DNA of 64,000 nt from assembly GCA_027214385.1 (NCBI GenBank), contig JAPVXR010000014.1:1-64000 (forward strand), written 5' to 3'. A program made the translations under genes and the position numbers. The notes under the pieces are model-generated. The model saw only the letters and a program-made list of their open reading frames with translations. It did no database searches and was not told where the DNA came from. This document shows positions 1 to 64,000 of the stretch, piece after piece. Numbering within the stretch: the stretch's first letter is position 1; each line of letters starts with the position of its first letter. The stretch comes from Cryomorphaceae bacterium 1068. GTDB taxonomy: Bacteria; Bacteroidota; Bacteroidia; Flavobacteriales_D; Cryomorphaceae.

Positions 1-1
1 C

Positions 2-1525
2 ATCAATCAAGCGGTAGTAGAACTAGCTGATGTAGGTGCCGACAATGGAATCGTACACGCCATCGACGCGGTATTGCTTAGCTCAGAAACTGTAGTCGAT
101 GTAGCCATCGATAATGGATTTACGTCACTGACTGCTGCGGTAGTAACGGCTGAATTGCTTCCTGCGTTAACTGACCCGTTTGCGGACTTTACTGTATTTG
201 CCCCGAGCAATGAAGCATTTGTAGAATTGGCAAATGAGCTAGGAACCAACGCTCAAGGAATATTAACCAATCCTGAATTAGCTAATATTCTTTTGTATCA
301 CGTTTTGGATGGTGCAGTGATGTCATCAATGATCAACAATGGAGACATTGTGACTCCACTGAACGATGCGAATACACTTAAACTCACTGCTACTTCCGGT
401 GGAGATGTTTTCGTGAATCAGGCTCAAGTAGAACTAGCCGATGTTGGCGCCGACAATGGTGTAGTGCATGCCATCGATGGCGTACTGCTTAGTTCTGAAA
501 CTGTAGTAGATATTGCCATTGACAATAGCTTTACGACGCTCACTACCGCGGTGGTGACCGCAGAGCTTCTTCCGGCTTTGACTGATCCGTTCGCAAATCA
601 TACTGTATTTGCGCCAACTGATGAGGCATTTGATATGCTTGCTGCAGAACTAGAAACAGATTTGGATGGTCTGTTGGGATTACCAAATCTCGCTGATATA
701 CTACTCTATCATGTTGTTGGTGAAGACCTTCTATCCACAGAGTTGACAGAAGGTGGTTTGTTGATGTTGAACGGTCAAAACACAGTTATTGATTTAAGCG
801 ATGGCGTTCAAATCAATAACGCCACGGTAATAGGGCCAGACAATGGAGCTGATAACGGAATAGTACACATCATCAACGCAGTGCTTGATCAAAACTTCGT
901 TAACTGCGAAACAGACTTTTTCCTTGCGCCTCAAAACTTGGAAGTAGTACAATCGCAATTCTCTGAAGATATTACGTTTCAGTGGGATCCGGTTCCGGGA
1001 TCAGTTATTTGTCAACTGAGGCTTCAAACTTTCATTACCGAAACTGCGGAGAATATTTTCGTGGAAGCAGATGAGGACGGAAGTGAGCCTTCTCAAATAA
1101 CTCTTTCTCAATCTGATTTTGACGGCAATGATATTTACCAAGTCAAAGTTCGCTGTGCTTGTTCTATAGACCCATTGGTTGCGAGTGATTTTTCTCAAAT
1201 AGTATTGTTCGTTCCTTTCGGAGACAATGTAATCTCTTCGGAACAAGGCATTCAAACAGCTAATGGAATCAATACGATGACTGTCTTCCCAAATCCATCG
1301 AATCTAGGATATATCAACCTAAGGATTTCGAATTCTGAGAATACTGCCAGTGAGGGTTTGCTCGAAATAAGAGACATTACCGGAAGAAGTGTTGCATCGA
1401 GAAGAGTGGTGGTTGAAGCAAATCAACTACTTCAAGTAGAAACGAATAATATGCCTGCAGGGATGTACACGGTTTCTTATACTTCCGGTTCAGAAAGAGT
1501 AACGGAACGATTTGTAGTAGAATAA
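2..1525 (+). CDS. Fasciclin-repeat secreted protein with T9SS tail (5' end missing)
   Basis: The reading frame is open from base 2, so the gene starts upstream of the window. The visible part holds the end of one fasciclin (FAS1) domain and two further complete ones. Each shows the FAS1 signatures TVFAPSNEAF or TVFAPTDEAF, then LLYHV, then NGVVHAIDGVLL or NGIVHIINAVL. The repeat unit (SETVVDxAIDNxFTxLT, AVVTAELLPALTDPFA) is nearly identical between copies, which suggests recent tandem duplication. A fibronectin-like stretch follows, then a roughly 80-residue C-terminal T9SS type A sorting domain (VFPNPSNLGYINLRIS ... MPAGMYTVSYTSGSERVTERFVVE). FAS1 domains usually mediate adhesion, so a secreted or surface adhesive role is inferred. 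A strong terminator follows the stop codon. The total number of FAS1 repeats cannot be known from this window. Confidence 0.9.
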   Translation: MNQAVVELADVGADNGIVHAIDAVLLSSETVVDVAIDNGFTSLTAAVVTAELLPALTDPFADFTVFAPSNEAFVELANELGTNAQGILTNPELANILLYHVLDGAVMSSMINNGDIVTPLNDANTLKLTATSGGDVFVNQAQVELADVGADNGVVHAIDGVLLSSETVVDIAIDNSFTTLTTAVVTAELLPALTDPFANHTVFAPTDEAFDMLAAELETDLDGLLGLPNLADILLYHVVGEDLLSTELTEGGLLMLNGQNTVIDLSDGVQINNATVIGPDNGADNGIVHIINAVLDQNFVNCETDFFLAPQNLEVVQSQFSEDITFQWDPVPGSVICQLRLQTFITETAENIFVEADEDGSEPSQITLSQSDFDGNDIYQVKVRCACSIDPLVASDFSQIVLFVPFGDNVISSEQGIQTANGINTMTVFPNPSNLGYINLRISNSENTASEGLLEIRDITGRSVASRRVVVEANQLLQVETNNMPAGMYTVSYTSGSERVTERFVVE

Positions 1526-1560
1526 CTACCGTCCATTCTAACATTTATATTAAAATGACT

Positions 1561-1596
1561 AAGAGGCTGTCCCTACAAAAGAGACAGCCTCTTTTC
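1561..1596 (+). terminator. Rho-independent terminator after the fasciclin gene
   Basis: A perfect 11-bp stem, AAGAGGCTGTC (1561-1571) pairing with GACAGCCTCTT (1583-1593), is followed by a short T run. It lies 35 bp after the stop codon of the fasciclin protein. Confidence 0.85.
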
Positions 1597-1966
1597 TATG
1601 AAAGATCTTCAATTTTAAGCATTCCCGCTTTAGTGAATGTGTTTTCACTCTAAAACAAACTGTAGTTCATTTGATTGTTGCTGTTGAATTGCATTGTGGT
1701 GCTTCAATTTGTTTTATTCCCTTTTGAATCTTTATTTATAATCAGCCACTTTTCTTAATGTCTCACACCTATTCTGAGATCAAACTACTTGGTAAAGTCT
1801 CCTCAGACCTTGAAGCATGATTTTGCGAAGTGCTTTCAACTTAAAAGATGCAAGTACTTTATCATAATTGGTAAAGCAAGCCAGAGCCTGAAGTTTTTCA
1901 TCTACAAGGAGAGTTGAGCATCCTTAAAATGTCACAAATCCTTATCTTCGAGCAAACAAATGTAAT
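1597..1966. other. Intergenic stretch with no recognised gene
   Basis: About 370 bases between the fasciclin-gene terminator and the next lipoprotein gene. I see only very short open frames and no tRNA-like fold. A weak -7-like box (TATCTTCG, one mismatch to TAnnTTTG) lies about 15-20 bases before the ATG at 1967. Nothing else stands out. Confidence 0.5.
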
Positions 1967-2515
1967 ATGAGACAATTTACAAGCATTTTGATTTGCTCCT
2001 TTTTGGTTCTGTTCTTCTTTTCTTGTGAGGAGATTTTCGAAGACGATGCCCAAAATCTTGGAGAAGAGTACTTCGAATGCAAAATAAATGGAGAGCCTTT
2101 CGAAGGGATTGGTATTCCCGCTCAATGCAATAAATTGACTTTTGATTATTTCCCTGAGCCTTATCTGGATTTACCGGCGGGCTATATGGCGATGGGTGCC
2201 AATAATTGTGTCGACACGATGTCTTTTCTCTTGACGTTTCAAGGAATATCACCTGAAGCTAATGGAATGACGTCTCTTGGGTCCCTCAGTTATGCAGACG
2301 CTTTCAGACCTTCATTGCGCTTGACCAATAACACAACTTATGATCGCTTGCTGGATGGTAGTTTTAAAATCGACCAGTTCAATGGGCGCAAGAAGCACGG
2401 AGCAGGCAGGCTAACAGGAACCTTCGAAATGAGGTTGATAGATTCCGAAAAAACTGACACCTTGACCATTACGGATGGTCGGTTCAATTTTTACATTACG
2501 CAAAAGCTTCATTGA
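1967..2515 (+). CDS. Hypothetical lipoprotein, 182 aa
   Basis: The protein begins with a lipoprotein signal: a hydrophobic stretch (ILICSFLVLFFFSC) followed by the lipobox cysteine at about residue 20 and an acidic tether (EEIFEDD). The mature part is about 160 residues with no family I recognise. It has the look of a small beta-rich Bacteroidota lipoprotein, with an early EYFECKINGEPFEG segment; ECxxNGxxF openings are common in DUF-type outer-membrane lipoproteins of this phylum. It stands alone, bounded by a clear terminator downstream. An outer-membrane or periplasmic location is inferred from the signal; no function is proposed. Confidence 0.75.
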   Translation: MRQFTSILICSFLVLFFFSCEEIFEDDAQNLGEEYFECKINGEPFEGIGIPAQCNKLTFDYFPEPYLDLPAGYMAMGANNCVDTMSFLLTFQGISPEANGMTSLGSLSYADAFRPSLRLTNNTTYDRLLDGSFKIDQFNGRKKHGAGRLTGTFEMRLIDSEKTDTLTITDGRFNFYITQKLH

Positions 2516-2540
2516 AAAAAATCTAAGAAAAGATAGTTTA

Positions 2541-2570
2541 GAAAGCCGCTTCACAAGCGGCTTTCTTGTT
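2541..2570 (+). terminator. Rho-independent terminator
   Basis: A perfect 11-bp stem GAAAGCCGCTT (2541-2551) / AAGCGGCTTTC (2555-2565) with a 3-base loop, followed by TTGTTT, just after the lipoprotein gene. Confidence 0.85.
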
Positions 2571-2890
2571 TAGTTGCAATCGGGAGCACTGAAGGCTACA
2601 GTTTTAGTGTTGCCTCTGGAGATGGCCGTTGTCATTTCAAATCTCAAGGTGCGTGAGATCGAGGCAGGCAGTTAAGCTTGAAAATATTAACTACTTAAAA
2701 AAGCTTCCAATCTACCCGAGGTGAGGGTATTTAAAGAGATTAATACCGTCTAAAAGCCATGATAGTATCTCGTTATCACCATTGTATGTAATCGAATATT
2801 GACTAACTTTAAACTAGTCGAAAAGCTCGAATAGTAAGCCGCTAAATTCTAGTATTTGACATCAGTGACTAACAACTAAAATCATATGTC
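2571..2890. other. Intergenic stretch with no recognised gene
   Basis: About 320 bases between the terminator and the glutamine amidotransferase gene. No credible open frame, RNA gene or repeat is visible. Confidence 0.45.
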
Positions 2891-3781
2891 ATGTGTAGAT
2901 TTGTAGCATATTTAGGAGACCCTATCATAGTAGAAGACATTATTGTAAAACCTGCCAATTCGTTGATTCACCAAAGTTATGACGCCGAAGAGTCGGTTAT
3001 GACTGTAAATGGTGATGGTTTCGGTTTAGGTTGGTATAATTCGGGGATTAGAAAAGAGCCTGGGTTGTTCAAATCCGTGCTACCTGCATGGAACGACATG
3101 AATTTATTGAGTAATGCTTCTATAATCAAAACCAATTGCTTCTTTGCACATATTCGGGCAGCAACTAATGGAGGAGTTTCCATAGAAAATTGCCACCCCT
3201 TTAAATACGACGAGTTTTTAATGATGCATAATGGGGGGATTCAAGATTTTGAAAAGATTAAGTATCATCTCGTTTCATTATTGGATGAAGAGGCTTTTAT
3301 ATGGATAAAAGGGCAAAATGATACGCAATACATTCTAGCTTTATTTATGACTAATTTCAGAGAAATGGAAATTGCAAGACCTGCAAGCCATCAACAATTA
3401 GTCGATTGCTTCAATAAAACTTTCCTTGATATAGAAAACTTAAAATCGGCTAAGGGAATAGATAGCATTTCAAACTACAATATCGTGCTGACTGACGGCA
3501 AAAGAATGATTGCCACGCGTTATTGTACAGATCCGAAAAAGGATAGTAGATCTTTACACTTTGCAGAGAAAATCACCTGTAATATTGATAAGCACGGTGG
3601 AGAATTAATGTTAGACGATGTCGCATCACATGAAAGAAGTGCAGCGTTGATTTCATCAGAAAGGCTTACAGGGGACGGGCATTTCTGGAAGGAAATACCT
3701 CAGAATCATTTGGTGGTGATTGATGCTAATATGGAAGTGAACTTATATAAATTGGAAGAGGTCAAAAACGATGAAGTATAA
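2891..3781 (+). CDS. Class II glutamine amidotransferase (EgtC/DUG3/YafJ type)
   Basis: The start is fixed by the chemistry: ATG-TGT gives MCRF, and Met removal leaves Cys2 as the N-terminal catalytic nucleophile of class II (Ntn-type) glutamine amidotransferases. Supporting motifs are NGDGFGLGWY (about 40-50), FAHIRAAT (about 83-90), NCHPF (about 98) and MHNGGI (about 110), all typical of the DUG3/EgtC/YafJ group, at the usual length of about 250-300 aa. Members hydrolyse gamma-glutamyl amide bonds; yeast DUG3 acts in glutathione breakdown and mycobacterial EgtC in ergothioneine synthesis. An ergothioneine-type pair lies about 29 kb away, but this gene stands alone, so a role in that pathway is only a possibility. 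The general family call is firm; the substrate is not. Confidence 0.85.
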   Translation: MCRFVAYLGDPIIVEDIIVKPANSLIHQSYDAEESVMTVNGDGFGLGWYNSGIRKEPGLFKSVLPAWNDMNLLSNASIIKTNCFFAHIRAATNGGVSIENCHPFKYDEFLMMHNGGIQDFEKIKYHLVSLLDEEAFIWIKGQNDTQYILALFMTNFREMEIARPASHQQLVDCFNKTFLDIENLKSAKGIDSISNYNIVLTDGKRMIATRYCTDPKKDSRSLHFAEKITCNIDKHGGELMLDDVASHERSAALISSERLTGDGHFWKEIPQNHLVVIDANMEVNLYKLEEVKNDEV

Positions 3782-4003
3782 GTTCCTTCGATTAAACTCT
3801 TAAGGTTTTTAATAGCATATAACCACGATTTCGTAGGATGTGACATTCCGGAGTACTCGTAACTGGCGATATGCTTCCACTTGGAATTACTGAATTCTTG
3901 AGGATGCTGAAAGTAAGTTCTAATAAATGTTAGATGCCGTTTACACGAGACCGTTATCCGATGAATATTTGTCCTTTAGATGAGCTGACCGATCTGTACC
4001 TAA

Positions 4004-4035
4004 ATTAAAAAAAGCCCCGACACAGTTGTCGGAGC
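4004..4035 (-). terminator. Terminator for the minus-strand lipoprotein gene
   Basis: CCGACA (4017-4022) pairs with TGTCGG (4027-4032), extended by outer GC pairs. On the minus strand the stem is followed by a run of seven T. Confidence 0.75.
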
Positions 4036-4050
4036 TCTCTCTTCAATCAG

Positions 4051-4077
4051 TCCCGAAAATATTTCGGGATGATTTTT
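4051..4077 (+). terminator. Terminator-like hairpin, plus strand
   Basis: TCCCGAAA (4051-4058) pairs with TTTCGGGA (4062-4069); on the plus strand TGATTTTTTC follows. It would end transcripts entering from the amidotransferase gene. Confidence 0.6.
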
Positions 4078-4084
4078 TCAAATT

Positions 4085-4918
4085 CTAGTATAGATCAAAG
4101 ATCTCTGATACAATCCCTTCAGAAACGGAATAGAAACAAAACTGAGTTCCATCTGCGCTGAATAGAAGTTCATCGATGCGGTTGGGCTCGATGTAGCGAC
4201 ATGCCGCACTGATCCTATCAAATGGGATAAGGCCGTCAGCACCGCCACAATTGTTTTCTGCTGTCCATAGATCAGTATCAAAAGGACCATCAGAGAAGAA
4301 GAATCCCGGGATATCATATGGTTGCATTTGGTCACCGTTGCTATCGGCCATGTTCATCGTTTGGTATTCAACGAAAGCATCGAAGCAACCATCTCCGGGA
4401 TTGGTAAGGGTCCACATTGCAGATACACGATCAAAGGATATGGTATTATCGGGACCCCATTGATTGGTATTGCTAAATCCGCTGCTCCACTCAAAGAGAT
4501 CTTCGTCGTTCCACCCTCCTTCCACATCAGAATCGTCGAATTCGGCGAACGTATATTGCTCACCCTCCTCGTTAAAAATATAGAGCCTACTTGCTGTCGT
4601 AAGGCAAGCTGCCCCTGCAGAAGGAAGTTGAGAGTCGCGAAAGATGCTTTCACTATCATCGAAGTCTAAGACTACTTTTACTTCTTCGTCCTCATACCAA
4701 GCATATTTGTCTCCATCTTGATTGAAGAGAAGCATTACACCCATGCCAAGATCTGTTGCGGCACCAATTCCATTTCCATCAAAAATTCCCTGAAGCGCAC
4801 GGTATTTTTCGGGAATCGGATTATCGGCAGGAGTGGCGGTTTCTGTATTGTCGTCGTCATCTTTATTGCAGGCGAGGAAAACGAAAGAGAACAGTAAATA
4901 GAAGAGTACTTTTTTCAT
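4085..4918 (-). CDS. Hypothetical lipoprotein, 277 aa
   Basis: A lipoprotein signal (MKKVLFYLLFSFVFLAC, cysteine at residue 17) leads into an acidic linker (NKDDDDNTE). The mature domain of about 250 residues is rich in Asp, Glu and aromatic residues with regularly placed short segments (RYxxQGIFDGNGIGAATDLG, FDDSDVEGGW, FNEEGEQYTF, FSADGTQFCFYS), suggesting a beta-rich fold. It contains several cysteines (about positions 106, 198, 241 and 258) that could pair outside the cytoplasm. I do not recognise a named family. Monocistronic, with a terminator after the stop codon. Confidence 0.75.
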   Translation of the reverse strand: MKKVLFYLLFSFVFLACNKDDDDNTETATPADNPIPEKYRALQGIFDGNGIGAATDLGMGVMLLFNQDGDKYAWYEDEEVKVVLDFDDSESIFRDSQLPSAGAACLTTASRLYIFNEEGEQYTFAEFDDSDVEGGWNDEDLFEWSSGFSNTNQWGPDNTISFDRVSAMWTLTNPGDGCFDAFVEYQTMNMADSNGDQMQPYDIPGFFFSDGPFDTDLWTAENNCGGADGLIPFDRISAACRYIEPNRIDELLFSADGTQFCFYSVSEGIVSEIFDLY

Positions 4919-5076
4919 GATATTTAAGTTTTTGTGATTGAAGAATTGCTTGAGTACAAGTATCCTTCAGTCTTAAGTCAAAAACTAAAATGCACGGTAG
5001 ACATTAAGGGGACAGCCGTAAGAATAGGTTAGGACAAATCGTGGACAGAAATCCTAGATGCCAGAAAAATAGATTG

Positions 5077-6939
5077 TTACAGATTTACGATAAAAGTCTC
5101 TAAACTGGCTTCGGCAGATAGGTTGAGTTTTTTTCTAAACCGATGACGGGCTTTTTTTACTCCATCAGTTGTGATGTTTAAAGTTGATGCAATCTCCTTT
5201 GAGCTTAAATTCATCTTCAGTAGAGCGGCCAACCTTAGGTCGTTTTTGGTTATTCCATCCGCCTTGGAATTCAAACGCTGATAGAACGCAGGGTTGATTT
5301 CCTGAAATTGTCTGGTGAATTCATCCCAGTTGCTATCGATTGATTTTTCGATTTTTAAGGTGTTAAGCACTTCTTTGACGCTTTTGTCGGCCTCCGCATC
5401 CAAAGAAATGTTTTTTACTTCTTCCCGCAGACTTTCCAGTACTTCGTTCTTTTGGGCGATCTGTAATGCTTGACTGGCAAGCTCACGTTTTTTGAAAGAC
5501 AACTCCTCTTGGAGTCTTTGTTCATGCTCCTTTTGTAATTCAATCTCTTTTTGGTGGAGTAATTTGGCCTTCTTCCGTCGCTGTATTTCTCTGTTGATAA
5601 TCAGAATGGCTGCAACGAGCACTACCATGACCAAAATGATCAAACCGTTCTTTTTTTGTTTTTCGAGCTCTGCCTCTTGAGCCAACTTTTCGATTTCTCT
5701 TTCTCGCTTTTCGGCGTCAAGTTCTTCTTGCATGGCAGCCACTTTTTCATCGCGGGATATACTGCGCAAACTATCTTTGAGCTGAATATAATCGAGTGCG
5801 GCTTTGTGAGAAGCATCATATTTTTCCACCTCATGAGCGGCGGACATTTTAAATTGAAAGATATTCAGTAAACCTTCATAATCGGAGGTCTCCTCAGCGA
5901 ACTGCTCCGCCTTTAGTATATGCTCATAAGCTTTCTCATGATCTCCCATGCCTGTGTAACACTGCGACCTGGATATCTCGATTTCCATCAAAAAGCGGGG
6001 AAAATCAATATCTGCACATACAACTGAAGATTCCTCGTAAAGCTCCAGCGCTTTTTGGTAATCCTCTTTAAGCATATAGGCTTCGCCCAGATTGTACACT
6101 GCAATGGCGACTCCTAGCGCATATTCACTTTCCCGGTAGTATTCAATTGCCTCAGGCAGTCTTTTAATTACGGAGTCAGGTCTGTTTTGATCCAGATAAT
6201 TGGCACAGAGATCAGTGATGCAGTTGGCATAACGAAGATCAAGCCCCATTTCTTTAAAGATCTTCGCCGATTCCAGCATGATTTTATTTGCTCCATCCAA
6301 ATCATCCATTGAGGCATAGATGTAAGCCATTTCCTGATTGCTAATGGCCACCATTTCTCTGTTGCCCAGCTCTTGATACAAACGCAATTCCTCCGTATGA
6401 GCTTCGATAGCAGCGGCGTATTCACCTGCATCTTGATAAGCTAATCCCATACTGGCGTAGCAGAATGCCAAGATCTCTTTGTCGCCGCATTGCTTGGCTA
6501 GTTCCAGGGCTTCTTTCGTAAGTTGCATCCCCAGATCTCCCTCTTCGCTTGTTTGGAGAAAAGCTGCGCGGGCTCTCCTCGCTAATGCTCTGCCGCAAAT
6601 CCAGCCGGCCTTCTCATAAAGTTCTTCGGCACGGAAGAATAGTTTTTTTACCTCTTCGTCCCACACCCCCATGTCTTTGCGTATCTGTGCCAACTCGATG
6701 AGGAGTCGGGCTGAAGCGGTATCTGACTTTGCCGCCATGGCATAATCAATTGCTTCTTTGAACAAGTCATCGCAGTTTTGCTCTCCTTCAGATTCGCAGT
6801 TCGCATAAGCCTCAAATGGAGATGAATTTTCAGCTAAAAGCGTTTTTTGAAAGACAAAAAAGAGGAGTAGGAGAAAGGCGTATTTGATTGTGTTCAATTG
6901 TGGTCGTTTTCTTGGGCGTCTAAAGTAAATTTTTTTCAT
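5077..6939 (-). CDS. Membrane-bound TPR/coiled-coil regulator with LuxR-type HTH
   Basis: The order is: signal or anchor segment (about 16-32), tetratricopeptide repeats (about 65-390; for example AxSNQEMAYIYASMDDLDGA and AVYNLGEAYMLKEDYQKALELYEES), a charged coiled coil, one transmembrane helix (NGLIILVMVVLVAAILII, about 430-450), a second long coiled coil, and a C-terminal helix-turn-helix of the LuxR/GerE kind (NDLRLAALLKMNLSSKEIASTLNITTDGVKKARHR is the core region). This architecture is common in Bacteroidota and is thought to link extracytoplasmic protein-protein sensing to DNA binding. An ATG seven codons upstream is also in frame, but this start has GGAGG five bases before it. It diverges from the methyltransferase gene. 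Confidence 0.85.
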   Translation of the reverse strand: MKKIYFRRPRKRPQLNTIKYAFLLLLFFVFQKTLLAENSSPFEAYANCESEGEQNCDDLFKEAIDYAMAAKSDTASARLLIELAQIRKDMGVWDEEVKKLFFRAEELYEKAGWICGRALARRARAAFLQTSEEGDLGMQLTKEALELAKQCGDKEILAFCYASMGLAYQDAGEYAAAIEAHTEELRLYQELGNREMVAISNQEMAYIYASMDDLDGANKIMLESAKIFKEMGLDLRYANCITDLCANYLDQNRPDSVIKRLPEAIEYYRESEYALGVAIAVYNLGEAYMLKEDYQKALELYEESSVVCADIDFPRFLMEIEISRSQCYTGMGDHEKAYEHILKAEQFAEETSDYEGLLNIFQFKMSAAHEVEKYDASHKAALDYIQLKDSLRSISRDEKVAAMQEELDAEKREREIEKLAQEAELEKQKKNGLIILVMVVLVAAILIINREIQRRKKAKLLHQKEIELQKEHEQRLQEELSFKKRELASQALQIAQKNEVLESLREEVKNISLDAEADKSVKEVLNTLKIEKSIDSNWDEFTRQFQEINPAFYQRLNSKADGITKNDLRLAALLKMNLSSKEIASTLNITTDGVKKARHRFRKKLNLSAEASLETFIVNL

Positions 6940-7013
6940 AAACCTCCGGAGTATTGCCATTTCGGAAGCTTTTCGATCTTTACCGCTTCGATTGTGCCAA
7001 TGAAAGCCTCACG

Positions 7014-7871
7014 ATGAGCCGAATTAAAAACTTCATAAAAGATAGATTTCTGATACTCAAAATCAGAAACAGATTCAATCCGTCAGTCCAGATCGGTCAG
7101 CGGCAGTTGTTTCTGCAGTACCGCGAGCAAGCCAAGAAGAAAGAATTGCCCTCCATCTCTGAAACGGGGTTTCGCGTTTTTTCTCAGTTCGAAGAAGACG
7201 GAATGCTGCTTTTCATCTTTTCCGTTCTTGGAATGGACAAGAAAGTCTTTGTAGAAATAGGCTCGGATGATGGAGTGAACAGCAATTCGGCCAATCTCTA
7301 TTTCAATTTCGGTTGGAGAGGGTTATTCATCGATGGCAATCCCATCAGTATCAATCGTGGTAGAAGGTTCTTTAGCAAGTATCCGCACTCTTGGTTTTAC
7401 AAGCCTACCTTTCTTTGCGCCAAAGTAAATCGGGAGAATGTGAATGACCTGATTTCGAATGCAGGATTTACCGGCGAGATAGGCCTGCTGTCTATTGATA
7501 TAGACGGTTACGACTACTGGGTTTGGGACGCTTTGGAAGTGATAGACCCTCAAGTGGTGATCATCGAAACGCACAATGAATTTGGGATGGAGAACATCGT
7601 GGTGCCTTACGATCCCAATTATTCTTATCCGGGCAAGCATCCGATTTACCACGGGGCATCTCCTGTTGCCATGACCAAATTGGCCAATAAAAAGGGCTAT
7701 CGATTGGTGGGAGCCAACGAGCTGGGTTTCAATTTTATTTTTGTGAAAAACGGATTGGCCGATGACCTCATTCCCGAAGTCTCAGTAGAATCTGTATTGA
7801 CTCATCCTTCCGTTGCCGAGGGACATCAGCAGTTTGAAGAGATCAAGGATTGGGAATACCTGAAAGGGTAG
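7014..7871 (+). CDS. FkbM-like SAM-dependent methyltransferase family protein
   Basis: Glycine-rich motif I of a Rossmann methyltransferase is visible as VFVEIGSDDGVNSNSANLY (about 85-105). It is followed by a WRGLFIDGNP acidic-loop segment and LLSIDIDGYDYWVWDAL, the pattern of the FkbM family, where the DIDG block follows motif IV. FkbM-type enzymes O-methylate sugars or polyketides, and in Bacteroidota they often sit in polysaccharide loci, but no such locus is visible here. The frame extends 20 codons upstream (6954) into the divergent TPR gene; ATG 7014 (MSRIKNFIKDRF) leaves a sensible 74-bp divergent promoter region. The substrate is unknown. Confidence 0.7.
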   Translation: MSRIKNFIKDRFLILKIRNRFNPSVQIGQRQLFLQYREQAKKKELPSISETGFRVFSQFEEDGMLLFIFSVLGMDKKVFVEIGSDDGVNSNSANLYFNFGWRGLFIDGNPISINRGRRFFSKYPHSWFYKPTFLCAKVNRENVNDLISNAGFTGEIGLLSIDIDGYDYWVWDALEVIDPQVVIIETHNEFGMENIVVPYDPNYSYPGKHPIYHGASPVAMTKLANKKGYRLVGANELGFNFIFVKNGLADDLIPEVSVESVLTHPSVAEGHQQFEEIKDWEYLKG

Positions 7872-7921
7872 ATGCCCATTCATTGCCCCCATTTCGTTTT
7901 TGCTAACTTCACTGAAACTTC

Positions 7922-8272
7922 ATGTTTATGGAACAAATCAAAACCGGGTTGCAGAAGTCTGTACCGAAATGGATTTTGCCTTATTCTATTGTCGTAACCG
8001 TTTTGCATGGGGCTGTTCTCGTGTCGTGGCTGGTTCTTTTCAATCTTACTCCCGAATTGGGTCATTCAGATCGCGTAACTCTTTTCGCAGGGTATTGGCT
8101 TGTTCCCGAAGTGATCGGAACCAAATGGTTTACGGGAATTTTGCTTTTGTTTTCGTTGAGCGTTGTTATCATTGCCGGAAGGCTGGCCGAGCAAGGTAAA
8201 AGCAGTTTGGCAATCATTCTTTTGGTGCTGAATCTTTGCTTTGTTCTAATGAGCGGGTGGAGTTTGTCCTAG
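7922..8272 (+). CDS. Small integral membrane protein, 116 aa
   Basis: There are three predicted membrane spans: about 20-42 (YSIVVTVLHGAVLVSWLVLF), 74-92 (GILLLFSLSVVIIAGRL) and 98-114 (LAIILLVLNLCFVLMSG). The N-terminal end is short and basic. An in-frame ATG two codons later (7928) is an alternative start. No family is recognised. It is followed after 27 bp by another small membrane-anchored protein on the same strand, and the two may be cotranscribed. Confidence 0.65.
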   Translation: MFMEQIKTGLQKSVPKWILPYSIVVTVLHGAVLVSWLVLFNLTPELGHSDRVTLFAGYWLVPEVIGTKWFTGILLLFSLSVVIIAGRLAEQGKSSLAIILLVLNLCFVLMSGWSLS

Positions 8273-8299
8273 GTTTATAATACTTCACTAGATTAGAGG

Positions 8300-8578
8300 A
8301 TGTCTTCTTTCGGTCACGTGCGAGATATGATGGAGCGTTACGCTGCCAGTCGTGAGTTGCTTCAAGCAAAGCGAAATCGCCATTTTCGAAAATCACATCT
8401 ATACGATGATGTGCGCTTCAAAGAAAGCTCAGGCCAGCTGAGAGAATTGGATAAAGCCGAATGGGAGCGCGTCAAAAATCGCATCAGAGCCGGAAAGAAA
8501 AGAGAGAAATGGCTTTGGATTTATACGTCAATCATAGTGTTGATTTCTTTATTATTGCTCATCCATTGGTTCTTCTGA
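8300..8578 (+). CDS. Small C-terminally anchored membrane protein, 92 aa
   Basis: A strongly basic, helical N-terminal two thirds (rich in Arg, Lys and Glu) ends in a single hydrophobic helix (WLWIYTSIIVLISLLLLIHWFF, about 70-91) at the extreme C-terminus. This suggests a cytoplasmic domain anchored by its tail. No known family is recognised. It lies between another small membrane protein and the adenylate cyclase gene, whose frame begins within about 25 bp of this stop codon, so the three may form one transcript. Confidence 0.65.
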   Translation: MSSFGHVRDMMERYAASRELLQAKRNRHFRKSHLYDDVRFKESSGQLRELDKAEWERVKNRIRAGKKREKWLWIYTSIIVLISLLLLIHWFF

Positions 8579-8603
8579 TTCGAACCTGACTAAAGCATTC
8601 TAC

Positions 8604-11600
8604 TTGGGCCTATTTTTTTTCGATAGCAAGGATTTTCAATCAGGCCGTTTGGCCTTCCGGCAATATTATCTCCTTTTTCTATTTCTGCTTCTTCTTTCAT
8701 TTTCGGCGAAAAGCCAGAGCTACCATTTCAGAAACTTTGGCATCTCTGATGGTCTTATTTCCAATAATCTGGAGTCGGTTGTTCAAGACAGCTTGGGTTT
8801 TATCTGGATTTCGGGAGAGTTGGGATTGAGTCGATACGATGGCTCTTCTTTCACTCATTACTACAGTGAGGTAGGAGATTCTGCATCGCTCATGAACAAG
8901 AGCGCGGGGAATATGTATGTGGACGAGAAGGGCAGACTTTGGATTGGTATGAGGCAAGGAGGCTTGGCACGGTACCTTCCGGAAACGGATAATTTTAAGA
9001 ATTACCCGGTGGCAAAAGCTGATTCGGGCGAAATCTATTTATCGGCTACTTATTACTTTACGACGGATGCAGAAGGAAGCCTAATCATCCGCACCGTAGA
9101 CCAGATGACTTTTCGCTACAGCGAAGAGGAAGATATTTTTGAGGAGTATTCACCTTGGAGCGAAATCAAGACCGATGAATCTACCCCGCCATATCCTGTT
9201 TATTTCGATTCAGATTCTCGTTTTTGGCTATCAACTCTTATAAATGGAAGGCGGTATTTAAAAGCATTTAACGAATCAAATGTGGATTCCACCAATGCAG
9301 GTTTTCGTGTTCACGGTTTTGTGAACTGCGCCGTTGAGGCACCCGAGGGAGTCCTTTGGATCGGAACATGGGGAGCTGGCCTGTACCGATACGATATCAA
9401 GACCGACTTAGCTTCGAGGTATTTTCCAAGTGAAAGTGCGGATAGTTTGCCGGGCAGTGTTATAGAGGATTTGGAACTTGACAAAGACGGAAATCTTTGG
9501 ATTGCGACTGAACAAGGTTTGGCTTTGGTAGAGAGCGAAGTCCTTAAAGGAAACGGAAAAGGCGTTGCCTTTATTCGACCTGTTAGCTCGGCTACAGGGA
9601 GGAGTTTGAACGAAAGTTTCAAAGAAATACTTTGTGACACGGGAGGAAGGCTCTGGTTTGCATCACCCTCGGGAGGTCTTTATCTCCATGACCCGCGGTC
9701 AATGCCTTACAGAGTCATCACATTGCAGAAAGGTAAGAGTCAGGAGCCTGTGATTGTTCGCTCTGTTTATGACATAGAAGATTCTGATGGTCTTCAGTGG
9801 TATGCCTTGACAGACAGTGTGCTTCGTTATGATCCGAAAACAGAAGAACAAGCGATTATCGATCTCAACTACAGTGAAAAGCCCGAAGGAGGATTAAAGA
9901 CCGTTACGAATCTTTCCATGGCTGCGGATGGCCGAATCATGGTGACATATCAAGGTGGAACATTCGTGCTCCTGGATCCGATTACGCTGGATCAGGAATA
10001 CTTTCCCTATGATGATAAATCCATTGTTCCCAGAGGAGTTCTGAACACTTATCGCGATTCCCGAGGGGCACTTTGGGTCTCAACCTACCGTGGAGTTTTG
10101 CGCCATCCCGGTAGCGACTTGATGGAATTCGACACCATTGTAACAAACTTTGACGGCCGAGAAATCATCGAAGATCAAAGCGGTATAATTTGGGTGGGTT
10201 CATGGAATCAAGGAGTAGTGCGAATTGATCCGAATACACTTGAGATCAAAAGATTTGATCCCACACGATTTGATGATACCGGTTTGATGGGAAGCGACGC
10301 CCAAAATTTAGTGTTGAGCATGGATGGCAGGCTGTGGACACTCACTTCAAAAGGACTGAACGTTTACGATCAAGAAAAGGATCGATTTGAATTTCTTGAC
10401 CCATCTGCCAATAATGAACTACAGTTGACCGATTGTTTCACTATTGATCATCAAGGAAACGTCTGGTTTAGCTCGCTTAAAGGCCTCTATCATTGGAGGC
10501 GAAAAACCAAAAAGGTGATGTTTTTGGACGAGGATTACGGTTTGCCTCAAACTGAGTTTTATGAAATAAGATCAGGTTCTGACGGAGACATTTATGTTTC
10601 AACGGGTATTGGATGTCTTCGTTTTGATCCTAATCAAGTTCCCGATCCTGTCTCTCCCGGTGAGGTGCTTTTTACGACATTACTTGTAGAGAGCGAAAGC
10701 GGGGAAACCAAACAGAGCTTACTCGGGATAAAAGAATTTCAGATTTCTTATCGCGAAAATTTTGTTGAAATTGACTTTGCACCGCTCAACTTCGATTTGG
10801 ATGGAAAGATCAATTACGAGTACATGCTCGACGGTGGTTCGGGAGTTTGGGTGGATATCAAGCAAGAAACCAAGGTCAGCTTTTTGGATATACCGCACGG
10901 GGATTACGAGCTGAAGGTGAGAGGCAGAAATGATTGGGATGAATATGGGCCGGTATCGAGTATCTCTTTTCAGGTGAGTCCACCATGGTGGTTTTCGAAA
11001 ATCGCCATATTTGGTTATTCGTTCCTTTTGGTTTTGGTTGTTCTGCTTTACAATCGATTCAGAACAACTCAGCTGCTGCGCAGACAGAAAAAGCTAGAGC
11101 TCATTGTTGAAGAAAGAACGGAACAAATTACGCTCGAGCGCGACCGATCGGAATCGCTTTTGCTAAATATCCTTCCCTCGGAAATAGCAGAGGAGTTAAA
11201 ACACAGCGGACAAGCTCAAGCGAAAAAGATTAATCACGTAACCGTATTATTTACAGATTTTAAAGGGTTTACGAAGTATTCTGAAAAGGTAAGTCCCGAA
11301 TCTTTGGTTCGAGATTTACACGAGAGCTTTACTGCCTTTGACGAAATCATGGTCAAACACGGCGTAGAAAAAATAAAGACCATCGGCGATGCTTACATGG
11401 CAGCGGGTGGATTGCCGACTCCCAATGAAACTCATGCTCAAGATGTGCTGGCTGCTGCGTTTGAAATTCGAGATTTCATTGAAGCGGGAAAGGCAAAAAA
11501 AATCGCGAATGGGTTACCGTATTTCGAAATTAGAATAGGAATTCACACAGGGCCGGTTGTTGCGGGAATCGTAGGAGTGAAAAAGTTCAGTTACGATATT

Positions 11601-11786
11601 TGGGGCGATACGGTAAATACAGCTTCGCGCATGGAGAGCAGCGGCCATGAAGGAAAGGTGAACATCTCTCAAACAACCTATGAATTGGTTAAGGCGATGA
11701 GCGACTACACGTTTGAGTCGCGTGGAAAGATCAAAGCAAAAGGAAAGGGAGAGATGGAAATGTTTTTTGTTGAACGGGTGAATTAG
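8604..11786 (+). CDS. Propeller-sensor class III adenylate cyclase
   Basis: A signal peptide (about 18-37) precedes a two-component-regulator propeller of roughly 650 residues with many W-I/V-G or W-F-S strand motifs (LGFIWISGELGLSRYD, GRLWIGMRQGGLARY, GVLWIGTWGAGLYRYD). A Y_Y_Y domain (about 715-785), one TM helix (about 798-818), a coiled coil and a class III nucleotide cyclase domain (about 878-1060) follow. Metal-binding aspartates are in LFTDFKGFT and TIGDAYM. The base-selecting pair is Lys in EKIKTIGDAYM and Asp in YDIWGDTVN, the adenylate rather than guanylate cyclase pattern, and the transition-state Asn and Arg are present (NTASR). Start is uncertain: the frame has only TTG (8604 or 8649) ahead of the signal peptide. 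The cyclase replaces the histidine kinase normal for this sensor. Confidence 0.9.
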   Translation: MGLFFFDSKDFQSGRLAFRQYYLLFLFLLLLSFSAKSQSYHFRNFGISDGLISNNLESVVQDSLGFIWISGELGLSRYDGSSFTHYYSEVGDSASLMNKSAGNMYVDEKGRLWIGMRQGGLARYLPETDNFKNYPVAKADSGEIYLSATYYFTTDAEGSLIIRTVDQMTFRYSEEEDIFEEYSPWSEIKTDESTPPYPVYFDSDSRFWLSTLINGRRYLKAFNESNVDSTNAGFRVHGFVNCAVEAPEGVLWIGTWGAGLYRYDIKTDLASRYFPSESADSLPGSVIEDLELDKDGNLWIATEQGLALVESEVLKGNGKGVAFIRPVSSATGRSLNESFKEILCDTGGRLWFASPSGGLYLHDPRSMPYRVITLQKGKSQEPVIVRSVYDIEDSDGLQWYALTDSVLRYDPKTEEQAIIDLNYSEKPEGGLKTVTNLSMAADGRIMVTYQGGTFVLLDPITLDQEYFPYDDKSIVPRGVLNTYRDSRGALWVSTYRGVLRHPGSDLMEFDTIVTNFDGREIIEDQSGIIWVGSWNQGVVRIDPNTLEIKRFDPTRFDDTGLMGSDAQNLVLSMDGRLWTLTSKGLNVYDQEKDRFEFLDPSANNELQLTDCFTIDHQGNVWFSSLKGLYHWRRKTKKVMFLDEDYGLPQTEFYEIRSGSDGDIYVSTGIGCLRFDPNQVPDPVSPGEVLFTTLLVESESGETKQSLLGIKEFQISYRENFVEIDFAPLNFDLDGKINYEYMLDGGSGVWVDIKQETKVSFLDIPHGDYELKVRGRNDWDEYGPVSSISFQVSPPWWFSKIAIFGYSFLLVLVVLLYNRFRTTQLLRRQKKLELIVEERTEQITLERDRSESLLLNILPSEIAEELKHSGQAQAKKINHVTVLFTDFKGFTKYSEKVSPESLVRDLHESFTAFDEIMVKHGVEKIKTIGDAYMAAGGLPTPNETHAQDVLAAAFEIRDFIEAGKAKKIANGLPYFEIRIGIHTGPVVAGIVGVKKFSYDIWGDTVNTASRMESSGHEGKVNISQTTYELVKAMSDYTFESRGKIKAKGKGEMEMFFVERVN

Positions 11787-11793
11787 AAACACT

Positions 11794-12597
11794 CTACTCC
11801 AAGAGATCCTTTGCAGATTGCTTTTGCTTCTTGAGGCGTCTCTTCTTGTTCAATCCCAAAGCAAGAGGAACTAAGGCATAAACAGAGCCCGAGTAGGCAG
11901 AAGCCGTTCCACCGAATACCAAAACAATACTCATTGAAAGTACTGAAATCATTACGAGAATCGAATAGCTCTGAATGAAGGTTTTGGTTTCATAAATTTC
12001 TGTCTCGTTCAAATCGAGAGATTCCTTTTTTCTCAAAGCATGCACATGCATCAAACCCAAAAGGAGATAGATGAAGAAAAGCCCCAGTCCGAATCTAATC
12101 ATGATGTTCTCCCACTCGGGTGTGGTAAGGTTTGATTCGTTCAGTTTGGAGAGCGCAAGTTGGAGCGCTTCAGAGCTGTCGCCCATTTCTATTTTCACTC
12201 GGGCGTAAAGCGAAGTGCCCAAATAGGAAAATAAATACTTTAGCGGATAGATATAGAAAAGGAGGAGAAAGAGAAATAGGAAGGTCAAGGTTTTGGTAAG
12301 CCTGTCCTGCATCCCATAATACAGAAAGAAGTTATTGTGGTTATTCCAAATTCCCAATAGTAAAAGGATACAAAAGATAAATCCGCTGAATCCGTACATG
12401 GAAGCTTCAAGCTCTACGTAGTTTGTCGGAACTTCTGAAGCGATCACCAAAAGGGTAATGGAAAATCCAAAAACGGCATCCGTGAGGTTTTCAAGCCGAC
12501 TGGTTATGATTCCTCTATATCGAAAGCCAGTGGCCGAAACTTTTTGTCTTCGCTTGTAAGATTTCGATAGCATTAAATCTGTTTTTCTGTTTATCAC
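11794..12597 (-). CDS. TMEM175-like (DUF1211) membrane channel family protein
   Basis: The N-terminal signature RLENLTDAVFGFSITLLVI (about 30-48) matches the first helix of the TMEM175/DUF1211 family, where an F/L-S/T-D motif lines the potassium pore. About six membrane spans follow, ending in a short basic tail (NKKRRLKKQK). Family members are potassium-permeable channels; whether this one conducts is inferred. The start is either GTG 12597 or ATG 12573 (MLSKSYKRRQK). It sits 16 bp after the universal stress protein gene, so cotranscription is likely, a pairing consistent with a stress or ion-homeostasis role. Confidence 0.7.
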   Translation of the reverse strand: MINRKTDLMLSKSYKRRQKVSATGFRYRGIITSRLENLTDAVFGFSITLLVIASEVPTNYVELEASMYGFSGFIFCILLLLGIWNNHNNFFLYYGMQDRLTKTLTFLFLFLLLFYIYPLKYLFSYLGTSLYARVKIEMGDSSEALQLALSKLNESNLTTPEWENIMIRFGLGLFFIYLLLGLMHVHALRKKESLDLNETEIYETKTFIQSYSILVMISVLSMSIVLVFGGTASAYSGSVYALVPLALGLNKKRRLKKQKQSAKDLLE

Positions 12598-12613
12598 TTA
12601 AAGCCGACCTGCC

Positions 12614-13435
12614 CTATTCCGAAACCAACAGAATGGAGATTCCTTTCTCATTATTGATAAGGTTTTCTCGATCTACCGAGGAAATAAAGGAAAGGTTTCC
12701 GCTATCATTAGCCATTACAGCGATCATATCTGCACCCATCGTTTCGGCGTATTTTATGGTTTGGTTCGCAAATCCTACCGAAAATTGAGTCATGTCTTCC
12801 CTAACTCGCTCGGTAGATATTCCTTCCTGATTGAAAAATTCTTCTGCCTTATCAATGTTTTTATGGATGCTTTTACTGATTTCCGCCGCAGGTCTATTGA
12901 CCGAGTAAAAATGGACATCTGCATTAAAATGACTCGCCAGCATCGCTACTGCATTTACCTTATTCTCGAAGTTTTCGTGCCCACCGTGAGGGAAAATGAT
13001 GCGGCTGATCCCAGACTTAACGTCTACCACATCAGGAACAGTCAAAACAGGAGCGGGAGAGCGCTCTGCTATTTTTAGTGCATCGGCCCCGAAAAGTTTT
13101 TGTCTGAGCCCCCTTGTGCCGTGAGTTCCCATTACTACCAATTCAATTTCGGGCTCAGAAGCAACAGATGGAATTGTCGTTAAAATACTTCCTTCTTCAA
13201 TACGGTAATTTGCTTTTACAGCGTGCCGCTCTATAGCGCTTTTGCACAATTCATCGAGGTACTCCTCTAATTGATCGAAAGTTTTGTCTTTTTCTTTGAG
13301 AAGTTTTTCCGTTGATCCACCTTTGATATGAAGGAGCTCAATCTCTTGATTGCCTACTGATGATACTTGACAAGCGAGTTCAAATGCATTTTCTGCAGCG
13401 GAAGAAAAGTCGGTGGGAACTAAAATTTTGCTCAT
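12614..13435 (-). CDS. Universal stress protein with two Usp domains
   Basis: Begins MSKILVPTDFSSAAENAFELA, the usual UspA beta1-alpha1 opening. The first domain (about 1-140) ends with VVMGTHGTRG then LFGADALKIAERSPAPVLTVP, the Usp nucleotide-binding loop pattern (G-x2-G-x9-G-A here rather than G-S/T). The second domain (about 150-273) is more divergent and keeps DMIAVMANDSGNLS and ISILLVSE without an obvious glycine loop, so it probably does not bind ATP. Tandem Usp proteins of about 270-280 aa are common in Bacteroidota. The gene is first in a likely two-gene operon with the TMEM175-like gene. Confidence 0.9.
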   Translation of the reverse strand: MSKILVPTDFSSAAENAFELACQVSSVGNQEIELLHIKGGSTEKLLKEKDKTFDQLEEYLDELCKSAIERHAVKANYRIEEGSILTTIPSVASEPEIELVVMGTHGTRGLRQKLFGADALKIAERSPAPVLTVPDVVDVKSGISRIIFPHGGHENFENKVNAVAMLASHFNADVHFYSVNRPAAEISKSIHKNIDKAEEFFNQEGISTERVREDMTQFSVGFANQTIKYAETMGADMIAVMANDSGNLSFISSVDRENLINNEKGISILLVSE

Positions 13436-13569
13436 GGAAGGTGTATTTCAGTGCTAAATGTGCAAACTTTTTTTCAATCAAATGACGAATTGATTGCTAG
13501 AGAATTGCGTTGGAAAATGAAACTATTAACTTAGGCACTGAGTTTAGTAAGTGACGACTCAAATTTGGA

Positions 13570-14145
13570 ATGACAAAATACAACCACATTTACGACAGAA
13601 TCTTCAAAAAACTTGAAGAAAATCTGGATCCGAACTTGACTTACCACAACTTGGAGCATACCAATTTGGTGCTCAATTGGGCGCGAGAAATTGCGAAAAC
13701 CGAGGGTGTCAATAAGCGCGAGTTAGCACTCATCGAAATAGCAGCACTTTATCACGACTGCGGGTTTCTTGTCTCTCGAGAAGAACACGAAAAGCGTGGT
13801 TGCGAATTGGCCAGAGCTGATTTGGCCGACGAGGATTTTAGCCATGAAGAGATAGAATCCGTCTGCGGGATGATTATGGCGACAAAGATTCCTCAAAATC
13901 CCACCAACCAGTTGGAAAGGGTTTTGGTCGATGCCGACTTATATTATTTAGGCACTGACGATTATGATAAATATTCGAGTTTTCTCTACCAGGAATTAAA
14001 GTACTTCAATCCTTCATTGACTGATGAGGAGTGGAAACAGATCCAAATCAAGTTTCTCGAAACCCATCAATACACCACAGACTTCGCCAAGAACAATTTG
14101 GAACCCGCCAAGAAGGTACATCTAGAAAGAATTAAAAAATCATAA
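13570..14145 (+). CDS. HD-domain metal-dependent phosphohydrolase
   Basis: The HD-superfamily ligands are visible: His in TYHNLEHT (about 25-30), the HD doublet in ALYHDCGF (about 62-66) and a late Asp in LVDADLYYLG (about 117-120). The length of 191 aa and the arrangement match small Bacteroidota HD proteins of unknown substrate; possible activities are nucleotide or cyclic-nucleotide phosphohydrolysis. The pseudouridine synthase gene follows by only 8 bp, implying a two-gene operon. Confidence 0.8.
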   Translation: MTKYNHIYDRIFKKLEENLDPNLTYHNLEHTNLVLNWAREIAKTEGVNKRELALIEIAALYHDCGFLVSREEHEKRGCELARADLADEDFSHEEIESVCGMIMATKIPQNPTNQLERVLVDADLYYLGTDDYDKYSSFLYQELKYFNPSLTDEEWKQIQIKFLETHQYTTDFAKNNLEPAKKVHLERIKKS

Positions 14146-14153
14146 CCAGAATC

Positions 14154-15041
14154 ATGAATACCTCCAATACTGAAACGGTTGGGCACGGAGACAATGATTT
14201 TAAATTTAACTGCCTTGAAGAGCACTTAGTACCGTGTACTCCTCAAATGCGTCTGAGCGACTACGCCGTCTCCAAATTCGAGTCTTTACCCTCGCGCAAA
14301 AGCGTAAAAAAAGCTATTAAAAGAGGGCTACTTTTGGTCAATGGAGAGGTGTCTGAAACAGGCCATTGGGTGAAGAAAGGAGAAGTTCTCACCGTAATTT
14401 ACGATGAAACGGTTAGGCCTATTTACGAAAGAACCATCGAGGTACTTTATCAAGATGATCATCTGGCGGCGGTTCAAAAACCTGCCGATATTCCCGTAAG
14501 CGGAAACTCTTTTCGTACACTGCAAAATTCGCTTTCATTCAATTTAGAGCCTTCCTCTCAAAAAGATGCCTTAGCAGTTCCTCGTCCCGTTCATCGGCTG
14601 GATCGCTTGACGGGAGGTGTTATTTTAATTGCAAAAACATTGAGCGCAGCAGCGCATTTGGGTAGTCAATTCGAAAATAGAACGGTAGAAAAGACCTATT
14701 TCGCGTGGGTTTCGGGATTGATTGAATCTCCCTTGATTCTTGAGGAACCTATTGATAAAAAAGAAGCAATTACCGGGATATTGCCTCTGAGGAGTTTGAA
14801 ACACCGACGGTTCTCTGAACTAACATTAGTAGAAGCCAAACCAAAGACAGGTAGACGAAATCAAATAAGAATACATCTATCAGAAGCTGGTTATCCCATC
14901 TTGGGCGACCTTAATTTCAATGGGCTAAAGTCGGGAAAGGGTCTATTCCTATTTGCCAAGAAGATCAGTTTCGTTCACCCAAAGTCGAGTGAACAGATTG
15001 AAGTAGGAGCCAAGATTCCAAGGAAGTTCCAATTGACTTAA
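14154..15041 (+). CDS. RluA-family pseudouridine synthase
   Basis: An N-terminal S4-like RNA-binding segment (SRKSVKKAIKRGLLLVNGEVSETGHWVKKGE, about 48-80) precedes the catalytic domain. The catalytic motif is PVHRLDRLTGGVILIAKT, where the Asp of HRLDR is the nucleophile; the usual S of LDRxTSG is G here. Downstream landmarks are KTYFAWVSG and KTGRRNQIRIHLSEAGYPILGD (RxHQIRxH-type). It converts uridines in rRNA or tRNA to pseudouridine; the target base cannot be told. It shares a probable operon with the HD-domain gene. Confidence 0.88.
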   Translation: MNTSNTETVGHGDNDFKFNCLEEHLVPCTPQMRLSDYAVSKFESLPSRKSVKKAIKRGLLLVNGEVSETGHWVKKGEVLTVIYDETVRPIYERTIEVLYQDDHLAAVQKPADIPVSGNSFRTLQNSLSFNLEPSSQKDALAVPRPVHRLDRLTGGVILIAKTLSAAAHLGSQFENRTVEKTYFAWVSGLIESPLILEEPIDKKEAITGILPLRSLKHRRFSELTLVEAKPKTGRRNQIRIHLSEAGYPILGDLNFNGLKSGKGLFLFAKKISFVHPKSSEQIEVGAKIPRKFQLT

Positions 15042-15042
15042 T

Positions 15043-16263
15043 CTATGCGCTAGCCTTTTGCAATGCGCTTTCTTGAGTTTTTTTATATGCCGACGGAGAT
15101 TGGCCCGTCTGTTGTTTGAAGACTCGATTGAAACTCGTTTTAGATTTAAATCCCGATTCGTAAGCGAGCGCCAAAAGTGTGAGGTGAGCATATGAATGGT
15201 CCATCAACTTTTCCTTAAAAGCGGCCACACGGTAGCTGTTGACGAAGTCATAAAAATTTGTCTCTAAATGTTTGTTCAGCAACTCAGAAAGCCTCTTATC
15301 TGTTAGGTCGATTCTGTTGGCTAAATCACTGAGAGCTAAGCTTTCATCCAAATAGGGGTGTTCAACTTCCATGACCTCTATCAATTGAATCTCAGCTTCT
15401 TTGGCCTGTTTTTCGCTAAAAAGGGAATCTGCTGAAGTAATTGATTTTGAAGAGCTAGGTTGCTGTTTTTCCAAAAGAAAATCTGGCAATAGAATCTTAG
15501 CCTGCACAGTGCCCTTGTAACCCAAAATGGCAAAGAATGCGATAAGAAGGATAGCAATAATAAGTCCTGGATTCAGAACCAACTCCACAGGCGGATAGAT
15601 CAATTCGTAAATGGAAAGCAGTGAATCTGTCAGGACGATGATTCCTATGCCATAAACGAGTGTTTTGCACCAACTCAAATCTTCTATGCCCAAAGTCGAA
15701 AAGCTTTGCTTCACCAAGCCTTCTGTCTTTTGCACTTCTCGATAAGCTAGGTATGCGTAAAAAATCAAGAAGGCATTTTCGACAAGATTGGTGAAGTCTG
15801 CTATGTCAGCAAGAACCTGACTGTAGTCAGGAAACCAGTTTTGAAAGATTAAATTAAGACCTAAAGGAAGGCTAATGAGTATCCAATTCACAAGGTAGGG
15901 GGTGAGTTGGATCAGGTAGGGTCTTATGAATTTCGATTTTTCCTCCCGCAAAGACTTCACGAAAAAAAGCAGACTTGGCCCAAGAAGGAAACCCATTCCT
16001 TGCCCAAAGATTATTGCTATACCGGCCAGTACACCTGCGCGATGCATAAATGCGTAGTAATAGAGCGCGAAGAAAAATCCCGATGCAAAAAAGAGTGCGG
16101 GGAGTTTGCCTGAAAAGGTTATTCGTGTCTTCAGGATAAAAAATACCATCAATGCAGCGAGTGTCATACCCGCTACCAAAATAAAATTGATAAGCATCTG
16201 GAGGTTTTCCATCCGCCAAAAGTCGAAACGAATTTCGTGAGGGCCAAATGCGAATTCCTCCAT
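15043..16263 (-). CDS. Seven-TM membrane protein with AraC-type HTH
   Basis: The N-terminal part has seven or so membrane helices (starting MLINFILVAGMTLAALMVFF), a linker follows, and an AraC/XylS domain closes the protein (about 300-400: LSDLANRIDLTDKRLSELLNKHLETNFYDF is its first HTH region, and FKSKTSFNRVFKQQTGQSPSAYKK the second). This 7TM-AraC layout is common in Bacteroidota and suggests a membrane-bound transcription regulator answering an envelope signal. The open frame runs to 16494, but that extension overlaps the upstream gene and its terminator, so ATG 16263 (or 16212) is the likely start. Confidence 0.85.
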   Translation of the reverse strand: MEEFAFGPHEIRFDFWRMENLQMLINFILVAGMTLAALMVFFILKTRITFSGKLPALFFASGFFFALYYYAFMHRAGVLAGIAIIFGQGMGFLLGPSLLFFVKSLREEKSKFIRPYLIQLTPYLVNWILISLPLGLNLIFQNWFPDYSQVLADIADFTNLVENAFLIFYAYLAYREVQKTEGLVKQSFSTLGIEDLSWCKTLVYGIGIIVLTDSLLSIYELIYPPVELVLNPGLIIAILLIAFFAILGYKGTVQAKILLPDFLLEKQQPSSSKSITSADSLFSEKQAKEAEIQLIEVMEVEHPYLDESLALSDLANRIDLTDKRLSELLNKHLETNFYDFVNSYRVAAFKEKLMDHSYAHLTLLALAYESGFKSKTSFNRVFKQQTGQSPSAYKKTQESALQKASA

Positions 16264-16278
16264 TTTAGGATTTTTATG

Positions 16279-16307
16279 AAAAGGCCTCGACACGAATTGC
16301 CGAGGCC
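16279..16307 (-). terminator. Terminator after the SBBP-repeat gene
   Basis: GGCCTCG (16283-16289) pairs with CGAGGCC (16301-16307). On the minus strand the stem is followed by TTTTC. It separates the SBBP gene from the AraC-type gene. Confidence 0.7.
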
Positions 16308-16333
16308 CTAGCTCTAAACTTGCAGGTTTGATA

Positions 16334-17995
16334 TTAATTCTTGATGAATTTGGCTGATCGGAATCCATCCACTTGAAAAAGATACAGTCCCTTAGCGAGG
16401 TCGTGAATATTGACACGTTCACTGATGAGAATTCCTTGTCGAACGGTTTTTCCCAGTGCATCAACAATACGGAAATGAGTTCCTGAAAGCCCATTTACGG
16501 CAATCGATTCCTTAGCTGGATTTGGGTATAGACCAATCTCAGGTAATTCTTCGTTACTCACTGACACTGGGCTTGGCGATAGCTTAATAAGGTAACTGTC
16601 TCTGAATGCTACAACGCTAACGTTATCTGCAGCGTCAGGATCAGGATTGATATCTACCGTATTTTGATAGGCAGCACTCAAGTAAATATTCCCCTCTGAA
16701 TCGGTATCAACACCGTGATGCTCGGTAAAATTTGAACCGCCAAAATTTGCTGCGTAGATCAGTTCGCCGTCAGAATTGAGCAATGTAACAAAGGCATCAA
16801 AGGGCTCACTTGACTCTTTAGCCAACAAGAATGCTTCATCGGAAGGGTCAAAATCGACTTCTCCCCCAAAGTATCCTGCGAGAACAACATTCCCGTTAGG
16901 ATCTGTATTGACATCATATGCATTTTGAAAATTGAGACCTTGGAAGGCTGCAGCCCACAATACATCACCAAAAGCATCTATCTTCACAACAAAAGCATCT
17001 TCGAATTCAAGCGAAGTGATGGGCGAGTCAAAACCTGTGGAGAATGATCCTGTGAATGAACCTGCTGCAAGGGCATTTCCATCTGAATCAATCGCGACAT
17101 CATAAGCTGTTGCACTTCCTACTCCTCCAAAAGTCGCGGCGTAAACAAACTCGCCGTCAGTGTTTAACTTGAGCACAAAGCTATCTGAACTGCTGATAGG
17201 AGTGCGCTCTTCTACTGATGGGCTCGGGTCAAAATCAACTGTACTCGAAAAAGGTCCTGTTAGGAAAACGTCGCCTTCAGGGCTTACATCCATTCCCAGG
17301 AGAAGTTCCTGTTGAGCCCCGCCAACATTATAGGCCCAGACGAATTGACCGTTTCCGTCTAATTTTACGACAAATGCATCTTGACTCCCGTTTGAGGTCA
17401 ATTCAAACTCGCCTTCTCCCGGATCGTAGTCACCTGTAGAAGAGAAGTATCCACCTATGTATACATTACCGTCGTCATCTGTCCCGATTGAAACCGGTTC
17501 TTCGTAAGCAGGACTTCCCATGCTTACTGCCCAGATCAGCTGGCCTTGAGGACTAAGTTTCAATGCAAAAATATCTTCAGCACCTAATGAGGTCAGTTCA
17601 AAAGTTTGATCGGACGGATCAAAATCCACTGTTTCTTGGTACACTCCTGTCAAATAAATATTTCCTTCACCGTCTACTTCTATTCCTGTGCCATAATCAA
17701 AAAATTCACCTCCAAAACCGAAAGCACCGACCAGATTTCCGTCTGGATCAACTTTCTGTATGAATATGTCGAAGAAACCATTTGAAACCAGAATGCTTTG
17801 ATTTTCCATTGGGTCAAGATCTGCAGTGTCGGTGAAATATCCCGTAGTGTAGACATTCCCCGCGTCATCAACGGCCATAGCACGGACAACATCATCGCCG
17901 ACTCCGCCAAAGGATCCTCCCCATTGATAGGTTTGCCCAATTGCAGTAATACTGCCAATAAAAAATGTGATTAAGAGTAGTTGAATTCGTTTCAT
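16334..17995 (-). CDS. SBBP-repeat (beta-propeller) secreted protein with T9SS tail
   Basis: A signal peptide (MKRIQLLLITFFIGSITAIGQ) is followed by about eight repeats of the SBBP type, each with the pattern D-xx-GNVYxxGYF then DFDP then DAFVxKLxxxGxxxWAxxxGG (for example DDDGNVYIGGYF and DPNGNVVLAGYF). The C-terminal 75 residues form a T9SS type A sorting domain (LYPNPAKESIAVNG ... LAKGLYLFQVDGFRSAKFIKN). The protein is therefore predicted to be secreted and surface-attached with a propeller fold. Function is unknown. It has its own terminator and is monocistronic. Confidence 0.9.
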   Translation of the reverse strand: MKRIQLLLITFFIGSITAIGQTYQWGGSFGGVGDDVVRAMAVDDAGNVYTTGYFTDTADLDPMENQSILVSNGFFDIFIQKVDPDGNLVGAFGFGGEFFDYGTGIEVDGEGNIYLTGVYQETVDFDPSDQTFELTSLGAEDIFALKLSPQGQLIWAVSMGSPAYEEPVSIGTDDDGNVYIGGYFSSTGDYDPGEGEFELTSNGSQDAFVVKLDGNGQFVWAYNVGGAQQELLLGMDVSPEGDVFLTGPFSSTVDFDPSPSVEERTPISSSDSFVLKLNTDGEFVYAATFGGVGSATAYDVAIDSDGNALAAGSFTGSFSTGFDSPITSLEFEDAFVVKIDAFGDVLWAAAFQGLNFQNAYDVNTDPNGNVVLAGYFGGEVDFDPSDEAFLLAKESSEPFDAFVTLLNSDGELIYAANFGGSNFTEHHGVDTDSEGNIYLSAAYQNTVDINPDPDAADNVSVVAFRDSYLIKLSPSPVSVSNEELPEIGLYPNPAKESIAVNGLSGTHFRIVDALGKTVRQGILISERVNIHDLAKGLYLFQVDGFRSAKFIKN

Positions 17996-18180
17996 GCAAG
18001 TCTGTTTTTTGTTTTCGAAAAATTAAGAGATGCAATATCACTCAACTACTAGTTTGGAACGCCCCATTGGAAGCAATGAACCAATTAAATACTAAAGACA
18101 GAATGATACTGTTCTCTTTTTCAGTATGCTATGTGTCTTTGAGAATTATCAGAAATATTTTGAAAATTGGTTCTGAAAGC

Positions 18181-18705
18181 CTAATCGAATCGAATAAAAT
18201 CAACTTCCAGTTGAAATGGAATTTCTTTTTTATCACTTTTTATTATCCCCATTCTGATAATCTCCGACAGGTCATCCTTTGAAATTTTGTCACCTGTTTT
18301 ATCTGCTAGCCTCCATTCAGGCATTTCGCTTAAATCGAAACTTGATTCCTGCCACTCTTCGGTCGGTGTGAATTCGACCTTGTAATACGGCATATAGAAT
18401 GGCTCCGAAGTTTTGAGTCTGAAACCGAAAGTCCCACCATATCCTCGATGCTTTATGGTTATAGTCTTAAAGCTTGAGAGATCGTATTCTCCGCGTCTTC
18501 CTTGGAAGGAAGCGAATCCACCATTGTTTGCCAAGCTCAGCTCACCTTCAAAAATCACGGAACTTTCTGTATAGGTTAGTTTTCCCTTAGAGAGTCCACC
18601 CATCACACCATCATTCACGACATTCCAGTCGTTGGTGTCGGAAGTGTTGAAATTCAGAAGGTAAGTAGAAGTTAAAAGGGACATGAGAAGTAAAAATGCT
18701 TGCAT
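18181..18705 (-). CDS. CIA30 (complex I intermediate-associated 30) family protein
   Basis: The domain pattern WNVVNDGVMGGLSKGKLT, then GGFASFQGRRGEYDLSSFKTI, then FRLKTSEPFYMPYYKVEF is characteristic of the CIA30 family, a galactose-binding-like beta sandwich. Bacterial members have no settled role, and some are secreted. ATG 18705 gives a signal-like start (MQAFLLLMSLLTSTYLL); the open frame extends to 18771, and starts at M1 or M5 of that extension are also possible. The mscL terminator (18742-18777) overlaps the longer form, which supports the short one. The general family call is good, the function unknown. Confidence 0.75.
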   Translation of the reverse strand: MQAFLLLMSLLTSTYLLNFNTSDTNDWNVVNDGVMGGLSKGKLTYTESSVIFEGELSLANNGGFASFQGRRGEYDLSSFKTITIKHRGYGGTFGFRLKTSEPFYMPYYKVEFTPTEEWQESSFDLSEMPEWRLADKTGDKISKDDLSEIIRMGIIKSDKKEIPFQLEVDFIRFD

Positions 18706-18741
18706 GCTTCTAAAACACCCGAAATGAAAAACTGTTCTGAA

Positions 18742-18777
18742 TAAAAAAAGTGGATACATCTTTCGACGCATCCACTT
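18742..18777 (-). terminator. Terminator after mscL
   Basis: AAGTGGAT (18749-18756) pairs with ATCCACTT (18770-18777). On the minus strand the stem is followed by a run of T. Confidence 0.75.
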
Positions 18778-18823
18778 CCTTATTTCTGATTCACTTGTCA
18801 GTTCAATCTGACAAATGCGAAAA

Positions 18824-19252
18824 TTACTTTTTCAAAAGGTCTCTGATCTCACCAAGCAATACTTCTTCTTTCGTTGGCGCGGGTGGTGGAGCCGGAGTCT
18901 CTTCAGCCTTCTTCGCCATCTTGTCTTTCATTTTATTGTAAGATCTGATAACCATAAAGACGGCAAATGCAACAATAATAAAAGTTAGAATGGCATTGAT
19001 AAATACACCGTAAGAAATCGCAACTTCAGCAACTGCATCTCCTGCTCCTTCCATGCTTTCTGCCTTGCCTGCGGTAAGGACGTACTTCAACTCGGCGAAA
19101 TCGACTCCACCTAGTAAAAGCCCTATTGGAGGCATAATGATATCATTTACCAACGATTTGATAATTGCACCAAAATAAGTGGCAAGGATCAAACCTACAG
19201 CCATCTCCATTACATTTCCTCGGCTAATGAACTTCTTAAACTCTTCAATCAT
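18824..19252 (-). CDS. mscL: Large-conductance mechanosensitive channel MscL
   Basis: MscL opens in response to membrane tension at hypo-osmotic shock and forms a pentamer in the inner membrane. The sequence starts with the N-terminal amphipathic helix (EEFKKFISRGNVMEMAVGLILA), continues with TM1 (about 15-45, with the conserved NVMEMAVG and KSLVNDIIMPPIGLL), a short loop, TM2 (about 75-98) and a cytoplasmic helix (EILLGEIRDLL-like ending). The length of 142 aa is normal for the family. A proline-rich linker (PAPPPAPTKEE) precedes the last helix. Monocistronic, with terminators on both sides. Confidence 0.95.
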   Translation of the reverse strand: MIEEFKKFISRGNVMEMAVGLILATYFGAIIKSLVNDIIMPPIGLLLGGVDFAELKYVLTAGKAESMEGAGDAVAEVAISYGVFINAILTFIIVAFAVFMVIRSYNKMKDKMAKKAEETPAPPPAPTKEEVLLGEIRDLLKK

Positions 19253-19353
19253 GTTATTGGGTTTTATTGGTTTTTACAGCGCGCAATATATGTAATGAAT
19301 CAAGACCGTAACATACTTAACCTGCTTTATTTCGAATAGTTAGAGGTGTCCAT

Positions 19354-19385
19354 AAAAAAAGCCGCCTACACTTTGCAGACGGCTT
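19354..19385 (-). terminator. Terminator of the acidic T9SS gene
   Basis: On the minus strand AAGCCGTCT pairs with AGGCGGCTT (one G-U pair) and is followed by TTTTTTT. Confidence 0.75.
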
Positions 19386-19412
19386 AGCCAGATTAATGTT
19401 TAACCGGATTGC

Positions 19413-20552
19413 TTAATTCACAATCAGTTTTTCAGCCAATCTTAAATTGTTTTGGGTAATCTGCATCACGTAATGGCCTGAATCAAGATTGGAAATGTCA
19501 ATATTGTCGTTATAAGCTCCTTGGAAGTTTCCCAGATTCTCATCGAATACCATCCTACCGGTCATGTCGTAAATTTGAATTTGGGTTTGTCCTCGCTCGG
19601 GAAGAAAAAATTCAAGTCTGAACTTACCTTCACTCGGATTGGGGTAGTATGACGGGCCTTCGATGGGAAGCAATGCAGGGTCCGAAATGAAGCTTTCGTC
19701 ATTTTGGTTTTTGTCATCAGAGATTTTACTAACTATGGCGATGGTGTGCTCGAAGTCCATAATCTCGTCCATGTCCAAGTCCATTTTATGTACGGTTATA
19801 TTTTCGCCGTCGCCAAAACGCTCTTTTCTCACTTCTGAGCGAACTACAATCACTTGCGCGTGTTGATCTCCCTCACTTTTCAATTCATAAACTACGGGAC
19901 TTTCTTCGTCTTGAATTCCGTCCAGTCCTTCTTTTATTAATCCCAAATGTACTTCTGAAAGATTTTCATTTTCGTCAAGCTTGTCAATGTCAATTGTTTC
20001 TCCGTTCAGTTCAATGGTTATGCTGCCGTTGACATTTTCAATCTTTACATTATCCTCATTATTGGTTACGTTGTAAAAGAAAGTGTCCTCGCCTTCACCT
20101 TGCATTTCTTCGACTATCACTTCTATTTCCTCACCTCCTGTAAATTCTTCTCCTATTATTTCTTCAGTTATCACCTCAATCTCTCCTTCATTTTCTTCTG
20201 TGACTACGGCGATTTTGCGTATGTTTTTGACAACAAACTCGTTTTCACCGTCGGGCTTCCAATCGTTGTCTTGACGCATGTATAAGAAGGAACTCTCGCC
20301 TTCAAAAATGTGCTTTCCATCAAACGCATCAGTATCAATGATTTTCGCTTTATCAGGATTGAGTCCATTATCGATCAAGAATTGCTCAGCAGTATATTCC
20401 GATTCTGCGTCAAATATGGTATCCATCACGGTGGTTTCACCATGGCTGTAATGCAATACGCTTACCTTTATTTGTTCTCCGTTTTTTGTTGCAGCTCCCG
20501 CAAGGATTAGAGCTGATACAGTCGCTCCGATTAAGTAGTTCTTTAGATTCAT
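19413..20552 (-). CDS. Acidic T9SS-sorted protein, 379 aa
   Basis: A short signal-like N-terminus (NYLIGATVSALILAGAAT) is followed by a mature region very rich in Glu and Asp (for example EEIIGEEFTGGEEIEVIVEEMQ, shortened here). The C-terminal 80 residues form a T9SS type A sorting domain (YYPNPSEGKFRLEFFLPERGQTQI ... LDSGHYVMQITQNNLRLAEKLIVN). No enzymatic motif is visible. The gene diverges from a histidine kinase/response regulator operon. The intergenic region contains phased GGTTAA repeats, one of which lies where the -33 element of this gene's promoter should be. I infer that the response regulator may control this gene. Confidence 0.75.
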   Translation of the reverse strand: MNLKNYLIGATVSALILAGAATKNGEQIKVSVLHYSHGETTVMDTIFDAESEYTAEQFLIDNGLNPDKAKIIDTDAFDGKHIFEGESSFLYMRQDNDWKPDGENEFVVKNIRKIAVVTEENEGEIEVITEEIIGEEFTGGEEIEVIVEEMQGEGEDTFFYNVTNNEDNVKIENVNGSITIELNGETIDIDKLDENENLSEVHLGLIKEGLDGIQDEESPVVYELKSEGDQHAQVIVVRSEVRKERFGDGENITVHKMDLDMDEIMDFEHTIAIVSKISDDKNQNDESFISDPALLPIEGPSYYPNPSEGKFRLEFFLPERGQTQIQIYDMTGRMVFDENLGNFQGAYNDNIDISNLDSGHYVMQITQNNLRLAEKLIVN

Positions 20553-20575
20553 GACCTTATGTTTTTAGTTCGATA

Positions 20576-20610
20576 CAAACTTATGGCAGACTCTGGGCTG
20601 ATTTGGTTAA
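20576..20610 (-). promoter_or_regulatory. Putative activator-dependent promoter of the acidic T9SS gene
   Basis: On the minus strand TAAGTTTG (20576-20583) matches the Bacteroidota -7 consensus TAnnTTTG. No TTG or TTTG is found at the right distance; instead TTAACC (20605-20610), one copy of the operator repeat, occupies the -33 position with a 21-bp spacer. Confidence 0.5.
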
Positions 20611-20642
20611 CAGTCAGTCAATGAAGGTTAAAGAAAGGTTAA
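20605..20642 (+). promoter_or_regulatory. Putative response-regulator operator: three phased GGTTAA repeats
   Basis: GGTTAA occurs at 20605-20610, 20626-20631 and 20637-20642; the last two are extended as GGTTAAAG. Start-to-start distances are 21 and 11 bp, so all copies face the same side of the helix. Direct repeats with an 11-bp period are typical of OmpR/PhoB-family binding sites, and a regulator of that family is encoded just downstream. Confidence 0.5.
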
Positions 20643-20647
20643 AGTCC

Positions 20648-20678
20648 TTGTGAAGCGCATGGTGTAGGCTTAGTTTTG
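20648..20678 (+). promoter_or_regulatory. Putative promoter of the kinase/regulator operon
   Basis: TTG (20648-20650), a 20-bp spacer and TAGTTTTG (20671-20678) fit the Bacteroidota promoter consensus. The ATG is at 20685, so the transcript would be almost leaderless. Confidence 0.55.
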
Positions 20679-20684
20679 TTCGCA

Positions 20685-22199
20685 ATGAGAGGAAATAGAC
20701 TTTCTGCGATTATCTTCTTAATGACTATTTCGATCATCGGAATAATCGGGCTACAAACTTATTGGTTGCAAAACGCCATTGAGGAGAAAACTCAAGAGTT
20801 TGATAAAAGTGCAAAGCGCGCACTCTACGCCACCATAAAGGATTTGGCCAGGTCTCAAGCAGAAACGACCTTCATAGCTCGCTTTGGTGAAATGCCTGAT
20901 GTCGAGCAAATTTGGGAAGAGGCGGAGATCGAAGTGGAAAATGTGCTCATCGAACGTGACACGGTTTTTTATGTTGATGGAGTTAGAGTCAACTCAAGTG
21001 AACGAATTGAGAACCTTTCTACCCCAAACGGAGATAATGTTTACATCATTGAAAGGCACAGTAGTAAAGGCTCGGGTGAGGAGGATATTCGAGTAACGAA
21101 TACTCAGACTATCGAGATTATTGAGGAAGCTATTCAGAATGTCGTTGTTCGTGGAATTACGCAGGAACCAAATTTGGAAACTCGAATTGGCGAAAAAGAC
21201 ATGCAGGAAATTCTGGCTAAAAACCTGGAGCTTGAGGGTGTGCAGCTTGACTTTTCATATGCAGTCATTAAAGATACATTGGTTGCCGCTTACTCTAATG
21301 TCGATCAGGTCGATAGCACATATTTCTCTGCTTCACTTTTTCCTGACTTTCCTGGCTACTCTGCTCTTTATCTAGGATTTCCTTCCAAAGGGCTTTTTGT
21401 TCTTCAAGCTATGGGCGGAATGCTATTATTTGTGCTCGTGTTCTCGATTTTGATGGTTACCAGTTTTATTTATGCCGTTCGGTATATGCTTCAGCAAAAG
21501 CGACTTTCTGCTATGAAGAGTGACTTCATCAATAACATGACACATGAATTTAAAACGCCACTTGCCACAATTGGGCTGGCCGCCGAAAGCATCATTCACC
21601 CCAAGATGAAAGGGGACGATACATCTCTACAACGTTATTCGGAACTTATCCTTCACGAGAGCAAACGACTCAATTACCACGTTGAAAATATTTTGCAAAT
21701 GGCTAAAATTGAGCGAAAGGAGTTGATGCTCAAAAAGGAACAGGTTTCTATTTCTGAGTTGGTCTTGGATGCCATTGATACGCATAGGCTGATGATCGAG
21801 AAAAGAAGCGCGAAGGTTGAAAAGAGCTTTTGCCAAGAGGATGACAAAGTGTTTGGAGATGTGCACCACCTCTGCAATGCCATTTCAAATCTAATCGACA
21901 ATGCGCTAAAGTATTCTTTCGATACCCCTCACGTCGCGGTTGATGTCACTGTCGAAAAAGGGTTTGTTTGTTTGATCGTGGCAGATCAAGGAATAGGTAT
22001 GAATGCAGAAGCCAAAGAGAAAGCCTTTGATGCTTTTTACCGAGCTGAGTCCGGCGATGTACATACCGTAAAAGGTTTTGGCGTAGGGCTTAGCTATGTA
22101 AAGGAGATCGTGGACAGGCACAATGGAGAAGTGATTTTAAAAAGCAAGTTGGGTCAGGGCACTACAGTAACTATAAAGATTCCACAAAATGAAAGCTAG
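20685..22199 (+). CDS. Sensor histidine kinase
   Basis: The protein has an N-terminal TM helix (about 5-27, IIFLMTISIIGIIGLQTYW), a periplasmic sensor region of about 210 residues without a family I recognise, a second TM helix (about 240-262), HisKA (H-box NNMTHEFKTPLATIGLAAES, phosphorylated His) and HATPase_c (N-box NAISNLIDNALKYS, G1 DQGIGM, G2 GFGVGLSYVKEIV). This is a complete class I kinase. ATG 20685 is preferred over an in-frame TTG nine bases upstream, because the latter overlaps the -7 promoter box. The response regulator gene overlaps the 3' end by 11 bp, showing translational coupling. Confidence 0.93.
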   Translation: MRGNRLSAIIFLMTISIIGIIGLQTYWLQNAIEEKTQEFDKSAKRALYATIKDLARSQAETTFIARFGEMPDVEQIWEEAEIEVENVLIERDTVFYVDGVRVNSSERIENLSTPNGDNVYIIERHSSKGSGEEDIRVTNTQTIEIIEEAIQNVVVRGITQEPNLETRIGEKDMQEILAKNLELEGVQLDFSYAVIKDTLVAAYSNVDQVDSTYFSASLFPDFPGYSALYLGFPSKGLFVLQAMGGMLLFVLVFSILMVTSFIYAVRYMLQQKRLSAMKSDFINNMTHEFKTPLATIGLAAESIIHPKMKGDDTSLQRYSELILHESKRLNYHVENILQMAKIERKELMLKKEQVSISELVLDAIDTHRLMIEKRSAKVEKSFCQEDDKVFGDVHHLCNAISNLIDNALKYSFDTPHVAVDVTVEKGFVCLIVADQGIGMNAEAKEKAFDAFYRAESGDVHTVKGFGVGLSYVKEIVDRHNGEVILKSKLGQGTTVTIKIPQNES

Positions 22200-22869
22200 A
22201 ATTTTACTTGTGGAAGACGAGGAAAATTTTGGACTCGTTTTGAAAAATTACCTCGAGTTATCGGACTACACCGTGGATTTAGCTCCTGACGGAGATGTGG
22301 GATTTGCAAAGTTCAAGAGCAACAGCTACGACTTGGGAATACTCGATGTAATGATGCCTTTGCGTGACGGCTTCACTTTGGCCAAAGACATCCGCAAGAT
22401 CAATACTGAATTGCCTCTAATATTTCTTACCGCTCGTAGCGAAAAAGAAGACCACATCAAAGGATATCAAGTTGGAGGCGATGACTACCTGACCAAACCA
22501 TTCGATTCGGAAGTACTTCTATTGAAGATTGAAGCAATTCTGGGCAGGCGGAATTACAATGCAAAAAGTGAAGAGAGAATTTGGTTAGGAGAATTTGAAT
22601 ATTTGCCATCAAAACGAGAACTGAAATATCATTCTGATACAACTAAGCTTTCACCTAAAGAAAATGAATTATTGAATCTCTTGAATAGCTACTCCAATCG
22701 TGTGATGCCGAGGTCGGAAGCACTCAACAAAATCTGGGGTAATGAAGACTATTTCACAACGCGAAGTATGGATGTTTACATCGCTAAATTGCGAAAGAAG
22801 CTTTCTAAAGACCAGAAAATCAGTATTGAAAACATTCACGGTAGCGGATACATTTTGACTATTTCATAA
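22189..22869 (+). CDS. OmpR/PhoB-family response regulator
   Basis: The receiver domain (1-120) has the acidic pair (VEDEE), phospho-acceptor Asp in DLGILDVMMPLRDG, the Thr of FLTARS and the conserved Lys of DYLTKPFD. The C-terminal trans_reg_C winged helix (about 130-226) shows LSPKENELLNLLNSYSNRVMPRSEAL and the recognition end RSMDVYIAKLRKKLSKD ... IHGSGYILTIS. All catalytic residues are present, so it should be phosphorylated by the kinase encoded just upstream. Likely targets are the phased GGTTAA sites between this operon and the divergent T9SS gene (inference). Confidence 0.94.
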   Translation: MKARILLVEDEENFGLVLKNYLELSDYTVDLAPDGDVGFAKFKSNSYDLGILDVMMPLRDGFTLAKDIRKINTELPLIFLTARSEKEDHIKGYQVGGDDYLTKPFDSEVLLLKIEAILGRRNYNAKSEERIWLGEFEYLPSKRELKYHSDTTKLSPKENELLNLLNSYSNRVMPRSEALNKIWGNEDYFTTRSMDVYIAKLRKKLSKDQKISIENIHGSGYILTIS

Positions 22870-23021
22870 ATTCGAATCATTTGCCGATTTCTCAATTGGT
22901 GCAAAGTTTTTATTCAAAGCGTACTTTCAGTACATATTTCCAATATTCTGAGCTCTTCAAGTAGGTGTTTTGCGCTATTTCAGATAGATTAAGTATACTC
23001 TCCTCGAAATCTTGAAGCTAT

Positions 23022-25205
23022 ATGTCAAAAACCATCATCGTATCAAATCGACTACCTGTAAGAATTGAAAAAGACGGAGATAAGTTAAGCTATAAATCGA
23101 GCGAAGGAGGACTGGCTACAGGCTTAGGTTCTATTTACAAGGAAGGAAACAACATTTGGATAGGTTGGCCGGGTGCTTCTTTTCAGACAGAAGAGTTGAA
23201 AGAAGAAGTGAGCGAAGGACTCAAAGCGGAAAGCATGCGACCTGTCTTTCTAACCGAGGACGAGGTAGAGTCTTTCTATTTGGGTTTCAGTAATCAAACA
23301 CTATGGCCCGCCTTTCACTACTTTATTCAATACATCGATTACAAAGACGATAATTGGGAAAGTTACTGCCGGGTAAATGAAAAGTTTGCAGAAGCAATAG
23401 CTCAAAATTTAGAAGAGGATGATACTGTCTGGATTCACGATTACCAGCTTATGTTGGTGCCTGAATTATTGAGAAAAAGCCACCCGAATATTACAATTGG
23501 ATTTTATCAGCACATTCCATTTCCCTCTTACGAAGTCTTTAGAACACTTCCTTGGCGAAGAGAGTTGCTCGAAGGAGTTTTGGGGTCTGACTACATCGCT
23601 TTTCATACCTATGATGACATGCGTCACTTCTTGAGTTCTGTGCACCGATTGGTGGGGTATCCTTATCACGGGAGTGAGATTCAGACGAACAGTAGGGTAG
23701 TGGTGGCAGATTCCTTGCCGATGGGAATCGATTATGAGAAGTACGAAGAAAATGCCAAACACCCGGAAGCATTGGAGCGAGAAGACCGCTACCGAGAGTC
23801 TCTAGGTGATCAGAGGCTCATTCTGTCTATGGATCGCTTGGATTACTCAAAGGGTATTCCGAGGCGATTGGAGGCATTCGATGCGTTTTTAGAGGCTTAC
23901 CCTCAATACAAGGAAAAGGTCTCTCTTCTATTGATCGTTGTGCCCTCACGTGACCAAGTGCCAAATTACCAATTACTCAAAGAGCAGGTGGATGAGCTCG
24001 TTGGCAAAATCAATAGCAAGTATGGCCGCATTAGTTGGACTCCCATCCATTATTTCTACCGTAGCTATCCATTTCGTGCTTTAGGAGCTTTTTACCGAAT
24101 GTGCGATGTAGCCATGATTACACCACTGCGGGACGGGATGAACTTAGTGTGCAAGGAATATGTAGCCTCTCGGGAAAACAAAGATGGTGTCTTGATCTTG
24201 AGTGAGATGGCAGGAGCTTCTAAAGAGCTTTCAGACGCTGTTTTGGTAAATCCTACCAATCAAAAGCAGATGGTAGAAGCCATTAAGCAGGCACTCGAAA
24301 TGAGCCTTTCAGAGCAGCGTTCTCGAATGGAATTAATGCAGGTCACCGTTAAGAAGTACAATATTTTCAATTGGGTCAATCTCTTTTTTAATAACCTTCA
24401 GAATACCAAGGACAATCAGAAGGCTAGGGCTGTCTTAAAATTGGAAGGAGAAAAGCTGGAGATGATGATGGATAAATACAAGAATGCCCAAAACAGATTG
24501 ATTCTTTTGGATTATGACGGCACCTTGGTGGAATTCAATGAGGACCCTGAAGCATGCGCACCTGATACCGATTTATTGAAAGCTTTAAAGAAACTTGGAA
24601 ATGTAGCCGGGAATAAAGTAGTCATCATCAGCGGCCGTAAAAAAGAAACTTTGGGAGAGTGGCTGGAAAAATTGCCTGTTGAATTGGTGGCGGAGCACGG
24701 AATGTGGTCAAAAGAAAAAGATGGCGAGTGGCAACAGAACAGCCGTGATTCCGGAGTAGAATGGAAAGAAGAAACAATGGAGATCATGAATTTTTATGTA
24801 GACAGAACTCCGGGTTCTTTTGTCGAGAAGAAAAGTCATTCACTAGCGTGGCATTACCGAAAGGTGGAAAAAGGCTTGGGCGAGGTGCGAAAGAGTGAAT
24901 TGAGCAGCCACCTCAAACACATGATGAATGAGCGAGGTTTTCACGTGCTTGATGGCGATCACGTTATTGAGTTAAAGCCCGACTACACAAATAAAGGAAT
25001 TGTGGCCAAACAGCTTTTCGATCAAATCAATCCTGACTACGCCATGTGCGTAGGTGATGATACGACCGATGAGTACATGTTTGAAGCGTTACCAAGCGAA
25101 TCTTTCACCATCAAAGTGGGTAGCGGTTCCAGTCATGCTCGATTTGGATTGGAATCAGTTAATGAGGTGAGAACATTGCTGGATAAACTTCTTGACTTAG
25201 GATAA
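23022..25205 (+). CDS. otsAB: Bifunctional trehalose-6-phosphate synthase/phosphatase
   Basis: The N-terminal half (about 1-470) is a GT20 trehalose-6-phosphate synthase: opening [62 protein letters not shown] and [15 protein letters not shown]. The C-terminal half (about 490-727) is a HAD-type trehalose phosphatase with [11 protein letters not shown] (nucleophile Asp), [12 protein letters not shown], the Lys in [11 protein letters not shown], and [15 protein letters not shown]. The fused enzyme makes trehalose from UDP-glucose and glucose-6-phosphate, an osmolyte or reserve. It converges on the GH15 gene with a 9-bp overlap of the coding ends, and no terminator is visible between them. Confidence 0.95.
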
Positions 25206-26984
25206 GAAGCCAGGTTTATCCAGCCTGCCGTTAATACGTGCAGCAGCATTGATTAAGCCAACATGGCTGTAAGCCTGTGGGAAGTTCCCCCACATCGAGC
25301 CATCTTTCGAATCAACGTCTTCACTCAGTAAGCCGAGTGAGTTGGAATAAGTGACGAGCTCTTCAAAGGCTTTTCTGGCGTCATCGATTCGGCCGACACA
25401 TGCGAGGGCTTCGGCATACCAAAATCCACAAATAAGAAAAGTCGAATCGGGCTCACCAAAATCATCTTTGACGCGGTATCGATAGAATAATCCGTCGTTC
25501 ACTTTGAGTTCCTTTTCCAGAGCGATCAAGTGATTTTTCGCAGCATCTGAATCGTGAGGGATGTAACCCATGATGATCAGCTGCAGTGTACTGGCATCCA
25601 TATAGCCAAACTCTTGCGCGGCACCGTAAGCCTTTTGCTCTTTTAGATAAGTCGATTCGATGTGGTCGTGTGCCCGTTTTGCCAAGCTTTCGGCCTTTTT
25701 GGTCAGAAGGTCATTCCCCAATTTTCTGGCTACCAATGCCGCTGCCTTGCTTCCCGCCCATTGGAATAAATTCGAATAGGCGTGGCGCTGAGATCGGTTT
25801 CTGAATTCCCAGATCCCTGCGTCCGTTTCGTCGATAGTTGCTTCTATTTTCTTTAGAAGTGTCGCGACCAAGTCCAAAGATTGAGCACCTTCATGATCCG
25901 TAAATCTATGGTCGACGTATAGAGGTAGCACGGCCATGAGTATCTGTCCGTAGACGTCGTTTTGGACGTGAGTATATGCATCATTCCCCGACCTTACGGG
26001 AACATTTCCTTTGTAGCCCGGGAGACTGTGTTCAATCTCGGTCAACTTTGATTCACCTGTGATACTGTACAATGGTTGTATTCGATTCCCATCGGGCACG
26101 GGTAGGTTTGAGATAAAAGAAAAGTATTTCTCCATTTCCTCGAAGTGACCTACACTATTAAATGCTTGTAACGTGTAGTACGTATCTCTCATCCAGCAGA
26201 AGCGATAATCCCAATTCCTGGTACTCCCCGGCGATTCCGGCAAAGAGGTGGTAGGAGCTGCTATGATGGCGCCCGTGTCTTCGTATTGACATATTTTTAG
26301 AGTCAGCGCTGATCGGATAACCTGAGACTGATATAAATTGCCAATACTCGTGGACTTTACCCAACGCTGCCAATAGGTAATGGTCTTATTTAGAAAGCTT
26401 TCTGCCGTCTCTCTAATGGGCCCCTCCAATGGAACACCATAGGTGAGAATCATGTAATAAGTTTCCCTGAGTACAAATTCCTTTTCCTCAGCAATGTAAG
26501 TGAGGGGAATGTTCGTGGTCAATCGCAAGGTTTCCTCTAGTCCACTGAAGCGTATATGGTTACTTCCCGTTTCGACTTCCAAGTCATTCTCACCATAGTT
26601 TCCTTTTGGCTTACACATGACTTTGACTCTTGGATTTCCCTTCGTCGGTTCTATTTTTCGAATGATCACCCGTGGTCGGTAGTATCTGTCCAATTGCATA
26701 AACCGAGGGGCGAAATCAGTAACTTGATATTCGTGATCTCCCTCGCTAATAGTTGTGCAGAGCACATTCGTATTCTCGATATACTTATGTTCGGATGAAT
26801 AGTCATCGCCACATGGCTTCACACTAAATTCCCCTCCTTTTTTCTCTCCTGCTATCAATGACCCGAAAACGAAACTGCTGTCAAATCTTGGTAAGCACAT
26901 CCATTCGAAGTTGGTGTCTTTTCCTATTAGAGCTAGAAATGAGCAATTGCCTATAAGGCCGAAATCATAAGTGTGTTTGTTCAT
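25197..26984 (-). CDS. GH15 family glycoside hydrolase (glucoamylase/trehalase-like)
   Basis: The opening YDFGLIGNCSFLALIGKDTNFEWMCLPRFDS and the central SPGSTRNWDYRFCWMRDTYYTLQAF are typical of bacterial GH15 proteins. The C-terminal end SMWGNFPQAYSHVGLINAA closes the alpha6/alpha6 barrel. The general acid or base is probably Glu in GFWYAEALACVG. No signal peptide is present, so action is cytoplasmic. GH15 members hydrolyse terminal alpha-glucosidic bonds, some acting on trehalose. Being next to the trehalose synthase/phosphatase suggests turnover of trehalose or glycogen (inference). Length 595 aa is normal. Confidence 0.88.
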   Translation of the reverse strand: MNKHTYDFGLIGNCSFLALIGKDTNFEWMCLPRFDSSFVFGSLIAGEKKGGEFSVKPCGDDYSSEHKYIENTNVLCTTISEGDHEYQVTDFAPRFMQLDRYYRPRVIIRKIEPTKGNPRVKVMCKPKGNYGENDLEVETGSNHIRFSGLEETLRLTTNIPLTYIAEEKEFVLRETYYMILTYGVPLEGPIRETAESFLNKTITYWQRWVKSTSIGNLYQSQVIRSALTLKICQYEDTGAIIAAPTTSLPESPGSTRNWDYRFCWMRDTYYTLQAFNSVGHFEEMEKYFSFISNLPVPDGNRIQPLYSITGESKLTEIEHSLPGYKGNVPVRSGNDAYTHVQNDVYGQILMAVLPLYVDHRFTDHEGAQSLDLVATLLKKIEATIDETDAGIWEFRNRSQRHAYSNLFQWAGSKAAALVARKLGNDLLTKKAESLAKRAHDHIESTYLKEQKAYGAAQEFGYMDASTLQLIIMGYIPHDSDAAKNHLIALEKELKVNDGLFYRYRVKDDFGEPDSTFLICGFWYAEALACVGRIDDARKAFEELVTYSNSLGLLSEDVDSKDGSMWGNFPQAYSHVGLINAAARINGRLDKPGFLS

Positions 26985-27250
26985 ATAAAATCTTATTTTC
27001 CTAATCCGCAGTTTAGTTATTGAAGTCGAATTATCAAGTTATTATAATGAGAACTTGATAGGAATGCAAACGATGCAGTCCAAAGAGGGGTTTTATTGAA
27101 ATACTGCTATTCTCGGAAGTGCGAGCTCTCCAAACTTACATAGATCAGAAAGCAACTTACACGATGAATTAACAAGCGTATTTCAGTATAATAAGGACAG
27201 CTTTTTCTTTTGACATTCTTATATTTCCGCAAAAGATTAAAAAACAGCTG

Positions 27251-27715
27251 ATGTCAACACCCAAAATAGACGTTTCTCTAAAAAAATCAATAATCAAGTC
27301 GTTCAAAGATCATAAAGAAGAAGTGCTGAATGATTTCAGACAGGAAGAGCGTACCCGATTAGATCAGGTAGCCAATGACGATATGGACAACAGGCATATT
27401 GATTCCAAAAATGAGGAAACCCTGCATGAGATGGATTTTCTAACTCATAGTATGGAAATTCTGGAAAAGGAAATTTATATGCTCAGAAGTATTTCTACTG
27501 AAGTTATAAGCGAAAAAGTAGAATTCGGTTCCTTGATAAAAACCGATAAGCTAGTTGCCTTGGTTGGGGCGGCTCATGAGAGAATGGACGTGAATGGTAT
27601 CAGTGTAGTAGGTGTGTCAATGGCTGCGCCTTTGATGCGTGCGCTGGAAGGTAAACGAGTAGGTGAAAAAGTACAACTCGGTTCTATGACGCATATTCTC
27701 GAAGAGATTTGCTGA
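27251..27715 (+). CDS. Gre/Rnk-type C-terminal domain protein, 154 aa
   Basis: The N-terminal 80 residues are charged and helical. The C-terminal 60 residues (SEKVEFGSLIKTDKLVALVG ... VVGVSMAAPLMRALEGKRVGEKVQLGSMTHILEEI) resemble the FKBP-like fold of GreA/GreB and Rnk, which ends with a P-L-x-x-A-L-x-G-K-x-V-G-E-x-V motif. The N-terminal part lacks the acidic pair found at the tip of a Gre coiled coil, so transcript cleavage is not assured. An RNA-polymerase secondary-channel binder is one possibility. It is followed by an osmC-family gene only 3 bp later, implying cotranscription. Confidence 0.65.
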   Translation: MSTPKIDVSLKKSIIKSFKDHKEEVLNDFRQEERTRLDQVANDDMDNRHIDSKNEETLHEMDFLTHSMEILEKEIYMLRSISTEVISEKVEFGSLIKTDKLVALVGAAHERMDVNGISVVGVSMAAPLMRALEGKRVGEKVQLGSMTHILEEIC

Positions 27716-27718
27716 TTT

Positions 27719-28129
27719 ATGGATAAGCGAGTATCCATTCGAAGGCTCGATGACAATCTTCATTTTGAAGCTGTTAATCCTTCAGGTAAAAGGATTGAAA
27801 TTGATGGTAGTGATGAGGAGAAAGCGATGTTGCCTATCGAATTACTTCTGGCTGCAATCGGTTCTTGCAGTGCTTTCGATGTAGCAATGATGCTGGAAAG
27901 GCAAGGTCAAAAAATAGACGATTTGCACATTGAGGTGGATGGGCAACGAAGGGAAGAAGGCGAATGCAAGCCTTACCATGCCATGCATATGATTTTCACT
28001 ATCCACGGTGAAATAGATCCAAATAGAGCCGAAAGGGCTGTTGCCTTAGCCGTAGAAAAATATTGCTCAGTTGGCGCCACTTTCCGTCCCGAGACTAAAG
28101 TGACTTACGAGCTTCAGATGCAGTCTTGA
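27719..28129 (+). CDS. OsmC/Ohr-family peroxide-reducing protein
   Basis: OsmC-family enzymes reduce organic hydroperoxides with a pair of cysteines. Here the peroxidatic Cys50 lies in AAIGSCSAFDVAMML and the resolving Cys116 in AVEKYCSVGATF, at family-normal spacing. The opening strand region (VSIRRLDDNLHFEAVNPSGKRIEIDG) matches the usual beta sheet start, and 136 aa is normal. Three bases separate it from the Gre-like gene, so the pair is probably one transcript. The physiological hydroperoxide is unknown. Confidence 0.9.
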   Translation: MDKRVSIRRLDDNLHFEAVNPSGKRIEIDGSDEEKAMLPIELLLAAIGSCSAFDVAMMLERQGQKIDDLHIEVDGQRREEGECKPYHAMHMIFTIHGEIDPNRAERAVALAVEKYCSVGATFRPETKVTYELQMQS

Positions 28130-28227
28130 TCTTTAAAATCACATTCCGTTTCAGTCAGATTTAGTGACAGCTTAGCTGTACTTTTCAGAATATGGATAAA
28201 GATGCCATGAACCATTATTACGCCCTT

Positions 28228-28254
28228 TTGACATCAAGCAAAATTCTATATTTG
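28228..28254 (+). promoter_or_regulatory. Putative promoter of the beta-barrel-like gene
   Basis: TTG (28228-28230), a 16-bp spacer and a perfect TATATTTG (28247-28254), with the ATG 21 bp later. Confidence 0.5.
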
Positions 28255-28274
28255 CCAACCTAAAAAATGAAAAC

Positions 28275-28733
28275 ATGTTAAAGAGATTTGCATTTGCTTT
28301 ATCTGTCGCTTGCCTGCCAGTTGTGGCTTTTGCTCAAAGCCCTATTGGCCAAGGAGGAAAACAGCTTAATCTTGGGGTTGGCCTGTTCGATAGTGGTATT
28401 CCGATATATGCGGGGATGGATTTTGGAGTACATCCCGATATCACTGTAGGTGGCCAGTTAGGTCTGGATCTTGGTTTTGACTATTTTACATTATCAGGTA
28501 GAGGAGATTACCACTTCAATACACTTCTTGAAATTCCTCGCGATTGGGATTTTTATGCAGGATTAAGTCTCGGATTTATTGCAGGTATAGATAATGATTT
28601 CAATTCTGGTTTTGACCTTGGCGTGCAAGTTGGTGGTCGATACTACTGGAATAGCGATTGGGGGATTAATCTTGAATTTGGTGGTGGAAATAACCTATCC
28701 GGCGGGAGATTCGGAGTCTCTAAAAGATTTTGA
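28275..28733 (+). CDS. Small secreted beta-barrel-like protein, 152 aa
   Basis: A clear signal peptide (MLKRFAFALSVACLPVVAFAQ) is followed by alternating, Gly-rich strand segments (KQLNLGVGLF, ITVGGQLGLDLGFDYFTLSGRGDYHF, GINLEFGGGNN) and a terminal aromatic (SKRF), a layout typical of small outer-membrane beta barrels or outer-membrane-like domains. I do not recognise a named family. It has its own promoter and terminator, which isolates it from the following protease gene. Confidence 0.7.
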   Translation: MLKRFAFALSVACLPVVAFAQSPIGQGGKQLNLGVGLFDSGIPIYAGMDFGVHPDITVGGQLGLDLGFDYFTLSGRGDYHFNTLLEIPRDWDFYAGLSLGFIAGIDNDFNSGFDLGVQVGGRYYWNSDWGINLEFGGGNNLSGGRFGVSKRF

Positions 28734-28758
28734 TATTTAACAAGAATTGCACTCTGAC

Positions 28759-28793
28759 CGCCAACCTGATGACAGCGTTGGCGTTTCTTTTTT
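28759..28793 (+). terminator. Rho-independent terminator
   Basis: CGCCAAC (28759-28765) pairs with GTTGGCG (28777-28783), followed by TTTCTTTTTT. Confidence 0.75.
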
Positions 28794-28809
28794 GTACAAA
28801 ACGAGATCA

Positions 28810-30351
28810 ATGAAATTTATCACTCATCTTACCATTCTTTTTTTTATCCCTTTATCCGGTCAAGCTCAGCAGAAAACTGACTGGTTCAACCTTTCCTTCG
28901 TAGAGGGTGAAACAGCAGGAGCTGATGTCAGTGATGCTCTTAAACTTATTGGAGATAGCCCTCTAGATACAATCATAGTAGCAGTAATAGATGATGGAGT
29001 GGATATTTATCATGAAGACTTTGAAGGGAAAATCTGGACAAATATCGACGAGATTCCCGATAACGGTCTGGACGACGATGGAAACGGATACATTGATGAT
29101 GTACACGGTTGGAATTATCTTGGGAATCCGAACGGGGAAAATATAAAATATGAAACGCTGGAATTAACCCGGCTCTACAGGCAGTATTCTAAGGAATTTG
29201 AACACAGAGAGGCTTCATCTATTTCTAAATCAGAAGATAAGGATTATAAGACTTACCTTCAATACAAAGAAGAGTTTGAGGAAGAGTTGACTGCAATCGA
29301 AACTCAGTTCTCAGAGTATGCCCAACTCGCAGCCTTATACAAGGGAGCTCAAGCCTTTTATTTCGAAGAAGTAGGTGGTGATACTTTTTCTATAGAAATA
29401 TTAAACGGATGGAATCCTAGATCGCAAGATGGGGAGCAGGTTAAAAGCTTCCTGCTTTTAGCTGAGCGAGAAGGACTCAGCGAATACCTCGAAGAGGGAG
29501 CTGAGTATTTTGAGAACTTTCTAGAGTATAATTTGAACATTGACTTTGATCCCAGGCCTTTGGTAAATGAAGAGGAACTTCCCATTGGATATGGAAACCA
29601 GATGGTATGGGCTGAAGATCCATCACATGGTACGCATGTAGCCGGAATAATCGCAGCCGTTCGATCCAATGGAAAAGGTATTGACGGTATTGCTCCAAAT
29701 GCCATCATTATGCCTTTACGAGCGGTGCCGGGTGGCGATGAGCGTGACAAGGATATTGCTTTGGCTATTCGCTACGCTGTTGATAACGGTGCGAAGATTA
29801 TCAACATGAGTTTCGGAAAAGCATACTCTCCGCAAGCCGAGCTTGTTTTTGATGCCATTAAGTATGCGGCAAAAAATGATGTTTTATTGGTTCATGCTGC
29901 TGGCAACGATGCTTCGGACAATGATGAAGTTCTGAACTACCCTGACGGAACACTGGGTAAGTCTAAAAGCGCCAAAAACCTTCTGACTGTCGCAGCAGGA
30001 AGTTCTGATCCTGATGCCTCATTTTTAGCTGACTTTTCGAATTATGGCAAAAAGTCGGTAGACATTATTGCTCCGGGAGTTGAGATAAATAGCTTGGCAC
30101 CCGATAATCAAACGGCGTCTCAGTCAGGTACCAGTATGGCCGCTCCCGTTGTATCAGGAGTCGCCGCACTTGTTTGGGGTTTAGATCCCGACTTGTCAGC
30201 CGTAAAACTAAAGCGTCTGTTGGTCAATTCTGCAAATGATCTGGAAGACTTGATGATAGTAGTGGAGGGTAAAACTTTACCACTCGGAGATTTCTTGAGA
30301 AATCCCGCAGTTGTTTCCGCTGAAGGCGCTGTGGAAGAACTCCTAGACTAG
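28810..30351 (+). CDS. Subtilisin-like (S8) serine protease with long insertion
   Basis: ATG 28810 gives a signal peptide (MKFITHLTILFFIPLSGQAQQ). The triad is complete: Asp61 in IVAVIDDGVDIYHED, His273 in DPSHGTHVAGIIAAV and Ser442 in SQSGTSMAAPVVSG; the oxyanion Asn is in VHAAGNDASD. The Asp-to-His distance is about 210 residues instead of roughly 30, because of an inserted charged helical block (about 100-260). Between Asp61 and the insert is an acidic IDEIPDNGLDDDGNGYIDD segment that resembles calcium-binding loops seen in other Bacteroidota S8 peptidases. There is no T9SS tail, so a periplasmic or secreted fate is unclear. The longer frame from 28747 would overlap the upstream terminator and is rejected. 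Confidence 0.9.
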   Translation: MKFITHLTILFFIPLSGQAQQKTDWFNLSFVEGETAGADVSDALKLIGDSPLDTIIVAVIDDGVDIYHEDFEGKIWTNIDEIPDNGLDDDGNGYIDDVHGWNYLGNPNGENIKYETLELTRLYRQYSKEFEHREASSISKSEDKDYKTYLQYKEEFEEELTAIETQFSEYAQLAALYKGAQAFYFEEVGGDTFSIEILNGWNPRSQDGEQVKSFLLLAEREGLSEYLEEGAEYFENFLEYNLNIDFDPRPLVNEEELPIGYGNQMVWAEDPSHGTHVAGIIAAVRSNGKGIDGIAPNAIIMPLRAVPGGDERDKDIALAIRYAVDNGAKIINMSFGKAYSPQAELVFDAIKYAAKNDVLLVHAAGNDASDNDEVLNYPDGTLGKSKSAKNLLTVAAGSSDPDASFLADFSNYGKKSVDIIAPGVEINSLAPDNQTASQSGTSMAAPVVSGVAALVWGLDPDLSAVKLKRLLVNSANDLEDLMIVVEGKTLPLGDFLRNPAVVSAEGAVEELLD

Positions 30352-30417
30352 TCATGGTATAGTAATTCCGGTATCTTAGACGAAAGTTTCGTACCTTAAG
30401 CGACTGATTGCGAGTCA

Positions 30418-31671
30418 ATGTTTCGTTTAAAGCCTACCATACTAGCCCTAGTCGTGCTCTTTTCGGCCTTTTCAGGCCAAGCACAATCGGGTATGGACGA
30501 GAAGTCCGGAGCGATGAATGACTTCTTCGGTTTTGATGGGTTGAGGCTCAATAATCCCGAATTACTTTACAATCAACGATTCCTAAGAGACTCTACCTAT
30601 TTTTACGAGAAACAAGATACAGACGCTGATTTTCTTTTGGCTAGGAAGATTGGTTTTGATTATGATAATCAAGGTCGACTCTTAGTTGAAAATGAGTTTG
30701 AGAATAAATCAGGTACTTGGAGTAAATCATCAAAGCGAATTTTCAATTACAATAGCGATGGACTTGTTGAATACAGCGTAGTTAAAACGTGGAATGCCAC
30801 CATAGAAGAATTTGAAAATGACCAAAGAACCTTTCTCTTCAGAAATTACTTAGGCTTGATATCTGAAGAGATTGTTGAGCTTCACGGGGGCATTGACTGG
30901 ATGTTGCACTCAAAGCGAGAATATCAGTACAACGATCATAACAAGATATCTGAAGAATTAAGTTTTGAATGGCTAGCTGAGCAAATGGCTTGGGAACCGC
31001 AAAGAAGGAAGCTATACGAATATAACGAGAATAAAGAACTGAGTTCAGAGGTATATCAAGTTTGGGTTGACACTTTGGGAGCTTGGGTAAATACCTCTTT
31101 GCGCGATTACGAATACAATGACGAAAATCAACTTGTAAATCTTTCGCAAAGTACTTGGAATAAAAATTTGGGTCAGTGGATAGAACAGTCTTTTCAGGCA
31201 CTTTCTTATACTTCTCTCGGCCAAATTGAGAACTCGAACTCCTATAATTCTCTTGATCCGGACGGAGATGCTCAGGCCAGTGTTGAAGTAACCTATGACG
31301 AAAACGGCAATCTGGATTTGACACTTTTTAAAGAGTGGAATTCCGAAGAGAACGCATGGAATACTTATGAAAAACATGAGCATTTTTGGAACGAGTACCT
31401 TATCGGAAATTTAGATTATTCCAATAAAAATATTGAGTGCTTTTATGCAAACCCCCATACAATCGGATTGCCTTGGTATTGCAATAGCCTCCTCAAAGAT
31501 GAAACGTATACCTTGTCGGTATTTGATCACAACGGAGGCTTGCATCACTCTCAACAATTTCGAGGAGGAGATACATTCAGATTGACTAAAAGTCTGAACA
31601 ATGGCCTCTACATGATTGTCATTACAGGAGGGCTCACCATCCATACCGAAAAGGTTATAATCAGAAATTAG
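30418..31671 (+). CDS. Secreted repeat protein, T9SS-like C-terminus, 417 aa
   Basis: A signal peptide (FRLKPTILALVVLFSAFSGQAQ) is followed by about seven tandem units of 35-45 residues with a Trp plus Tyr-Glu-Tyr-Asn core: RIFNYNSDGLVEYSVVKTWN, REYQYNDHNKISEELSFEWL, KLYEYNENKELSSEVYQVWV, RDYEYNDENQLVNLSQSTWN. These resemble the wedge-like repeats of some Bacteroidota surface proteins. The C-terminal region (LSVFDHNGG ... LNNGLYMIVITGGLTIHTEKVIIRN) looks like a T9SS type A sorting tail. No catalytic motif is seen. Probably secreted; role unknown. Confidence 0.75.
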   Translation: MFRLKPTILALVVLFSAFSGQAQSGMDEKSGAMNDFFGFDGLRLNNPELLYNQRFLRDSTYFYEKQDTDADFLLARKIGFDYDNQGRLLVENEFENKSGTWSKSSKRIFNYNSDGLVEYSVVKTWNATIEEFENDQRTFLFRNYLGLISEEIVELHGGIDWMLHSKREYQYNDHNKISEELSFEWLAEQMAWEPQRRKLYEYNENKELSSEVYQVWVDTLGAWVNTSLRDYEYNDENQLVNLSQSTWNKNLGQWIEQSFQALSYTSLGQIENSNSYNSLDPDGDAQASVEVTYDENGNLDLTLFKEWNSEENAWNTYEKHEHFWNEYLIGNLDYSNKNIECFYANPHTIGLPWYCNSLLKDETYTLSVFDHNGGLHHSQQFRGGDTFRLTKSLNNGLYMIVITGGLTIHTEKVIIRN

Positions 31672-31724
31672 ATCACTTCACCTCTAGCCCTATTTATAAT
31701 TGTAATTTTAGGACTGGAAATTCT

Positions 31725-32927
31725 ATGGAATCTATTACCGAAACTAAGACTGGCGAAAGCACAACTGCTCCAAAGCCATTATCAATGCGTTTTTTGGAAG
31801 TAAGAAACAGAACCTACGAAATCTGTAAACCGCTTAAAACCGAAGACTACCCTGTTCAGCCCGTTACGGATGTATCGCCGCCAAAGTGGCATTTGGCCCA
31901 CACTACTTGGTTTTTTGAGACATTCGCTCTGAAGGAGTTTGATCCGAATTACCAAGAGTTTGATCCGACTTTCGGATTTCATTTCAACAGCTATTACAAC
32001 AATGTTGGGGAACGTGTACAGCGTTCAAATAGAGGGGCGATGACACGACCTGAGACTGCCCGAATCTTTGAGTATCGCAAATACGTCAATGAAAAGCTGA
32101 TTGATTTGCTCAGTACAGCAAGAAACAGTAAGAATCTGTACGACGTCATTGAGCTTGGACTACAGCATGAAATGCAGCATCAGGAACTATTGCTCACGGA
32201 TATTAAATACATTTTAGGGCACCAACCGTTTTTCCCATGTTACCGTGTAGATTCATATATAGATCGGCAACTAGCCGATGTGAACTTTGATTGGGTCAAA
32301 ATTGAATCTGGATTAAAGCCCATTGGATACGAGGGAGATGGGTTTTTCTTTGACAATGAGAAAGGAAGTCATCAAGTTTATTTGGAAGAATTCAGTATTG
32401 CCAATAGGCCTATTACCTTCGGCGAGTACATCGAATTCATCGAATCCGGAGGCTATCAGGACTTTAATCTTTGGCATTCCGATGCATGGGAATTCATAGA
32501 CCAAAATGGAATAGTCGCACCATTATTCGTCCACAAAATTGATGGAGAATGGCAGCGCTATACCTTGTCGGGATTGCAAAAGATCAAGGGAGATGAGATT
32601 CTCGTTCATGTTAGTTACTACGAAGCTGCTGCATTCGCTCAATGGAAAGGTTTTCGACTCCCCACTGAGTTTGAGTGGGAGGTAGCCTCTGAAAAGTTTA
32701 ACTGGGGTCAGTGTTGGGAATGGACCAATAGTGCTTATCTACCCTATCCGCGTTTTGCCAAAGCTCCGGGAGCATTGGGAGAGTACAACGGCAAATTCAT
32801 GATCAACCAAATGGTATTGCGCGGTGCATCAGGAGCTACAGCTCCCGGTCATAGCCGAAAAACGTATCGAAATTTCTTTCACCCTCACTTACAATGGCAA
32901 TTCGCCGGTATTCGTCTAGCAAAATAA
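31725..32927 (+). CDS. egtB: Ergothioneine-type sulfoxide synthase EgtB
   Basis: EgtB is a non-heme iron enzyme that couples a thiol (cysteine or gamma-glutamylcysteine) to Nalpha-trimethylhistidine with O2. The DinB-like N-terminal domain supplies the 3-His facial triad: His56 in PPKWHLAHTTWFFE (HxxH) and His148/His152 in LQHEMQHQE. NSYYNNVGERVQRSNRGAMTRP and the FDNE segment are also family hallmarks. The C-terminal FGE/sulfatase-type domain (about 230-400) ends with WEWTNSAYLPYP and LRGASGATAPGHSRKTYRNFF. The length of 400 aa fits EgtB rather than OvoA, which carries an extra methyltransferase domain. egtD follows after 1 bp. Which thiol donor is used cannot be told by eye. Confidence 0.9.
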   Translation: MESITETKTGESTTAPKPLSMRFLEVRNRTYEICKPLKTEDYPVQPVTDVSPPKWHLAHTTWFFETFALKEFDPNYQEFDPTFGFHFNSYYNNVGERVQRSNRGAMTRPETARIFEYRKYVNEKLIDLLSTARNSKNLYDVIELGLQHEMQHQELLLTDIKYILGHQPFFPCYRVDSYIDRQLADVNFDWVKIESGLKPIGYEGDGFFFDNEKGSHQVYLEEFSIANRPITFGEYIEFIESGGYQDFNLWHSDAWEFIDQNGIVAPLFVHKIDGEWQRYTLSGLQKIKGDEILVHVSYYEAAAFAQWKGFRLPTEFEWEVASEKFNWGQCWEWTNSAYLPYPRFAKAPGALGEYNGKFMINQMVLRGASGATAPGHSRKTYRNFFHPHLQWQFAGIRLAK

Positions 32928-32928
32928 T

Positions 32929-33870
32929 ATGGGATTAGCAGAAGATGTGGCCGCAGGCCTATCGTCCGAGGTTAAGTATTTACTTTCAAAATACTTTTAT
33001 GATGCAGAGGGAGATCAGCTCTTTCAGCAGATTATGAAAATGCCCGAGTACTACTTAACTGATTGTGAGTATGAAATATTCTCGACCCGTGGTGCTGACA
33101 TTTTGAAGGCATTCTCAAAAGATTCGAAGCCGTTTGATTTACTGGAGTTTGGAGCAGGAGATGGCACCAAAACCAGGATTCTGCTAAAGCGTCTCCTAGA
33201 AAACGGGGCAGATTTTCGCTATGTACCGATCGATATTTCAAAAGATGTCTTAGAAAACCTAAAAAAGGACCTTTCGGAAGAGTTTCCTCAATTGACAGTT
33301 CGACCTGAAAATGCGGACTATTTCTCAGCATTGGATAATGTGCGATTAGAATCAGATCGACCAAAGCTTGTACTTTTTATCGGGTCGAGTATTGGCAATT
33401 TTCGAGAAGAAGTCATCCATCGCTTTATGGCAGAGCTTTATAAAAAGCTAAATTCGGGTGATGAGGTGCTACTTGGTTATGACCTGATGAAGAATCCACA
33501 GACCATTCTTCGCGCATACAATGATCCTACGGGAATTACCAAAGCTTTTAATCTCAATATTCTGAGAAGAATTAACCGTGAATTGGGTGCAGATTTTAAC
33601 ATTGAAGCATTCGAGCACTATCCTTATTACGACCCCGAGACGGGATTGGCAAAAAGCTATCTGGTCAGTCTGAAACAGCAGATAGTTAAGGTTGATAGGC
33701 TAGATCAAACCTTTCAGTTTGAAGTGGGAGAGGTGATTCACACCGAAATCAGTCGTAAGTTTAGGGTAGAGGATATAGAGACTTATTTTGAGAAAGCGGG
33801 ATTCGACGTTGTCGAACATTTCTACGATTGCAAGCATTACTTTGTAGACACTCTAGTAAAGAAACCATGA
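32929..33870 (+). CDS. egtD: L-histidine Nalpha-methyltransferase EgtD
   Basis: EgtD trimethylates the alpha-amino group of histidine, giving hercynine for EgtB. The SAM motif is FGAGDGTKTRIL (about 72-83). Family signatures are PEYYLTDCEYEIF near the N-terminus, KLVLFIGSSIGNF, GYDLMKNPQTILRAYNDPTG, and TKAFNLNILRRINRELGADF, the DUF2260/TIGR03438-type pattern. Length 313 aa is normal. It overlaps the next gene by the ATGA arrangement and lies 1 bp after egtB, so egtB-egtD and the DUF427 gene are one operon. Confidence 0.92.
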   Translation: MGLAEDVAAGLSSEVKYLLSKYFYDAEGDQLFQQIMKMPEYYLTDCEYEIFSTRGADILKAFSKDSKPFDLLEFGAGDGTKTRILLKRLLENGADFRYVPIDISKDVLENLKKDLSEEFPQLTVRPENADYFSALDNVRLESDRPKLVLFIGSSIGNFREEVIHRFMAELYKKLNSGDEVLLGYDLMKNPQTILRAYNDPTGITKAFNLNILRRINRELGADFNIEAFEHYPYYDPETGLAKSYLVSLKQQIVKVDRLDQTFQFEVGEVIHTEISRKFRVEDIETYFEKAGFDVVEHFYDCKHYFVDTLVKKP

Positions 33871-34157
33871 AAGTTCAAGCCAAATTCAAAGGACAAATTA
33901 TAGCTGAAAGCGAAAACACAAAGCAACTGGAAGGGAACCATTACTTTCCTGTCTCTGATGTCAAAAAGGAGTTCCTTAAAACTTCCGATACAGAAACTGT
34001 GTGTCATTGGAAAGGCACCGCATCCTACTACAGCATTGATGTAAATGGTGAAATAGGATCTGATGCTGCGTGGTATTACCCCGAGCCGAAAGACGCTGCA
34101 AAAGCCATCAAAGATCACATTGCTTTTTGGAGAGGCGTGGAAGTGAGCGAAGTTTAA
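33867..34157 (+). CDS. DUF427 family protein
   Basis: Translation from ATG 33867 overlaps the egtD stop codon (ATGA). The product of 96 aa carries the DUF427 signature: ESENTKQLEGNHYFPVSDV, then CHWKGTASYYSIDVNG, then AAWYYPEPKDAAKAIKDHIAFWRGVEV. DUF427 has no agreed biochemical role; structures of related proteins have a small beta-barrel fold. Its position as the third gene of a tightly packed egtBD operon suggests a role linked to ergothioneine (a tailoring step, a binding protein or a stress function), which is inference. The end overlaps the convergent CCA-adding enzyme gene by 4 bp. Confidence 0.85.
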   Translation: MKVQAKFKGQIIAESENTKQLEGNHYFPVSDVKKEFLKTSDTETVCHWKGTASYYSIDVNGEIGSDAAWYYPEPKDAAKAIKDHIAFWRGVEVSEV

Positions 34158-35575
34158 TTTTTCGGCGCAAGCCCTAGTTTCTCTCCTTCTTTCAGCATGA
34201 ATTGCCGAGCTTCCTCGGGATCATTGGAAATTTCTCCTTCCAAGATAGCCTCCTTGATGCTATTCTTTATGATCCCTACTTCTCTCGACGGCTTTATGCC
34301 AAAAAAGCTCATAATCTCATCCCCTGAAATAGGTGGCTGCCAATTGCGCACCTTGTCTTTTTCTTCTACTTCTATCAAGCGCTCTTTTACCCGTTCGTAA
34401 TTAGACAGGTACTTTCTGACTTTCTTCTCATTTTTAGAAGTGATGTCAGATTTACAGAGGATCATCAAGTCGTCAATGTCGTCTCCTGCATCAAAGAGTA
34501 GTCTGCGAATAGCTGAGTCTGTTGCTTCTTCTTTGGTAAGTGCAATAGGGCGTAAGTGCAGTGCAACCATCTTCTGCACGTATTTCAATTGATGATCCAA
34601 TGGAAGTTTGAGCCGTTTGAAAATTTTTGGAGCCATTCGAGCGCCTTTGTCCTCATGTCCGTGAAAGGTCCAGCCTATTCCCTGGTGAAAACGCTTCGTA
34701 GGTGGTTTAGCAATATCGTGAAGGATGGCACTCCATCTAAGCCAGAGATTATCCGATTCAGCAGCTACATTGTCCAACACCTCGAGTGTGTGGTAAAAAT
34801 TATCCTTATGGCGGATTCCATTTTGCTCTTCAACTCCTTGAAGGCTGACTAGCTCAGGAAAAAACTCATTCAATAGTCCCGTTTTGAATAGCAGCTTAAA
34901 ACCAATTGATGGCTTCTTCGCCATGATGATCTTATTCAATTCTACGCTTATCCTTTCTGCACTAACAATTTCAATACGCTGCTTCATTTCACTTATCGCA
35001 GCAAGAGAACTTTTTTCAATCGTAAATCCTAGCTGAGTGGCGAAACGAATGGCCCTCATCATTCGCAAAGGGTCATCGCTAAAAGTGGTGTGCGGGTCGG
35101 TCGGGGTACGGATAATACCTGATTTCAAATCAGCGACCCCATTGAATGGATCAGATAGTTCACCTCGATCGTAATTATTCAGGCTAATGGCCAATGCGTT
35201 GATGGAAAAATCTCGACGCAGTTGATCGTCGCGCAAGGTTCCGGGCTCAACTTCAGGCTTCCTCGAATCTCTTACGTAGCTTTCTTTCCTTGCTCCAACG
35301 AATTCCAAATCCCACTCTTCAAATTTGAGCATTGCAGTCCCAAAGTTTTTAAAAACCTTGACGGGTTGGTTGTCCAATTTTTTGCTCACACACTGAGCGA
35401 AGTCAATGCCATTTCCGACGGTTACCACATCCAAGTCTTTGACTTCCCGACCCAATAGGAGGTCTCGAACGAAACCACCAATGACGTACGCCTCAGTTCC
35501 TGTTTCGTCAGCAACTTCCGACAGCGTCTTGAATATCGGCATATCCAAGATTACTTTGTGGTCATTAAAATCCAT
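34154..35575 (-). CDS. cca: CCA-adding tRNA nucleotidyltransferase with HD domain
   Basis: The enzyme adds or repairs the 3' CCA of tRNAs. The catalytic core begins AYVIGGFVRDLLLGREVKDLDVVTVG, with GGxVRD and the DxD metal-binding pair (DLD). RRDFSINALAI and DPLRMMRAIRFATQLGF follow, as in class II poly(A)/CCA enzymes. After the RNA-binding helices an HD domain has HKDNFYHTLEVLDNVA and LHDIAKPPTKRF (about 275-300), with further His in FHGHEDKGA. Length 473 aa is normal for Bacteroidota. The YrdC-like gene upstream ends 5 bp away on the same strand. Confidence 0.92.
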   Translation of the reverse strand: MDFNDHKVILDMPIFKTLSEVADETGTEAYVIGGFVRDLLLGREVKDLDVVTVGNGIDFAQCVSKKLDNQPVKVFKNFGTAMLKFEEWDLEFVGARKESYVRDSRKPEVEPGTLRDDQLRRDFSINALAISLNNYDRGELSDPFNGVADLKSGIIRTPTDPHTTFSDDPLRMMRAIRFATQLGFTIEKSSLAAISEMKQRIEIVSAERISVELNKIIMAKKPSIGFKLLFKTGLLNEFFPELVSLQGVEEQNGIRHKDNFYHTLEVLDNVAAESDNLWLRWSAILHDIAKPPTKRFHQGIGWTFHGHEDKGARMAPKIFKRLKLPLDHQLKYVQKMVALHLRPIALTKEEATDSAIRRLLFDAGDDIDDLMILCKSDITSKNEKKVRKYLSNYERVKERLIEVEEKDKVRNWQPPISGDEIMSFFGIKPSREVGIIKNSIKEAILEGEISNDPEEARQFMLKEGEKLGLAPKN

Positions 35576-35580
35576 TTTGG

Positions 35581-36150
35581 TCAGGGTCGAATGATTTTCA
35601 CTTCCCCGTCCAGGCTCAGCTTGACAATGGGAATCTGCTTTTTGTCCTTGAATTTTGAAAGGGTGGGCAAATTTAGAAGATAATCTACCTCTTCCAAGAG
35701 CGAATTTTCAGCATCTTCAGGTTTATCGACAGCTAAACCTGATGCATCGAGCAAAGCGGTGCAGGCAACGGGACCATTTACCATTTGAACTAGCTTTCTT
35801 TCTGCTGGATCTTTTACCAATCTAATGGCAATGCTGCCATCGGCTGCCAAAGCTTGTTTATCCACATTTCTTCCTCCTGGTAAGATCAAAATCAAATCGC
35901 CATCGCTTGTGTCCAGTATATCCCAAGCTATCGAGGGAATATCGGTAACCAATCGATTTAACCGAGCATCACTTTCCACTAAAACAGTAAATCCACTTTC
36001 TGCGCCGCGATTTTTCAAACTACGCAATGTTTTTAAAGCATCGTTGTTTCGGGCGTGACACAACAGGCTCCATCCGGCCGAAGTTGGAGCAACGAGAAGG
36101 TTTCCTTCTACTATTTTAAGATGGCCATTATCTTGATTTATTTTTTCCAA
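35581..36150 (-). CDS. Degenerate YrdC/Sua5/TsaC-like protein
   Basis: The Sua5/YrdC fold is recognisable from LLVAPTSAGWSLLCHARNNDALKTLRSLKNRG, GFTVLVESDARLNRLV, and DGSIAIRLVKDPAERKLVQ. TsaC-type enzymes make threonylcarbamoyl-AMP for the t6A base of tRNAs. However, the usual KxR and STSAN active-site motifs are altered (LKNRG, VACTALLDASG), so it is probably not the main TsaC and may be a binding or non-catalytic paralogue. The 189-aa length is near the domain size. Overlaps the GT9 gene upstream by 23 bp, so translation is coupled. Confidence 0.7.
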   Translation of the reverse strand: MEKINQDNGHLKIVEGNLLVAPTSAGWSLLCHARNNDALKTLRSLKNRGAESGFTVLVESDARLNRLVTDIPSIAWDILDTSDGDLILILPGGRNVDKQALAADGSIAIRLVKDPAERKLVQMVNGPVACTALLDASGLAVDKPEDAENSLLEEVDYLLNLPTLSKFKDKKQIPIVKLSLDGEVKIIRP

Positions 36151-37129
36151 CCTTCAAGATTTCAGAAGTATCAATAGTATAAGCACATTTAAAATGTCCT
36201 TTCGGACAGGCTTTTTTTCCGTGTAAGCCACATGGCCTGCAATCCAGACTTTCTTGTGTCTCAACTACGAATGCTTTCTCTCCGATTGGTCCAAAGCCAA
36301 ATTGTGGAATAGTACTGCAGAAAACAGCAGTAACAGGGGCATTCACGGCAGAAGCGATATGAAGCGGGGCAGAATCATTGACGAAGTTCATTCTCGCATC
36401 TTTCATCAAAGCTGCGGATTGTAAAAAGGTGAGTTCACCTGCTAAAATGCGAATATTGCCGTGAACGGACTTTTGCTGAATCTCGGCACAGGTATCTAAA
36501 TCACCGGGAGCTCCAAGGAGGTAAACCGGGGTATCGTGATTTATTCGATCAATCATTTCAACCCATTTCTCAGCAGGAAACTGCTTGGTGAACCAAACCG
36601 ATCCGGGAGCTACGCAGTAATAGGCGCCGTTTCGTTTTAGCGGGGCAATTTTGTCGAAATCAGTCTGAGAAGGGTAGAGGACAGGCGGTTGAAAAGAACT
36701 GTCTGTCAATTCCTCGATCAAACTCAAGTTTCTTTGGACTTCATGCATTTTCTGGTCAATGACATGAGGGAATTTATGAGTGAAGGCGAAAGAAAATGGA
36801 TTTTTGGCAAATCCTATTTTAACTTTTGCTTTGGACGAGGTCGTAAGTAATCCCGATGAGGCAAAGCGCTGAAGGTTGATCAAGAGATCGTACTTATTTC
36901 TTCGCACCTCGCGTCCTAGCTTAGCCAGACTATTGTATTTGGATTTCTTTTTATCCCAAATCAAGACCCGGTTGATTTTGGGGTGGTCTTTTAGTAATCC
37001 TTCATTTCCCTTTCTCAAAAGAAAATCAATTTCTGCCTTCGGATAAAAATTTTTGAGCTTCTCGATGAGCGGAGTAGCCAAAATCACATCGCCAATAAAG
37101 GCCGTTTGTATGATGAGAATTCTCTTCAT
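36128..37129 (-). CDS. GT9-family glycosyltransferase (heptosyltransferase-like)
   Basis: The opening KRILIIQTAFIGDVILATPLIEKLK is the ADP-heptose:LPS heptosyltransferase pattern. The acceptor-binding region is followed by VAPGSVWFTKQFPAEKWVEMID and, in the nucleotide-sugar domain, NDSAPLHIASAVNAPVTAVFCSTIPQFGFGP. A cysteine cluster (LDCRPCGLHGKKACPKGHFKCA) sits near the C-terminus, as in many Bacteroidota homologues. It presumably transfers a heptose or related sugar to lipopolysaccharide core in the inner membrane. Cotranscribed with dapD upstream (7-bp gap) and the YrdC-like gene downstream. Confidence 0.88.
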   Translation of the reverse strand: MKRILIIQTAFIGDVILATPLIEKLKNFYPKAEIDFLLRKGNEGLLKDHPKINRVLIWDKKKSKYNSLAKLGREVRRNKYDLLINLQRFASSGLLTTSSKAKVKIGFAKNPFSFAFTHKFPHVIDQKMHEVQRNLSLIEELTDSSFQPPVLYPSQTDFDKIAPLKRNGAYYCVAPGSVWFTKQFPAEKWVEMIDRINHDTPVYLLGAPGDLDTCAEIQQKSVHGNIRILAGELTFLQSAALMKDARMNFVNDSAPLHIASAVNAPVTAVFCSTIPQFGFGPIGEKAFVVETQESLDCRPCGLHGKKACPKGHFKCAYTIDTSEILKVGKNKSR

Positions 37130-37136
37130 AAACAGA

Positions 37137-37949
37137 CTAGACGGCTACTTGATACTCACGAAGAGCATCGTTTAATGAAGTTTTTAAATCGGTTCCTGCA
37201 TTTCTCTGACCAATGATCAGTGCACACGGTACTTGATAATCTCCGGCAGGAAATGTCTTCGTATAACTTCCGGGTATCACAACGGATCTCTCAGGAACTT
37301 CACCTTTAAAAGTGACAGCTTCATCGCCTGTTACGTCGATGATGTGTGTGCTTTTTGTCAATACAACGTTCGCACCGAGCACTGCCCCTTTTCCCACTCT
37401 CACACCTTCTACGACTATGCTGCGTGACCCTATGAATGCTCCGTCTTCAATAATCACGGGAGATGCCTGAAGTGGCTCCAGTACACCACCGATCCCAACT
37501 CCTCCGCTCAAATGGACATTTTTGCCTATCTGTGCACAGCTTCCAACAGTGGCCCATGTGTCTACCATGGTGTTTTCGTCTACGTAGGCTCCAATGTTGA
37601 CATAGGAGGGCATCATCACTACGCCACGCGCTAAAAAAGCTCCGTATCTCGCAATAGCATGCGGAACAACTCGAACACCTTTTTCTTTGTAGTTCGACTT
37701 GAGCCGCATCTTATCGTGAAACTCAAAAGGACCGACTTCGATGGTATGCATTTCCCGCATGGGAAAATACAGAACCACTGCTTTCTTGACCCATTCGTTC
37801 ACAGCCCAACCATCGTCTGAAGGAGCTGCACAGCGGAGCTCTCCCAGGTCAATTTTTTCAATGACTTCTTCAATCGCTTGGCGATGAGAAGGGTTATTTA
37901 TCAGACTTCGATCGTTCCAGGCTTCTTCAATAAGAGACTCTAAATCCAT
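37137..37949 (-). CDS. dapD: Tetrahydrodipicolinate N-succinyltransferase DapD
   Basis: DapD succinylates tetrahydrodipicolinate in the lysine/diaminopimelate pathway. The N-terminal helical domain is followed by a left-handed beta-helix of hexapeptide repeats (MPSYVNIGAYVDENTMVDTWATVGSCAQIG and FIGSRSIVVEGVRVGKGAVLGANVVL). Conserved elements GEVPERSVVIPGSYTK and a C-terminal ALIIGQRNAGTDLKTSLNDALREY complete the family pattern. Length 270 aa is normal. It is first of the three-gene unit with the GT9 and YrdC-like genes. Confidence 0.95.
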   Translation of the reverse strand: MDLESLIEEAWNDRSLINNPSHRQAIEEVIEKIDLGELRCAAPSDDGWAVNEWVKKAVVLYFPMREMHTIEVGPFEFHDKMRLKSNYKEKGVRVVPHAIARYGAFLARGVVMMPSYVNIGAYVDENTMVDTWATVGSCAQIGKNVHLSGGVGIGGVLEPLQASPVIIEDGAFIGSRSIVVEGVRVGKGAVLGANVVLTKSTHIIDVTGDEAVTFKGEVPERSVVIPGSYTKTFPAGDYQVPCALIIGQRNAGTDLKTSLNDALREYQVAV

Positions 37950-38032
37950 GGTGCTTTCTTGAGGGTGGACAAAGATAAGATATCCTGAAAGCTTCAGGAG
38001 GTTTAGATGTCACTGAGCCTGTGTCCTTGATG

Positions 38033-39466
38033 TTATTTTTTTACAACGAGTAAAGTTCCATACTGAGCACCGTTGTGAGTAATCGTCAAAATATAATTCC
38101 CGTTTGGCAAATCGCTCACGTCGAAAGTGGACAACTCCGAGTTCACGATTTGCTCTTTGAGCAATCGACCATTCACATCGTAAAGTGCCATTTGGCCTGA
38201 GCCAAGAGCAAAGATTATTTGTACTACATCTCGCGCGGGATTTGGCCATATGGCAATTGACTCTTCAGCTGCATCAGTTACCGATAAGGTAGAAGAGCAT
38301 CCGGAAGCCAATCCATCAAAGAATTCATAAGTCGCGAAGAGGGCAGGTTCAACACATCCTCCGTGATTGGCTCCAGGTAGTACATTTTCAGAAGCTACAT
38401 CCTCGGCGCCATTATCGTTCATGATTTGATCGGTGGTGGTACTATTGGTGAAAGCTACCTGCTCGTCCCCATCGCAATAAAACATGCGCAGCGGCATTTC
38501 GGGAGACCAGTCGAATAGATCATTGTCTTCAAGTGCTACTCTGAGCGGATGATTCGGGTTGGTCTCAAAATTAGTCAGTACTGAATCTCTTAGCAGTTCG
38601 TCGATATTTCCGGGAAGAAGCGCATTGACTACCGTCATTTCAAATTCGTCTTGCTCACCGTCAAAATAAGGTGCTACGAGGTCGGCATAAGGTTCTTGAA
38701 CGATGTCGCTTAATTCAGTGTAAAGGTTTCCGTAAACGCTGTTGTAACCAACTAAGAGATAAATGATGTAACCGGGGTTAGAATAGGGCTCTCCGCTCAA
38801 AATAACTTCAGATTGAGAGCCAGACATATTATATGGGCCGCTCAATGGTGCACCTGCTACAATGCCTAGTTCATCCACCAGATCATTCTCTTGTGCATAC
38901 TTAAGGGCCGCCATTGATGCATGGCCTCCTTGTGAATAGCCGGTGATGAATACCTCTCCATTGTCTTGCATATCCGATGTTCCCAAGAATTCTCTCACAG
39001 CGCTGATTAAATCTATGGTAGCCGTTGCTTGAGATTCCGCGTGAACATAGGGGTGAACACCTTCATCAACCCCTAATCCCAAATAATCAGGAGCAATTCC
39101 AATATATCCCGCTGATGATAGCACGGTAACTACCAAGCTCTCGAAGTTGCGCTCAGACGGCACATCATAACGTTTGAGAACGGTACCGTGACAATAAGCC
39201 ACCATAGGGAAAGAATTGCATGAGCCGGATACGGGCAGGGTAAAGGCTCCTGATGCGATAGTAGGTTCTCCATCAGTATCTGTAGTAGTATATGTTATTC
39301 GGTAGAAATCTACCGCATATTCGACAGGAAGGGGGAAGCCAAGGAAGCTGATTAAAGCGGTGTTGTAGTTAAATACCAGTTCAGCTGAAACGAGTTCTTG
39401 AGCCTTAGCGGAATTGAAGCTGATCAGTGCTGCTAAGATTGCCAATATCATGTAGATTCTTTTCAT
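38033..39466 (-). CDS. Secreted alpha/beta hydrolase with T9SS tail
   Basis: ATG 39466 gives a signal peptide (MKRIYMILAILAALISFNSAKAQ). The hydrolase domain has the nucleophile elbow VFITGYSQGGHASMAAL (Ser), a probable Asp in MFYCDGDEQVAFTNS, and His in LPGANHGGC. The oxyanion region MVAYCHGTVLKRYD and APDYLGLGV resemble secreted lipase/prolyl aminopeptidase-like families. A C-terminal T9SS type A tail (IWPNPARDVVQIIF ... LPNGNYILTITHNGAQYGTLLVVKK) predicts export. An upstream ATG (39505) would add a non-hydrophobic leader and is less likely. Substrate unknown. Confidence 0.85.
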   Translation of the reverse strand: MKRIYMILAILAALISFNSAKAQELVSAELVFNYNTALISFLGFPLPVEYAVDFYRITYTTTDTDGEPTIASGAFTLPVSGSCNSFPMVAYCHGTVLKRYDVPSERNFESLVVTVLSSAGYIGIAPDYLGLGVDEGVHPYVHAESQATATIDLISAVREFLGTSDMQDNGEVFITGYSQGGHASMAALKYAQENDLVDELGIVAGAPLSGPYNMSGSQSEVILSGEPYSNPGYIIYLLVGYNSVYGNLYTELSDIVQEPYADLVAPYFDGEQDEFEMTVVNALLPGNIDELLRDSVLTNFETNPNHPLRVALEDNDLFDWSPEMPLRMFYCDGDEQVAFTNSTTTDQIMNDNGAEDVASENVLPGANHGGCVEPALFATYEFFDGLASGCSSTLSVTDAAEESIAIWPNPARDVVQIIFALGSGQMALYDVNGRLLKEQIVNSELSTFDVSDLPNGNYILTITHNGAQYGTLLVVKK

Positions 39467-39523
39467 CTTTTTTAATTTTTGCGAGTGTGAATTTAGGTCT
39501 TTCAATCCTATTACTTTTGTGCA

Positions 39524-39952
39524 GTGCCTCGAATACTTTCTATTGATTACGGAACAAAGCGTTGCGGTATTGCCGAAACCGATGATATGCAGATAATTGC
39601 CAGTGCATTAGAAACCATTGAGCGCCGACAATTGTTCCCTTTCCTTGATAAATACTTCAAATTTCGTGAAGTCAATGAAGTGGTAGTCGGACAGCCTTTT
39701 AAAATGACGGGAGAACTGAATGAGTTGGAAGATGAAATTCAGAAGTTTTTGCACACATTTACGCAGCGGTATCCTAAAGTTAAAGTTCACAGACTGAATG
39801 AGGCATTTACTTCAAAGATGGCATTGGAGTCGATGATCGCAGCAGGGAGCAAAAAAAAAGACAGACGAAAGAAGGAAAATATCGATAAGATTGCCGCAAC
39901 CATTATCTTGCAAGAGTTTTTAGAAAATAGAAGAAATCAACGATTAACATGA
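39524..39952 (+). CDS. ruvX: Putative Holliday junction resolvase RuvX/YqgF
   Basis: The RNase H-like fold begins at the start with RILSIDYGTKRCGIAETDD, whose first Asp is catalytic. VVGQPFKMTGE, KVHRLNEAFTSKMA (Glu) and NIDKIAATIILQEFLE (Asp) complete the active site. YqgF proteins take part in 16S pre-rRNA processing and antitermination, and some cleave Holliday junctions. The start is GTG 39524, which gives the family-standard N-terminus. A TACTTTTG box (39512-39519) lies 4 bp before the GTG, so the message may be leaderless. Overlaps clpP by 4 bp (ATGA). Confidence 0.88.
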   Translation: MPRILSIDYGTKRCGIAETDDMQIIASALETIERRQLFPFLDKYFKFREVNEVVVGQPFKMTGELNELEDEIQKFLHTFTQRYPKVKVHRLNEAFTSKMALESMIAAGSKKKDRRKKENIDKIAATIILQEFLENRRNQRLT

Positions 39953-40524
39953 GCGAAAAGGAAAAAGAAGATAAAAAGAAAGATCCCGGTCTTTCTAAAT
40001 TAATTGAAGATCAATATGTCAAAGACCGCAAAGTATTTCTTTGGGGTGGGGTAGATGATGATTCTGCGAAGCATGTCATTGACCGTTTGCTTTACTTAGA
40101 TGCCAAGCATCCGGGTAAGGATATAACATTGATCATCAACAGTCCGGGTGGATATGTCACTTCGGGTTTTGCCATTTACGATACTATGAAAACCCTCAAG
40201 AGTCCTGTTAGCACCGTGTGCATGGGACTAGCTGCTTCAATGGGAAGTATTTTGCTTTCTGCAGGTGAAAAGGGAAAAAGATTCATTTACCCGATGGCCA
40301 AGGTGATGATTCACCAGCCTAGTGGTGGGGCAAGAGGTCAATCTACTGATATTGAAATTCAAGCCAATGAGATTTTGAAAACGAAGCAAATCGGCGCTGA
40401 AATACTCGCTGAGAATTGCGGACAAACTGTAGAGAAAATCATGAAAGATTTTAACCGTGACTATTGGATGGATGCGGATGAGAGCCTTAAATACGGCATC
40501 GTAGATAAGGTTATGAAGTACTAG
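39949..40524 (+). CDS. clpP: ClpP-type serine protease, 191 aa
   Basis: The Ser-His-Asp triad is complete: Ser97 in GLAASMGSILL, His122 in VMIHQPSGG, and Asp171 in NRDYWMDADESLKYGIVDKV. Length and fold match ClpP, the tetradecameric protease that works with Clp ATPases. The N-terminal 20 residues are an unusual, very charged leader (SEKEKEDKKKDPG) in place of the typical propeptide. Because of this and the absence of a nearby clpX, it may be a second ClpP paralogue. It overlaps ruvX by 4 bp, so both are translated from one message, and is followed by a terminator. Confidence 0.9.
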   Translation: MSEKEKEDKKKDPGLSKLIEDQYVKDRKVFLWGGVDDDSAKHVIDRLLYLDAKHPGKDITLIINSPGGYVTSGFAIYDTMKTLKSPVSTVCMGLAASMGSILLSAGEKGKRFIYPMAKVMIHQPSGGARGQSTDIEIQANEILKTKQIGAEILAENCGQTVEKIMKDFNRDYWMDADESLKYGIVDKVMKY

Positions 40525-40543
40525 TATTTCGATATGTCAGAAA

Positions 40544-40573
40544 TAAGGGGCGGCCTATGGTCGCTCTTTTTTT
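40544..40573 (+). terminator. Terminator after clpP
   Basis: AAGGGGCGGCC (40544-40555 region) pairs with GGTCGCTCTT with one bulged G and a T-rich run of seven bases. Confidence 0.65.
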
Positions 40574-40575
40574 AT

Positions 40576-42849
40576 TTAGAATGGATAACCGATGGCAAAA
40601 TTCAGAATAAGGTTATCACTTACCCAAGAGTTATTCCATTTAATTCGGTCAAGCAACCACCTTTCGCCTTCTTCAAATGAGGGGTCGCGGAATGGCAGGG
40701 CAAAATCAAAACGAACGATAATAAAGTCAGCATCGATCCTAAGTCCTGCACCACCTGATACGGCCAACTCGTTCAAGAAGTCATTCCACTCAAACCGTCC
40801 ACCCGGGCGATTGGAAGCTTCATTTATCAGCCAGACATTTCCGGCGTCGATGAACAGAGCGCCCTTGAGGTAACCGCCCAAGTCAAAACGAGATTCAGCA
40901 TTCCATTCTAACATGATGTCTCCTGTTTGGTCAAAGTAACTATCGTCGGTATTCTCCTCATTTTTATAAGTACCCGGACCTACTTCTCTAGGTTGGAATC
41001 CTCTTAGTGAAGATGCACCTCCTACGAAAAATTGTTTGGCGAAAGGAAGGCTATTGGAATTGAGGTATGGGATGCCGACACCTAGGTTTTGACGAAAAAC
41101 AAGCTGGGTATATTCTGCAACATCCAAGTATAGTCGAGCGTCAAGCTGGGTTCTGGCATACTGTGCAAAAGGTACTCCGACAACAACATATTGTCCGTCT
41201 TCATTAACTTCAGAATTGGACCAATTATAGGCACCATAAAGTAGGTTTCCGGAAGACTCGAGGCTTCCGCCGATAAAGTAATTTACTACACCCCCTTTCC
41301 TTTCAGGACTATACGTAATGCTGTAGCTAGGGCCAAATATCAGCTGGTCGTTGAAACTTTCTCTATCAAGCACACCTTGTTCGAATAAATCTTCAAGACG
41401 TTGCGATGATTCCAGCAGCCTCACATAGTCTAAACGAATTAGTTTAAGATCATGAAAGGTGGTTTTATTGGTCAGCCACTCATAACCAAAGCTAGCTCCA
41501 AAACTACTCTGGGCGTAATAGTCGGGTTGATTGAATAGGCGATAGGATAAGCTATATTTAGTCTTGGGTACATTTCCTGTAAGTTTCCTTGATTTTATCG
41601 GGCCCGAAACACGAGGTACAAGTAAATCAGCCGAAAGATCAATTTCATAAGAGGTCAAACCCTTTCTTGATCCTGTGAGCTGTTGTTCATATCGCCCCGT
41701 AGCACTCAATCTCAATTGTTCGGCACCTCTGAATAAGTTTCGGTTGGTGTAGCGCAGTTGTAGGCCAGGCCCGGTAAAATTAGTAGATGTAGTCGTAAGC
41801 ACCACTTGTGAACGGAGGGAATGCTTTGGCCTTGGTGAAGTGATAATATTAGCCCTCAGCAAGTTTTTCCCGTCTATAGTATCGGTAGTAAAGCTAAGAC
41901 TTACATAATTAAAAATATCGAGCTTGTTGAGGTGTTCCAAGGTGAGGGCTTCATGTCTCTTGTTGTAAATTTCGCCGGGCTCCATAATGATGAATGGCCT
42001 TAGCTTTTCGGGTTTTATAAAGAGCTTTTCCTTGTCAATGATTGCCCTGAGACTATCTCCAATGATTTCTGTGTTTTCAGAGTCCACTGCCAAATTGATT
42101 GTTATGGAGTCAATTCTGAATTTTTCAATGGCCGCCTTTGGGGTATTGTCTTTTAAGTCCAGGCTAAGCCTTACGTGTCTGTTCTCATAACTGCTATCTG
42201 CGAGGTAGTACAGAAGCGATGGAGAAAAGTAGAAGTATCCCTCTTCCTTTAACTTTTCAGAGATGACTTCGCGCTGTGTTACAATACTACTTTTCTTGAA
42301 TAGATCCCCTTCTTTAACGATAGGTTTCTCTTGGTAGACTCTACGAAGTTCGTCACTCCAAGGATGTGGCTTTGAAGAAATTTGTAGGGTATCGAAATAG
42401 TATGGCTGTTTTGGTTCAATTCGATAGACGACAGAGGCCCTGCGCTTTGTGGTATCAACCCTCTCTTCAACATGAGCATTAAAGAAACCTGCTGCTTTCA
42501 TACGTGATTCTATGACTTCTCGGTTCTCACCAATTTTCACCTCTTGCAGTAAGGAGGGGTTGTTTCCAAGTCGGTATTTGATGAAATACTTGAGCCCTTT
42601 GTCGCCTGGTACAGAGTCAACTTGATAATATATCCAAGTCCCAGGTCGACTTAAGAAAAATCTTCTGGTGGCCTCGGGTTCTAAACCTGACAGGATCGAG
42701 TTTCTTACATCTTTAGGAATTTCAGTTTCTGCGTCTGCGTATTCTACTTCAAAACCTTCAAAGAATTTTTCGCCAGGTTTCAAGTACTTATTTGCCGAAC
42801 AGGATGCCAGAAGTATCAAAAAGACCATATTTCTAAAAACTTTCAACAC
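40576..42849 (-). CDS. Lipoprotein-type TamA/BamA-family outer membrane protein (TamL)
   Basis: A lipoprotein signal (NMVFLILLASC, cysteine about residue 17, followed by SANKYLKPGEKFFEG) precedes POTRA-like domains (about 70-330) and a 16-strand-type Omp85 barrel (about 370-757), which has QLRLSATGRYEQQL, the RGFQPREVGPGTYK segment (the conserved RGF motif in the loop 6 region) and a terminal aromatic IGYPF. The lipidated TamA form paired with TamB is characteristic of Bacteroidota. It would assist insertion of outer-membrane proteins or lipid transport. GTG start overlaps the tamB stop codon by 1 bp, preceded by GAGGAA. ATG at 42828 is an alternative start. Confidence 0.9.
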   Translation of the reverse strand: MLKVFRNMVFLILLASCSANKYLKPGEKFFEGFEVEYADAETEIPKDVRNSILSGLEPEATRRFFLSRPGTWIYYQVDSVPGDKGLKYFIKYRLGNNPSLLQEVKIGENREVIESRMKAAGFFNAHVEERVDTTKRRASVVYRIEPKQPYYFDTLQISSKPHPWSDELRRVYQEKPIVKEGDLFKKSSIVTQREVISEKLKEEGYFYFSPSLLYYLADSSYENRHVRLSLDLKDNTPKAAIEKFRIDSITINLAVDSENTEIIGDSLRAIIDKEKLFIKPEKLRPFIIMEPGEIYNKRHEALTLEHLNKLDIFNYVSLSFTTDTIDGKNLLRANIITSPRPKHSLRSQVVLTTTSTNFTGPGLQLRYTNRNLFRGAEQLRLSATGRYEQQLTGSRKGLTSYEIDLSADLLVPRVSGPIKSRKLTGNVPKTKYSLSYRLFNQPDYYAQSSFGASFGYEWLTNKTTFHDLKLIRLDYVRLLESSQRLEDLFEQGVLDRESFNDQLIFGPSYSITYSPERKGGVVNYFIGGSLESSGNLLYGAYNWSNSEVNEDGQYVVVGVPFAQYARTQLDARLYLDVAEYTQLVFRQNLGVGIPYLNSNSLPFAKQFFVGGASSLRGFQPREVGPGTYKNEENTDDSYFDQTGDIMLEWNAESRFDLGGYLKGALFIDAGNVWLINEASNRPGGRFEWNDFLNELAVSGGAGLRIDADFIIVRFDFALPFRDPSFEEGERWLLDRIKWNNSWVSDNLILNFAIGYPF

Positions 42850-45800
42850 TATTCCTCTATCTCATTTTGCTCATTCGTATTCTGTGAGTCCTCTTCAGGT
42901 TGCCTAAAAATATATCTGAATCGATCAAAATCTTTTTGAAAGACGAAGCCTCCACCTGATCGGGTAATTCTTCCAATCACGATATCCTCCAAATCGGTTT
43001 TACTAAAAACCAGCAATCGATAGCGGCCATCGGGAGTGAGTTTGTATTCTACCTCAATATTGGTCATAAACTGTTGTTGAGAGGATTGGGCAGACCCCGA
43101 ATTACCATCTTCAATGGCCACAGTGCTTCCTACTTTTACTATGATTCGATCATCCGCAAATGATTTAGCCAGGTTAACACTCAAATCAGTGTTCCCCTGT
43201 CCTGTGGCTCCCCCGTAGGAGTACATGTCGAAGTTTATATCTACCCCTTTCACATACTTATCCGAGAGACTGTTTAATTGATTTGTCAGAATCTGACTGG
43301 CGCTGTTCCGCGCTTGGTTCGCCAATACATTCGAGTCAGAACCTCCGTCCTGAGGTAGAAACGTACCAAGAATGAGAAGTGCAAACACCTGTTTGTTTAG
43401 CCGACTTTCGTTTTCTCTTAAGTCATTGAGTTTACCCTCCACAGAGCCACTCAGGGCGCCTTGTGCCTCTTCGGCCAAAATGATGTCAAAGGTAATCCGG
43501 GGTTCCAGCAGTTTTCCATCTACATTGAGCAATACCTCAAAAGGTAATTGTTGCTGAAATGCTTCATCATAAGAGGTAGAGCCATCTATCAACATTAGAT
43601 TTGAAATACCCGCGCGGGTCTTGTATGAAGCAGTGATGTCAATATTGGCATTGGTAGGCTCTCCATTCCAAACCAATTTACTTCCCGGCATAAAGTCAAA
43701 TTTTTTCTTTTGAATGTCGTAGAAAGTCATCTGATAGAAACCTTTCGTGACTTCATATACACCATTAAATCGAAGAGCGCCTGTTCGGTCATAGTCAATC
43801 CCTAGTTTTCCACTTCCCTGAATTTGCAAGTAATCACCTGCCGAAGAATCTACCACGACTTGAAAAATAGCTGATTTATCAATGGTCAACTCTCCTTTGA
43901 TTTTTGGATTACTCGCAAAAATATTCCCTTCTAATCCCTGCTCTTCCTTTCTTCTGGTTAAGATCTCATTATCTGAGCTCTTTTCGAAATTAGTCCATAT
44001 CAAAAGAGATTCGTCAAAGGCCTCCACCTCCGCCGAACCGGTTACGATGTAGCTGAAATATGTAGGTTCGTTGATTTTTACTTTGGCATCGACAATAGGA
44101 GCGGTCGGAGGGCCCGTTATACCCAGGTTTAAATCGGCAACCAGCTTTCCGTGGATAGGACTGATTGCCGTTTCAGCGATATCCACTAAGGTGAAGTCTT
44201 TGCTTTCAATCCTTAAATTCAATTGGGGATCGGTGAATTCCTTGTGTTCCACCGTTCCATCGATTGACAGGTTGCTACCATTCTTATCGGTGACGGTGAA
44301 TTGACTGAACTTTAATCCTTTAGGAGTTATTTCTATTTGCTCATCCTTAACGGTATAACCTGCGTTGAGATCAGTAGGGCGAATGAGTGCATTTTTAAAC
44401 CTTAAAAATCCGCTCAACTGTGGAGTGTCTGTGGTGCCCTCAATGGCTATATCTCCTGAGAGTGTTCCCGAAGCCTCATCGATATTATTTGCCACAAGCA
44501 CTTCGAGTAGTTGTAGATCAAGTCGGTTGAGTTCAATATCGAGGTCCAGCGCTGACAGGGAGTCATTTTGTGGGAGTATGTCTCCGTCCAGCACCAGATC
44601 TATGTGATCTCCTTTAGTACTGATAAACGTTTTGAAATTGTTGTTTTCTTTCGAAGCCCTCCAGCTCAGTGTTCCGAAATCTGCTCCTGATATTTGGAAG
44701 GTTGTTATATCTCCTTCGCCTTCAAAAGTGCCGTCATTATTTAATGAGACCTGACCATTAATGATTCCATTAAAAACTTTCTCCTCTGTATTGAACATCC
44801 CCGTGAGCGCGTGCATAGGAAAGTTTTCTGCAATAATATTCAGCGGCGAATCGCTTTCCTCTTTTTCAAGTTGGATCACTCTTTCATCTCGGTAAAGTCT
44901 AAACTCTCGGAAAGTAATTCCATCTATGTTAGAATTTATCGCGCAAGAATCCTCGTAATACCATTGTTTGCCATTTAAAACCATGGTATCTGCAAACTGA
45001 AAAGTAAATCCATTTTTAAGGACGATCGAGTCTGCTACCAAATTTGCTCCAATCCTATAAAAGTTATCAGAAGTGTCGGGATTGATGGTAAGGAGCACCT
45101 TAGCACCTTTCTCAATTCTATCCAATTCAAACTTCAAATCATCCACACCCAAAGTATCGTAAGCCATCCTTTTAATAGAAAGTCTTCTTTCCATCACATC
45201 TCCGGCATCAGTGGTAGTAATGAGAAGACTATCGAGATCAAACGCACCATACTCTATTCCCGGAAATACCGCCTCAGCGAGAAGTTTATTGTCTTGAGTA
45301 TTAAAAATAATGTTGGCCATGGAAGGCTTGAATTCACCAAGTTGGGGAAGAAATAATTCTCCAATTTCCGTTAAGTCGGAGATGGTGAGAGTTGCATTCC
45401 AGAAAGCTGTGCTGTCGTTTACAGCTTCACTTTCACCGCGTGCTATTGTTTCAGCAATCACCGATGTCAGCGAATCAATACTGCGATTTGATACAGAAGA
45501 TAACTGTATAAAGCCCCCTTCAATATTGGCAGATGTCGAATCGTCGCCTGTATAAAACTCAGCTTTTAACGGCTCGAGTGGAAAGCGGTCTCCTTCCTTC
45601 ACAAAAAGGATCTCGTCAATCAGGACATTTGCCATCGTCGAAAGGCTATCCTGTTTGAATGATGCCTTGAGGTCTATCTTTCCTCTGATGTCTTTCTCGG
45701 CATATCCGAGACCTTGCAAGTCTATTCCGCTTACGGTTCCCGATACCAGAGCATCGATTCCTGAACTGAAATCCAGTGTTCCTCCAAGCGAAGCTTTGGC

Positions 45801-47801
45801 AAATGTGTCTTCAATAGCAAATGCATACTGTATCTCATTGCCTAGCATATCGACATCCAGATCGAGTTGGGTGAATTCTTTTCCCCTGTAATTCAGCGTG
45901 TCAACTGAAAGATCGGCACATAGATGCAAGATTGAATCATTCAAGTTTTCTGATTCTACTAATACTGAAAAGTCCGTATTGAGCTCCTCAGATAGCTTCA
46001 AGTAATCTCCAATTCGAACTTGATCAGAATTCAAGGTCACGGCTATGCCCTGCTGGCTGTTTGACCAACCGTCGCCTGCTAAATCAATTCCCACTTCTCC
46101 GTAAGGGGTTTTCAATAAACCATTGGCTTTGGCTTTTCGGGAGTTGTACTTTCCACTGAGCTGCAAGTTCAGCGATGGTGGAATCTGTGCCGTGTCGACA
46201 CCTAAGTAATTCGTGTAAGGGATGAGATCATTTTCTATAAGGTTCACCTCCAGGCGTTGAATGGACAGGTTCCCGGGCCAAAGACTGTCTCCTATAGAAG
46301 TTGCATTTCCAATTAGTTTTACAAAGCTGCTTCCTGTTTTCAGTCTTAAGTTTTCGAGGTCAATAGACTGCATGTTTCCTTTCGCTTCCATGTTGATGAA
46401 GATGTCACTCCCAGGTAAAGGAAGACTGTCCATTTCCATGATCGCGTAGATTTTTTCTATGTCTTTCGCGGCAATCCGAGTTTCGTTGATATCAATATCG
46501 AGAAGGTCAAACTTGAATTGGCTTAAAAACGCGTCGACATTTTTATAATCAATCTTAGCATGCATATTCAGGTTTGACTCTCCGTAAAATAGAGTTACTC
46601 CTTCCGCCTTTGCAGTTGAGTTGGTGAGGGCGAAATCACCCCGAAACTCTCTGAGGCCTTGGAAGTCATTGTAGCTTCCTGCCAATTCTTCAAGATTTAT
46701 GGAATAACCGTTTGAACCCACTTCAATATCCTCAGCCGTGATAGCCAAATTAGAAAGGGTGTGCAACGTGTCGGCTCCCGTGAATGCCCTGACCTGAATA
46801 TTTTCAAGAAAGATCTCTCCGACTAAAGCAGTTAAATCGGGAAAAAAGCTGTCGGTGTTACTTGGAGTATCCGCAGAATTTGGCTCAGCTGAAGTTTGAG
46901 TAGAATCTGTTGGAGGAAGTGGAATGTAAAAGCGGCTATTAGTAAGAGTAAATTCTTCGACCAGGTACTTGTTTTCGTTGAGGTCTATTTCATCTGTTTC
47001 CAGAAAGAGTTCACCTAAATCGAATTTGTAGGCAGGGTCGTCGCCCAATTTCAGCTCGACGATGGCATTCGAAATTTCCAATTCATCCAGGCCGATCCTC
47101 GGCAGCAGGTTGGAGGAAGAGGAGTCAGGACTTTCCTCCGTTGCGGTGATCTGAGCATACACTGCACTATTTTCTAATAGGATGCTCTCCGCTACGTAAG
47201 CTTGGTTTTCCAGATCCAATTCATCCATATCCAATTCAAAGTTCCCGAGATGGATATCGATGGAATCGCCTGTGGTACGGTCAGCGAAAATAAATCCCAA
47301 TTCGGAGATGTTCAAATCACCGAGTGAAAAGCCCCAAGCGCTTGCGGTTGTATCCTGAGGTTCTGTTGGAGCTGCAGTGGTATCGCTGAAGCCATCGATG
47401 ATAAAGTCGAAGTTGAAATCACTGCTTTTGTTGACGAATATTTTCCCTTCGATTCCGCTGAGATTAATCTCGTCCACACGGATTGTATTCGCGAAAAGCA
47501 TGCGCCAACCCGGATAAATTTCGAGACTCTCTATGGAAGCAAGCTTGGAACCGTCAGGAGTTAGCAAGCTGATGTCTTCGAGACCTATGAAAAATGGCAA
47601 CTTTAAATCGACGTGTCCGATGCTAAGATCACCACCCGTTTTTTCGTTGAAGAAGGAAGTTCCTTTATTTACGGCATATTGATGAACGGCAGGGACTTTC
47701 CAGATCACAAAAATCAGGATGAACAAAAAGATGAAAACAATAAGAATCCATTTAAATACCTTGGCGGTAATTCGTAAGGATTTCTTAAAGAATTCTTTCA
47801 T
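42849..47801 (-). CDS. tamB: TamB-family translocation/assembly protein, 1,650 aa
   Basis: A single N-terminal TM helix (WILIVFIFLFILIFVIWKVP, about 18-38) anchors a very long periplasmic beta-rich rod containing many AsmA-like repeats (for example SIGHVDLKLPFFIGLEDISLLTPDGSKLASIESLEIYPGW). The C-terminal DUF490/TamB domain is clear: YLQIQGSGKLGIDYDRTGALRFNGVYEVTKGFYQMTFYD, then LLEPRITFDIILAEEAQGAL and VNVDFNMYSYG-like strands. TamB spans the periplasm to its TamA partner. Length is large but within range for Bacteroidota. It overlaps tamA by 1 bp, giving coupled translation. Confidence 0.9.
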   Translation of the reverse strand: MKEFFKKSLRITAKVFKWILIVFIFLFILIFVIWKVPAVHQYAVNKGTSFFNEKTGGDLSIGHVDLKLPFFIGLEDISLLTPDGSKLASIESLEIYPGWRMLFANTIRVDEINLSGIEGKIFVNKSSDFNFDFIIDGFSDTTAAPTEPQDTTASAWGFSLGDLNISELGFIFADRTTGDSIDIHLGNFELDMDELDLENQAYVAESILLENSAVYAQITATEESPDSSSSNLLPRIGLDELEISNAIVELKLGDDPAYKFDLGELFLETDEIDLNENKYLVEEFTLTNSRFYIPLPPTDSTQTSAEPNSADTPSNTDSFFPDLTALVGEIFLENIQVRAFTGADTLHTLSNLAITAEDIEVGSNGYSINLEELAGSYNDFQGLREFRGDFALTNSTAKAEGVTLFYGESNLNMHAKIDYKNVDAFLSQFKFDLLDIDINETRIAAKDIEKIYAIMEMDSLPLPGSDIFINMEAKGNMQSIDLENLRLKTGSSFVKLIGNATSIGDSLWPGNLSIQRLEVNLIENDLIPYTNYLGVDTAQIPPSLNLQLSGKYNSRKAKANGLLKTPYGEVGIDLAGDGWSNSQQGIAVTLNSDQVRIGDYLKLSEELNTDFSVLVESENLNDSILHLCADLSVDTLNYRGKEFTQLDLDVDMLGNEIQYAFAIEDTFAKASLGGTLDFSSGIDALVSGTVSGIDLQGLGYAEKDIRGKIDLKASFKQDSLSTMANVLIDEILFVKEGDRFPLEPLKAEFYTGDDSTSANIEGGFIQLSSVSNRSIDSLTSVIAETIARGESEAVNDSTAFWNATLTISDLTEIGELFLPQLGEFKPSMANIIFNTQDNKLLAEAVFPGIEYGAFDLDSLLITTTDAGDVMERRLSIKRMAYDTLGVDDLKFELDRIEKGAKVLLTINPDTSDNFYRIGANLVADSIVLKNGFTFQFADTMVLNGKQWYYEDSCAINSNIDGITFREFRLYRDERVIQLEKEESDSPLNIIAENFPMHALTGMFNTEEKVFNGIINGQVSLNNDGTFEGEGDITTFQISGADFGTLSWRASKENNNFKTFISTKGDHIDLVLDGDILPQNDSLSALDLDIELNRLDLQLLEVLVANNIDEASGTLSGDIAIEGTTDTPQLSGFLRFKNALIRPTDLNAGYTVKDEQIEITPKGLKFSQFTVTDKNGSNLSIDGTVEHKEFTDPQLNLRIESKDFTLVDIAETAISPIHGKLVADLNLGITGPPTAPIVDAKVKINEPTYFSYIVTGSAEVEAFDESLLIWTNFEKSSDNEILTRRKEEQGLEGNIFASNPKIKGELTIDKSAIFQVVVDSSAGDYLQIQGSGKLGIDYDRTGALRFNGVYEVTKGFYQMTFYDIQKKKFDFMPGSKLVWNGEPTNANIDITASYKTRAGISNLMLIDGSTSYDEAFQQQLPFEVLLNVDGKLLEPRITFDIILAEEAQGALSGSVEGKLNDLRENESRLNKQVFALLILGTFLPQDGGSDSNVLANQARNSASQILTNQLNSLSDKYVKGVDINFDMYSYGGATGQGNTDLSVNLAKSFADDRIIVKVGSTVAIEDGNSGSAQSSQQQFMTNIEVEYKLTPDGRYRLLVFSKTDLEDIVIGRITRSGGGFVFQKDFDRFRYIFRQPEEDSQNTNEQNEIEE

Positions 47802-47830
47802 TTAGTTTTGCTTCGATAATTGACTGGCAA

Positions 47831-49327
47831 ATGACGAGCCAAAAAGTGGTGAAAAGTACGAACTTTTCAGGGGTTGCAAGGATTTTAGGCTTGGCACTCT
47901 TGGCTTTCTTCTGTGCCTTGTTTGTGCACTTGGCAAACCATGAATTTCTTGCGTCAGATAATCCTGAGGCACTTAGAGATGGCATCAGCGTCAGAACGGC
48001 TGATGACGCCTCTTATATCAGACCCGCTCTTAATTTTATCGAGACAGGAGTTTGGAAAGGAGCTAATCCGGGTCTCGGTGGTTATGTGCTTCGGTCTCCC
48101 GGATACGGGATGATCTATGGAGTTTTTTCCTACTTATCCGATGCGACGAATGGCCTTTGGGCGATGGTGTTGTTTCAGCTGATCTTATGGAGTTTGGCCG
48201 TGGGCGCTATTCCGTTTCTCGCTCGAAGTCTGGGATTTACAGAAAAGGTTTCTTGGTGGTTGGCCGTTTTCATTTCCCTTATGCCCATGTTTTATGGGTT
48301 TTTGAGCTATACACTCACTGAGGCATTAACTCCTTCATTGGTGGTCTTTTTCTACACATTTCTTTTCCTCGGAATCGAAAGGAATCGCAAGCTATTATTG
48401 GTCTCTGCCATAGCACTTGGATTTTTGATCCTGCTAAGACCAGCCATGATTCTGTTGGTTATTTCATACCTACCGTTTTATTCCTTATTGAAGAAAAGGC
48501 TGGTATCAGTTCTACTTATTTCACTGCTGCCGATTTTTCTATGGCAAGTTCGAGTCCACCGTTTTATCGGAAGATTCGACCTTCACCCAATCTATCAGAC
48601 GGATGCTGCAGATCTGTACAGGCCACTTCACAAGGCTGCTTGGGGCTTTCATAAAATGACGGGGCAAACGGGAGTGGAGTTTCACCAATCAATGGGCATG
48701 TTGTGGCAAGCCGCTGAGGGAGCGATTTCGGAAGGTAAAGCCATCAATGGCACTATCGAGAAGCTTGACGGCTCCGTTCTTCAAACCTTCAGTCGCGATG
48801 AGCTGACGGAGTTTTATAGTCAATACATTGCCGTTTTGAGGCAGCAGGTTCCTTATCAACTGGCAAATCAGCCCATCAATCATTCTTTGACCGGCGAGGC
48901 AGACCTATCCAAAAGATTTGATTTGGTGAAAAAGGAGTATGTGTCGGACAATTTCACTCGAGCTTGGTTGGTTGGCCCCGCTACCGTTGTCAAAGAATTA
49001 ACAGTTCACAGCAACTTGTCTCTGTACCTCTTCCAAAAGCCCCTACGAGGAAATGTCTTGATTGAATTGCTGAGATGGCTTTCACTCTTGGTTCATTTGT
49101 TCACTTACTTGTTGGCATTCGTTTTCCTTTTCAGGAAAAAGAGTTCATGGTACACCTCCATTTGGCTGCCGGCCATGCTTTTCTTTTTCTATCTCATATT
49201 TATTCAAAGAGGAATTGAAGAGCGGTACATGTTGCCTTATTTGATTCCACTATTTTTGTTAGCGATTCATACCGTTAATTCCCTTTTCCCCGGAAGGGTC
49301 AAGGGGATAATCAATCAAACGCCGTAA
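47831..49327 (+). CDS. GT-C-fold membrane glycosyltransferase-like protein
   Basis: About 11-12 membrane helices are predicted. The first periplasmic loop carries DASYIRPALNFIETG, and VLRSPGYGMIYGVFSYL with a conserved acidic-loop character typical of GT39/GT83 (ArnT/PMT-like) enzymes, which use polyprenyl-linked sugars. TETxT-like stretch LSYTLTEALTPSLVVFFYTFLFLG and RPAMILLVISYLPFY follow. The C-terminal part has a loop of about 150 residues outside the membrane and returns to the membrane. The substrate cannot be identified. It is divergent from tamB (29-bp gap) and followed by the LOG gene after 11 bp. Confidence 0.65.
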   Translation: MTSQKVVKSTNFSGVARILGLALLAFFCALFVHLANHEFLASDNPEALRDGISVRTADDASYIRPALNFIETGVWKGANPGLGGYVLRSPGYGMIYGVFSYLSDATNGLWAMVLFQLILWSLAVGAIPFLARSLGFTEKVSWWLAVFISLMPMFYGFLSYTLTEALTPSLVVFFYTFLFLGIERNRKLLLVSAIALGFLILLRPAMILLVISYLPFYSLLKKRLVSVLLISLLPIFLWQVRVHRFIGRFDLHPIYQTDAADLYRPLHKAAWGFHKMTGQTGVEFHQSMGMLWQAAEGAISEGKAINGTIEKLDGSVLQTFSRDELTEFYSQYIAVLRQQVPYQLANQPINHSLTGEADLSKRFDLVKKEYVSDNFTRAWLVGPATVVKELTVHSNLSLYLFQKPLRGNVLIELLRWLSLLVHLFTYLLAFVFLFRKKSSWYTSIWLPAMLFFFYLIFIQRGIEERYMLPYLIPLFLLAIHTVNSLFPGRVKGIINQTP

Positions 49328-49338
49328 AGATTCCTACT

Positions 49339-49920
49339 ATGAAAAGTATCGCTGTTTTTTGTGCCTCATCCAGAGGTGTTAATGATCTCTATTTTGATGC
49401 TGCAAAGAAGACGGGAGGTACAATTGCCTCCGAAGGTGTCAGGGTAGTTTTTGGTGGCTCAAAACTAGGCCTGATGGGCGCTGTAGCGGATGGTGCTTTG
49501 GAAAATGGGGGTGATGTGATCGGTGTTTTGCCCACCTTTATGCGCAAGAAAGAATTGGAGCATAAGGGCCTTACGGAATTGATTTTTGTGGAATCCATGC
49601 ACGAGCGAAAGCTCAAAATGCACGATCTGAGCGATGGCGTGATCGCCTTGCCCGGAGGCTTTGGTACATTCGAAGAACTCTTTGAGATGTTGACATGGGC
49701 CCAGTTGGGGCTGCACACAAAGCCCATCGGAATTCTCAATGTAGCGGGCTATTACAACAAGCTCTTGGAAATGTTTGACCACATGGCCGAGGCAGGACTG
49801 CTCAGGGAATCATGCAAAGACATGGTTCTGGTAGCTGAAGAAATGCCCGAACTATTGACCAAAATGCGAAATTACGAAGCGCCTCCGTCGGCTTTAGAGA
49901 TGCTAGAGGAGCAGACCTGA
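49339..49920 (+). CDS. LOG family protein (cytokinin riboside 5'-monophosphate phosphoribohydrolase type)
   Basis: The LOG Rossmann fold shows GGSKLGLMGAVADGAL and the defining catalytic motif LPGGFGTFEELFEMLTWAQLG (PGGxGTxxE). ESMHERKLKMHDLSDG supplies the substrate-binding Arg. Length 193 aa is standard for TIGR00730. Enzymes of this type release adenine-type bases from nucleotide monophosphates; some act on other nucleotide metabolites, and the substrate here is unknown. It follows the membrane glycosyltransferase gene by 11 bp. Confidence 0.9.
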   Translation: MKSIAVFCASSRGVNDLYFDAAKKTGGTIASEGVRVVFGGSKLGLMGAVADGALENGGDVIGVLPTFMRKKELEHKGLTELIFVESMHERKLKMHDLSDGVIALPGGFGTFEELFEMLTWAQLGLHTKPIGILNVAGYYNKLLEMFDHMAEAGLLRESCKDMVLVAEEMPELLTKMRNYEAPPSALEMLEEQT

Positions 49921-50007
49921 TCTACTGAAAGGCTAAATTTTAGACTTTTAACTAATCATTCTCTTCATGGAAATCTCAATACCCAATACTCCATCCCCAA
50001 TACCACG

Positions 50008-52578
50008 TTAGGCACTATTCCTACTCGCATTAATATTCCCGTAAAGGGAGCGCACGATGAGCTTGTTATAGCTTTCTCTTAATTCTTCGTTCTTTTTGCC
50101 TTTCGATTTTTCCAATTCTTTAATACGTATCAACGCGTGCTGCTGAATGGTAAGTAGAGGCAATACAATCTGCTCTCTCAGTTTGATGCTTGCCTTGATA
50201 TCGGGATTGGTTTGGAGTAACTCATCCTGTCCTGAGATGAGCAACAAGTATTTTTTTGCACGCAGTGATTCCTCGTAAATGAGTTTCCAGAACTCTCCGA
50301 ATTCTTTATCTTTCTCCATGTAGCGGGTTAGCTCAAAGTAGGTCTTTGAAAGCGATTGCATAGAATTACCCAGCAAGGTCCTGAAGAAAAGAGAGTTGGT
50401 ATAAAGCTCTTTGATCTCCTCAAGTCTTCCTGCCTTGTCGAAGGCTTCAAAGGCTCTTCCAAGGCCATAAAAGCCCGGTACGTTTTGCTTCAATTGGCTC
50501 CATGCTCCAACGAAAGGAATAGCACGTAAATCTTCGAATTTTAATTTGTCACTGTTTCCTCTTTTGGAAGGGCGGCTGCCAATATTGGTCTGCCCATAGT
50601 ACTTCAACGTACTCATTTTTTCGAGGTAAGGCACAAATTTCGGATGTGCTTTAAAGTCGCTGTAGGCTTTGTAGCTGATGTCCGAAAGCTCCTCAAGCGT
50701 TTCACGCGCTTCTTCTCCGAGAATCTTCTCGGGAGAGTGAATGACCTGGTTTTCGAGACCTGCTGTGAGCAGTTGCTCCAAGTTGTGACGAGAGGATTCC
50801 TCTGTACCAAAGTTCGAACTTATCGTCTGTCCTTGAATGGTGAGTTGGATCTGACTACTGTCGATGGTCGGCCCAAGCGACGCATAAAATTTATGCGTAT
50901 TTCCTCCACCACGAGCAGGTGGACCTCCTCGTCCATCGAAGAATACGACCTGAATCCCATGTTCTCGGGATACCCAAGAGATCTCCTCTTTAGCTCTGAA
51001 AATGTTCCAATTGGCAGAAAGATAGCCACCATCTTTTGTTCCATCAGAGAATCCAAGCATCACAACCTGCTTCATATTTCGGTTTTTCAGATGCTTGAGG
51101 TAAGTCGAGTTTTTGTAAATCCTGTCCATCACTTCTCCTGCAGCTTGCAAGTCGTCGATAGTTTCAAAGAGGGGGATAACATCCATAAACATCTTTGAGC
51201 CCATTCCGCTGAGTTTCGCCATTCCAAATACTCTGGCCATATCTATTTCACCGCGGCAATTGCTGATGATATAACGATAGCATCCTGAAGTGCCATTTCG
51301 CTCTTGAATTTCCTGCATGGCGTAGAATGAAGAAATGGTATCGTTTAAGGTGGGATCTTCCAATCTTGGCTTCGATTTGAGCGGCTCCAATTCGAGTAAT
51401 TTTTCAAAATCGTCTTTCAAACTATCCTGTGCCTTCGACTTGTTGATCTTTGGCAGAAGCGCCTCAAATGTCTTGGCTATAACACGGCTGTCTTGGCGAA
51501 TGTCCAGGCTGGCAAAATGGAAGCCAAAAACTCTCAGCTTTCGTCGCATCGACTCCACTTCTTCAAGATAGAGCCCTCTGTGCTCTTCTTCAATAACCGC
51601 TTTAAGTTCGTTGAGTTTATTTTCAAGCCACTTGAGTCGAATGACCGGATTATCGGGATTGACAAAAGCAGATTTGTAAAGCTTCGACTCAATGGCTTCA
51701 ACAATTTCGAGCGCTCCACGGAAGGTGATTCTTCTCTTGAGTTCGCGAATATCTTTGTAGTAGCTCTTGAATACGCTGGTTCTCAAACGGTCGGCTACTT
51801 GAAGCGATGTGTCTACGCTTACGAAAGGGTTTCCATCGCGGTCTCCTCCCGGCCAGAAGCCAAGTTGGAGTAAGGAATTATCTCCCAAGATGTCTTCTGC
51901 ATGATCTCCTAATTGAGCACATACATTGTCGTAAATCTCAGGGATACTTTTGTAAAAGACATTCTCGAGGTACCAAATCAAGCTTACGGCTTCGTCATAG
52001 GGAGTCGGTTTGGTTTTTTTGAAAAATGGTGTTTTTCCAAGTTGAGCTAAATATGACTTAATGTTGCTCAAGTCATTTCGTTCGATTGCTTCAGCCAAAT
52101 CGGTAATGATTCCGAGGACAGGTCCGGGATAGAATTGTGTAGGGTGAGCTGTCAAGACTACTCGCACTCTAAAGTTTTTGAGAGCTTCTCTTAAAGCTTC
52201 TCCGGCATTTCTGTTGGCTGTTTGATTGAAAAAGGCATGAACAGAGCCATTTCCATCCATTTTGTGTACAAGGTCGTAAGCAGCATCTTCGAGAGCGTCT
52301 ACCAGCACTACTTGTCTTTCGATGTACTGAACAAATCTAAAGAGTTGATCTATTTGAGTTTCCTCAGTATTGTATTCCTTTCTGTCTTCAAAGAATGCTT
52401 CGACGATCTCTTTTGGTGAGTACCCGTTTTTCAACCCTTCAGCACAACGCTCTTCCAAAAGTGGAAGAAGAATGCCTGTTCTGTGAACTCCATCAAGGTT
52501 AAGCGTCAAAAAAATAGAATTGTAAATCTTGAATCGAAGAAGCACCAAGTCATTGAATGCGCTCACGTTATTGTTCAT
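50008..52578 (-). CDS. ppc: Phosphoenolpyruvate carboxylase
   Basis: PEP carboxylase fixes bicarbonate to PEP giving oxaloacetate, refilling the TCA cycle. Landmarks are VVLTAHPTQFYPG (catalytic His), FWPGGDRDGNPFVS, FHFASLDIRQDS, MLGFSDGTKDGGYLSANWNI, VFFDGRGGPPARGGG (glycine loop), and PSKRG. Length 856 aa is slightly shorter than classical enzymes but matches Bacteroidota versions. The canonical C-terminal -NTG is RNSA here (NASRNSA). The frame extends 12 codons further upstream to 52614; ATG 52578 (MNNNVSAFNDLV) seems the better start. Confidence 0.93.
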   Translation of the reverse strand: MNNNVSAFNDLVLLRFKIYNSIFLTLNLDGVHRTGILLPLLEERCAEGLKNGYSPKEIVEAFFEDRKEYNTEETQIDQLFRFVQYIERQVVLVDALEDAAYDLVHKMDGNGSVHAFFNQTANRNAGEALREALKNFRVRVVLTAHPTQFYPGPVLGIITDLAEAIERNDLSNIKSYLAQLGKTPFFKKTKPTPYDEAVSLIWYLENVFYKSIPEIYDNVCAQLGDHAEDILGDNSLLQLGFWPGGDRDGNPFVSVDTSLQVADRLRTSVFKSYYKDIRELKRRITFRGALEIVEAIESKLYKSAFVNPDNPVIRLKWLENKLNELKAVIEEEHRGLYLEEVESMRRKLRVFGFHFASLDIRQDSRVIAKTFEALLPKINKSKAQDSLKDDFEKLLELEPLKSKPRLEDPTLNDTISSFYAMQEIQERNGTSGCYRYIISNCRGEIDMARVFGMAKLSGMGSKMFMDVIPLFETIDDLQAAGEVMDRIYKNSTYLKHLKNRNMKQVVMLGFSDGTKDGGYLSANWNIFRAKEEISWVSREHGIQVVFFDGRGGPPARGGGNTHKFYASLGPTIDSSQIQLTIQGQTISSNFGTEESSRHNLEQLLTAGLENQVIHSPEKILGEEARETLEELSDISYKAYSDFKAHPKFVPYLEKMSTLKYYGQTNIGSRPSKRGNSDKLKFEDLRAIPFVGAWSQLKQNVPGFYGLGRAFEAFDKAGRLEEIKELYTNSLFFRTLLGNSMQSLSKTYFELTRYMEKDKEFGEFWKLIYEESLRAKKYLLLISGQDELLQTNPDIKASIKLREQIVLPLLTIQQHALIRIKELEKSKGKKNEELRESYNKLIVRSLYGNINASRNSA

Positions 52579-52635
52579 AATGTGTATTGAGTTTTTCAGC
52601 GGATGAAGGTACAAAAGGAAAAGGGGACAATTGGG

Positions 52636-52667
52636 TTTTCGCTAACCATTCATTCTCGTTAACTTTG
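52636..52667 (+). promoter_or_regulatory. Putative promoter of the helicase-ung operon
   Basis: TTTT (52636-52639) and TAACTTTG (52660-52667) are separated by 20 bp; the ATG is 11 bp later. Confidence 0.5.
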
Positions 52668-52677
52668 TGCCGTTTTT

Positions 52678-54195
52678 ATGGAAGATAAGGCTACATCAGT
52701 ATCTGTGATCGAGAAAGAACTCTACCCTTACCAGGAAGAAGCGATTGACAAGATCTTTACCGCATTTGAGAAGGCGAAAGGCAAGGTCGACGTGCTTTTT
52801 CAGTTGCCTACAGGTGGAGGGAAGACCATTATTTTTAGTGAGATTGCCAAGAAGTTTATTGGTGATACCGGTAAGAAGGTTTTGATTTTAACGCACCGTG
52901 TGGAGCTTTGTGCCCAGACCTCCAAGGCTTTGGGTGAGATTGACGTAAAAAATAAGATCATCGACCGTGATGTGAAGGAACTCCATGATCGCGAGGAGTA
53001 TAGTTGCTATGTAGCGATGGTCGAAACGCTCAACAATCGATTGAATGAGGATGATCAGTATCTCAGAAATATTGGTTTGGTTATTATCGATGAGGCGCAT
53101 TATAATTCGTTTAGAAAGCTTTTTAAGTTTTTTAAAGAAGCCAATATGCTTGGTGTTACGGCTACTCCGTTATCCTCAAATCGAAATTTGCCGCTCAATG
53201 AGAATTACAATGAGCTCCTTGTCGGTCACAGTATTAAAAGCCTTATTGCCGATGAGTATTTGAGCGACGCGACTACCTACACCTTCAACGTGAATTTAAG
53301 ATCGCTCAAAGTTGGTACCGACGGGGACTATACGATCAGTTCTTTGGACCGATTGTACAGCTTGTACACCATGCAAGACCGACTCTTGGCAGCATATCAA
53401 GAGCGAGCAGCAGGTAAGAAGACATTAATTTTCAATAGTGGTATAGCTACATCGATCAGAGTATATGAGCTGTTCAAGAACGGTGGTTTCAAGGTAAAGC
53501 ATTTGGACAGCACGTTCACCGCAAAAGATCGAAAAGATACTTTGGACTGGTTTAGAAATACGGATGGAGCGATCTTAACCAGTGTCGGAATCTTGACAAC
53601 AGGTTTTGATGAGCCTTCGGTTGAGAGCATCATTATCAACCGAGCTACACGCTCGCTCACGCTTTATCATCAGATGATTGGGAGAGGTTCGCGAAGCACC
53701 AAGACAAAGAAGCACTTTACTATTATTGATTTGGGTAATAATGTCGAAAGGCTTGGTTTATGGCAAGACTACATCAATTGGCAAGATATTTTCAAATTTC
53801 CCGATAAGTACTTTGAAAAGATCAACGATCGGGATAATCAACTTATGGTCGATTACCACTATGTGCGACCCGAGTGGCTACAAGAGCTTTTTCCAAAGAA
53901 TGGCCCCGAAGATGAGTTTAATATGAAGCGTGTCTATGCTGAGTTAGCTGATCGCGGAGAGAAGCCAAAGAAGGCAGTTGACTTGAGCATAGACAACCAC
54001 ATGAAACAGATCATTAAAAATTCTGAGGACTATTATGATGGACTTGAGTTGGTAGATCACCTTAAAGAGGAGATTGAGTATAGGTGCCGACTGTATTGCT
54101 CTTGTTTGCATAATGCCACTGAGAGCTACAGCGATTGGCTAAAAGACACTTACATCAGAAAACTCAAGAACGGGTTGAGGTTAGAAATGATGTAA
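52678..54195 (+). CDS. SF2 DEAD/DEAH-box helicase
   Basis: Motif I is FQLPTGGGKTIIF, motif II is VIIDEAHYNSF (DEAH), motif III VTATPLSS, and in the second domain TFTAKDRKDTLDWF, SVGILTTGFDEPSVE and YHQMIGRGSRSTKTKKHFTIIDLGNN (motif VI). The layout of two RecA-like domains with a short C-terminal extension resembles RadD-like and SSL2-type DNA helicases, roughly 500 aa. The C-terminal 100 residues contain cysteines in YRCRLYCSCLHNATE. The ung gene follows after 2 bp in the same direction, so a DNA repair role is plausible (inference). Confidence 0.85.
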   Translation: MEDKATSVSVIEKELYPYQEEAIDKIFTAFEKAKGKVDVLFQLPTGGGKTIIFSEIAKKFIGDTGKKVLILTHRVELCAQTSKALGEIDVKNKIIDRDVKELHDREEYSCYVAMVETLNNRLNEDDQYLRNIGLVIIDEAHYNSFRKLFKFFKEANMLGVTATPLSSNRNLPLNENYNELLVGHSIKSLIADEYLSDATTYTFNVNLRSLKVGTDGDYTISSLDRLYSLYTMQDRLLAAYQERAAGKKTLIFNSGIATSIRVYELFKNGGFKVKHLDSTFTAKDRKDTLDWFRNTDGAILTSVGILTTGFDEPSVESIIINRATRSLTLYHQMIGRGSRSTKTKKHFTIIDLGNNVERLGLWQDYINWQDIFKFPDKYFEKINDRDNQLMVDYHYVRPEWLQELFPKNGPEDEFNMKRVYAELADRGEKPKKAVDLSIDNHMKQIIKNSEDYYDGLELVDHLKEEIEYRCRLYCSCLHNATESYSDWLKDTYIRKLKNGLRLEMM

Positions 54196-54197
54196 TT

Positions 54198-54863
54198 ATG
54201 TCTGAGATCAGATTACATCCGTCTTGGAAGGCCGTTTTGAGTGATGAGTTCACGGAACCTTATTTCCAATCGCTGATCTCATTTGTGAAGCAAGAATATG
54301 CGAGTACAAAGGTTTATCCCCCGGGCCAGCTCATTTTTAGTGCCCTCGATCATACGCCTTTTCAAGATGTGAAAGTAGTTATCTTGGGTCAGGACCCCTA
54401 TCACGGGCCTGGTCAAGCCAATGGATTGTGTTTTTCTGTGAATGAAGGTGTAGCACTGCCTCCATCATTGAAGAACATATTTGCTGAGGTACGTGATGAC
54501 TTGGAGATAGAAATGCCTGTCAATGGAAACCTGGAGAGATGGGCAGATCAAGGGGTTTTGCTTTTAAATGCTACCTTAACTGTGCGAGCACATCAAGCAG
54601 GCTCTCATCAAAATAAGGGGTGGGAGAGATTTACCGATGCCGCGGTAAAGGCACTCAGTCAAAAAAGAGAAAACATAGTATTTATGCTTTGGGGCAGCTA
54701 TGCGCAAAAAAAGGGAGCTGTCATAGACCGAAACAAACACCTGGTTTTACAGGCTCCGCATCCTTCGCCTTTGTCTTCCTATCGCGGCTTTTTCGGCTGT
54801 AAACATTTCAGTAAGGCCAACGCTTACTTAAATGGTGAGGGTAAGGCTCAGATAGAGTGGTGA
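54198..54863 (+). CDS. ung: Uracil-DNA glycosylase
   Basis: UNG removes uracil from DNA to start base-excision repair. The catalytic Asp is in VILGQDPYHGPGQANGLCFSV; the end motif is HPSPLSSYRGFFGCKHFSKAN with the catalytic His. NATLTVRAHQAGSHQNKGW is the usual uracil-recognition segment. ATG 54198 (MSEIRLHPSWKAVL) is chosen because a longer frame from 54135 overlaps the helicase. Length 221 aa is normal. It follows the SF2 helicase gene after 2 bp. Confidence 0.95.
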   Translation: MSEIRLHPSWKAVLSDEFTEPYFQSLISFVKQEYASTKVYPPGQLIFSALDHTPFQDVKVVILGQDPYHGPGQANGLCFSVNEGVALPPSLKNIFAEVRDDLEIEMPVNGNLERWADQGVLLLNATLTVRAHQAGSHQNKGWERFTDAAVKALSQKRENIVFMLWGSYAQKKGAVIDRNKHLVLQAPHPSPLSSYRGFFGCKHFSKANAYLNGEGKAQIEW

Positions 54864-54971
54864 TTAAGACGCCATCCAGATCAAAAGGACGATTGTCGCC
54901 AGAATGAAGATGGCAAATACTACCGGCATTGCGATTTCAGGCTCTAAGTCTTTATTTTTCTTTTCCAGCAT
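54864..54971 (-). CDS. Single-span microprotein, 35 aa
   Basis: Encoded on the minus strand from ATG 54971 to TAA 54864. The protein begins with a charged segment (MLEKKNKDLEPEIAMP) and continues with one strongly hydrophobic helix (VVFAIFILATIVLLIWMA) to the end. It lies in the short stretch between ung (stop 54863) and the zinc-ribbon gene. The strong hydrophobicity and clean charged/hydrophobic layout favour a real small membrane protein over chance, although nothing shows expression. No family is recognised. Confidence 0.5.
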   Translation of the reverse strand: MLEKKNKDLEPEIAMPVVFAIFILATIVLLIWMAS

Positions 54972-55085
54972 GGCTTAATCTTGAAATTTTGGCAAATATA
55001 CATTTTGTCATTCTTAATCTGAAATGAATCGGGCTTTCATCTAAAGATCAAAAATTGCTATCTTGAAGCTACCAAAGCCAAAGAG

Positions 55086-55445
55086 ATGAAAAAGCAATGT
55101 TTGGAATGTCAAGATCAGTTTACAGGTAGGGTAGATGCCAAGTTTTGTTCGGACTCATGTCGAAGCTCTTACCACAACCGAACAAACGTAGAGGGAAGGG
55201 AAGAGATGAAAAGAGTCAATGCCATTCTTAAGAAGAACCGCAGGACACTCGCGGGATTGAACAAAACGGGCACAACCAGAGTGCGTCGAGATCTTTTGCT
55301 CGCAGAAGGGTTTAATTTTAACTACCTAACCAATATCTATACTACCTCAAAAGGTAAAACTTACAAATACTGTTACGATCACGGGTATCTCGAATCAGAA
55401 GATGAGTACCTCACGTTGGTGATTAAGAAGGAGTACGTTCGGTGA
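55086..55445 (+). CDS. Small zinc-ribbon protein, 119 aa
   Basis: Starts with a four-cysteine zinc ribbon: C5-LE-C8 and C21-SDS-C25 (CLECQ ... FCSDSCRSSYHN). The remaining 90 residues are basic and mostly helical followed by strands (NFNYLTNIYTTSKGKTYKYCYDHGYL). A nucleic-acid-binding or structural role is plausible (inference). Proteins of this kind are seen in Bacteroidota without an assigned function. The end overlaps the convergent transporter gene by 23 bp. Confidence 0.7.
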   Translation: MKKQCLECQDQFTGRVDAKFCSDSCRSSYHNRTNVEGREEMKRVNAILKKNRRTLAGLNKTGTTRVRRDLLLAEGFNFNYLTNIYTTSKGKTYKYCYDHGYLESEDEYLTLVIKKEYVR

Positions 55446-56352
55446 GCCGCTTATCACGAAGTTGGAAAAAGTAGGACAGTGTAAGTCCTGAAATGATATG
55501 CCAGATGCCCCACCATGCTGCTATCATAGCCATCCCGCCATTTCCATCGAAAAAATTAAAGATAATGATGAGGCCCAGGCCTGAGTTTTGGATCCCTGTT
55601 TCGATAATAACCGTTCTTTTTAAATCATCCTGCAAGCCGAAAGCCTTTGCCGAAAAGTATCCGGAAAGCAAAGCTACACCATTATGCACCAGAACGAGCA
55701 CGAAAACTAAATCGATATGATCTAAGAAAGCATCGAAATTATTGAGTAATCCGACGGCTATAAACCCCAATAGTACTAGCATACTTATAATTCTGATAGG
55801 CTTCTCAATTTTTGAAGTGATATGGGGAAATCTCTTTCTGAAAAGAATCCCTAGGATCAATGGGATTACCAATAAGATCAAAACGGTTTTAAGCATATCG
55901 AAAAAACTTAGCTCAAATGAGGTGAGAAAATCACCGGCTTGGAGCGCGCTCTTCGAATAGAAGTCAAAGTTGAAAGGTGTCAAAATTGGACTTAGAAAAG
56001 TTGCAACCGCGGTAAGCGTTACTGAAAGAGAAACATTCGCGCCTGAGATAGAGGAAAAGAAATTTGAAATATTTCCACCCGGACAAGAAGCCACCAGAAT
56101 CATCCCAAGTGCCAAAGCAGGATGAGGTTTGAATACAAGAACCAAGATGAAGGTCAGAAGGGGTAGAATAATAAATTGCGAGCATACACCAGCCAAAACG
56201 GCCCTAGGGTTCTTCATAAGCTGCTCGAAATCTGCTGTGTTTATTCCCAATGCAACGCCAAACATGATAAAGCCTAGGCATAGGTTGAGCAGCACTAAGC
56301 TATCACTGGAAAATGAAATCGAGATGGAATCGAGTGAAACTGTAGAATCCAA
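55423..56352 (-). CDS. BASS-family bile acid:sodium symporter-like transporter
   Basis: Nine or ten membrane helices are predicted in the BASS fold. Recognisable segments are LNLCLGFIMFGVALGINTADFEQLMKNPRAVLAG (TM1 and the first loop), PLLTFILVLVFKPHPALALGMILVASCPGGNISNFFSSISGANVSLSVTLTAVATFLSPI (the sodium-site crossover regions), and ETGIQNSGLGLIIIF. BASS members import bile acids, pantothenate, pyruvate or other organic anions with sodium; the substrate is unknown. No ATG lies ahead of TM1; TTG 56352 is the start consistent with the fold. A candidate structured RNA ends just upstream (see 56385-56577). Confidence 0.8.
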   Translation of the reverse strand: MDSTVSLDSISISFSSDSLVLLNLCLGFIMFGVALGINTADFEQLMKNPRAVLAGVCSQFIILPLLTFILVLVFKPHPALALGMILVASCPGGNISNFFSSISGANVSLSVTLTAVATFLSPILTPFNFDFYSKSALQAGDFLTSFELSFFDMLKTVLILLVIPLILGILFRKRFPHITSKIEKPIRIISMLVLLGFIAVGLLNNFDAFLDHIDLVFVLVLVHNGVALLSGYFSAKAFGLQDDLKRTVIIETGIQNSGLGLIIIFNFFDGNGGMAMIAAWWGIWHIISGLTLSYFFQLRDKRLTERTPS

Positions 56353-56384
56353 AGGCTTTTGATTTCTACAAAGAAAGAAGAAAA

Positions 56385-56544
56385 AGAAAAACCGCAAGTG
56401 CGTCCTGAAAGCGATTCAAAGAATCGATAACCAATCAATCTAAAACAACCATTAAAGATCGGACTACACTTGCGGCTGCTAGCATACCTAAGTATACTAA
56501 CGGGCTAACCAAAACCTCGCTGTATTTCTAGAATCGAAATACAG
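56385..56544 (-). ncRNA. Candidate structured RNA or leader upstream of the BASS transporter
   Basis: On the minus strand three stem-loops follow each other: CTGTATTTC/GAAATACAG (56520-56544), TAGTATAC/GTATGCTA (56480-56499, whose one non-Watson-Crick pair is G-U on the minus strand but A-C on the plus strand), and a long stem CCGCAAGTG/CACTTGCGG plus GGAC/GTCC (56392-56475) enclosing a CGATTC/GAATCG hairpin (56412-56426). A T-rich run (TTTTTCTTTTTC) follows the last stem, so it resembles a terminator. A well-formed promoter lies upstream. It could be an independent small RNA or a riboswitch-like leader. I recognise no known class. Confidence 0.5.
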
Positions 56545-56546
56545 GT

Positions 56547-56577
56547 CAAATATAGTGGTGTTTAGTCTATGGGAAAA
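56547..56577 (-). promoter_or_regulatory. Putative promoter of the structured RNA
   Basis: On the minus strand TATATTTG (56547-56554) is a perfect Bacteroidota -7 box, with TTTT (56574-56577) 19 bp upstream as a -33 element. Transcription would begin near the first stem-loop. Confidence 0.55.
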
Positions 56578-56690
56578 GGCGATTTACAACAATGTGAATG
56601 CAAGTTTGGAAAGCCAAGAATAGTTTATGTCCAAATTACACATCATGGTATCGACTAAGGTGGTCTAACAAGGTATGAAACAGGTTTAAG

Positions 56691-56720
56691 CCCTCATGAA
56701 CATGAGGTTTGAGGGTTTTT
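56691..56720 (+). other. Alternative hairpin pair before the CPXCG gene end
   Basis: CCTCATG (56692-56698) pairs with CATGAGG (56701-56707); alternatively CCCTC (56691-56695) pairs with GAGGG (56711-56715), followed by TTTTT on the plus strand. No plus-strand gene ends nearby, so its role is unclear. Confidence 0.35.
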
Positions 56721-56738
56721 ACTGTTGAATCTTCAAGA

Positions 56739-56921
56739 TCATTGTTCGATTGAAAAAACCTCGAAATTTGTGATTTCCTGATTTTCAGCTGAAACTTTCA
56801 CCTCGATAGGATTACAACAAACTTCACAGTCTTCAATGTATTCTTGTTCAGGCAATGAGACGTCTACGAGCATGGATATTTCTTGAAAACAGTAAGGGCA
56901 AGTAAAAAAGTATTCGATCAT
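56739..56921 (-). CDS. CPXCG-motif cysteine-rich small protein, 60 aa
   Basis: The short protein carries two cysteine pairs consistent with a zinc site: YFFTCPYCFQEIS and EDCEVCCNPIEV. This matches the CPxCG family of tiny cysteine-rich bacterial proteins, which have no assigned function. ATG 56921 (MIEYFFTC) is the start; the longer frame to 56984 would leave only 4 bp before the divergent QREY gene. The promoter of that divergent gene overlaps its upstream region. Confidence 0.75.
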   Translation of the reverse strand: MIEYFFTCPYCFQEISMLVDVSLPEQEYIEDCEVCCNPIEVKVSAENQEITNFEVFSIEQ

Positions 56922-56930
56922 TTTTAATTC

Positions 56931-56961
56931 TTGGTATGGACTATCAACCTTTGTAACTTTA
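56931..56961 (+). promoter_or_regulatory. Putative promoter of the QREY/DUF6745-like module
   Basis: TTG (56931-56933), a 20-bp spacer and TAACTTTA (56954-56961, one mismatch to TAnnTTTG) precede the ATG at 56989 by 27 bp. Confidence 0.4.
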
Positions 56962-56988
56962 AAGTGTTTTGAATAAAAGTGCAAAATA

Positions 56989-57339
56989 ATGTATAGACAA
57001 GGTGATGTATTGTTAGAGAAGTTGAACTCTATACCAGAGAGAAGTACTACGAATGAAACGCTTTTGGTAAGGGGTGAAGGACGTAATCATGGTCATTTTA
57101 TAAAAGGTGAGGCCGTTGAAATACTTGTCGCTGATGAAAACGAGTTGACCGATGGAGGAGGACTGGTGACTCAATATCTGAATGTAGAGTCAGAAGCTGC
57201 GCTTGAGCACCTCTTGATTGATTCACGTGAATGGACACAAGAGCATGCGCCAATAGTCATCCCACCGGGAAAGTACAGGGTGATCAAGCAAAGAGAGTAC
57301 AATCCATACTCAAAAGCTATAAGAGCTGTAAGAGATTGA
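56989..57339 (+). CDS. Small QREY-motif protein, first gene of a two-gene module
   Basis: Protein of 116 aa. Visible segments are MYRQGDVLLEKL at the start, GEGRNHGHFIKGEAVEILV in the middle, and EHAPIVIPPGKYRVIKQREYNPYSKAIRAVRD at the end. The pattern RQGDV ... GE(G)R/ATGHxH ... EH..I.xPxGxYxVxxQREY is shared, as far as I recall, with small proteins found beside DUF6745-like genes in several phyla, but I cannot confirm this. The three histidines of the GHFIKGEA/EHAPIV region could bind metal. No function is assigned. It is 10 bp upstream of the larger partner gene. Confidence 0.65.
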   Translation: MYRQGDVLLEKLNSIPERSTTNETLLVRGEGRNHGHFIKGEAVEILVADENELTDGGGLVTQYLNVESEAALEHLLIDSREWTQEHAPIVIPPGKYRVIKQREYNPYSKAIRAVRD

Positions 57340-57349
57340 TCCAGAGAGA

Positions 57350-58462
57350 ATGAAGATCACGAGAAACGAGGCAAATAGTCTTTATAATTTCAAGAGGACT
57401 CTTCTTGAGAAGGGGTTTTCTTGTGAGCTTGATAAAATCAAATTAGCATCTCACTGCCACGAATTCTACACGGATTTTTTAAATATTTCAAAGCCGAACG
57501 TCTTTATAGCAGACGGGCCTAGTGATGCTGCTTCTATTTTAGATCATATACAGGGAAGGATATTTTCAAAAAAGCATGACAATATTATAGAATTTGCCCT
57601 CCATACTGAGTTTTGTTCAATTCGCAAAAGGATAGATTTCTCTGTTTTTAATCTTGCCAAATCTGCTAAGGCCGCTTTGAAAGAAGAGCTCGGCCCAGAG
57701 TTGTTTCAGGAAGTTCGGAATATTCTGTTTCGAGATCTGAATTTTCAGTTCTCGCAGTCTGTGCATCATGTTGTAGAAAGGAGTATCACGAATCTGCGGT
57801 CTAGAAAAGAGAAATCTTCTCCAGAGTTTGCTGCTCACCCTTCCTTCGCTGATCGAGACTGGCTAAATTTCTATCGAGGATGTTCAGAGGTGTTTGGGAT
57901 TGACTCTCTAGTTCCTGAGAGCTATTCTAAGTTCGTGCAATGCGGTCTTTTCTGTGGATATTTCTTTGAAGAGTTTGCGGTGCTGGTCCCTGTTCCAAGT
58001 TGCATGCACAAGAACGAAAACCTGGTCTTACATCATGACGATGAGGTTGCCGTAAGCTGGATTGACGGCACCGACTTGGCTTACTGGAATGGTATTGAAG
58101 TGCCGTCAAAGCTAATTTGCAATCCTGAAACCATCACTGCCAGCGAAATTCTCAATGAAACCAATGCAGAAGTCAGAAGGTGTTATCAAGAAAAATTGGG
58201 CAGTGAGAAATTCGGAAATCTCTTGGGTCTGGTCTCCTTGGATAGAAAAACAGATCGATTCGGCAACGAGTTGGTACTTTACCGAACCGAGAAAGTTGAC
58301 AAATTAGCAGGAGACTTTATCTACTTCGCTAAGGTAGTCTGTCCCTCTACAGGAAGAAAATATTTTCTGTGCGTCCCACCCGGTTTATCAGGGGTAGAGG
58401 AGGCGGTCTCCTGGACATTTGGTAAAACACCTGAAGACTACCGTCCTTCCATAGAAACTTAA
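57350..58462 (+). CDS. DUF6745-like protein, 370 aa, partner of the QREY gene
   Basis: The C-terminal half has the DUF6745-type core: LVLHHDDEVAVSWIDGTDLAYWNGIEVPSKLICNPETITASEILNETNAEVRRCYQEKLG, ending with segments LLGLVSLDRKTDRFGNELVLYRTE and CPSTGRKYFLCVPPG. The N-terminal 200 residues are helical and not recognised. No catalytic triad or nucleotide-binding motif is visible. The gene follows the QREY gene after 10 bp, and its stop overlaps the convergent typA gene by 4 bp. I infer that the pair works as a unit, with unknown chemistry. Confidence 0.65.
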   Translation: MKITRNEANSLYNFKRTLLEKGFSCELDKIKLASHCHEFYTDFLNISKPNVFIADGPSDAASILDHIQGRIFSKKHDNIIEFALHTEFCSIRKRIDFSVFNLAKSAKAALKEELGPELFQEVRNILFRDLNFQFSQSVHHVVERSITNLRSRKEKSSPEFAAHPSFADRDWLNFYRGCSEVFGIDSLVPESYSKFVQCGLFCGYFFEEFAVLVPVPSCMHKNENLVLHHDDEVAVSWIDGTDLAYWNGIEVPSKLICNPETITASEILNETNAEVRRCYQEKLGSEKFGNLLGLVSLDRKTDRFGNELVLYRTEKVDKLAGDFIYFAKVVCPSTGRKYFLCVPPGLSGVEEAVSWTFGKTPEDYRPSIET

Positions 58463-60264
58463 CTGAATTCTTTTACCGATCGCTTTCTGTCGTGCTCCTT
58501 GAGGTATACCTTTCTAATTCTTAAAGACAGTGGAGTAGCTTCTACATACTCGTCAGCCTGAATGTATTCCAATGCCTCTTCCAATGAGAACTTGAGAGCA
58601 GGAGCTATTTTCAACTTGTCATCAGCTCCTGAGCTGCGCATATTTGACATCTTCTTTGTCTTGGTAACGTTGATTGTCAGATCTCCGGGGCGTGTGTTTT
58701 CCCCGATTACTTGTCCTTCGTAGATTTCCTCGTTCGGATCAACAAAGAATTTTCCTCTATCCTGAAGGTTATTAAGTGAATAAGGAATGGCTTTACCCAA
58801 TTCCATGCTGATCAATGAACCGTTTTGTCTTCCGCCAATCTCACCTTTCATGGGTTCAAACCCTGTAAATCGGTGCGTCATAATGGCTTCGCCGGAAGTC
58901 GCAGTCATTAAGTAAGTTCTCAAACCTATTATTCCACGTGAAGGAATCTTAAATTCCAACACCATTCTATCCCCCTTGGGAGTCATAGAAGTCATTTCTC
59001 CTTTTCGGAAATTGACCTGTTCAATCGCTTTTCCAGAGTAAGATTCGGGTAGATCGATACGCAAGTCCTCCATCGGTTCACACTTTCTTCCGTCTATTTC
59101 CTTGATGATTACTCTTGGTTGTCCTATTTGTAGCTCATAACCCTCTCTTCTCATCGTTTCGACCAGAACAGAGATGTGAAGAACACCACGTCCAAAGACT
59201 CTGAAAGAATCACCTTTCTCAGCTGGCTCAACTTTCAGCGCCAAGTTTTTTTCGAGTTCTTTCTTCAATCGCTCTTTCAAGTGATTTGAAGTCACATATT
59301 TTCCTTCTTTTCCAAAGAATGGAGAATCATTGATAGTGAATAGCATACTCATAGTAGGCTCATCAATATCAATAGTTGGAAGCGCTTCTTGCTGATCAGC
59401 GTCAGAAACGGTATCGCCTATTTCAAAGTTTTCGATTCCCGCCAGTGCGCAAATATCTCCTGAGAAAACCTCGGGTACTTTTCGTTTTTGTAGACCTTCA
59501 AAAACATAAACTTCCTTTACGTTTCCTTTTGGAGAAGTGCCATCTCTTTTGAGAAGTGCAACCTTTTGATTGGCCTTAATTGTACCTCTTTTCACTTTTC
59601 CAACGGCAATTCTACCTAAGTAAGGAGAAAAGTCCAAAGAAGTGATAAGCATCTGAAACGGCCCATCTTCTACGTGAGGTTCAGGAATTTCTTTGATGAT
59701 CATATCCATGAGAGGAGTGATGTTGTCGGTTGGCTTTTGCCAATCTTCACTCATCCAGTTGTTTTTCGCACTTCCATAAATAGTTTGAAAATCCAACTGC
59801 TCTTCAGTGGCTCCCAAGTCAAACATGAGATCGAAAACAGCTTCATGTACTTCTTCAGGAGTACAGTTTTCTTTATCGACTTTGTTCACAACAACAATCG
59901 GCTTCAACCCTGCATTCAAGGCTTTCTCAAGAACGAAACGAGTTTGAGGCATCGGTCCTTCAAAAGCATCTACTAAAAGCAGAACACCATCAGCCATGTT
60001 CATCACTCGCTCTACTTCACCACCAAAGTCACTGTGACCGGGAGTATCAATGATATTGATCTTATAATCTTTATAAATAACGGAGACATTCTTTGCTAAA
60101 ATGGTAATTCCTCGCTCTCTCTCCAGGTCGTTGTTATCCATGATTAGGTCACCTGGTTTCTCGTGTTCTCCAAAGATTTGACCCAGCTGGATCATTTTGT
60201 CAACGAGGGTAGTTTTTCCGTGGTCAACGTGGGCAATAATGGCAATGTTTCTGATTGAACTCAT
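58459..60264 (-). CDS. typA: Translational GTPase TypA/BipA
   Basis: TypA/BipA is a ribosome-binding GTPase involved in stress and low-temperature growth. The GTPase motifs are clear: G1 AIIAHVDHGKTTL, the switch region NNDLERERGITILAKNVSV, DTPGHSDFGGEVERV (G3) and VVNKVDKENC (G4). EF-G-like domains follow, then the C-terminal TypA-specific domain (LRTYLMTATSGEAIMTHRFTGFEPM). ATG 60264 (MSSIRNIAII) is preferred to the frame extension at 60291. Length 601 aa is normal. Downstream it converges on the DUF6745-like gene with a 4-bp overlap. Confidence 0.95.
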   Translation of the reverse strand: MSSIRNIAIIAHVDHGKTTLVDKMIQLGQIFGEHEKPGDLIMDNNDLERERGITILAKNVSVIYKDYKINIIDTPGHSDFGGEVERVMNMADGVLLLVDAFEGPMPQTRFVLEKALNAGLKPIVVVNKVDKENCTPEEVHEAVFDLMFDLGATEEQLDFQTIYGSAKNNWMSEDWQKPTDNITPLMDMIIKEIPEPHVEDGPFQMLITSLDFSPYLGRIAVGKVKRGTIKANQKVALLKRDGTSPKGNVKEVYVFEGLQKRKVPEVFSGDICALAGIENFEIGDTVSDADQQEALPTIDIDEPTMSMLFTINDSPFFGKEGKYVTSNHLKERLKKELEKNLALKVEPAEKGDSFRVFGRGVLHISVLVETMRREGYELQIGQPRVIIKEIDGRKCEPMEDLRIDLPESYSGKAIEQVNFRKGEMTSMTPKGDRMVLEFKIPSRGIIGLRTYLMTATSGEAIMTHRFTGFEPMKGEIGGRQNGSLISMELGKAIPYSLNNLQDRGKFFVDPNEEIYEGQVIGENTRPGDLTINVTKTKKMSNMRSSGADDKLKIAPALKFSLEEALEYIQADEYVEATPLSLRIRKVYLKEHDRKRSVKEFS

Positions 60265-60326
60265 ACTGAGTGTTTCTAAAATTGGCTGCAAAGGTACGCT
60301 TTACTTTTGCGTATAGGGTAAAAAAA

Positions 60327-60351
60327 AATCCCACCCTCGAAGGGTGGGATT
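60327..60351 (-). terminator. Terminator of the four-repeat T9SS gene
   Basis: A perfect 11-bp stem, AATCCCACCCT (60327-60337) with AGGGTGGGATT (60341-60351), is followed on the minus strand by TTTTTTTTT. Confidence 0.85.
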
Positions 60352-60372
60352 TGACTCGTTATTTTTTACTAA

Positions 60373-63300
60373 TTAGTTCTTATTGATCATCAACTTCTTG
60401 GTTACAACTCCTTGTTTGGTAGTCAACTTGTAGATGTAAACTCCATCAGGAAGATCATTGGCCTGAATTTGAAGGCTGTATTCCTGCCCTGCAAATGCTT
60501 CTTGGCTGAAAACAACCTGTTGTGTTCTTCCGTTCAAGTCAACCAATTCAATCGAAGTGAATCCATCTTGCATTACTTCAAAATTGATGTTCGAAGTACC
60601 TTTGGTTGGATTCGGGTAAGTGTTGAATAGTGCCGGAACATTTTCAGCCACCACGATTGCTTCTTGTGGTTCAAAGATTTCAGTGTTGTCAAAGCAACCT
60701 GAAGCCATATCTCCATCAACTACCGGGAACGCGTTACCATCGAGAACAGCAGCTAACATTGTTTCGTTTCCACCATCAATATCGTATAGGTAGAAACTGT
60801 TTGAGTTATCTCCTTCAGCTACTATCAGACCACCGTCAGCGTTTCGCGCACCACCATTCACAGAATTGATCAGGTCAGCTACTTCTACTGCAGCGCCATC
60901 TTCAATTTTGTAAAGTTTTGATGGTCCGTTGTTGTTTCTTTCGATGAGGTAAAGTTTACCTAATTCGTCCAAGAACAAATCTCCTCCTTGAACAGGAACG
61001 TCCTCAGCAACTAAATTTGCATCACCGGAAACAGCATCAACTGTCCAGATCTCGTTGTCGCTGGCGTCGCCAACGTATACCAGTCCATCTGCAGGATTGA
61101 AAACTGCCGCAGTTACGTTGCCAATAGAGCTGGTAGAAACTTCATTAATCTGAGCACCACCGTAGCTGTATGTTCTCAAGACGCTTCCGTTTACTACATA
61201 AAAGGTTCCATTGTCAGTGTTCACCGCAAGGTGAGCTACCAAACCTGTTTCAAACAGTTGAGTCAATACGAATTCACCATCACTCACTTCACCTTCGAAT
61301 ACTGTACCTTGAGTAAAACCAGGTGTATTATCAGCGATGTAGAAGTATCTGAAGTCATCACACTCTTCGATCACGGTAAATCCACCGACACAACCCGCTG
61401 CCATATCTCCGTTTTCGAGAACGATATCAATGCCATAAGACGTTTCCATGAGCATTCCTGTCGAAGGATCTATGAGGTTTAGTTCAGAACTTCCGGCATT
61501 TGAAACGATGATTGTTCCGTCTTCAAGCACTGCTGCACCATTGATGTTAGCCAATCCCGGCTCGAACGATGATACGCCATCAGTAAGATTTAGGAATACA
61601 TCATTAAATCTGTTTGTGATCCAAAGATCTCCGTCTTGTGTGAAGACCAAGTCACCACCACTTACTTCTGTCAAAGCGAATAAGGCTGCTTCTCCTGTGG
61701 CAGGGTTTACTTGATAAACCGCTTCATCAACTACTGAAGCAACGTATAAATCGCCTGTTGAAGGATCTACAACTGCTTGAGGTGTTCCATTTACAGGTGC
61801 ACCATTAAAAGTAATTTGGATAGGAGCGCTTAATGTGTTTGATGAAGGATCGTAAACGCTGTACTTTCCTTGTACTGCAGCCACCACATAGATCTGACCC
61901 TCATTTCCGAGTGCAATATGAGCACCGTGTTCGAATTCTGCTTCAACTTCTAAAGTAGCTGATCCACCTGCGATGTTTACCTTGTAAAGTGTTGATCCAC
62001 CTTGCTCAGGATTGTTGATGAGGTAAACAGCGTATTCCAGGCAAACCACTTCACCATCGTTGTCATTGCAACCACCGGCAAGGTCACCATTCTTAGCAGT
62101 AAAAGACTCTCCTTCCAACATTAGGTCGTAAGTTTCAACTTCATTTCCATCGGTGTCAACGACTGTAAACACATCGCTCATGAAGTTGGCCAACAAAATA
62201 TTGTTGTTAGCATCTGCGCAAGCTCCGTTGACATCAGCAGGTATATTTTGAACGAATTCAGTAGAGCTTCCTACTACCTTTCTTAGTTCGTCACCTGCTC
62301 TAGTAGCTACGTATAGTTCATTGTCGATCAAAATAAGGTCTCCACCATGAATGGGTGCATCAGCAACGAATTCATAAGAACCATCCGTTAAGTCTACAGC
62401 ATAAATCTTGTTATCACTATCATCACCTACATAAAGCTTTTCGTCGTTTGCATTGTAAACTACTGCGTAAAGTGTGTTAATCCCATTTGCTAAAGACAAT
62501 TGGCTTTCGATAGTTCCCGTAGCAGGATCATAAAAATCAACGAAATTTCCGTTGGCATTTACAAAAAGTACCAAAGCTGCATCTTCTTGATAAGCAATAT
62601 GAGCTTCGTAAGGAAGGTTGAATTCAAAAGAAAGATCAGCCACTCCTGAACCAAGATCTACATTGTAGATATCAGTTCCACTTACACCGGGACCGTGATT
62701 TGCATAGAAAATGCTAAAATCATCACAAGCAGATCCGTCAGGGTTGTTGTCCAAACATCCACCTGCAAAGTCTCCATTGAAAAGCGGCAAACCTGATTCG
62801 TATTCAGCGACAACGCTAGCATCAGATAAGTCAATCTCTTTAAACAAACCTTGACCGTTTCCGTCAGCAACTATAACGTTTCCGTTTCCTAGTGTGGCTG
62901 CACCATTGATTTCATTTACGGCTACAGAGAAATTCTCTCCTGTAAGTACTTTGGTGAAAACGTTAGTACCTCTGTTGATTGTCCAAAGGTCTTCACCTGC
63001 GAAGATCAAGTCTCCTCCGTTTACATCAACACTAGGACCGAAGGCAGTAGCCGTTCCGTCAAGAGCAATGGTATATACTTGGTCAGTCCCCGAATGTCCT
63101 CCGTAAAGAACTCCATTGGCATCACATACAGCACTTGGGAATCCTGAAAGTGAGGCTCCGTCAGCAGTTTGAATTGAAATTGACTCAGACATTGTTCCTG
63201 AGGCAACATCATACACTCTAAGGTCGGTCCCCAGGACATAAATGGAACCTCCATCAGGAGATAGAGCGATATGTGCTTCTCCGATGTTTTCTTCTAAAGT

Positions 63301-63474
63301 AGTTAGTGAAGCTAAACCTTCACTAAGATCAACCTCTATTAAGGCATATCCATCTTCACCCGAAGCTTCATGCGTGTAATAGAGTTTGTAGTTTGTGCAT
63401 TCTTGCGCAAATGCTGTGCTTCCTAAAAAGAAAGCAATCAACACTGCAATTGGTTGTCGTAAGCATTTTATCAT
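60373..63474 (-). CDS. Four-repeat propeller-like T9SS surface protein, about 1,033 aa
   Basis: Signal peptide (MIKCLRQPIAVLIAFFLGSTAFAQ), then four tandem units of about 235 residues, each opening with C-x2-Y/F-x-L/I-Y-Y/F (ECTNYKLYYTHEASG, CDDFSIFYANHGPG, VCLEYAVYLINNPEQG, ECDDFRYFYIADNTPG) and ending with GD(F/L/M)A(G/S)GC. Within each unit several propeller-like strand motifs repeat (LYVGDDSDNKIYAVD, DGLVYVGDASDNEIWTVD). The last 80 residues are a T9SS type A sorting domain (NTYPNPTKGTSNINFEVM ... LPDGVYIYKLTTKQGVVTKKLMINKN). A secreted, surface-displayed protein is predicted. ATG 63474 is the start; an upstream ATG (63519) adds no signal. Downstream terminator is strong. Confidence 0.88.
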   Translation of the reverse strand: MIKCLRQPIAVLIAFFLGSTAFAQECTNYKLYYTHEASGEDGYALIEVDLSEGLASLTTLEENIGEAHIALSPDGGSIYVLGTDLRVYDVASGTMSESISIQTADGASLSGFPSAVCDANGVLYGGHSGTDQVYTIALDGTATAFGPSVDVNGGDLIFAGEDLWTINRGTNVFTKVLTGENFSVAVNEINGAATLGNGNVIVADGNGQGLFKEIDLSDASVVAEYESGLPLFNGDFAGGCLDNNPDGSACDDFSIFYANHGPGVSGTDIYNVDLGSGVADLSFEFNLPYEAHIAYQEDAALVLFVNANGNFVDFYDPATGTIESQLSLANGINTLYAVVYNANDEKLYVGDDSDNKIYAVDLTDGSYEFVADAPIHGGDLILIDNELYVATRAGDELRKVVGSSTEFVQNIPADVNGACADANNNILLANFMSDVFTVVDTDGNEVETYDLMLEGESFTAKNGDLAGGCNDNDGEVVCLEYAVYLINNPEQGGSTLYKVNIAGGSATLEVEAEFEHGAHIALGNEGQIYVVAAVQGKYSVYDPSSNTLSAPIQITFNGAPVNGTPQAVVDPSTGDLYVASVVDEAVYQVNPATGEAALFALTEVSGGDLVFTQDGDLWITNRFNDVFLNLTDGVSSFEPGLANINGAAVLEDGTIIVSNAGSSELNLIDPSTGMLMETSYGIDIVLENGDMAAGCVGGFTVIEECDDFRYFYIADNTPGFTQGTVFEGEVSDGEFVLTQLFETGLVAHLAVNTDNGTFYVVNGSVLRTYSYGGAQINEVSTSSIGNVTAAVFNPADGLVYVGDASDNEIWTVDAVSGDANLVAEDVPVQGGDLFLDELGKLYLIERNNNGPSKLYKIEDGAAVEVADLINSVNGGARNADGGLIVAEGDNSNSFYLYDIDGGNETMLAAVLDGNAFPVVDGDMASGCFDNTEIFEPQEAIVVAENVPALFNTYPNPTKGTSNINFEVMQDGFTSIELVDLNGRTQQVVFSQEAFAGQEYSLQIQANDLPDGVYIYKLTTKQGVVTKKLMINKN

Positions 63475-63636
63475 AGCAAAATTTATTTTGTTAAGATGCA
63501 AAGGTGAGGTACAAAACAAGCAAAGTCAAATATTAAACTGTTAAATTCTTCAATTCGTCGAAAAAATGTAACCTTTTCCAAAATTCGAATGCGGTGCTGA
63601 TTGATTATATTCGACGTTCCATAAAAAACATAAGTG

Positions 63637-64000
63637 ATGATAACACCAATTATAATAGTCGTACTACTCGTATTACTTCTTCTTGGAGTATTTACGGTAA
63701 AGCAGCAAAGCGCTGCCTTAGTAGAAAGATTCGGAAGATTTCAAAGTGTCAGAAATTCAGGGTTTCAACTCCGTATACCCTTTGTAGACCGAATAGCTGG
63801 GAGAGTTAGCCTTAGGATTCAACAACTTGATGTAAATGTGGAGACGAAAACGAAAGACGATGTTTTTGTAAAGATGAAAGTCTCTGTGCAGTACTTGGTG
63901 CTGAAGGAAAAAATCTATGATGCGTTTTACAGACTCCAAAATCCGAATGATCAAATTACTTCATATGTTTTTGATACGGTTAGAGCAGAGGTACCTAAAT
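63637..64000 (+). CDS. SPFH/band-7 domain protein (3' end outside the window)
   Basis: The frame starts at ATG 63637 (a GTG precedes it) with a hydrophobic helix (MITPIIIVVLLVLLLLGVFTV) followed by ALVERFGRFQSVRNSGFQLRIPFVDR and a SPFH core VSLRIQQLDVNVETKTKDDVFVKMKVSVQY. The open frame continues to the window end. These are the usual features of stomatin/HflK-type membrane scaffolds. The C-terminal coiled coil is missing here because the gene runs out of the window. Confidence 0.88.
   Translation, partial: MITPIIIVVLLVLLLLGVFTVKQQSAALVERFGRFQSVRNSGFQLRIPFVDRIAGRVSLRIQQLDVNVETKTKDDVFVKMKVSVQYLVLKEKIYDAFYRLQNPNDQITSYVFDTVRAEVPK

Follow-up and report, generated by a model that had tools for sequence, protein, structure and literature searches.

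A conserved structured RNA ahead of a BASS transporter gene in Cryomorphaceae

Introduction

What is the role of a strongly folded RNA of about 160 bases that lies directly in front of a transporter gene? The question is raised by the minus strand of positions 56542-56385 in the window, by which we mean the whole stretch of 64,000 nucleotides of Cryomorphaceae bacterium 1068 that was analysed. The RNA coded there stands 5′ of a gene for a BASS-family transporter, and an earlier note on the sequence had suggested that it could be a new structured RNA, either free or acting as a leader.

In the present work, we examine this proposal by means of folding calculations, comparisons between genomes, and searches of RNA families and of the literature. 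We will show that the RNA is well supported by comparison, and that it has a hairpin in common with other RNA-like loci of the same genome. The absence of a match in Rfam and the conservation both speak for the proposal, and on the basis of these sequence comparisons the RNA may be called a new family, of a known kind. Since a named strain, Cryomorpha ignava QSSC 1-22, is among the carriers, and since the comparative support is accompanied by a compact common hairpin, the function is directly accessible to experiment.

Results and Discussion

The elements of the locus follow one another on the minus strand from 56554 to 56380 as a promoter box, hairpin 1, an invariant 18-mer with a mini-hairpin, hairpin 3, a stem of 9+4 base pairs and a U tract. 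The box, TATATTTG, is read at 56554-56547 and is a perfect -7 element, as had been claimed. All seven loci of the family have a TAnnTTTG box at a distance of 26-29 nt ahead of GCGAGG, and CTTT or CTTG stands 20 nt upstream of the box. PMC9723704 places this box at -12 to -5 in Flavobacterium psychrophilum, and the same spacing would put the predicted start at about G56542, which is the first base of hairpin 1. The possible overlap of a stem with the transcription start, which had been seen as a weak point, is on this account a minor one. Upstream of the box there is a stretch like CTTGAAATCACATTA (56605-56590, minus strand), which by eye is loosely kept in five of the seven genomes and weakly in a sixth, and which is possibly a regulator site.

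Hairpin 1 (56542-56522, GUAUUUC/GAAAUAC), running from the inferred start, is indicated by both fold and comparison; three of its pairs have changed on both sides, and 85.7% of the cells are paired over the 8 modelled pairs in seven genomes. The next element, GCGAGGUUUUGGUUAGCC (56520-56503), contains the mini-hairpin GGUU[UUGGUU]AGCC (56516-56503), and all 18 of its positions, GCGAGG to AGCC, are invariant in the seven genomes. Hairpin 3 (56501-56478, 10 bp) is variable in sequence: 8 of its 10 pairs have changed on both sides, and 100% of the cells are paired. Its U-G pairs would be A-C mismatches on the other strand, which supports the orientation as the earlier note had argued. The small invariant hairpin at 56516-56503 is not among the three stem-loops of that note.

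The long stem (56475-56392) is composed of a 9-bp part, CCGCAAGUG/CACUUGCGG (56475-56467/56400-56392), and a 4-bp part, GUCC/GGAC (56464-56461/56405-56402). Each part contains one pair changed on both sides, with 93.7% and 100% of the cells paired, respectively. It encloses the invariant core UCUUUAAUGGUUGUUUUAGAUUGAUUGGUUAUCGAUUCUUUGAAUCGCUUU (56458-56408), which has the arms GAUCU/AGAUU and CGAUUC/GAAUCG and is invariant at 47 of 51 positions in the seven genomes; the central 23-mer of the core occurs once per genome in seven of the eight family genomes when up to 3 mismatches are allowed. The tract TTTTTCTTTTTC (56391-56380) follows, and it is U-rich in all seven loci. The proposed terminator-like ending holds to the extent that the 9+4 bp stem and the tract are there. 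It is not a simple terminator hairpin, as the roughly 57 nt between the arms, which include the most conserved sequence, are unusual for one, and a canonical terminator scan (loop 3-8) did not report the long stem. It is important to point out that the sigma-70 scan and the terminator scan are ill-suited to this organism and to this terminator, respectively.

A leader peptide in the core (TTG GTT ATC GAT TCT...) was also considered and can be ruled out: the stretch after CGCTTT varies in length by 0-6 bases and not in threes, so that the seven sequences have no frame in common.

The fold of 56577-56385 has a calculated energy of -60.9 kcal/mol, compared to -40.88 ± 4.09 kcal/mol for 200 dinucleotide shuffles (z -4.89), none of which is as low. 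The model structure has seven helices, with three hairpins preceding the long stem. In the alignment of the seven related genomes 96.3% of the 322 pair cells are kept, and slid structures pair only 31-39% of the cells (at most 38.7%). Of the 46 pairs, 13 have changed on both sides, where shuffles average 8.0, the covariation score of 0.343 (vs 0.144) is reached by none of 500 shuffles, and the consensus fold lies at -89.7 kcal/mol vs -39.2 ± 4.2 kcal/mol for 100 column shuffles; as the seven-sequence alignment was fitted to the model, these covariation and consensus-fold figures lean towards it. The stems are conserved and covarying, as the earlier note had asked of relatives.

The sequence constraint is very uneven. 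Invariant positions number only 2 of 25 for hairpin 3 and its immediate neighbourhood, 3 of 63 for the stretch upstream of the box, and 6 of 38 from the stem to the start codon. Between the window and the other family members, the BASS proteins share 50-73% identity. The RNA can thus be described as covarying scaffolding with frozen blocks. The UUGGUU loop of the mini-hairpin has an unpaired probability of at least 0.95 in all seven full-length folds. A conserved antiterminator was not found in seven prefix folds from which the 3′ strand of the long stem had been removed; the partners of CCGCAAG differ or it stays open. Control at translation or through a protein may be compatible with this result.

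By blastn, the RNA is found in seven of the eight genomes of the family that were compared, representing five genera. In the eighth (G007) the BASS match begins at base 3 of a contig, at residue 145, which means that the transporter gene is cut by the contig edge and that the RNA region is absent from the contig. Among 199 genomes of the order, 16 have blastn matches with E up to 0.01; seven are those of the family, and the other nine have matches of 19-46 bases. Six of these nine loci were inspected (all except L010, L015 and L016), and none shows an RNA-like setting. The covariance model R1 picks out 13 of 299 order genomes at E up to 0.1, seven in the family and six elsewhere with 17.7-20.8 bits; the one of these six that was inspected (L030) is antisense inside a murD-like frame (name by eye). 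Among 395 genomes of the class, where the own genome was the sole family member drawn, R1 finds this genome and three others at 21.5-22.5 bits, close to the 24.3 and 21.9 bits of the own paralogues discussed below. Two of the three are antisense in frames of more than 900 codons and one is a GC-rich hairpin set; none has both invariant blocks.

Short exact words lead to the same picture. An exact 16-mer gives 49 stretches across the genome contigs, six of which are family loci, and of the other 43, none of which continues like the RNA, 35 lie in open frames of at least 200 codons. The exact 14-mer of the mini-hairpin occurs outside the family in 3 of 391 order genomes, fewer than a reversed-pattern control (ca 25 hits). 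As the searches of order and class give no convincing distant match, we treat the RNA as specific to the family within the searched genomes.

The gene behind the RNA (56352-55423, minus strand) has an assigned TTG start at 56352 and codes for 309 amino acids. It belongs to the BASS family (SBF, PF01758) with a Pfam match of 6e-40 on a longer frame; TIGR00841 matches with E 1.2e-55, yet below its curated cut-off. The nearest solved relatives are 8oyf and 3zuy (E 1.8e-41), which we take to be of the ASBT type. In all seven loci, from five genera, the BASS gene is immediately preceded by the RNA, with 38-68 nt from the stem to the assigned start. This start is TTG in six loci and GTG in one, and no usable in-frame ATG precedes the conserved domain in any of the seven; the one in L007, at -27, runs into an in-frame stop. 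The transporter gene does indeed lack a usable ATG, much as had been noted, and TTG at 56352 is the likely start. In L001, L003 and L005 the open frame extends back to a TTG in the terminator stem, so that the start codon is an assignment.

Beyond the family, BASS matches turn up in 19 of the 120 order genomes searched. The ten closest orthologues (L136, L138-L145, L158; families f3, f4 and f9), to which the start-codon comparison was confined, all have ATG as first candidate start, and their genomes contain neither the 14-mer nor an R1 match. The remaining nine matches (25-32% identity) lie outside this comparison.

A perfect TAnnTTTG box is not found between the stem and the start codon in any of the seven loci, the best match in each being 7 of 8 letters. 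The BASS gene seems to depend on the promoter of the RNA, which favours a leader. Genus g5 (L006, L007) has an inverted repeat GCGGTA..TACCGC just before the start, with TAACTTTA or TAATTTTA, 7 nt before the start codon, which is a possible operator or separate promoter.

The reading that we favour, with belief and doubt about equally weighed, is that in Cryomorphaceae the RNA serves the BASS transporter gene as a terminated 5′ leader. What is observed, and speaks for it, is a conserved covarying structure with a promoter box, in a constant position ahead of a gene that has a non-ATG start. Transcription would begin at about 56542, and the RNA would fold into hairpin 1, the invariant mini-hairpin, hairpin 3 and the long stem closing on the invariant core. 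Polymerase would then mostly stop at the U tract, and the BASS gene, which has a weak start codon and lacks a convincing promoter of its own, would be expressed from the fraction that reads through. A putative binder of the invariant UUGGUU loop, of the core, or of both could shift the balance between termination and read-through, or alternatively free or hide the start codon. In its short, terminated form the RNA may have a function in trans as well.

Several points speak against a leader. Among them are, from above, the lack of a conserved antiterminator, the unusual distance between the arms of the terminator, the possible separate promoter in genus g5 and the fact that the start codon had to be assigned. 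Of the four paralogous loci described below, two (C18 and C13) have no convincing gene behind them to lead. The surroundings are also partly kept, with a typA-like gene upstream and a 119-aa frame downstream in the five loci that are long enough (names by eye), so that the linkage between RNA and BASS gene could reflect slow rearrangement.

The main alternative is a free small RNA acting in trans, with its own promoter and terminator, in which the UUGGUU loop, open in all seven folds, would be a seed or a protein site and the position before the BASS gene would be incidental or a matter of leaky read-through. We consider this less likely than a leader, but a serious candidate, as is a molecule that combines both functions. 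What speaks for it, besides the open loop, is the recurrence of the hairpin. With up to 2 mismatches on either strand, the 18-mer has four occurrences in the own genome (C3, C13, C18 and C14, the last being the present RNA). In the relatives there are two places in the sister species G004, two in G001 and one each in G002, G003, G005 and G006; G007 has none. The exact 14-mer is present at three further places in the own genome and one further in the sister species. The paralogous loci (G000:C3:391990, C13:10844, C18:27588 and G004:C34:15165; L048, L041, L047 and L045) have GGUUUUGGUUAGCC in common. Each of them folds into a three-way junction made of a closing stem, the same mini-hairpin, a variable hairpin and a short A-rich joint, after which a separate terminator hairpin of 10-12 bp follows. 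The z values of these folds are -3.5 to -5.2, and for C3 one of 200 shuffles is as stable. The loci have different sequences in their closing stems, third arms and terminators, and the difference is smallest between C18 and C34. It should be noted that the paralogues were found through the hairpin motif, and its invariance among them is therefore partly a result of selection.

By eye, all four paralogues have a -7-like box about 4 nt before the closing stem, perfect in C18 only, and the same offset as above would place +1 on or next to the first paired base. C18 is flanked on both sides by frames that run opposite to it, with a converging frame downstream, and C13 is followed by repeat-like frames only. 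Some 45 nt separate the end of C3 from the ATG of a following MltF-like frame, and some 300 nt separate that of C34 from a following PEP-synthase-like frame (names by eye). Downstream of the C13 locus (L041, ca 1200-1440) there are repeated units of the type GTTTTTGAAGGGTTTC.

A model of these loci, R2, was built from three paralogues and does not include C3, the closing stem of which is misplaced in an alignment of all four; C3 scores 16.8 bits. In 39 order genomes, 6 of them from the family, R2 is strong only in the genus of the window, with weak matches elsewhere (for example, G026 with E 0.038). One locus, G001:C4, has one mismatch in the 18-mer, an R2 match with E 0.016 and a 3-bp closing stem, and no terminator was seen there by eye.

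A free small RNA would, on the other hand, leave unexplained why the promoter of the BASS gene is unclear and its start non-ATG where the RNA precedes it. No long complementary target was found either, since the four places of the 18-mer in the own genome are all RNA-like loci. A likeness to the multicopy small RNAs GibS and FopS of Bacteroides, as PMC11697453 describes them, is that one conserved block recurs across otherwise different loci with their own promoters, which are putative in the present case. Compared by description, the present block differs in forming a closed hairpin within a three-way junction, and in that one of its copies has a fixed place ahead of a transporter gene.

Returning to the leader, a more elaborate version can be conceived, in which the RNA would represent a new class of leader with the sensing core inside its own terminator stem, and binding would decide whether this stem closes. 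Copies of the UUGGUU module would also have become part of separate small RNAs, and a single signal or protein could in this way control the transporter in cis and other genes in trans. We regard this scenario as improbable. The signal could be c-di-AMP or the transported solute: in all seven f9 loci (L139-L145) the BASS ATG overlaps the end of an upstream diadenylate cyclase frame (DAC, PF02457, E 6.8e-29 or better), and this cdaA-BASS pair, though it belongs to another family, hints that c-di-AMP and the transporter are linked. A c-di-AMP (ydaO) riboswitch would fit a transporter with such orthologues. The RNA has, however, no match in Rfam to this riboswitch, and the c-di-AMP link is one of gene neighbourhood in the other family only. 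Orphan riboswitch or attenuator leaders (e.g. the yjdF motif) are alike in having invariant blocks, covarying stems, one gene behind and a U tract; the Cryomorphaceae RNA differs from them in that the core is inside the terminator stem and no conserved antiterminator was found.

By analogy with CsrB-like RNAs, which present GGA motifs, the RNA might instead titrate a protein by displaying UGGUU three times, with one copy in the mini-hairpin and two in the core. All seven sequences contain UUGGUUA twice; six of them also contain AUGGUUG once, where G001 has AAGGUUG. The copies in the core are only partly open in the predicted folds, however, and the paralogues carry one UGGUU copy, which makes titration quite improbable. 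The motif given for the Bacteroidetes RRM protein RbpB in PMC12119571, GUAGGAUA, is also different, and a site for this protein was ruled out on that account.

The remaining question is whether the RNA belongs to a known class. The earlier note recognised none, and the search agrees: in Rfam 15 (4227 families) there is no match at gathering score in the 64000-base window, and up to E 10 the 551 bases around the RNA give four implausible matches, far below the cut-offs. A diverged 6S RNA or another housekeeping RNA would be in line with the strong conservation and the own promoter box. 6S RNA is a single long hairpin that imitates an open promoter. The 6S-Flavo model (RF01685), likewise of a Bacteroidetes RNA, has no match above cut-off in the own genome, the best being 20.7 bits (E 5) on another contig, which leaves room for a diverged form; as the model is above cut-off in none of 120 order genomes, its absence here says little. 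The present RNA does not match that model, has no 6S match up to E 10 around it, and, instead of one long bulged hairpin, has several hairpins together with a branched domain. We thus judge a 6S or housekeeping RNA to be very improbable indeed.

In the literature on RNAs of Bacteroidetes and Flavobacterium, riboswitches and c-di-AMP, no description of this RNA was found among the matches listed, which include PMC2864571, PMC11697453, PMC12119571 and PMC9723704. Regulatory RNAs of Cryomorphaceae are likewise not among the matches listed.

A chance fold of a non-functional spacer, finally, can be dismissed, as it is contradicted by the covariation, the invariant blocks and the conserved box in all seven loci.

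Elsewhere in the window, positions 56989-57339 of the plus strand code for a 116-aa protein (MYRQGDVL...), and this copy has no Pfam or NCBIfam match. By eye, the protein is kept near a DUF6745-like gene in L002, L004, L006 and L007.
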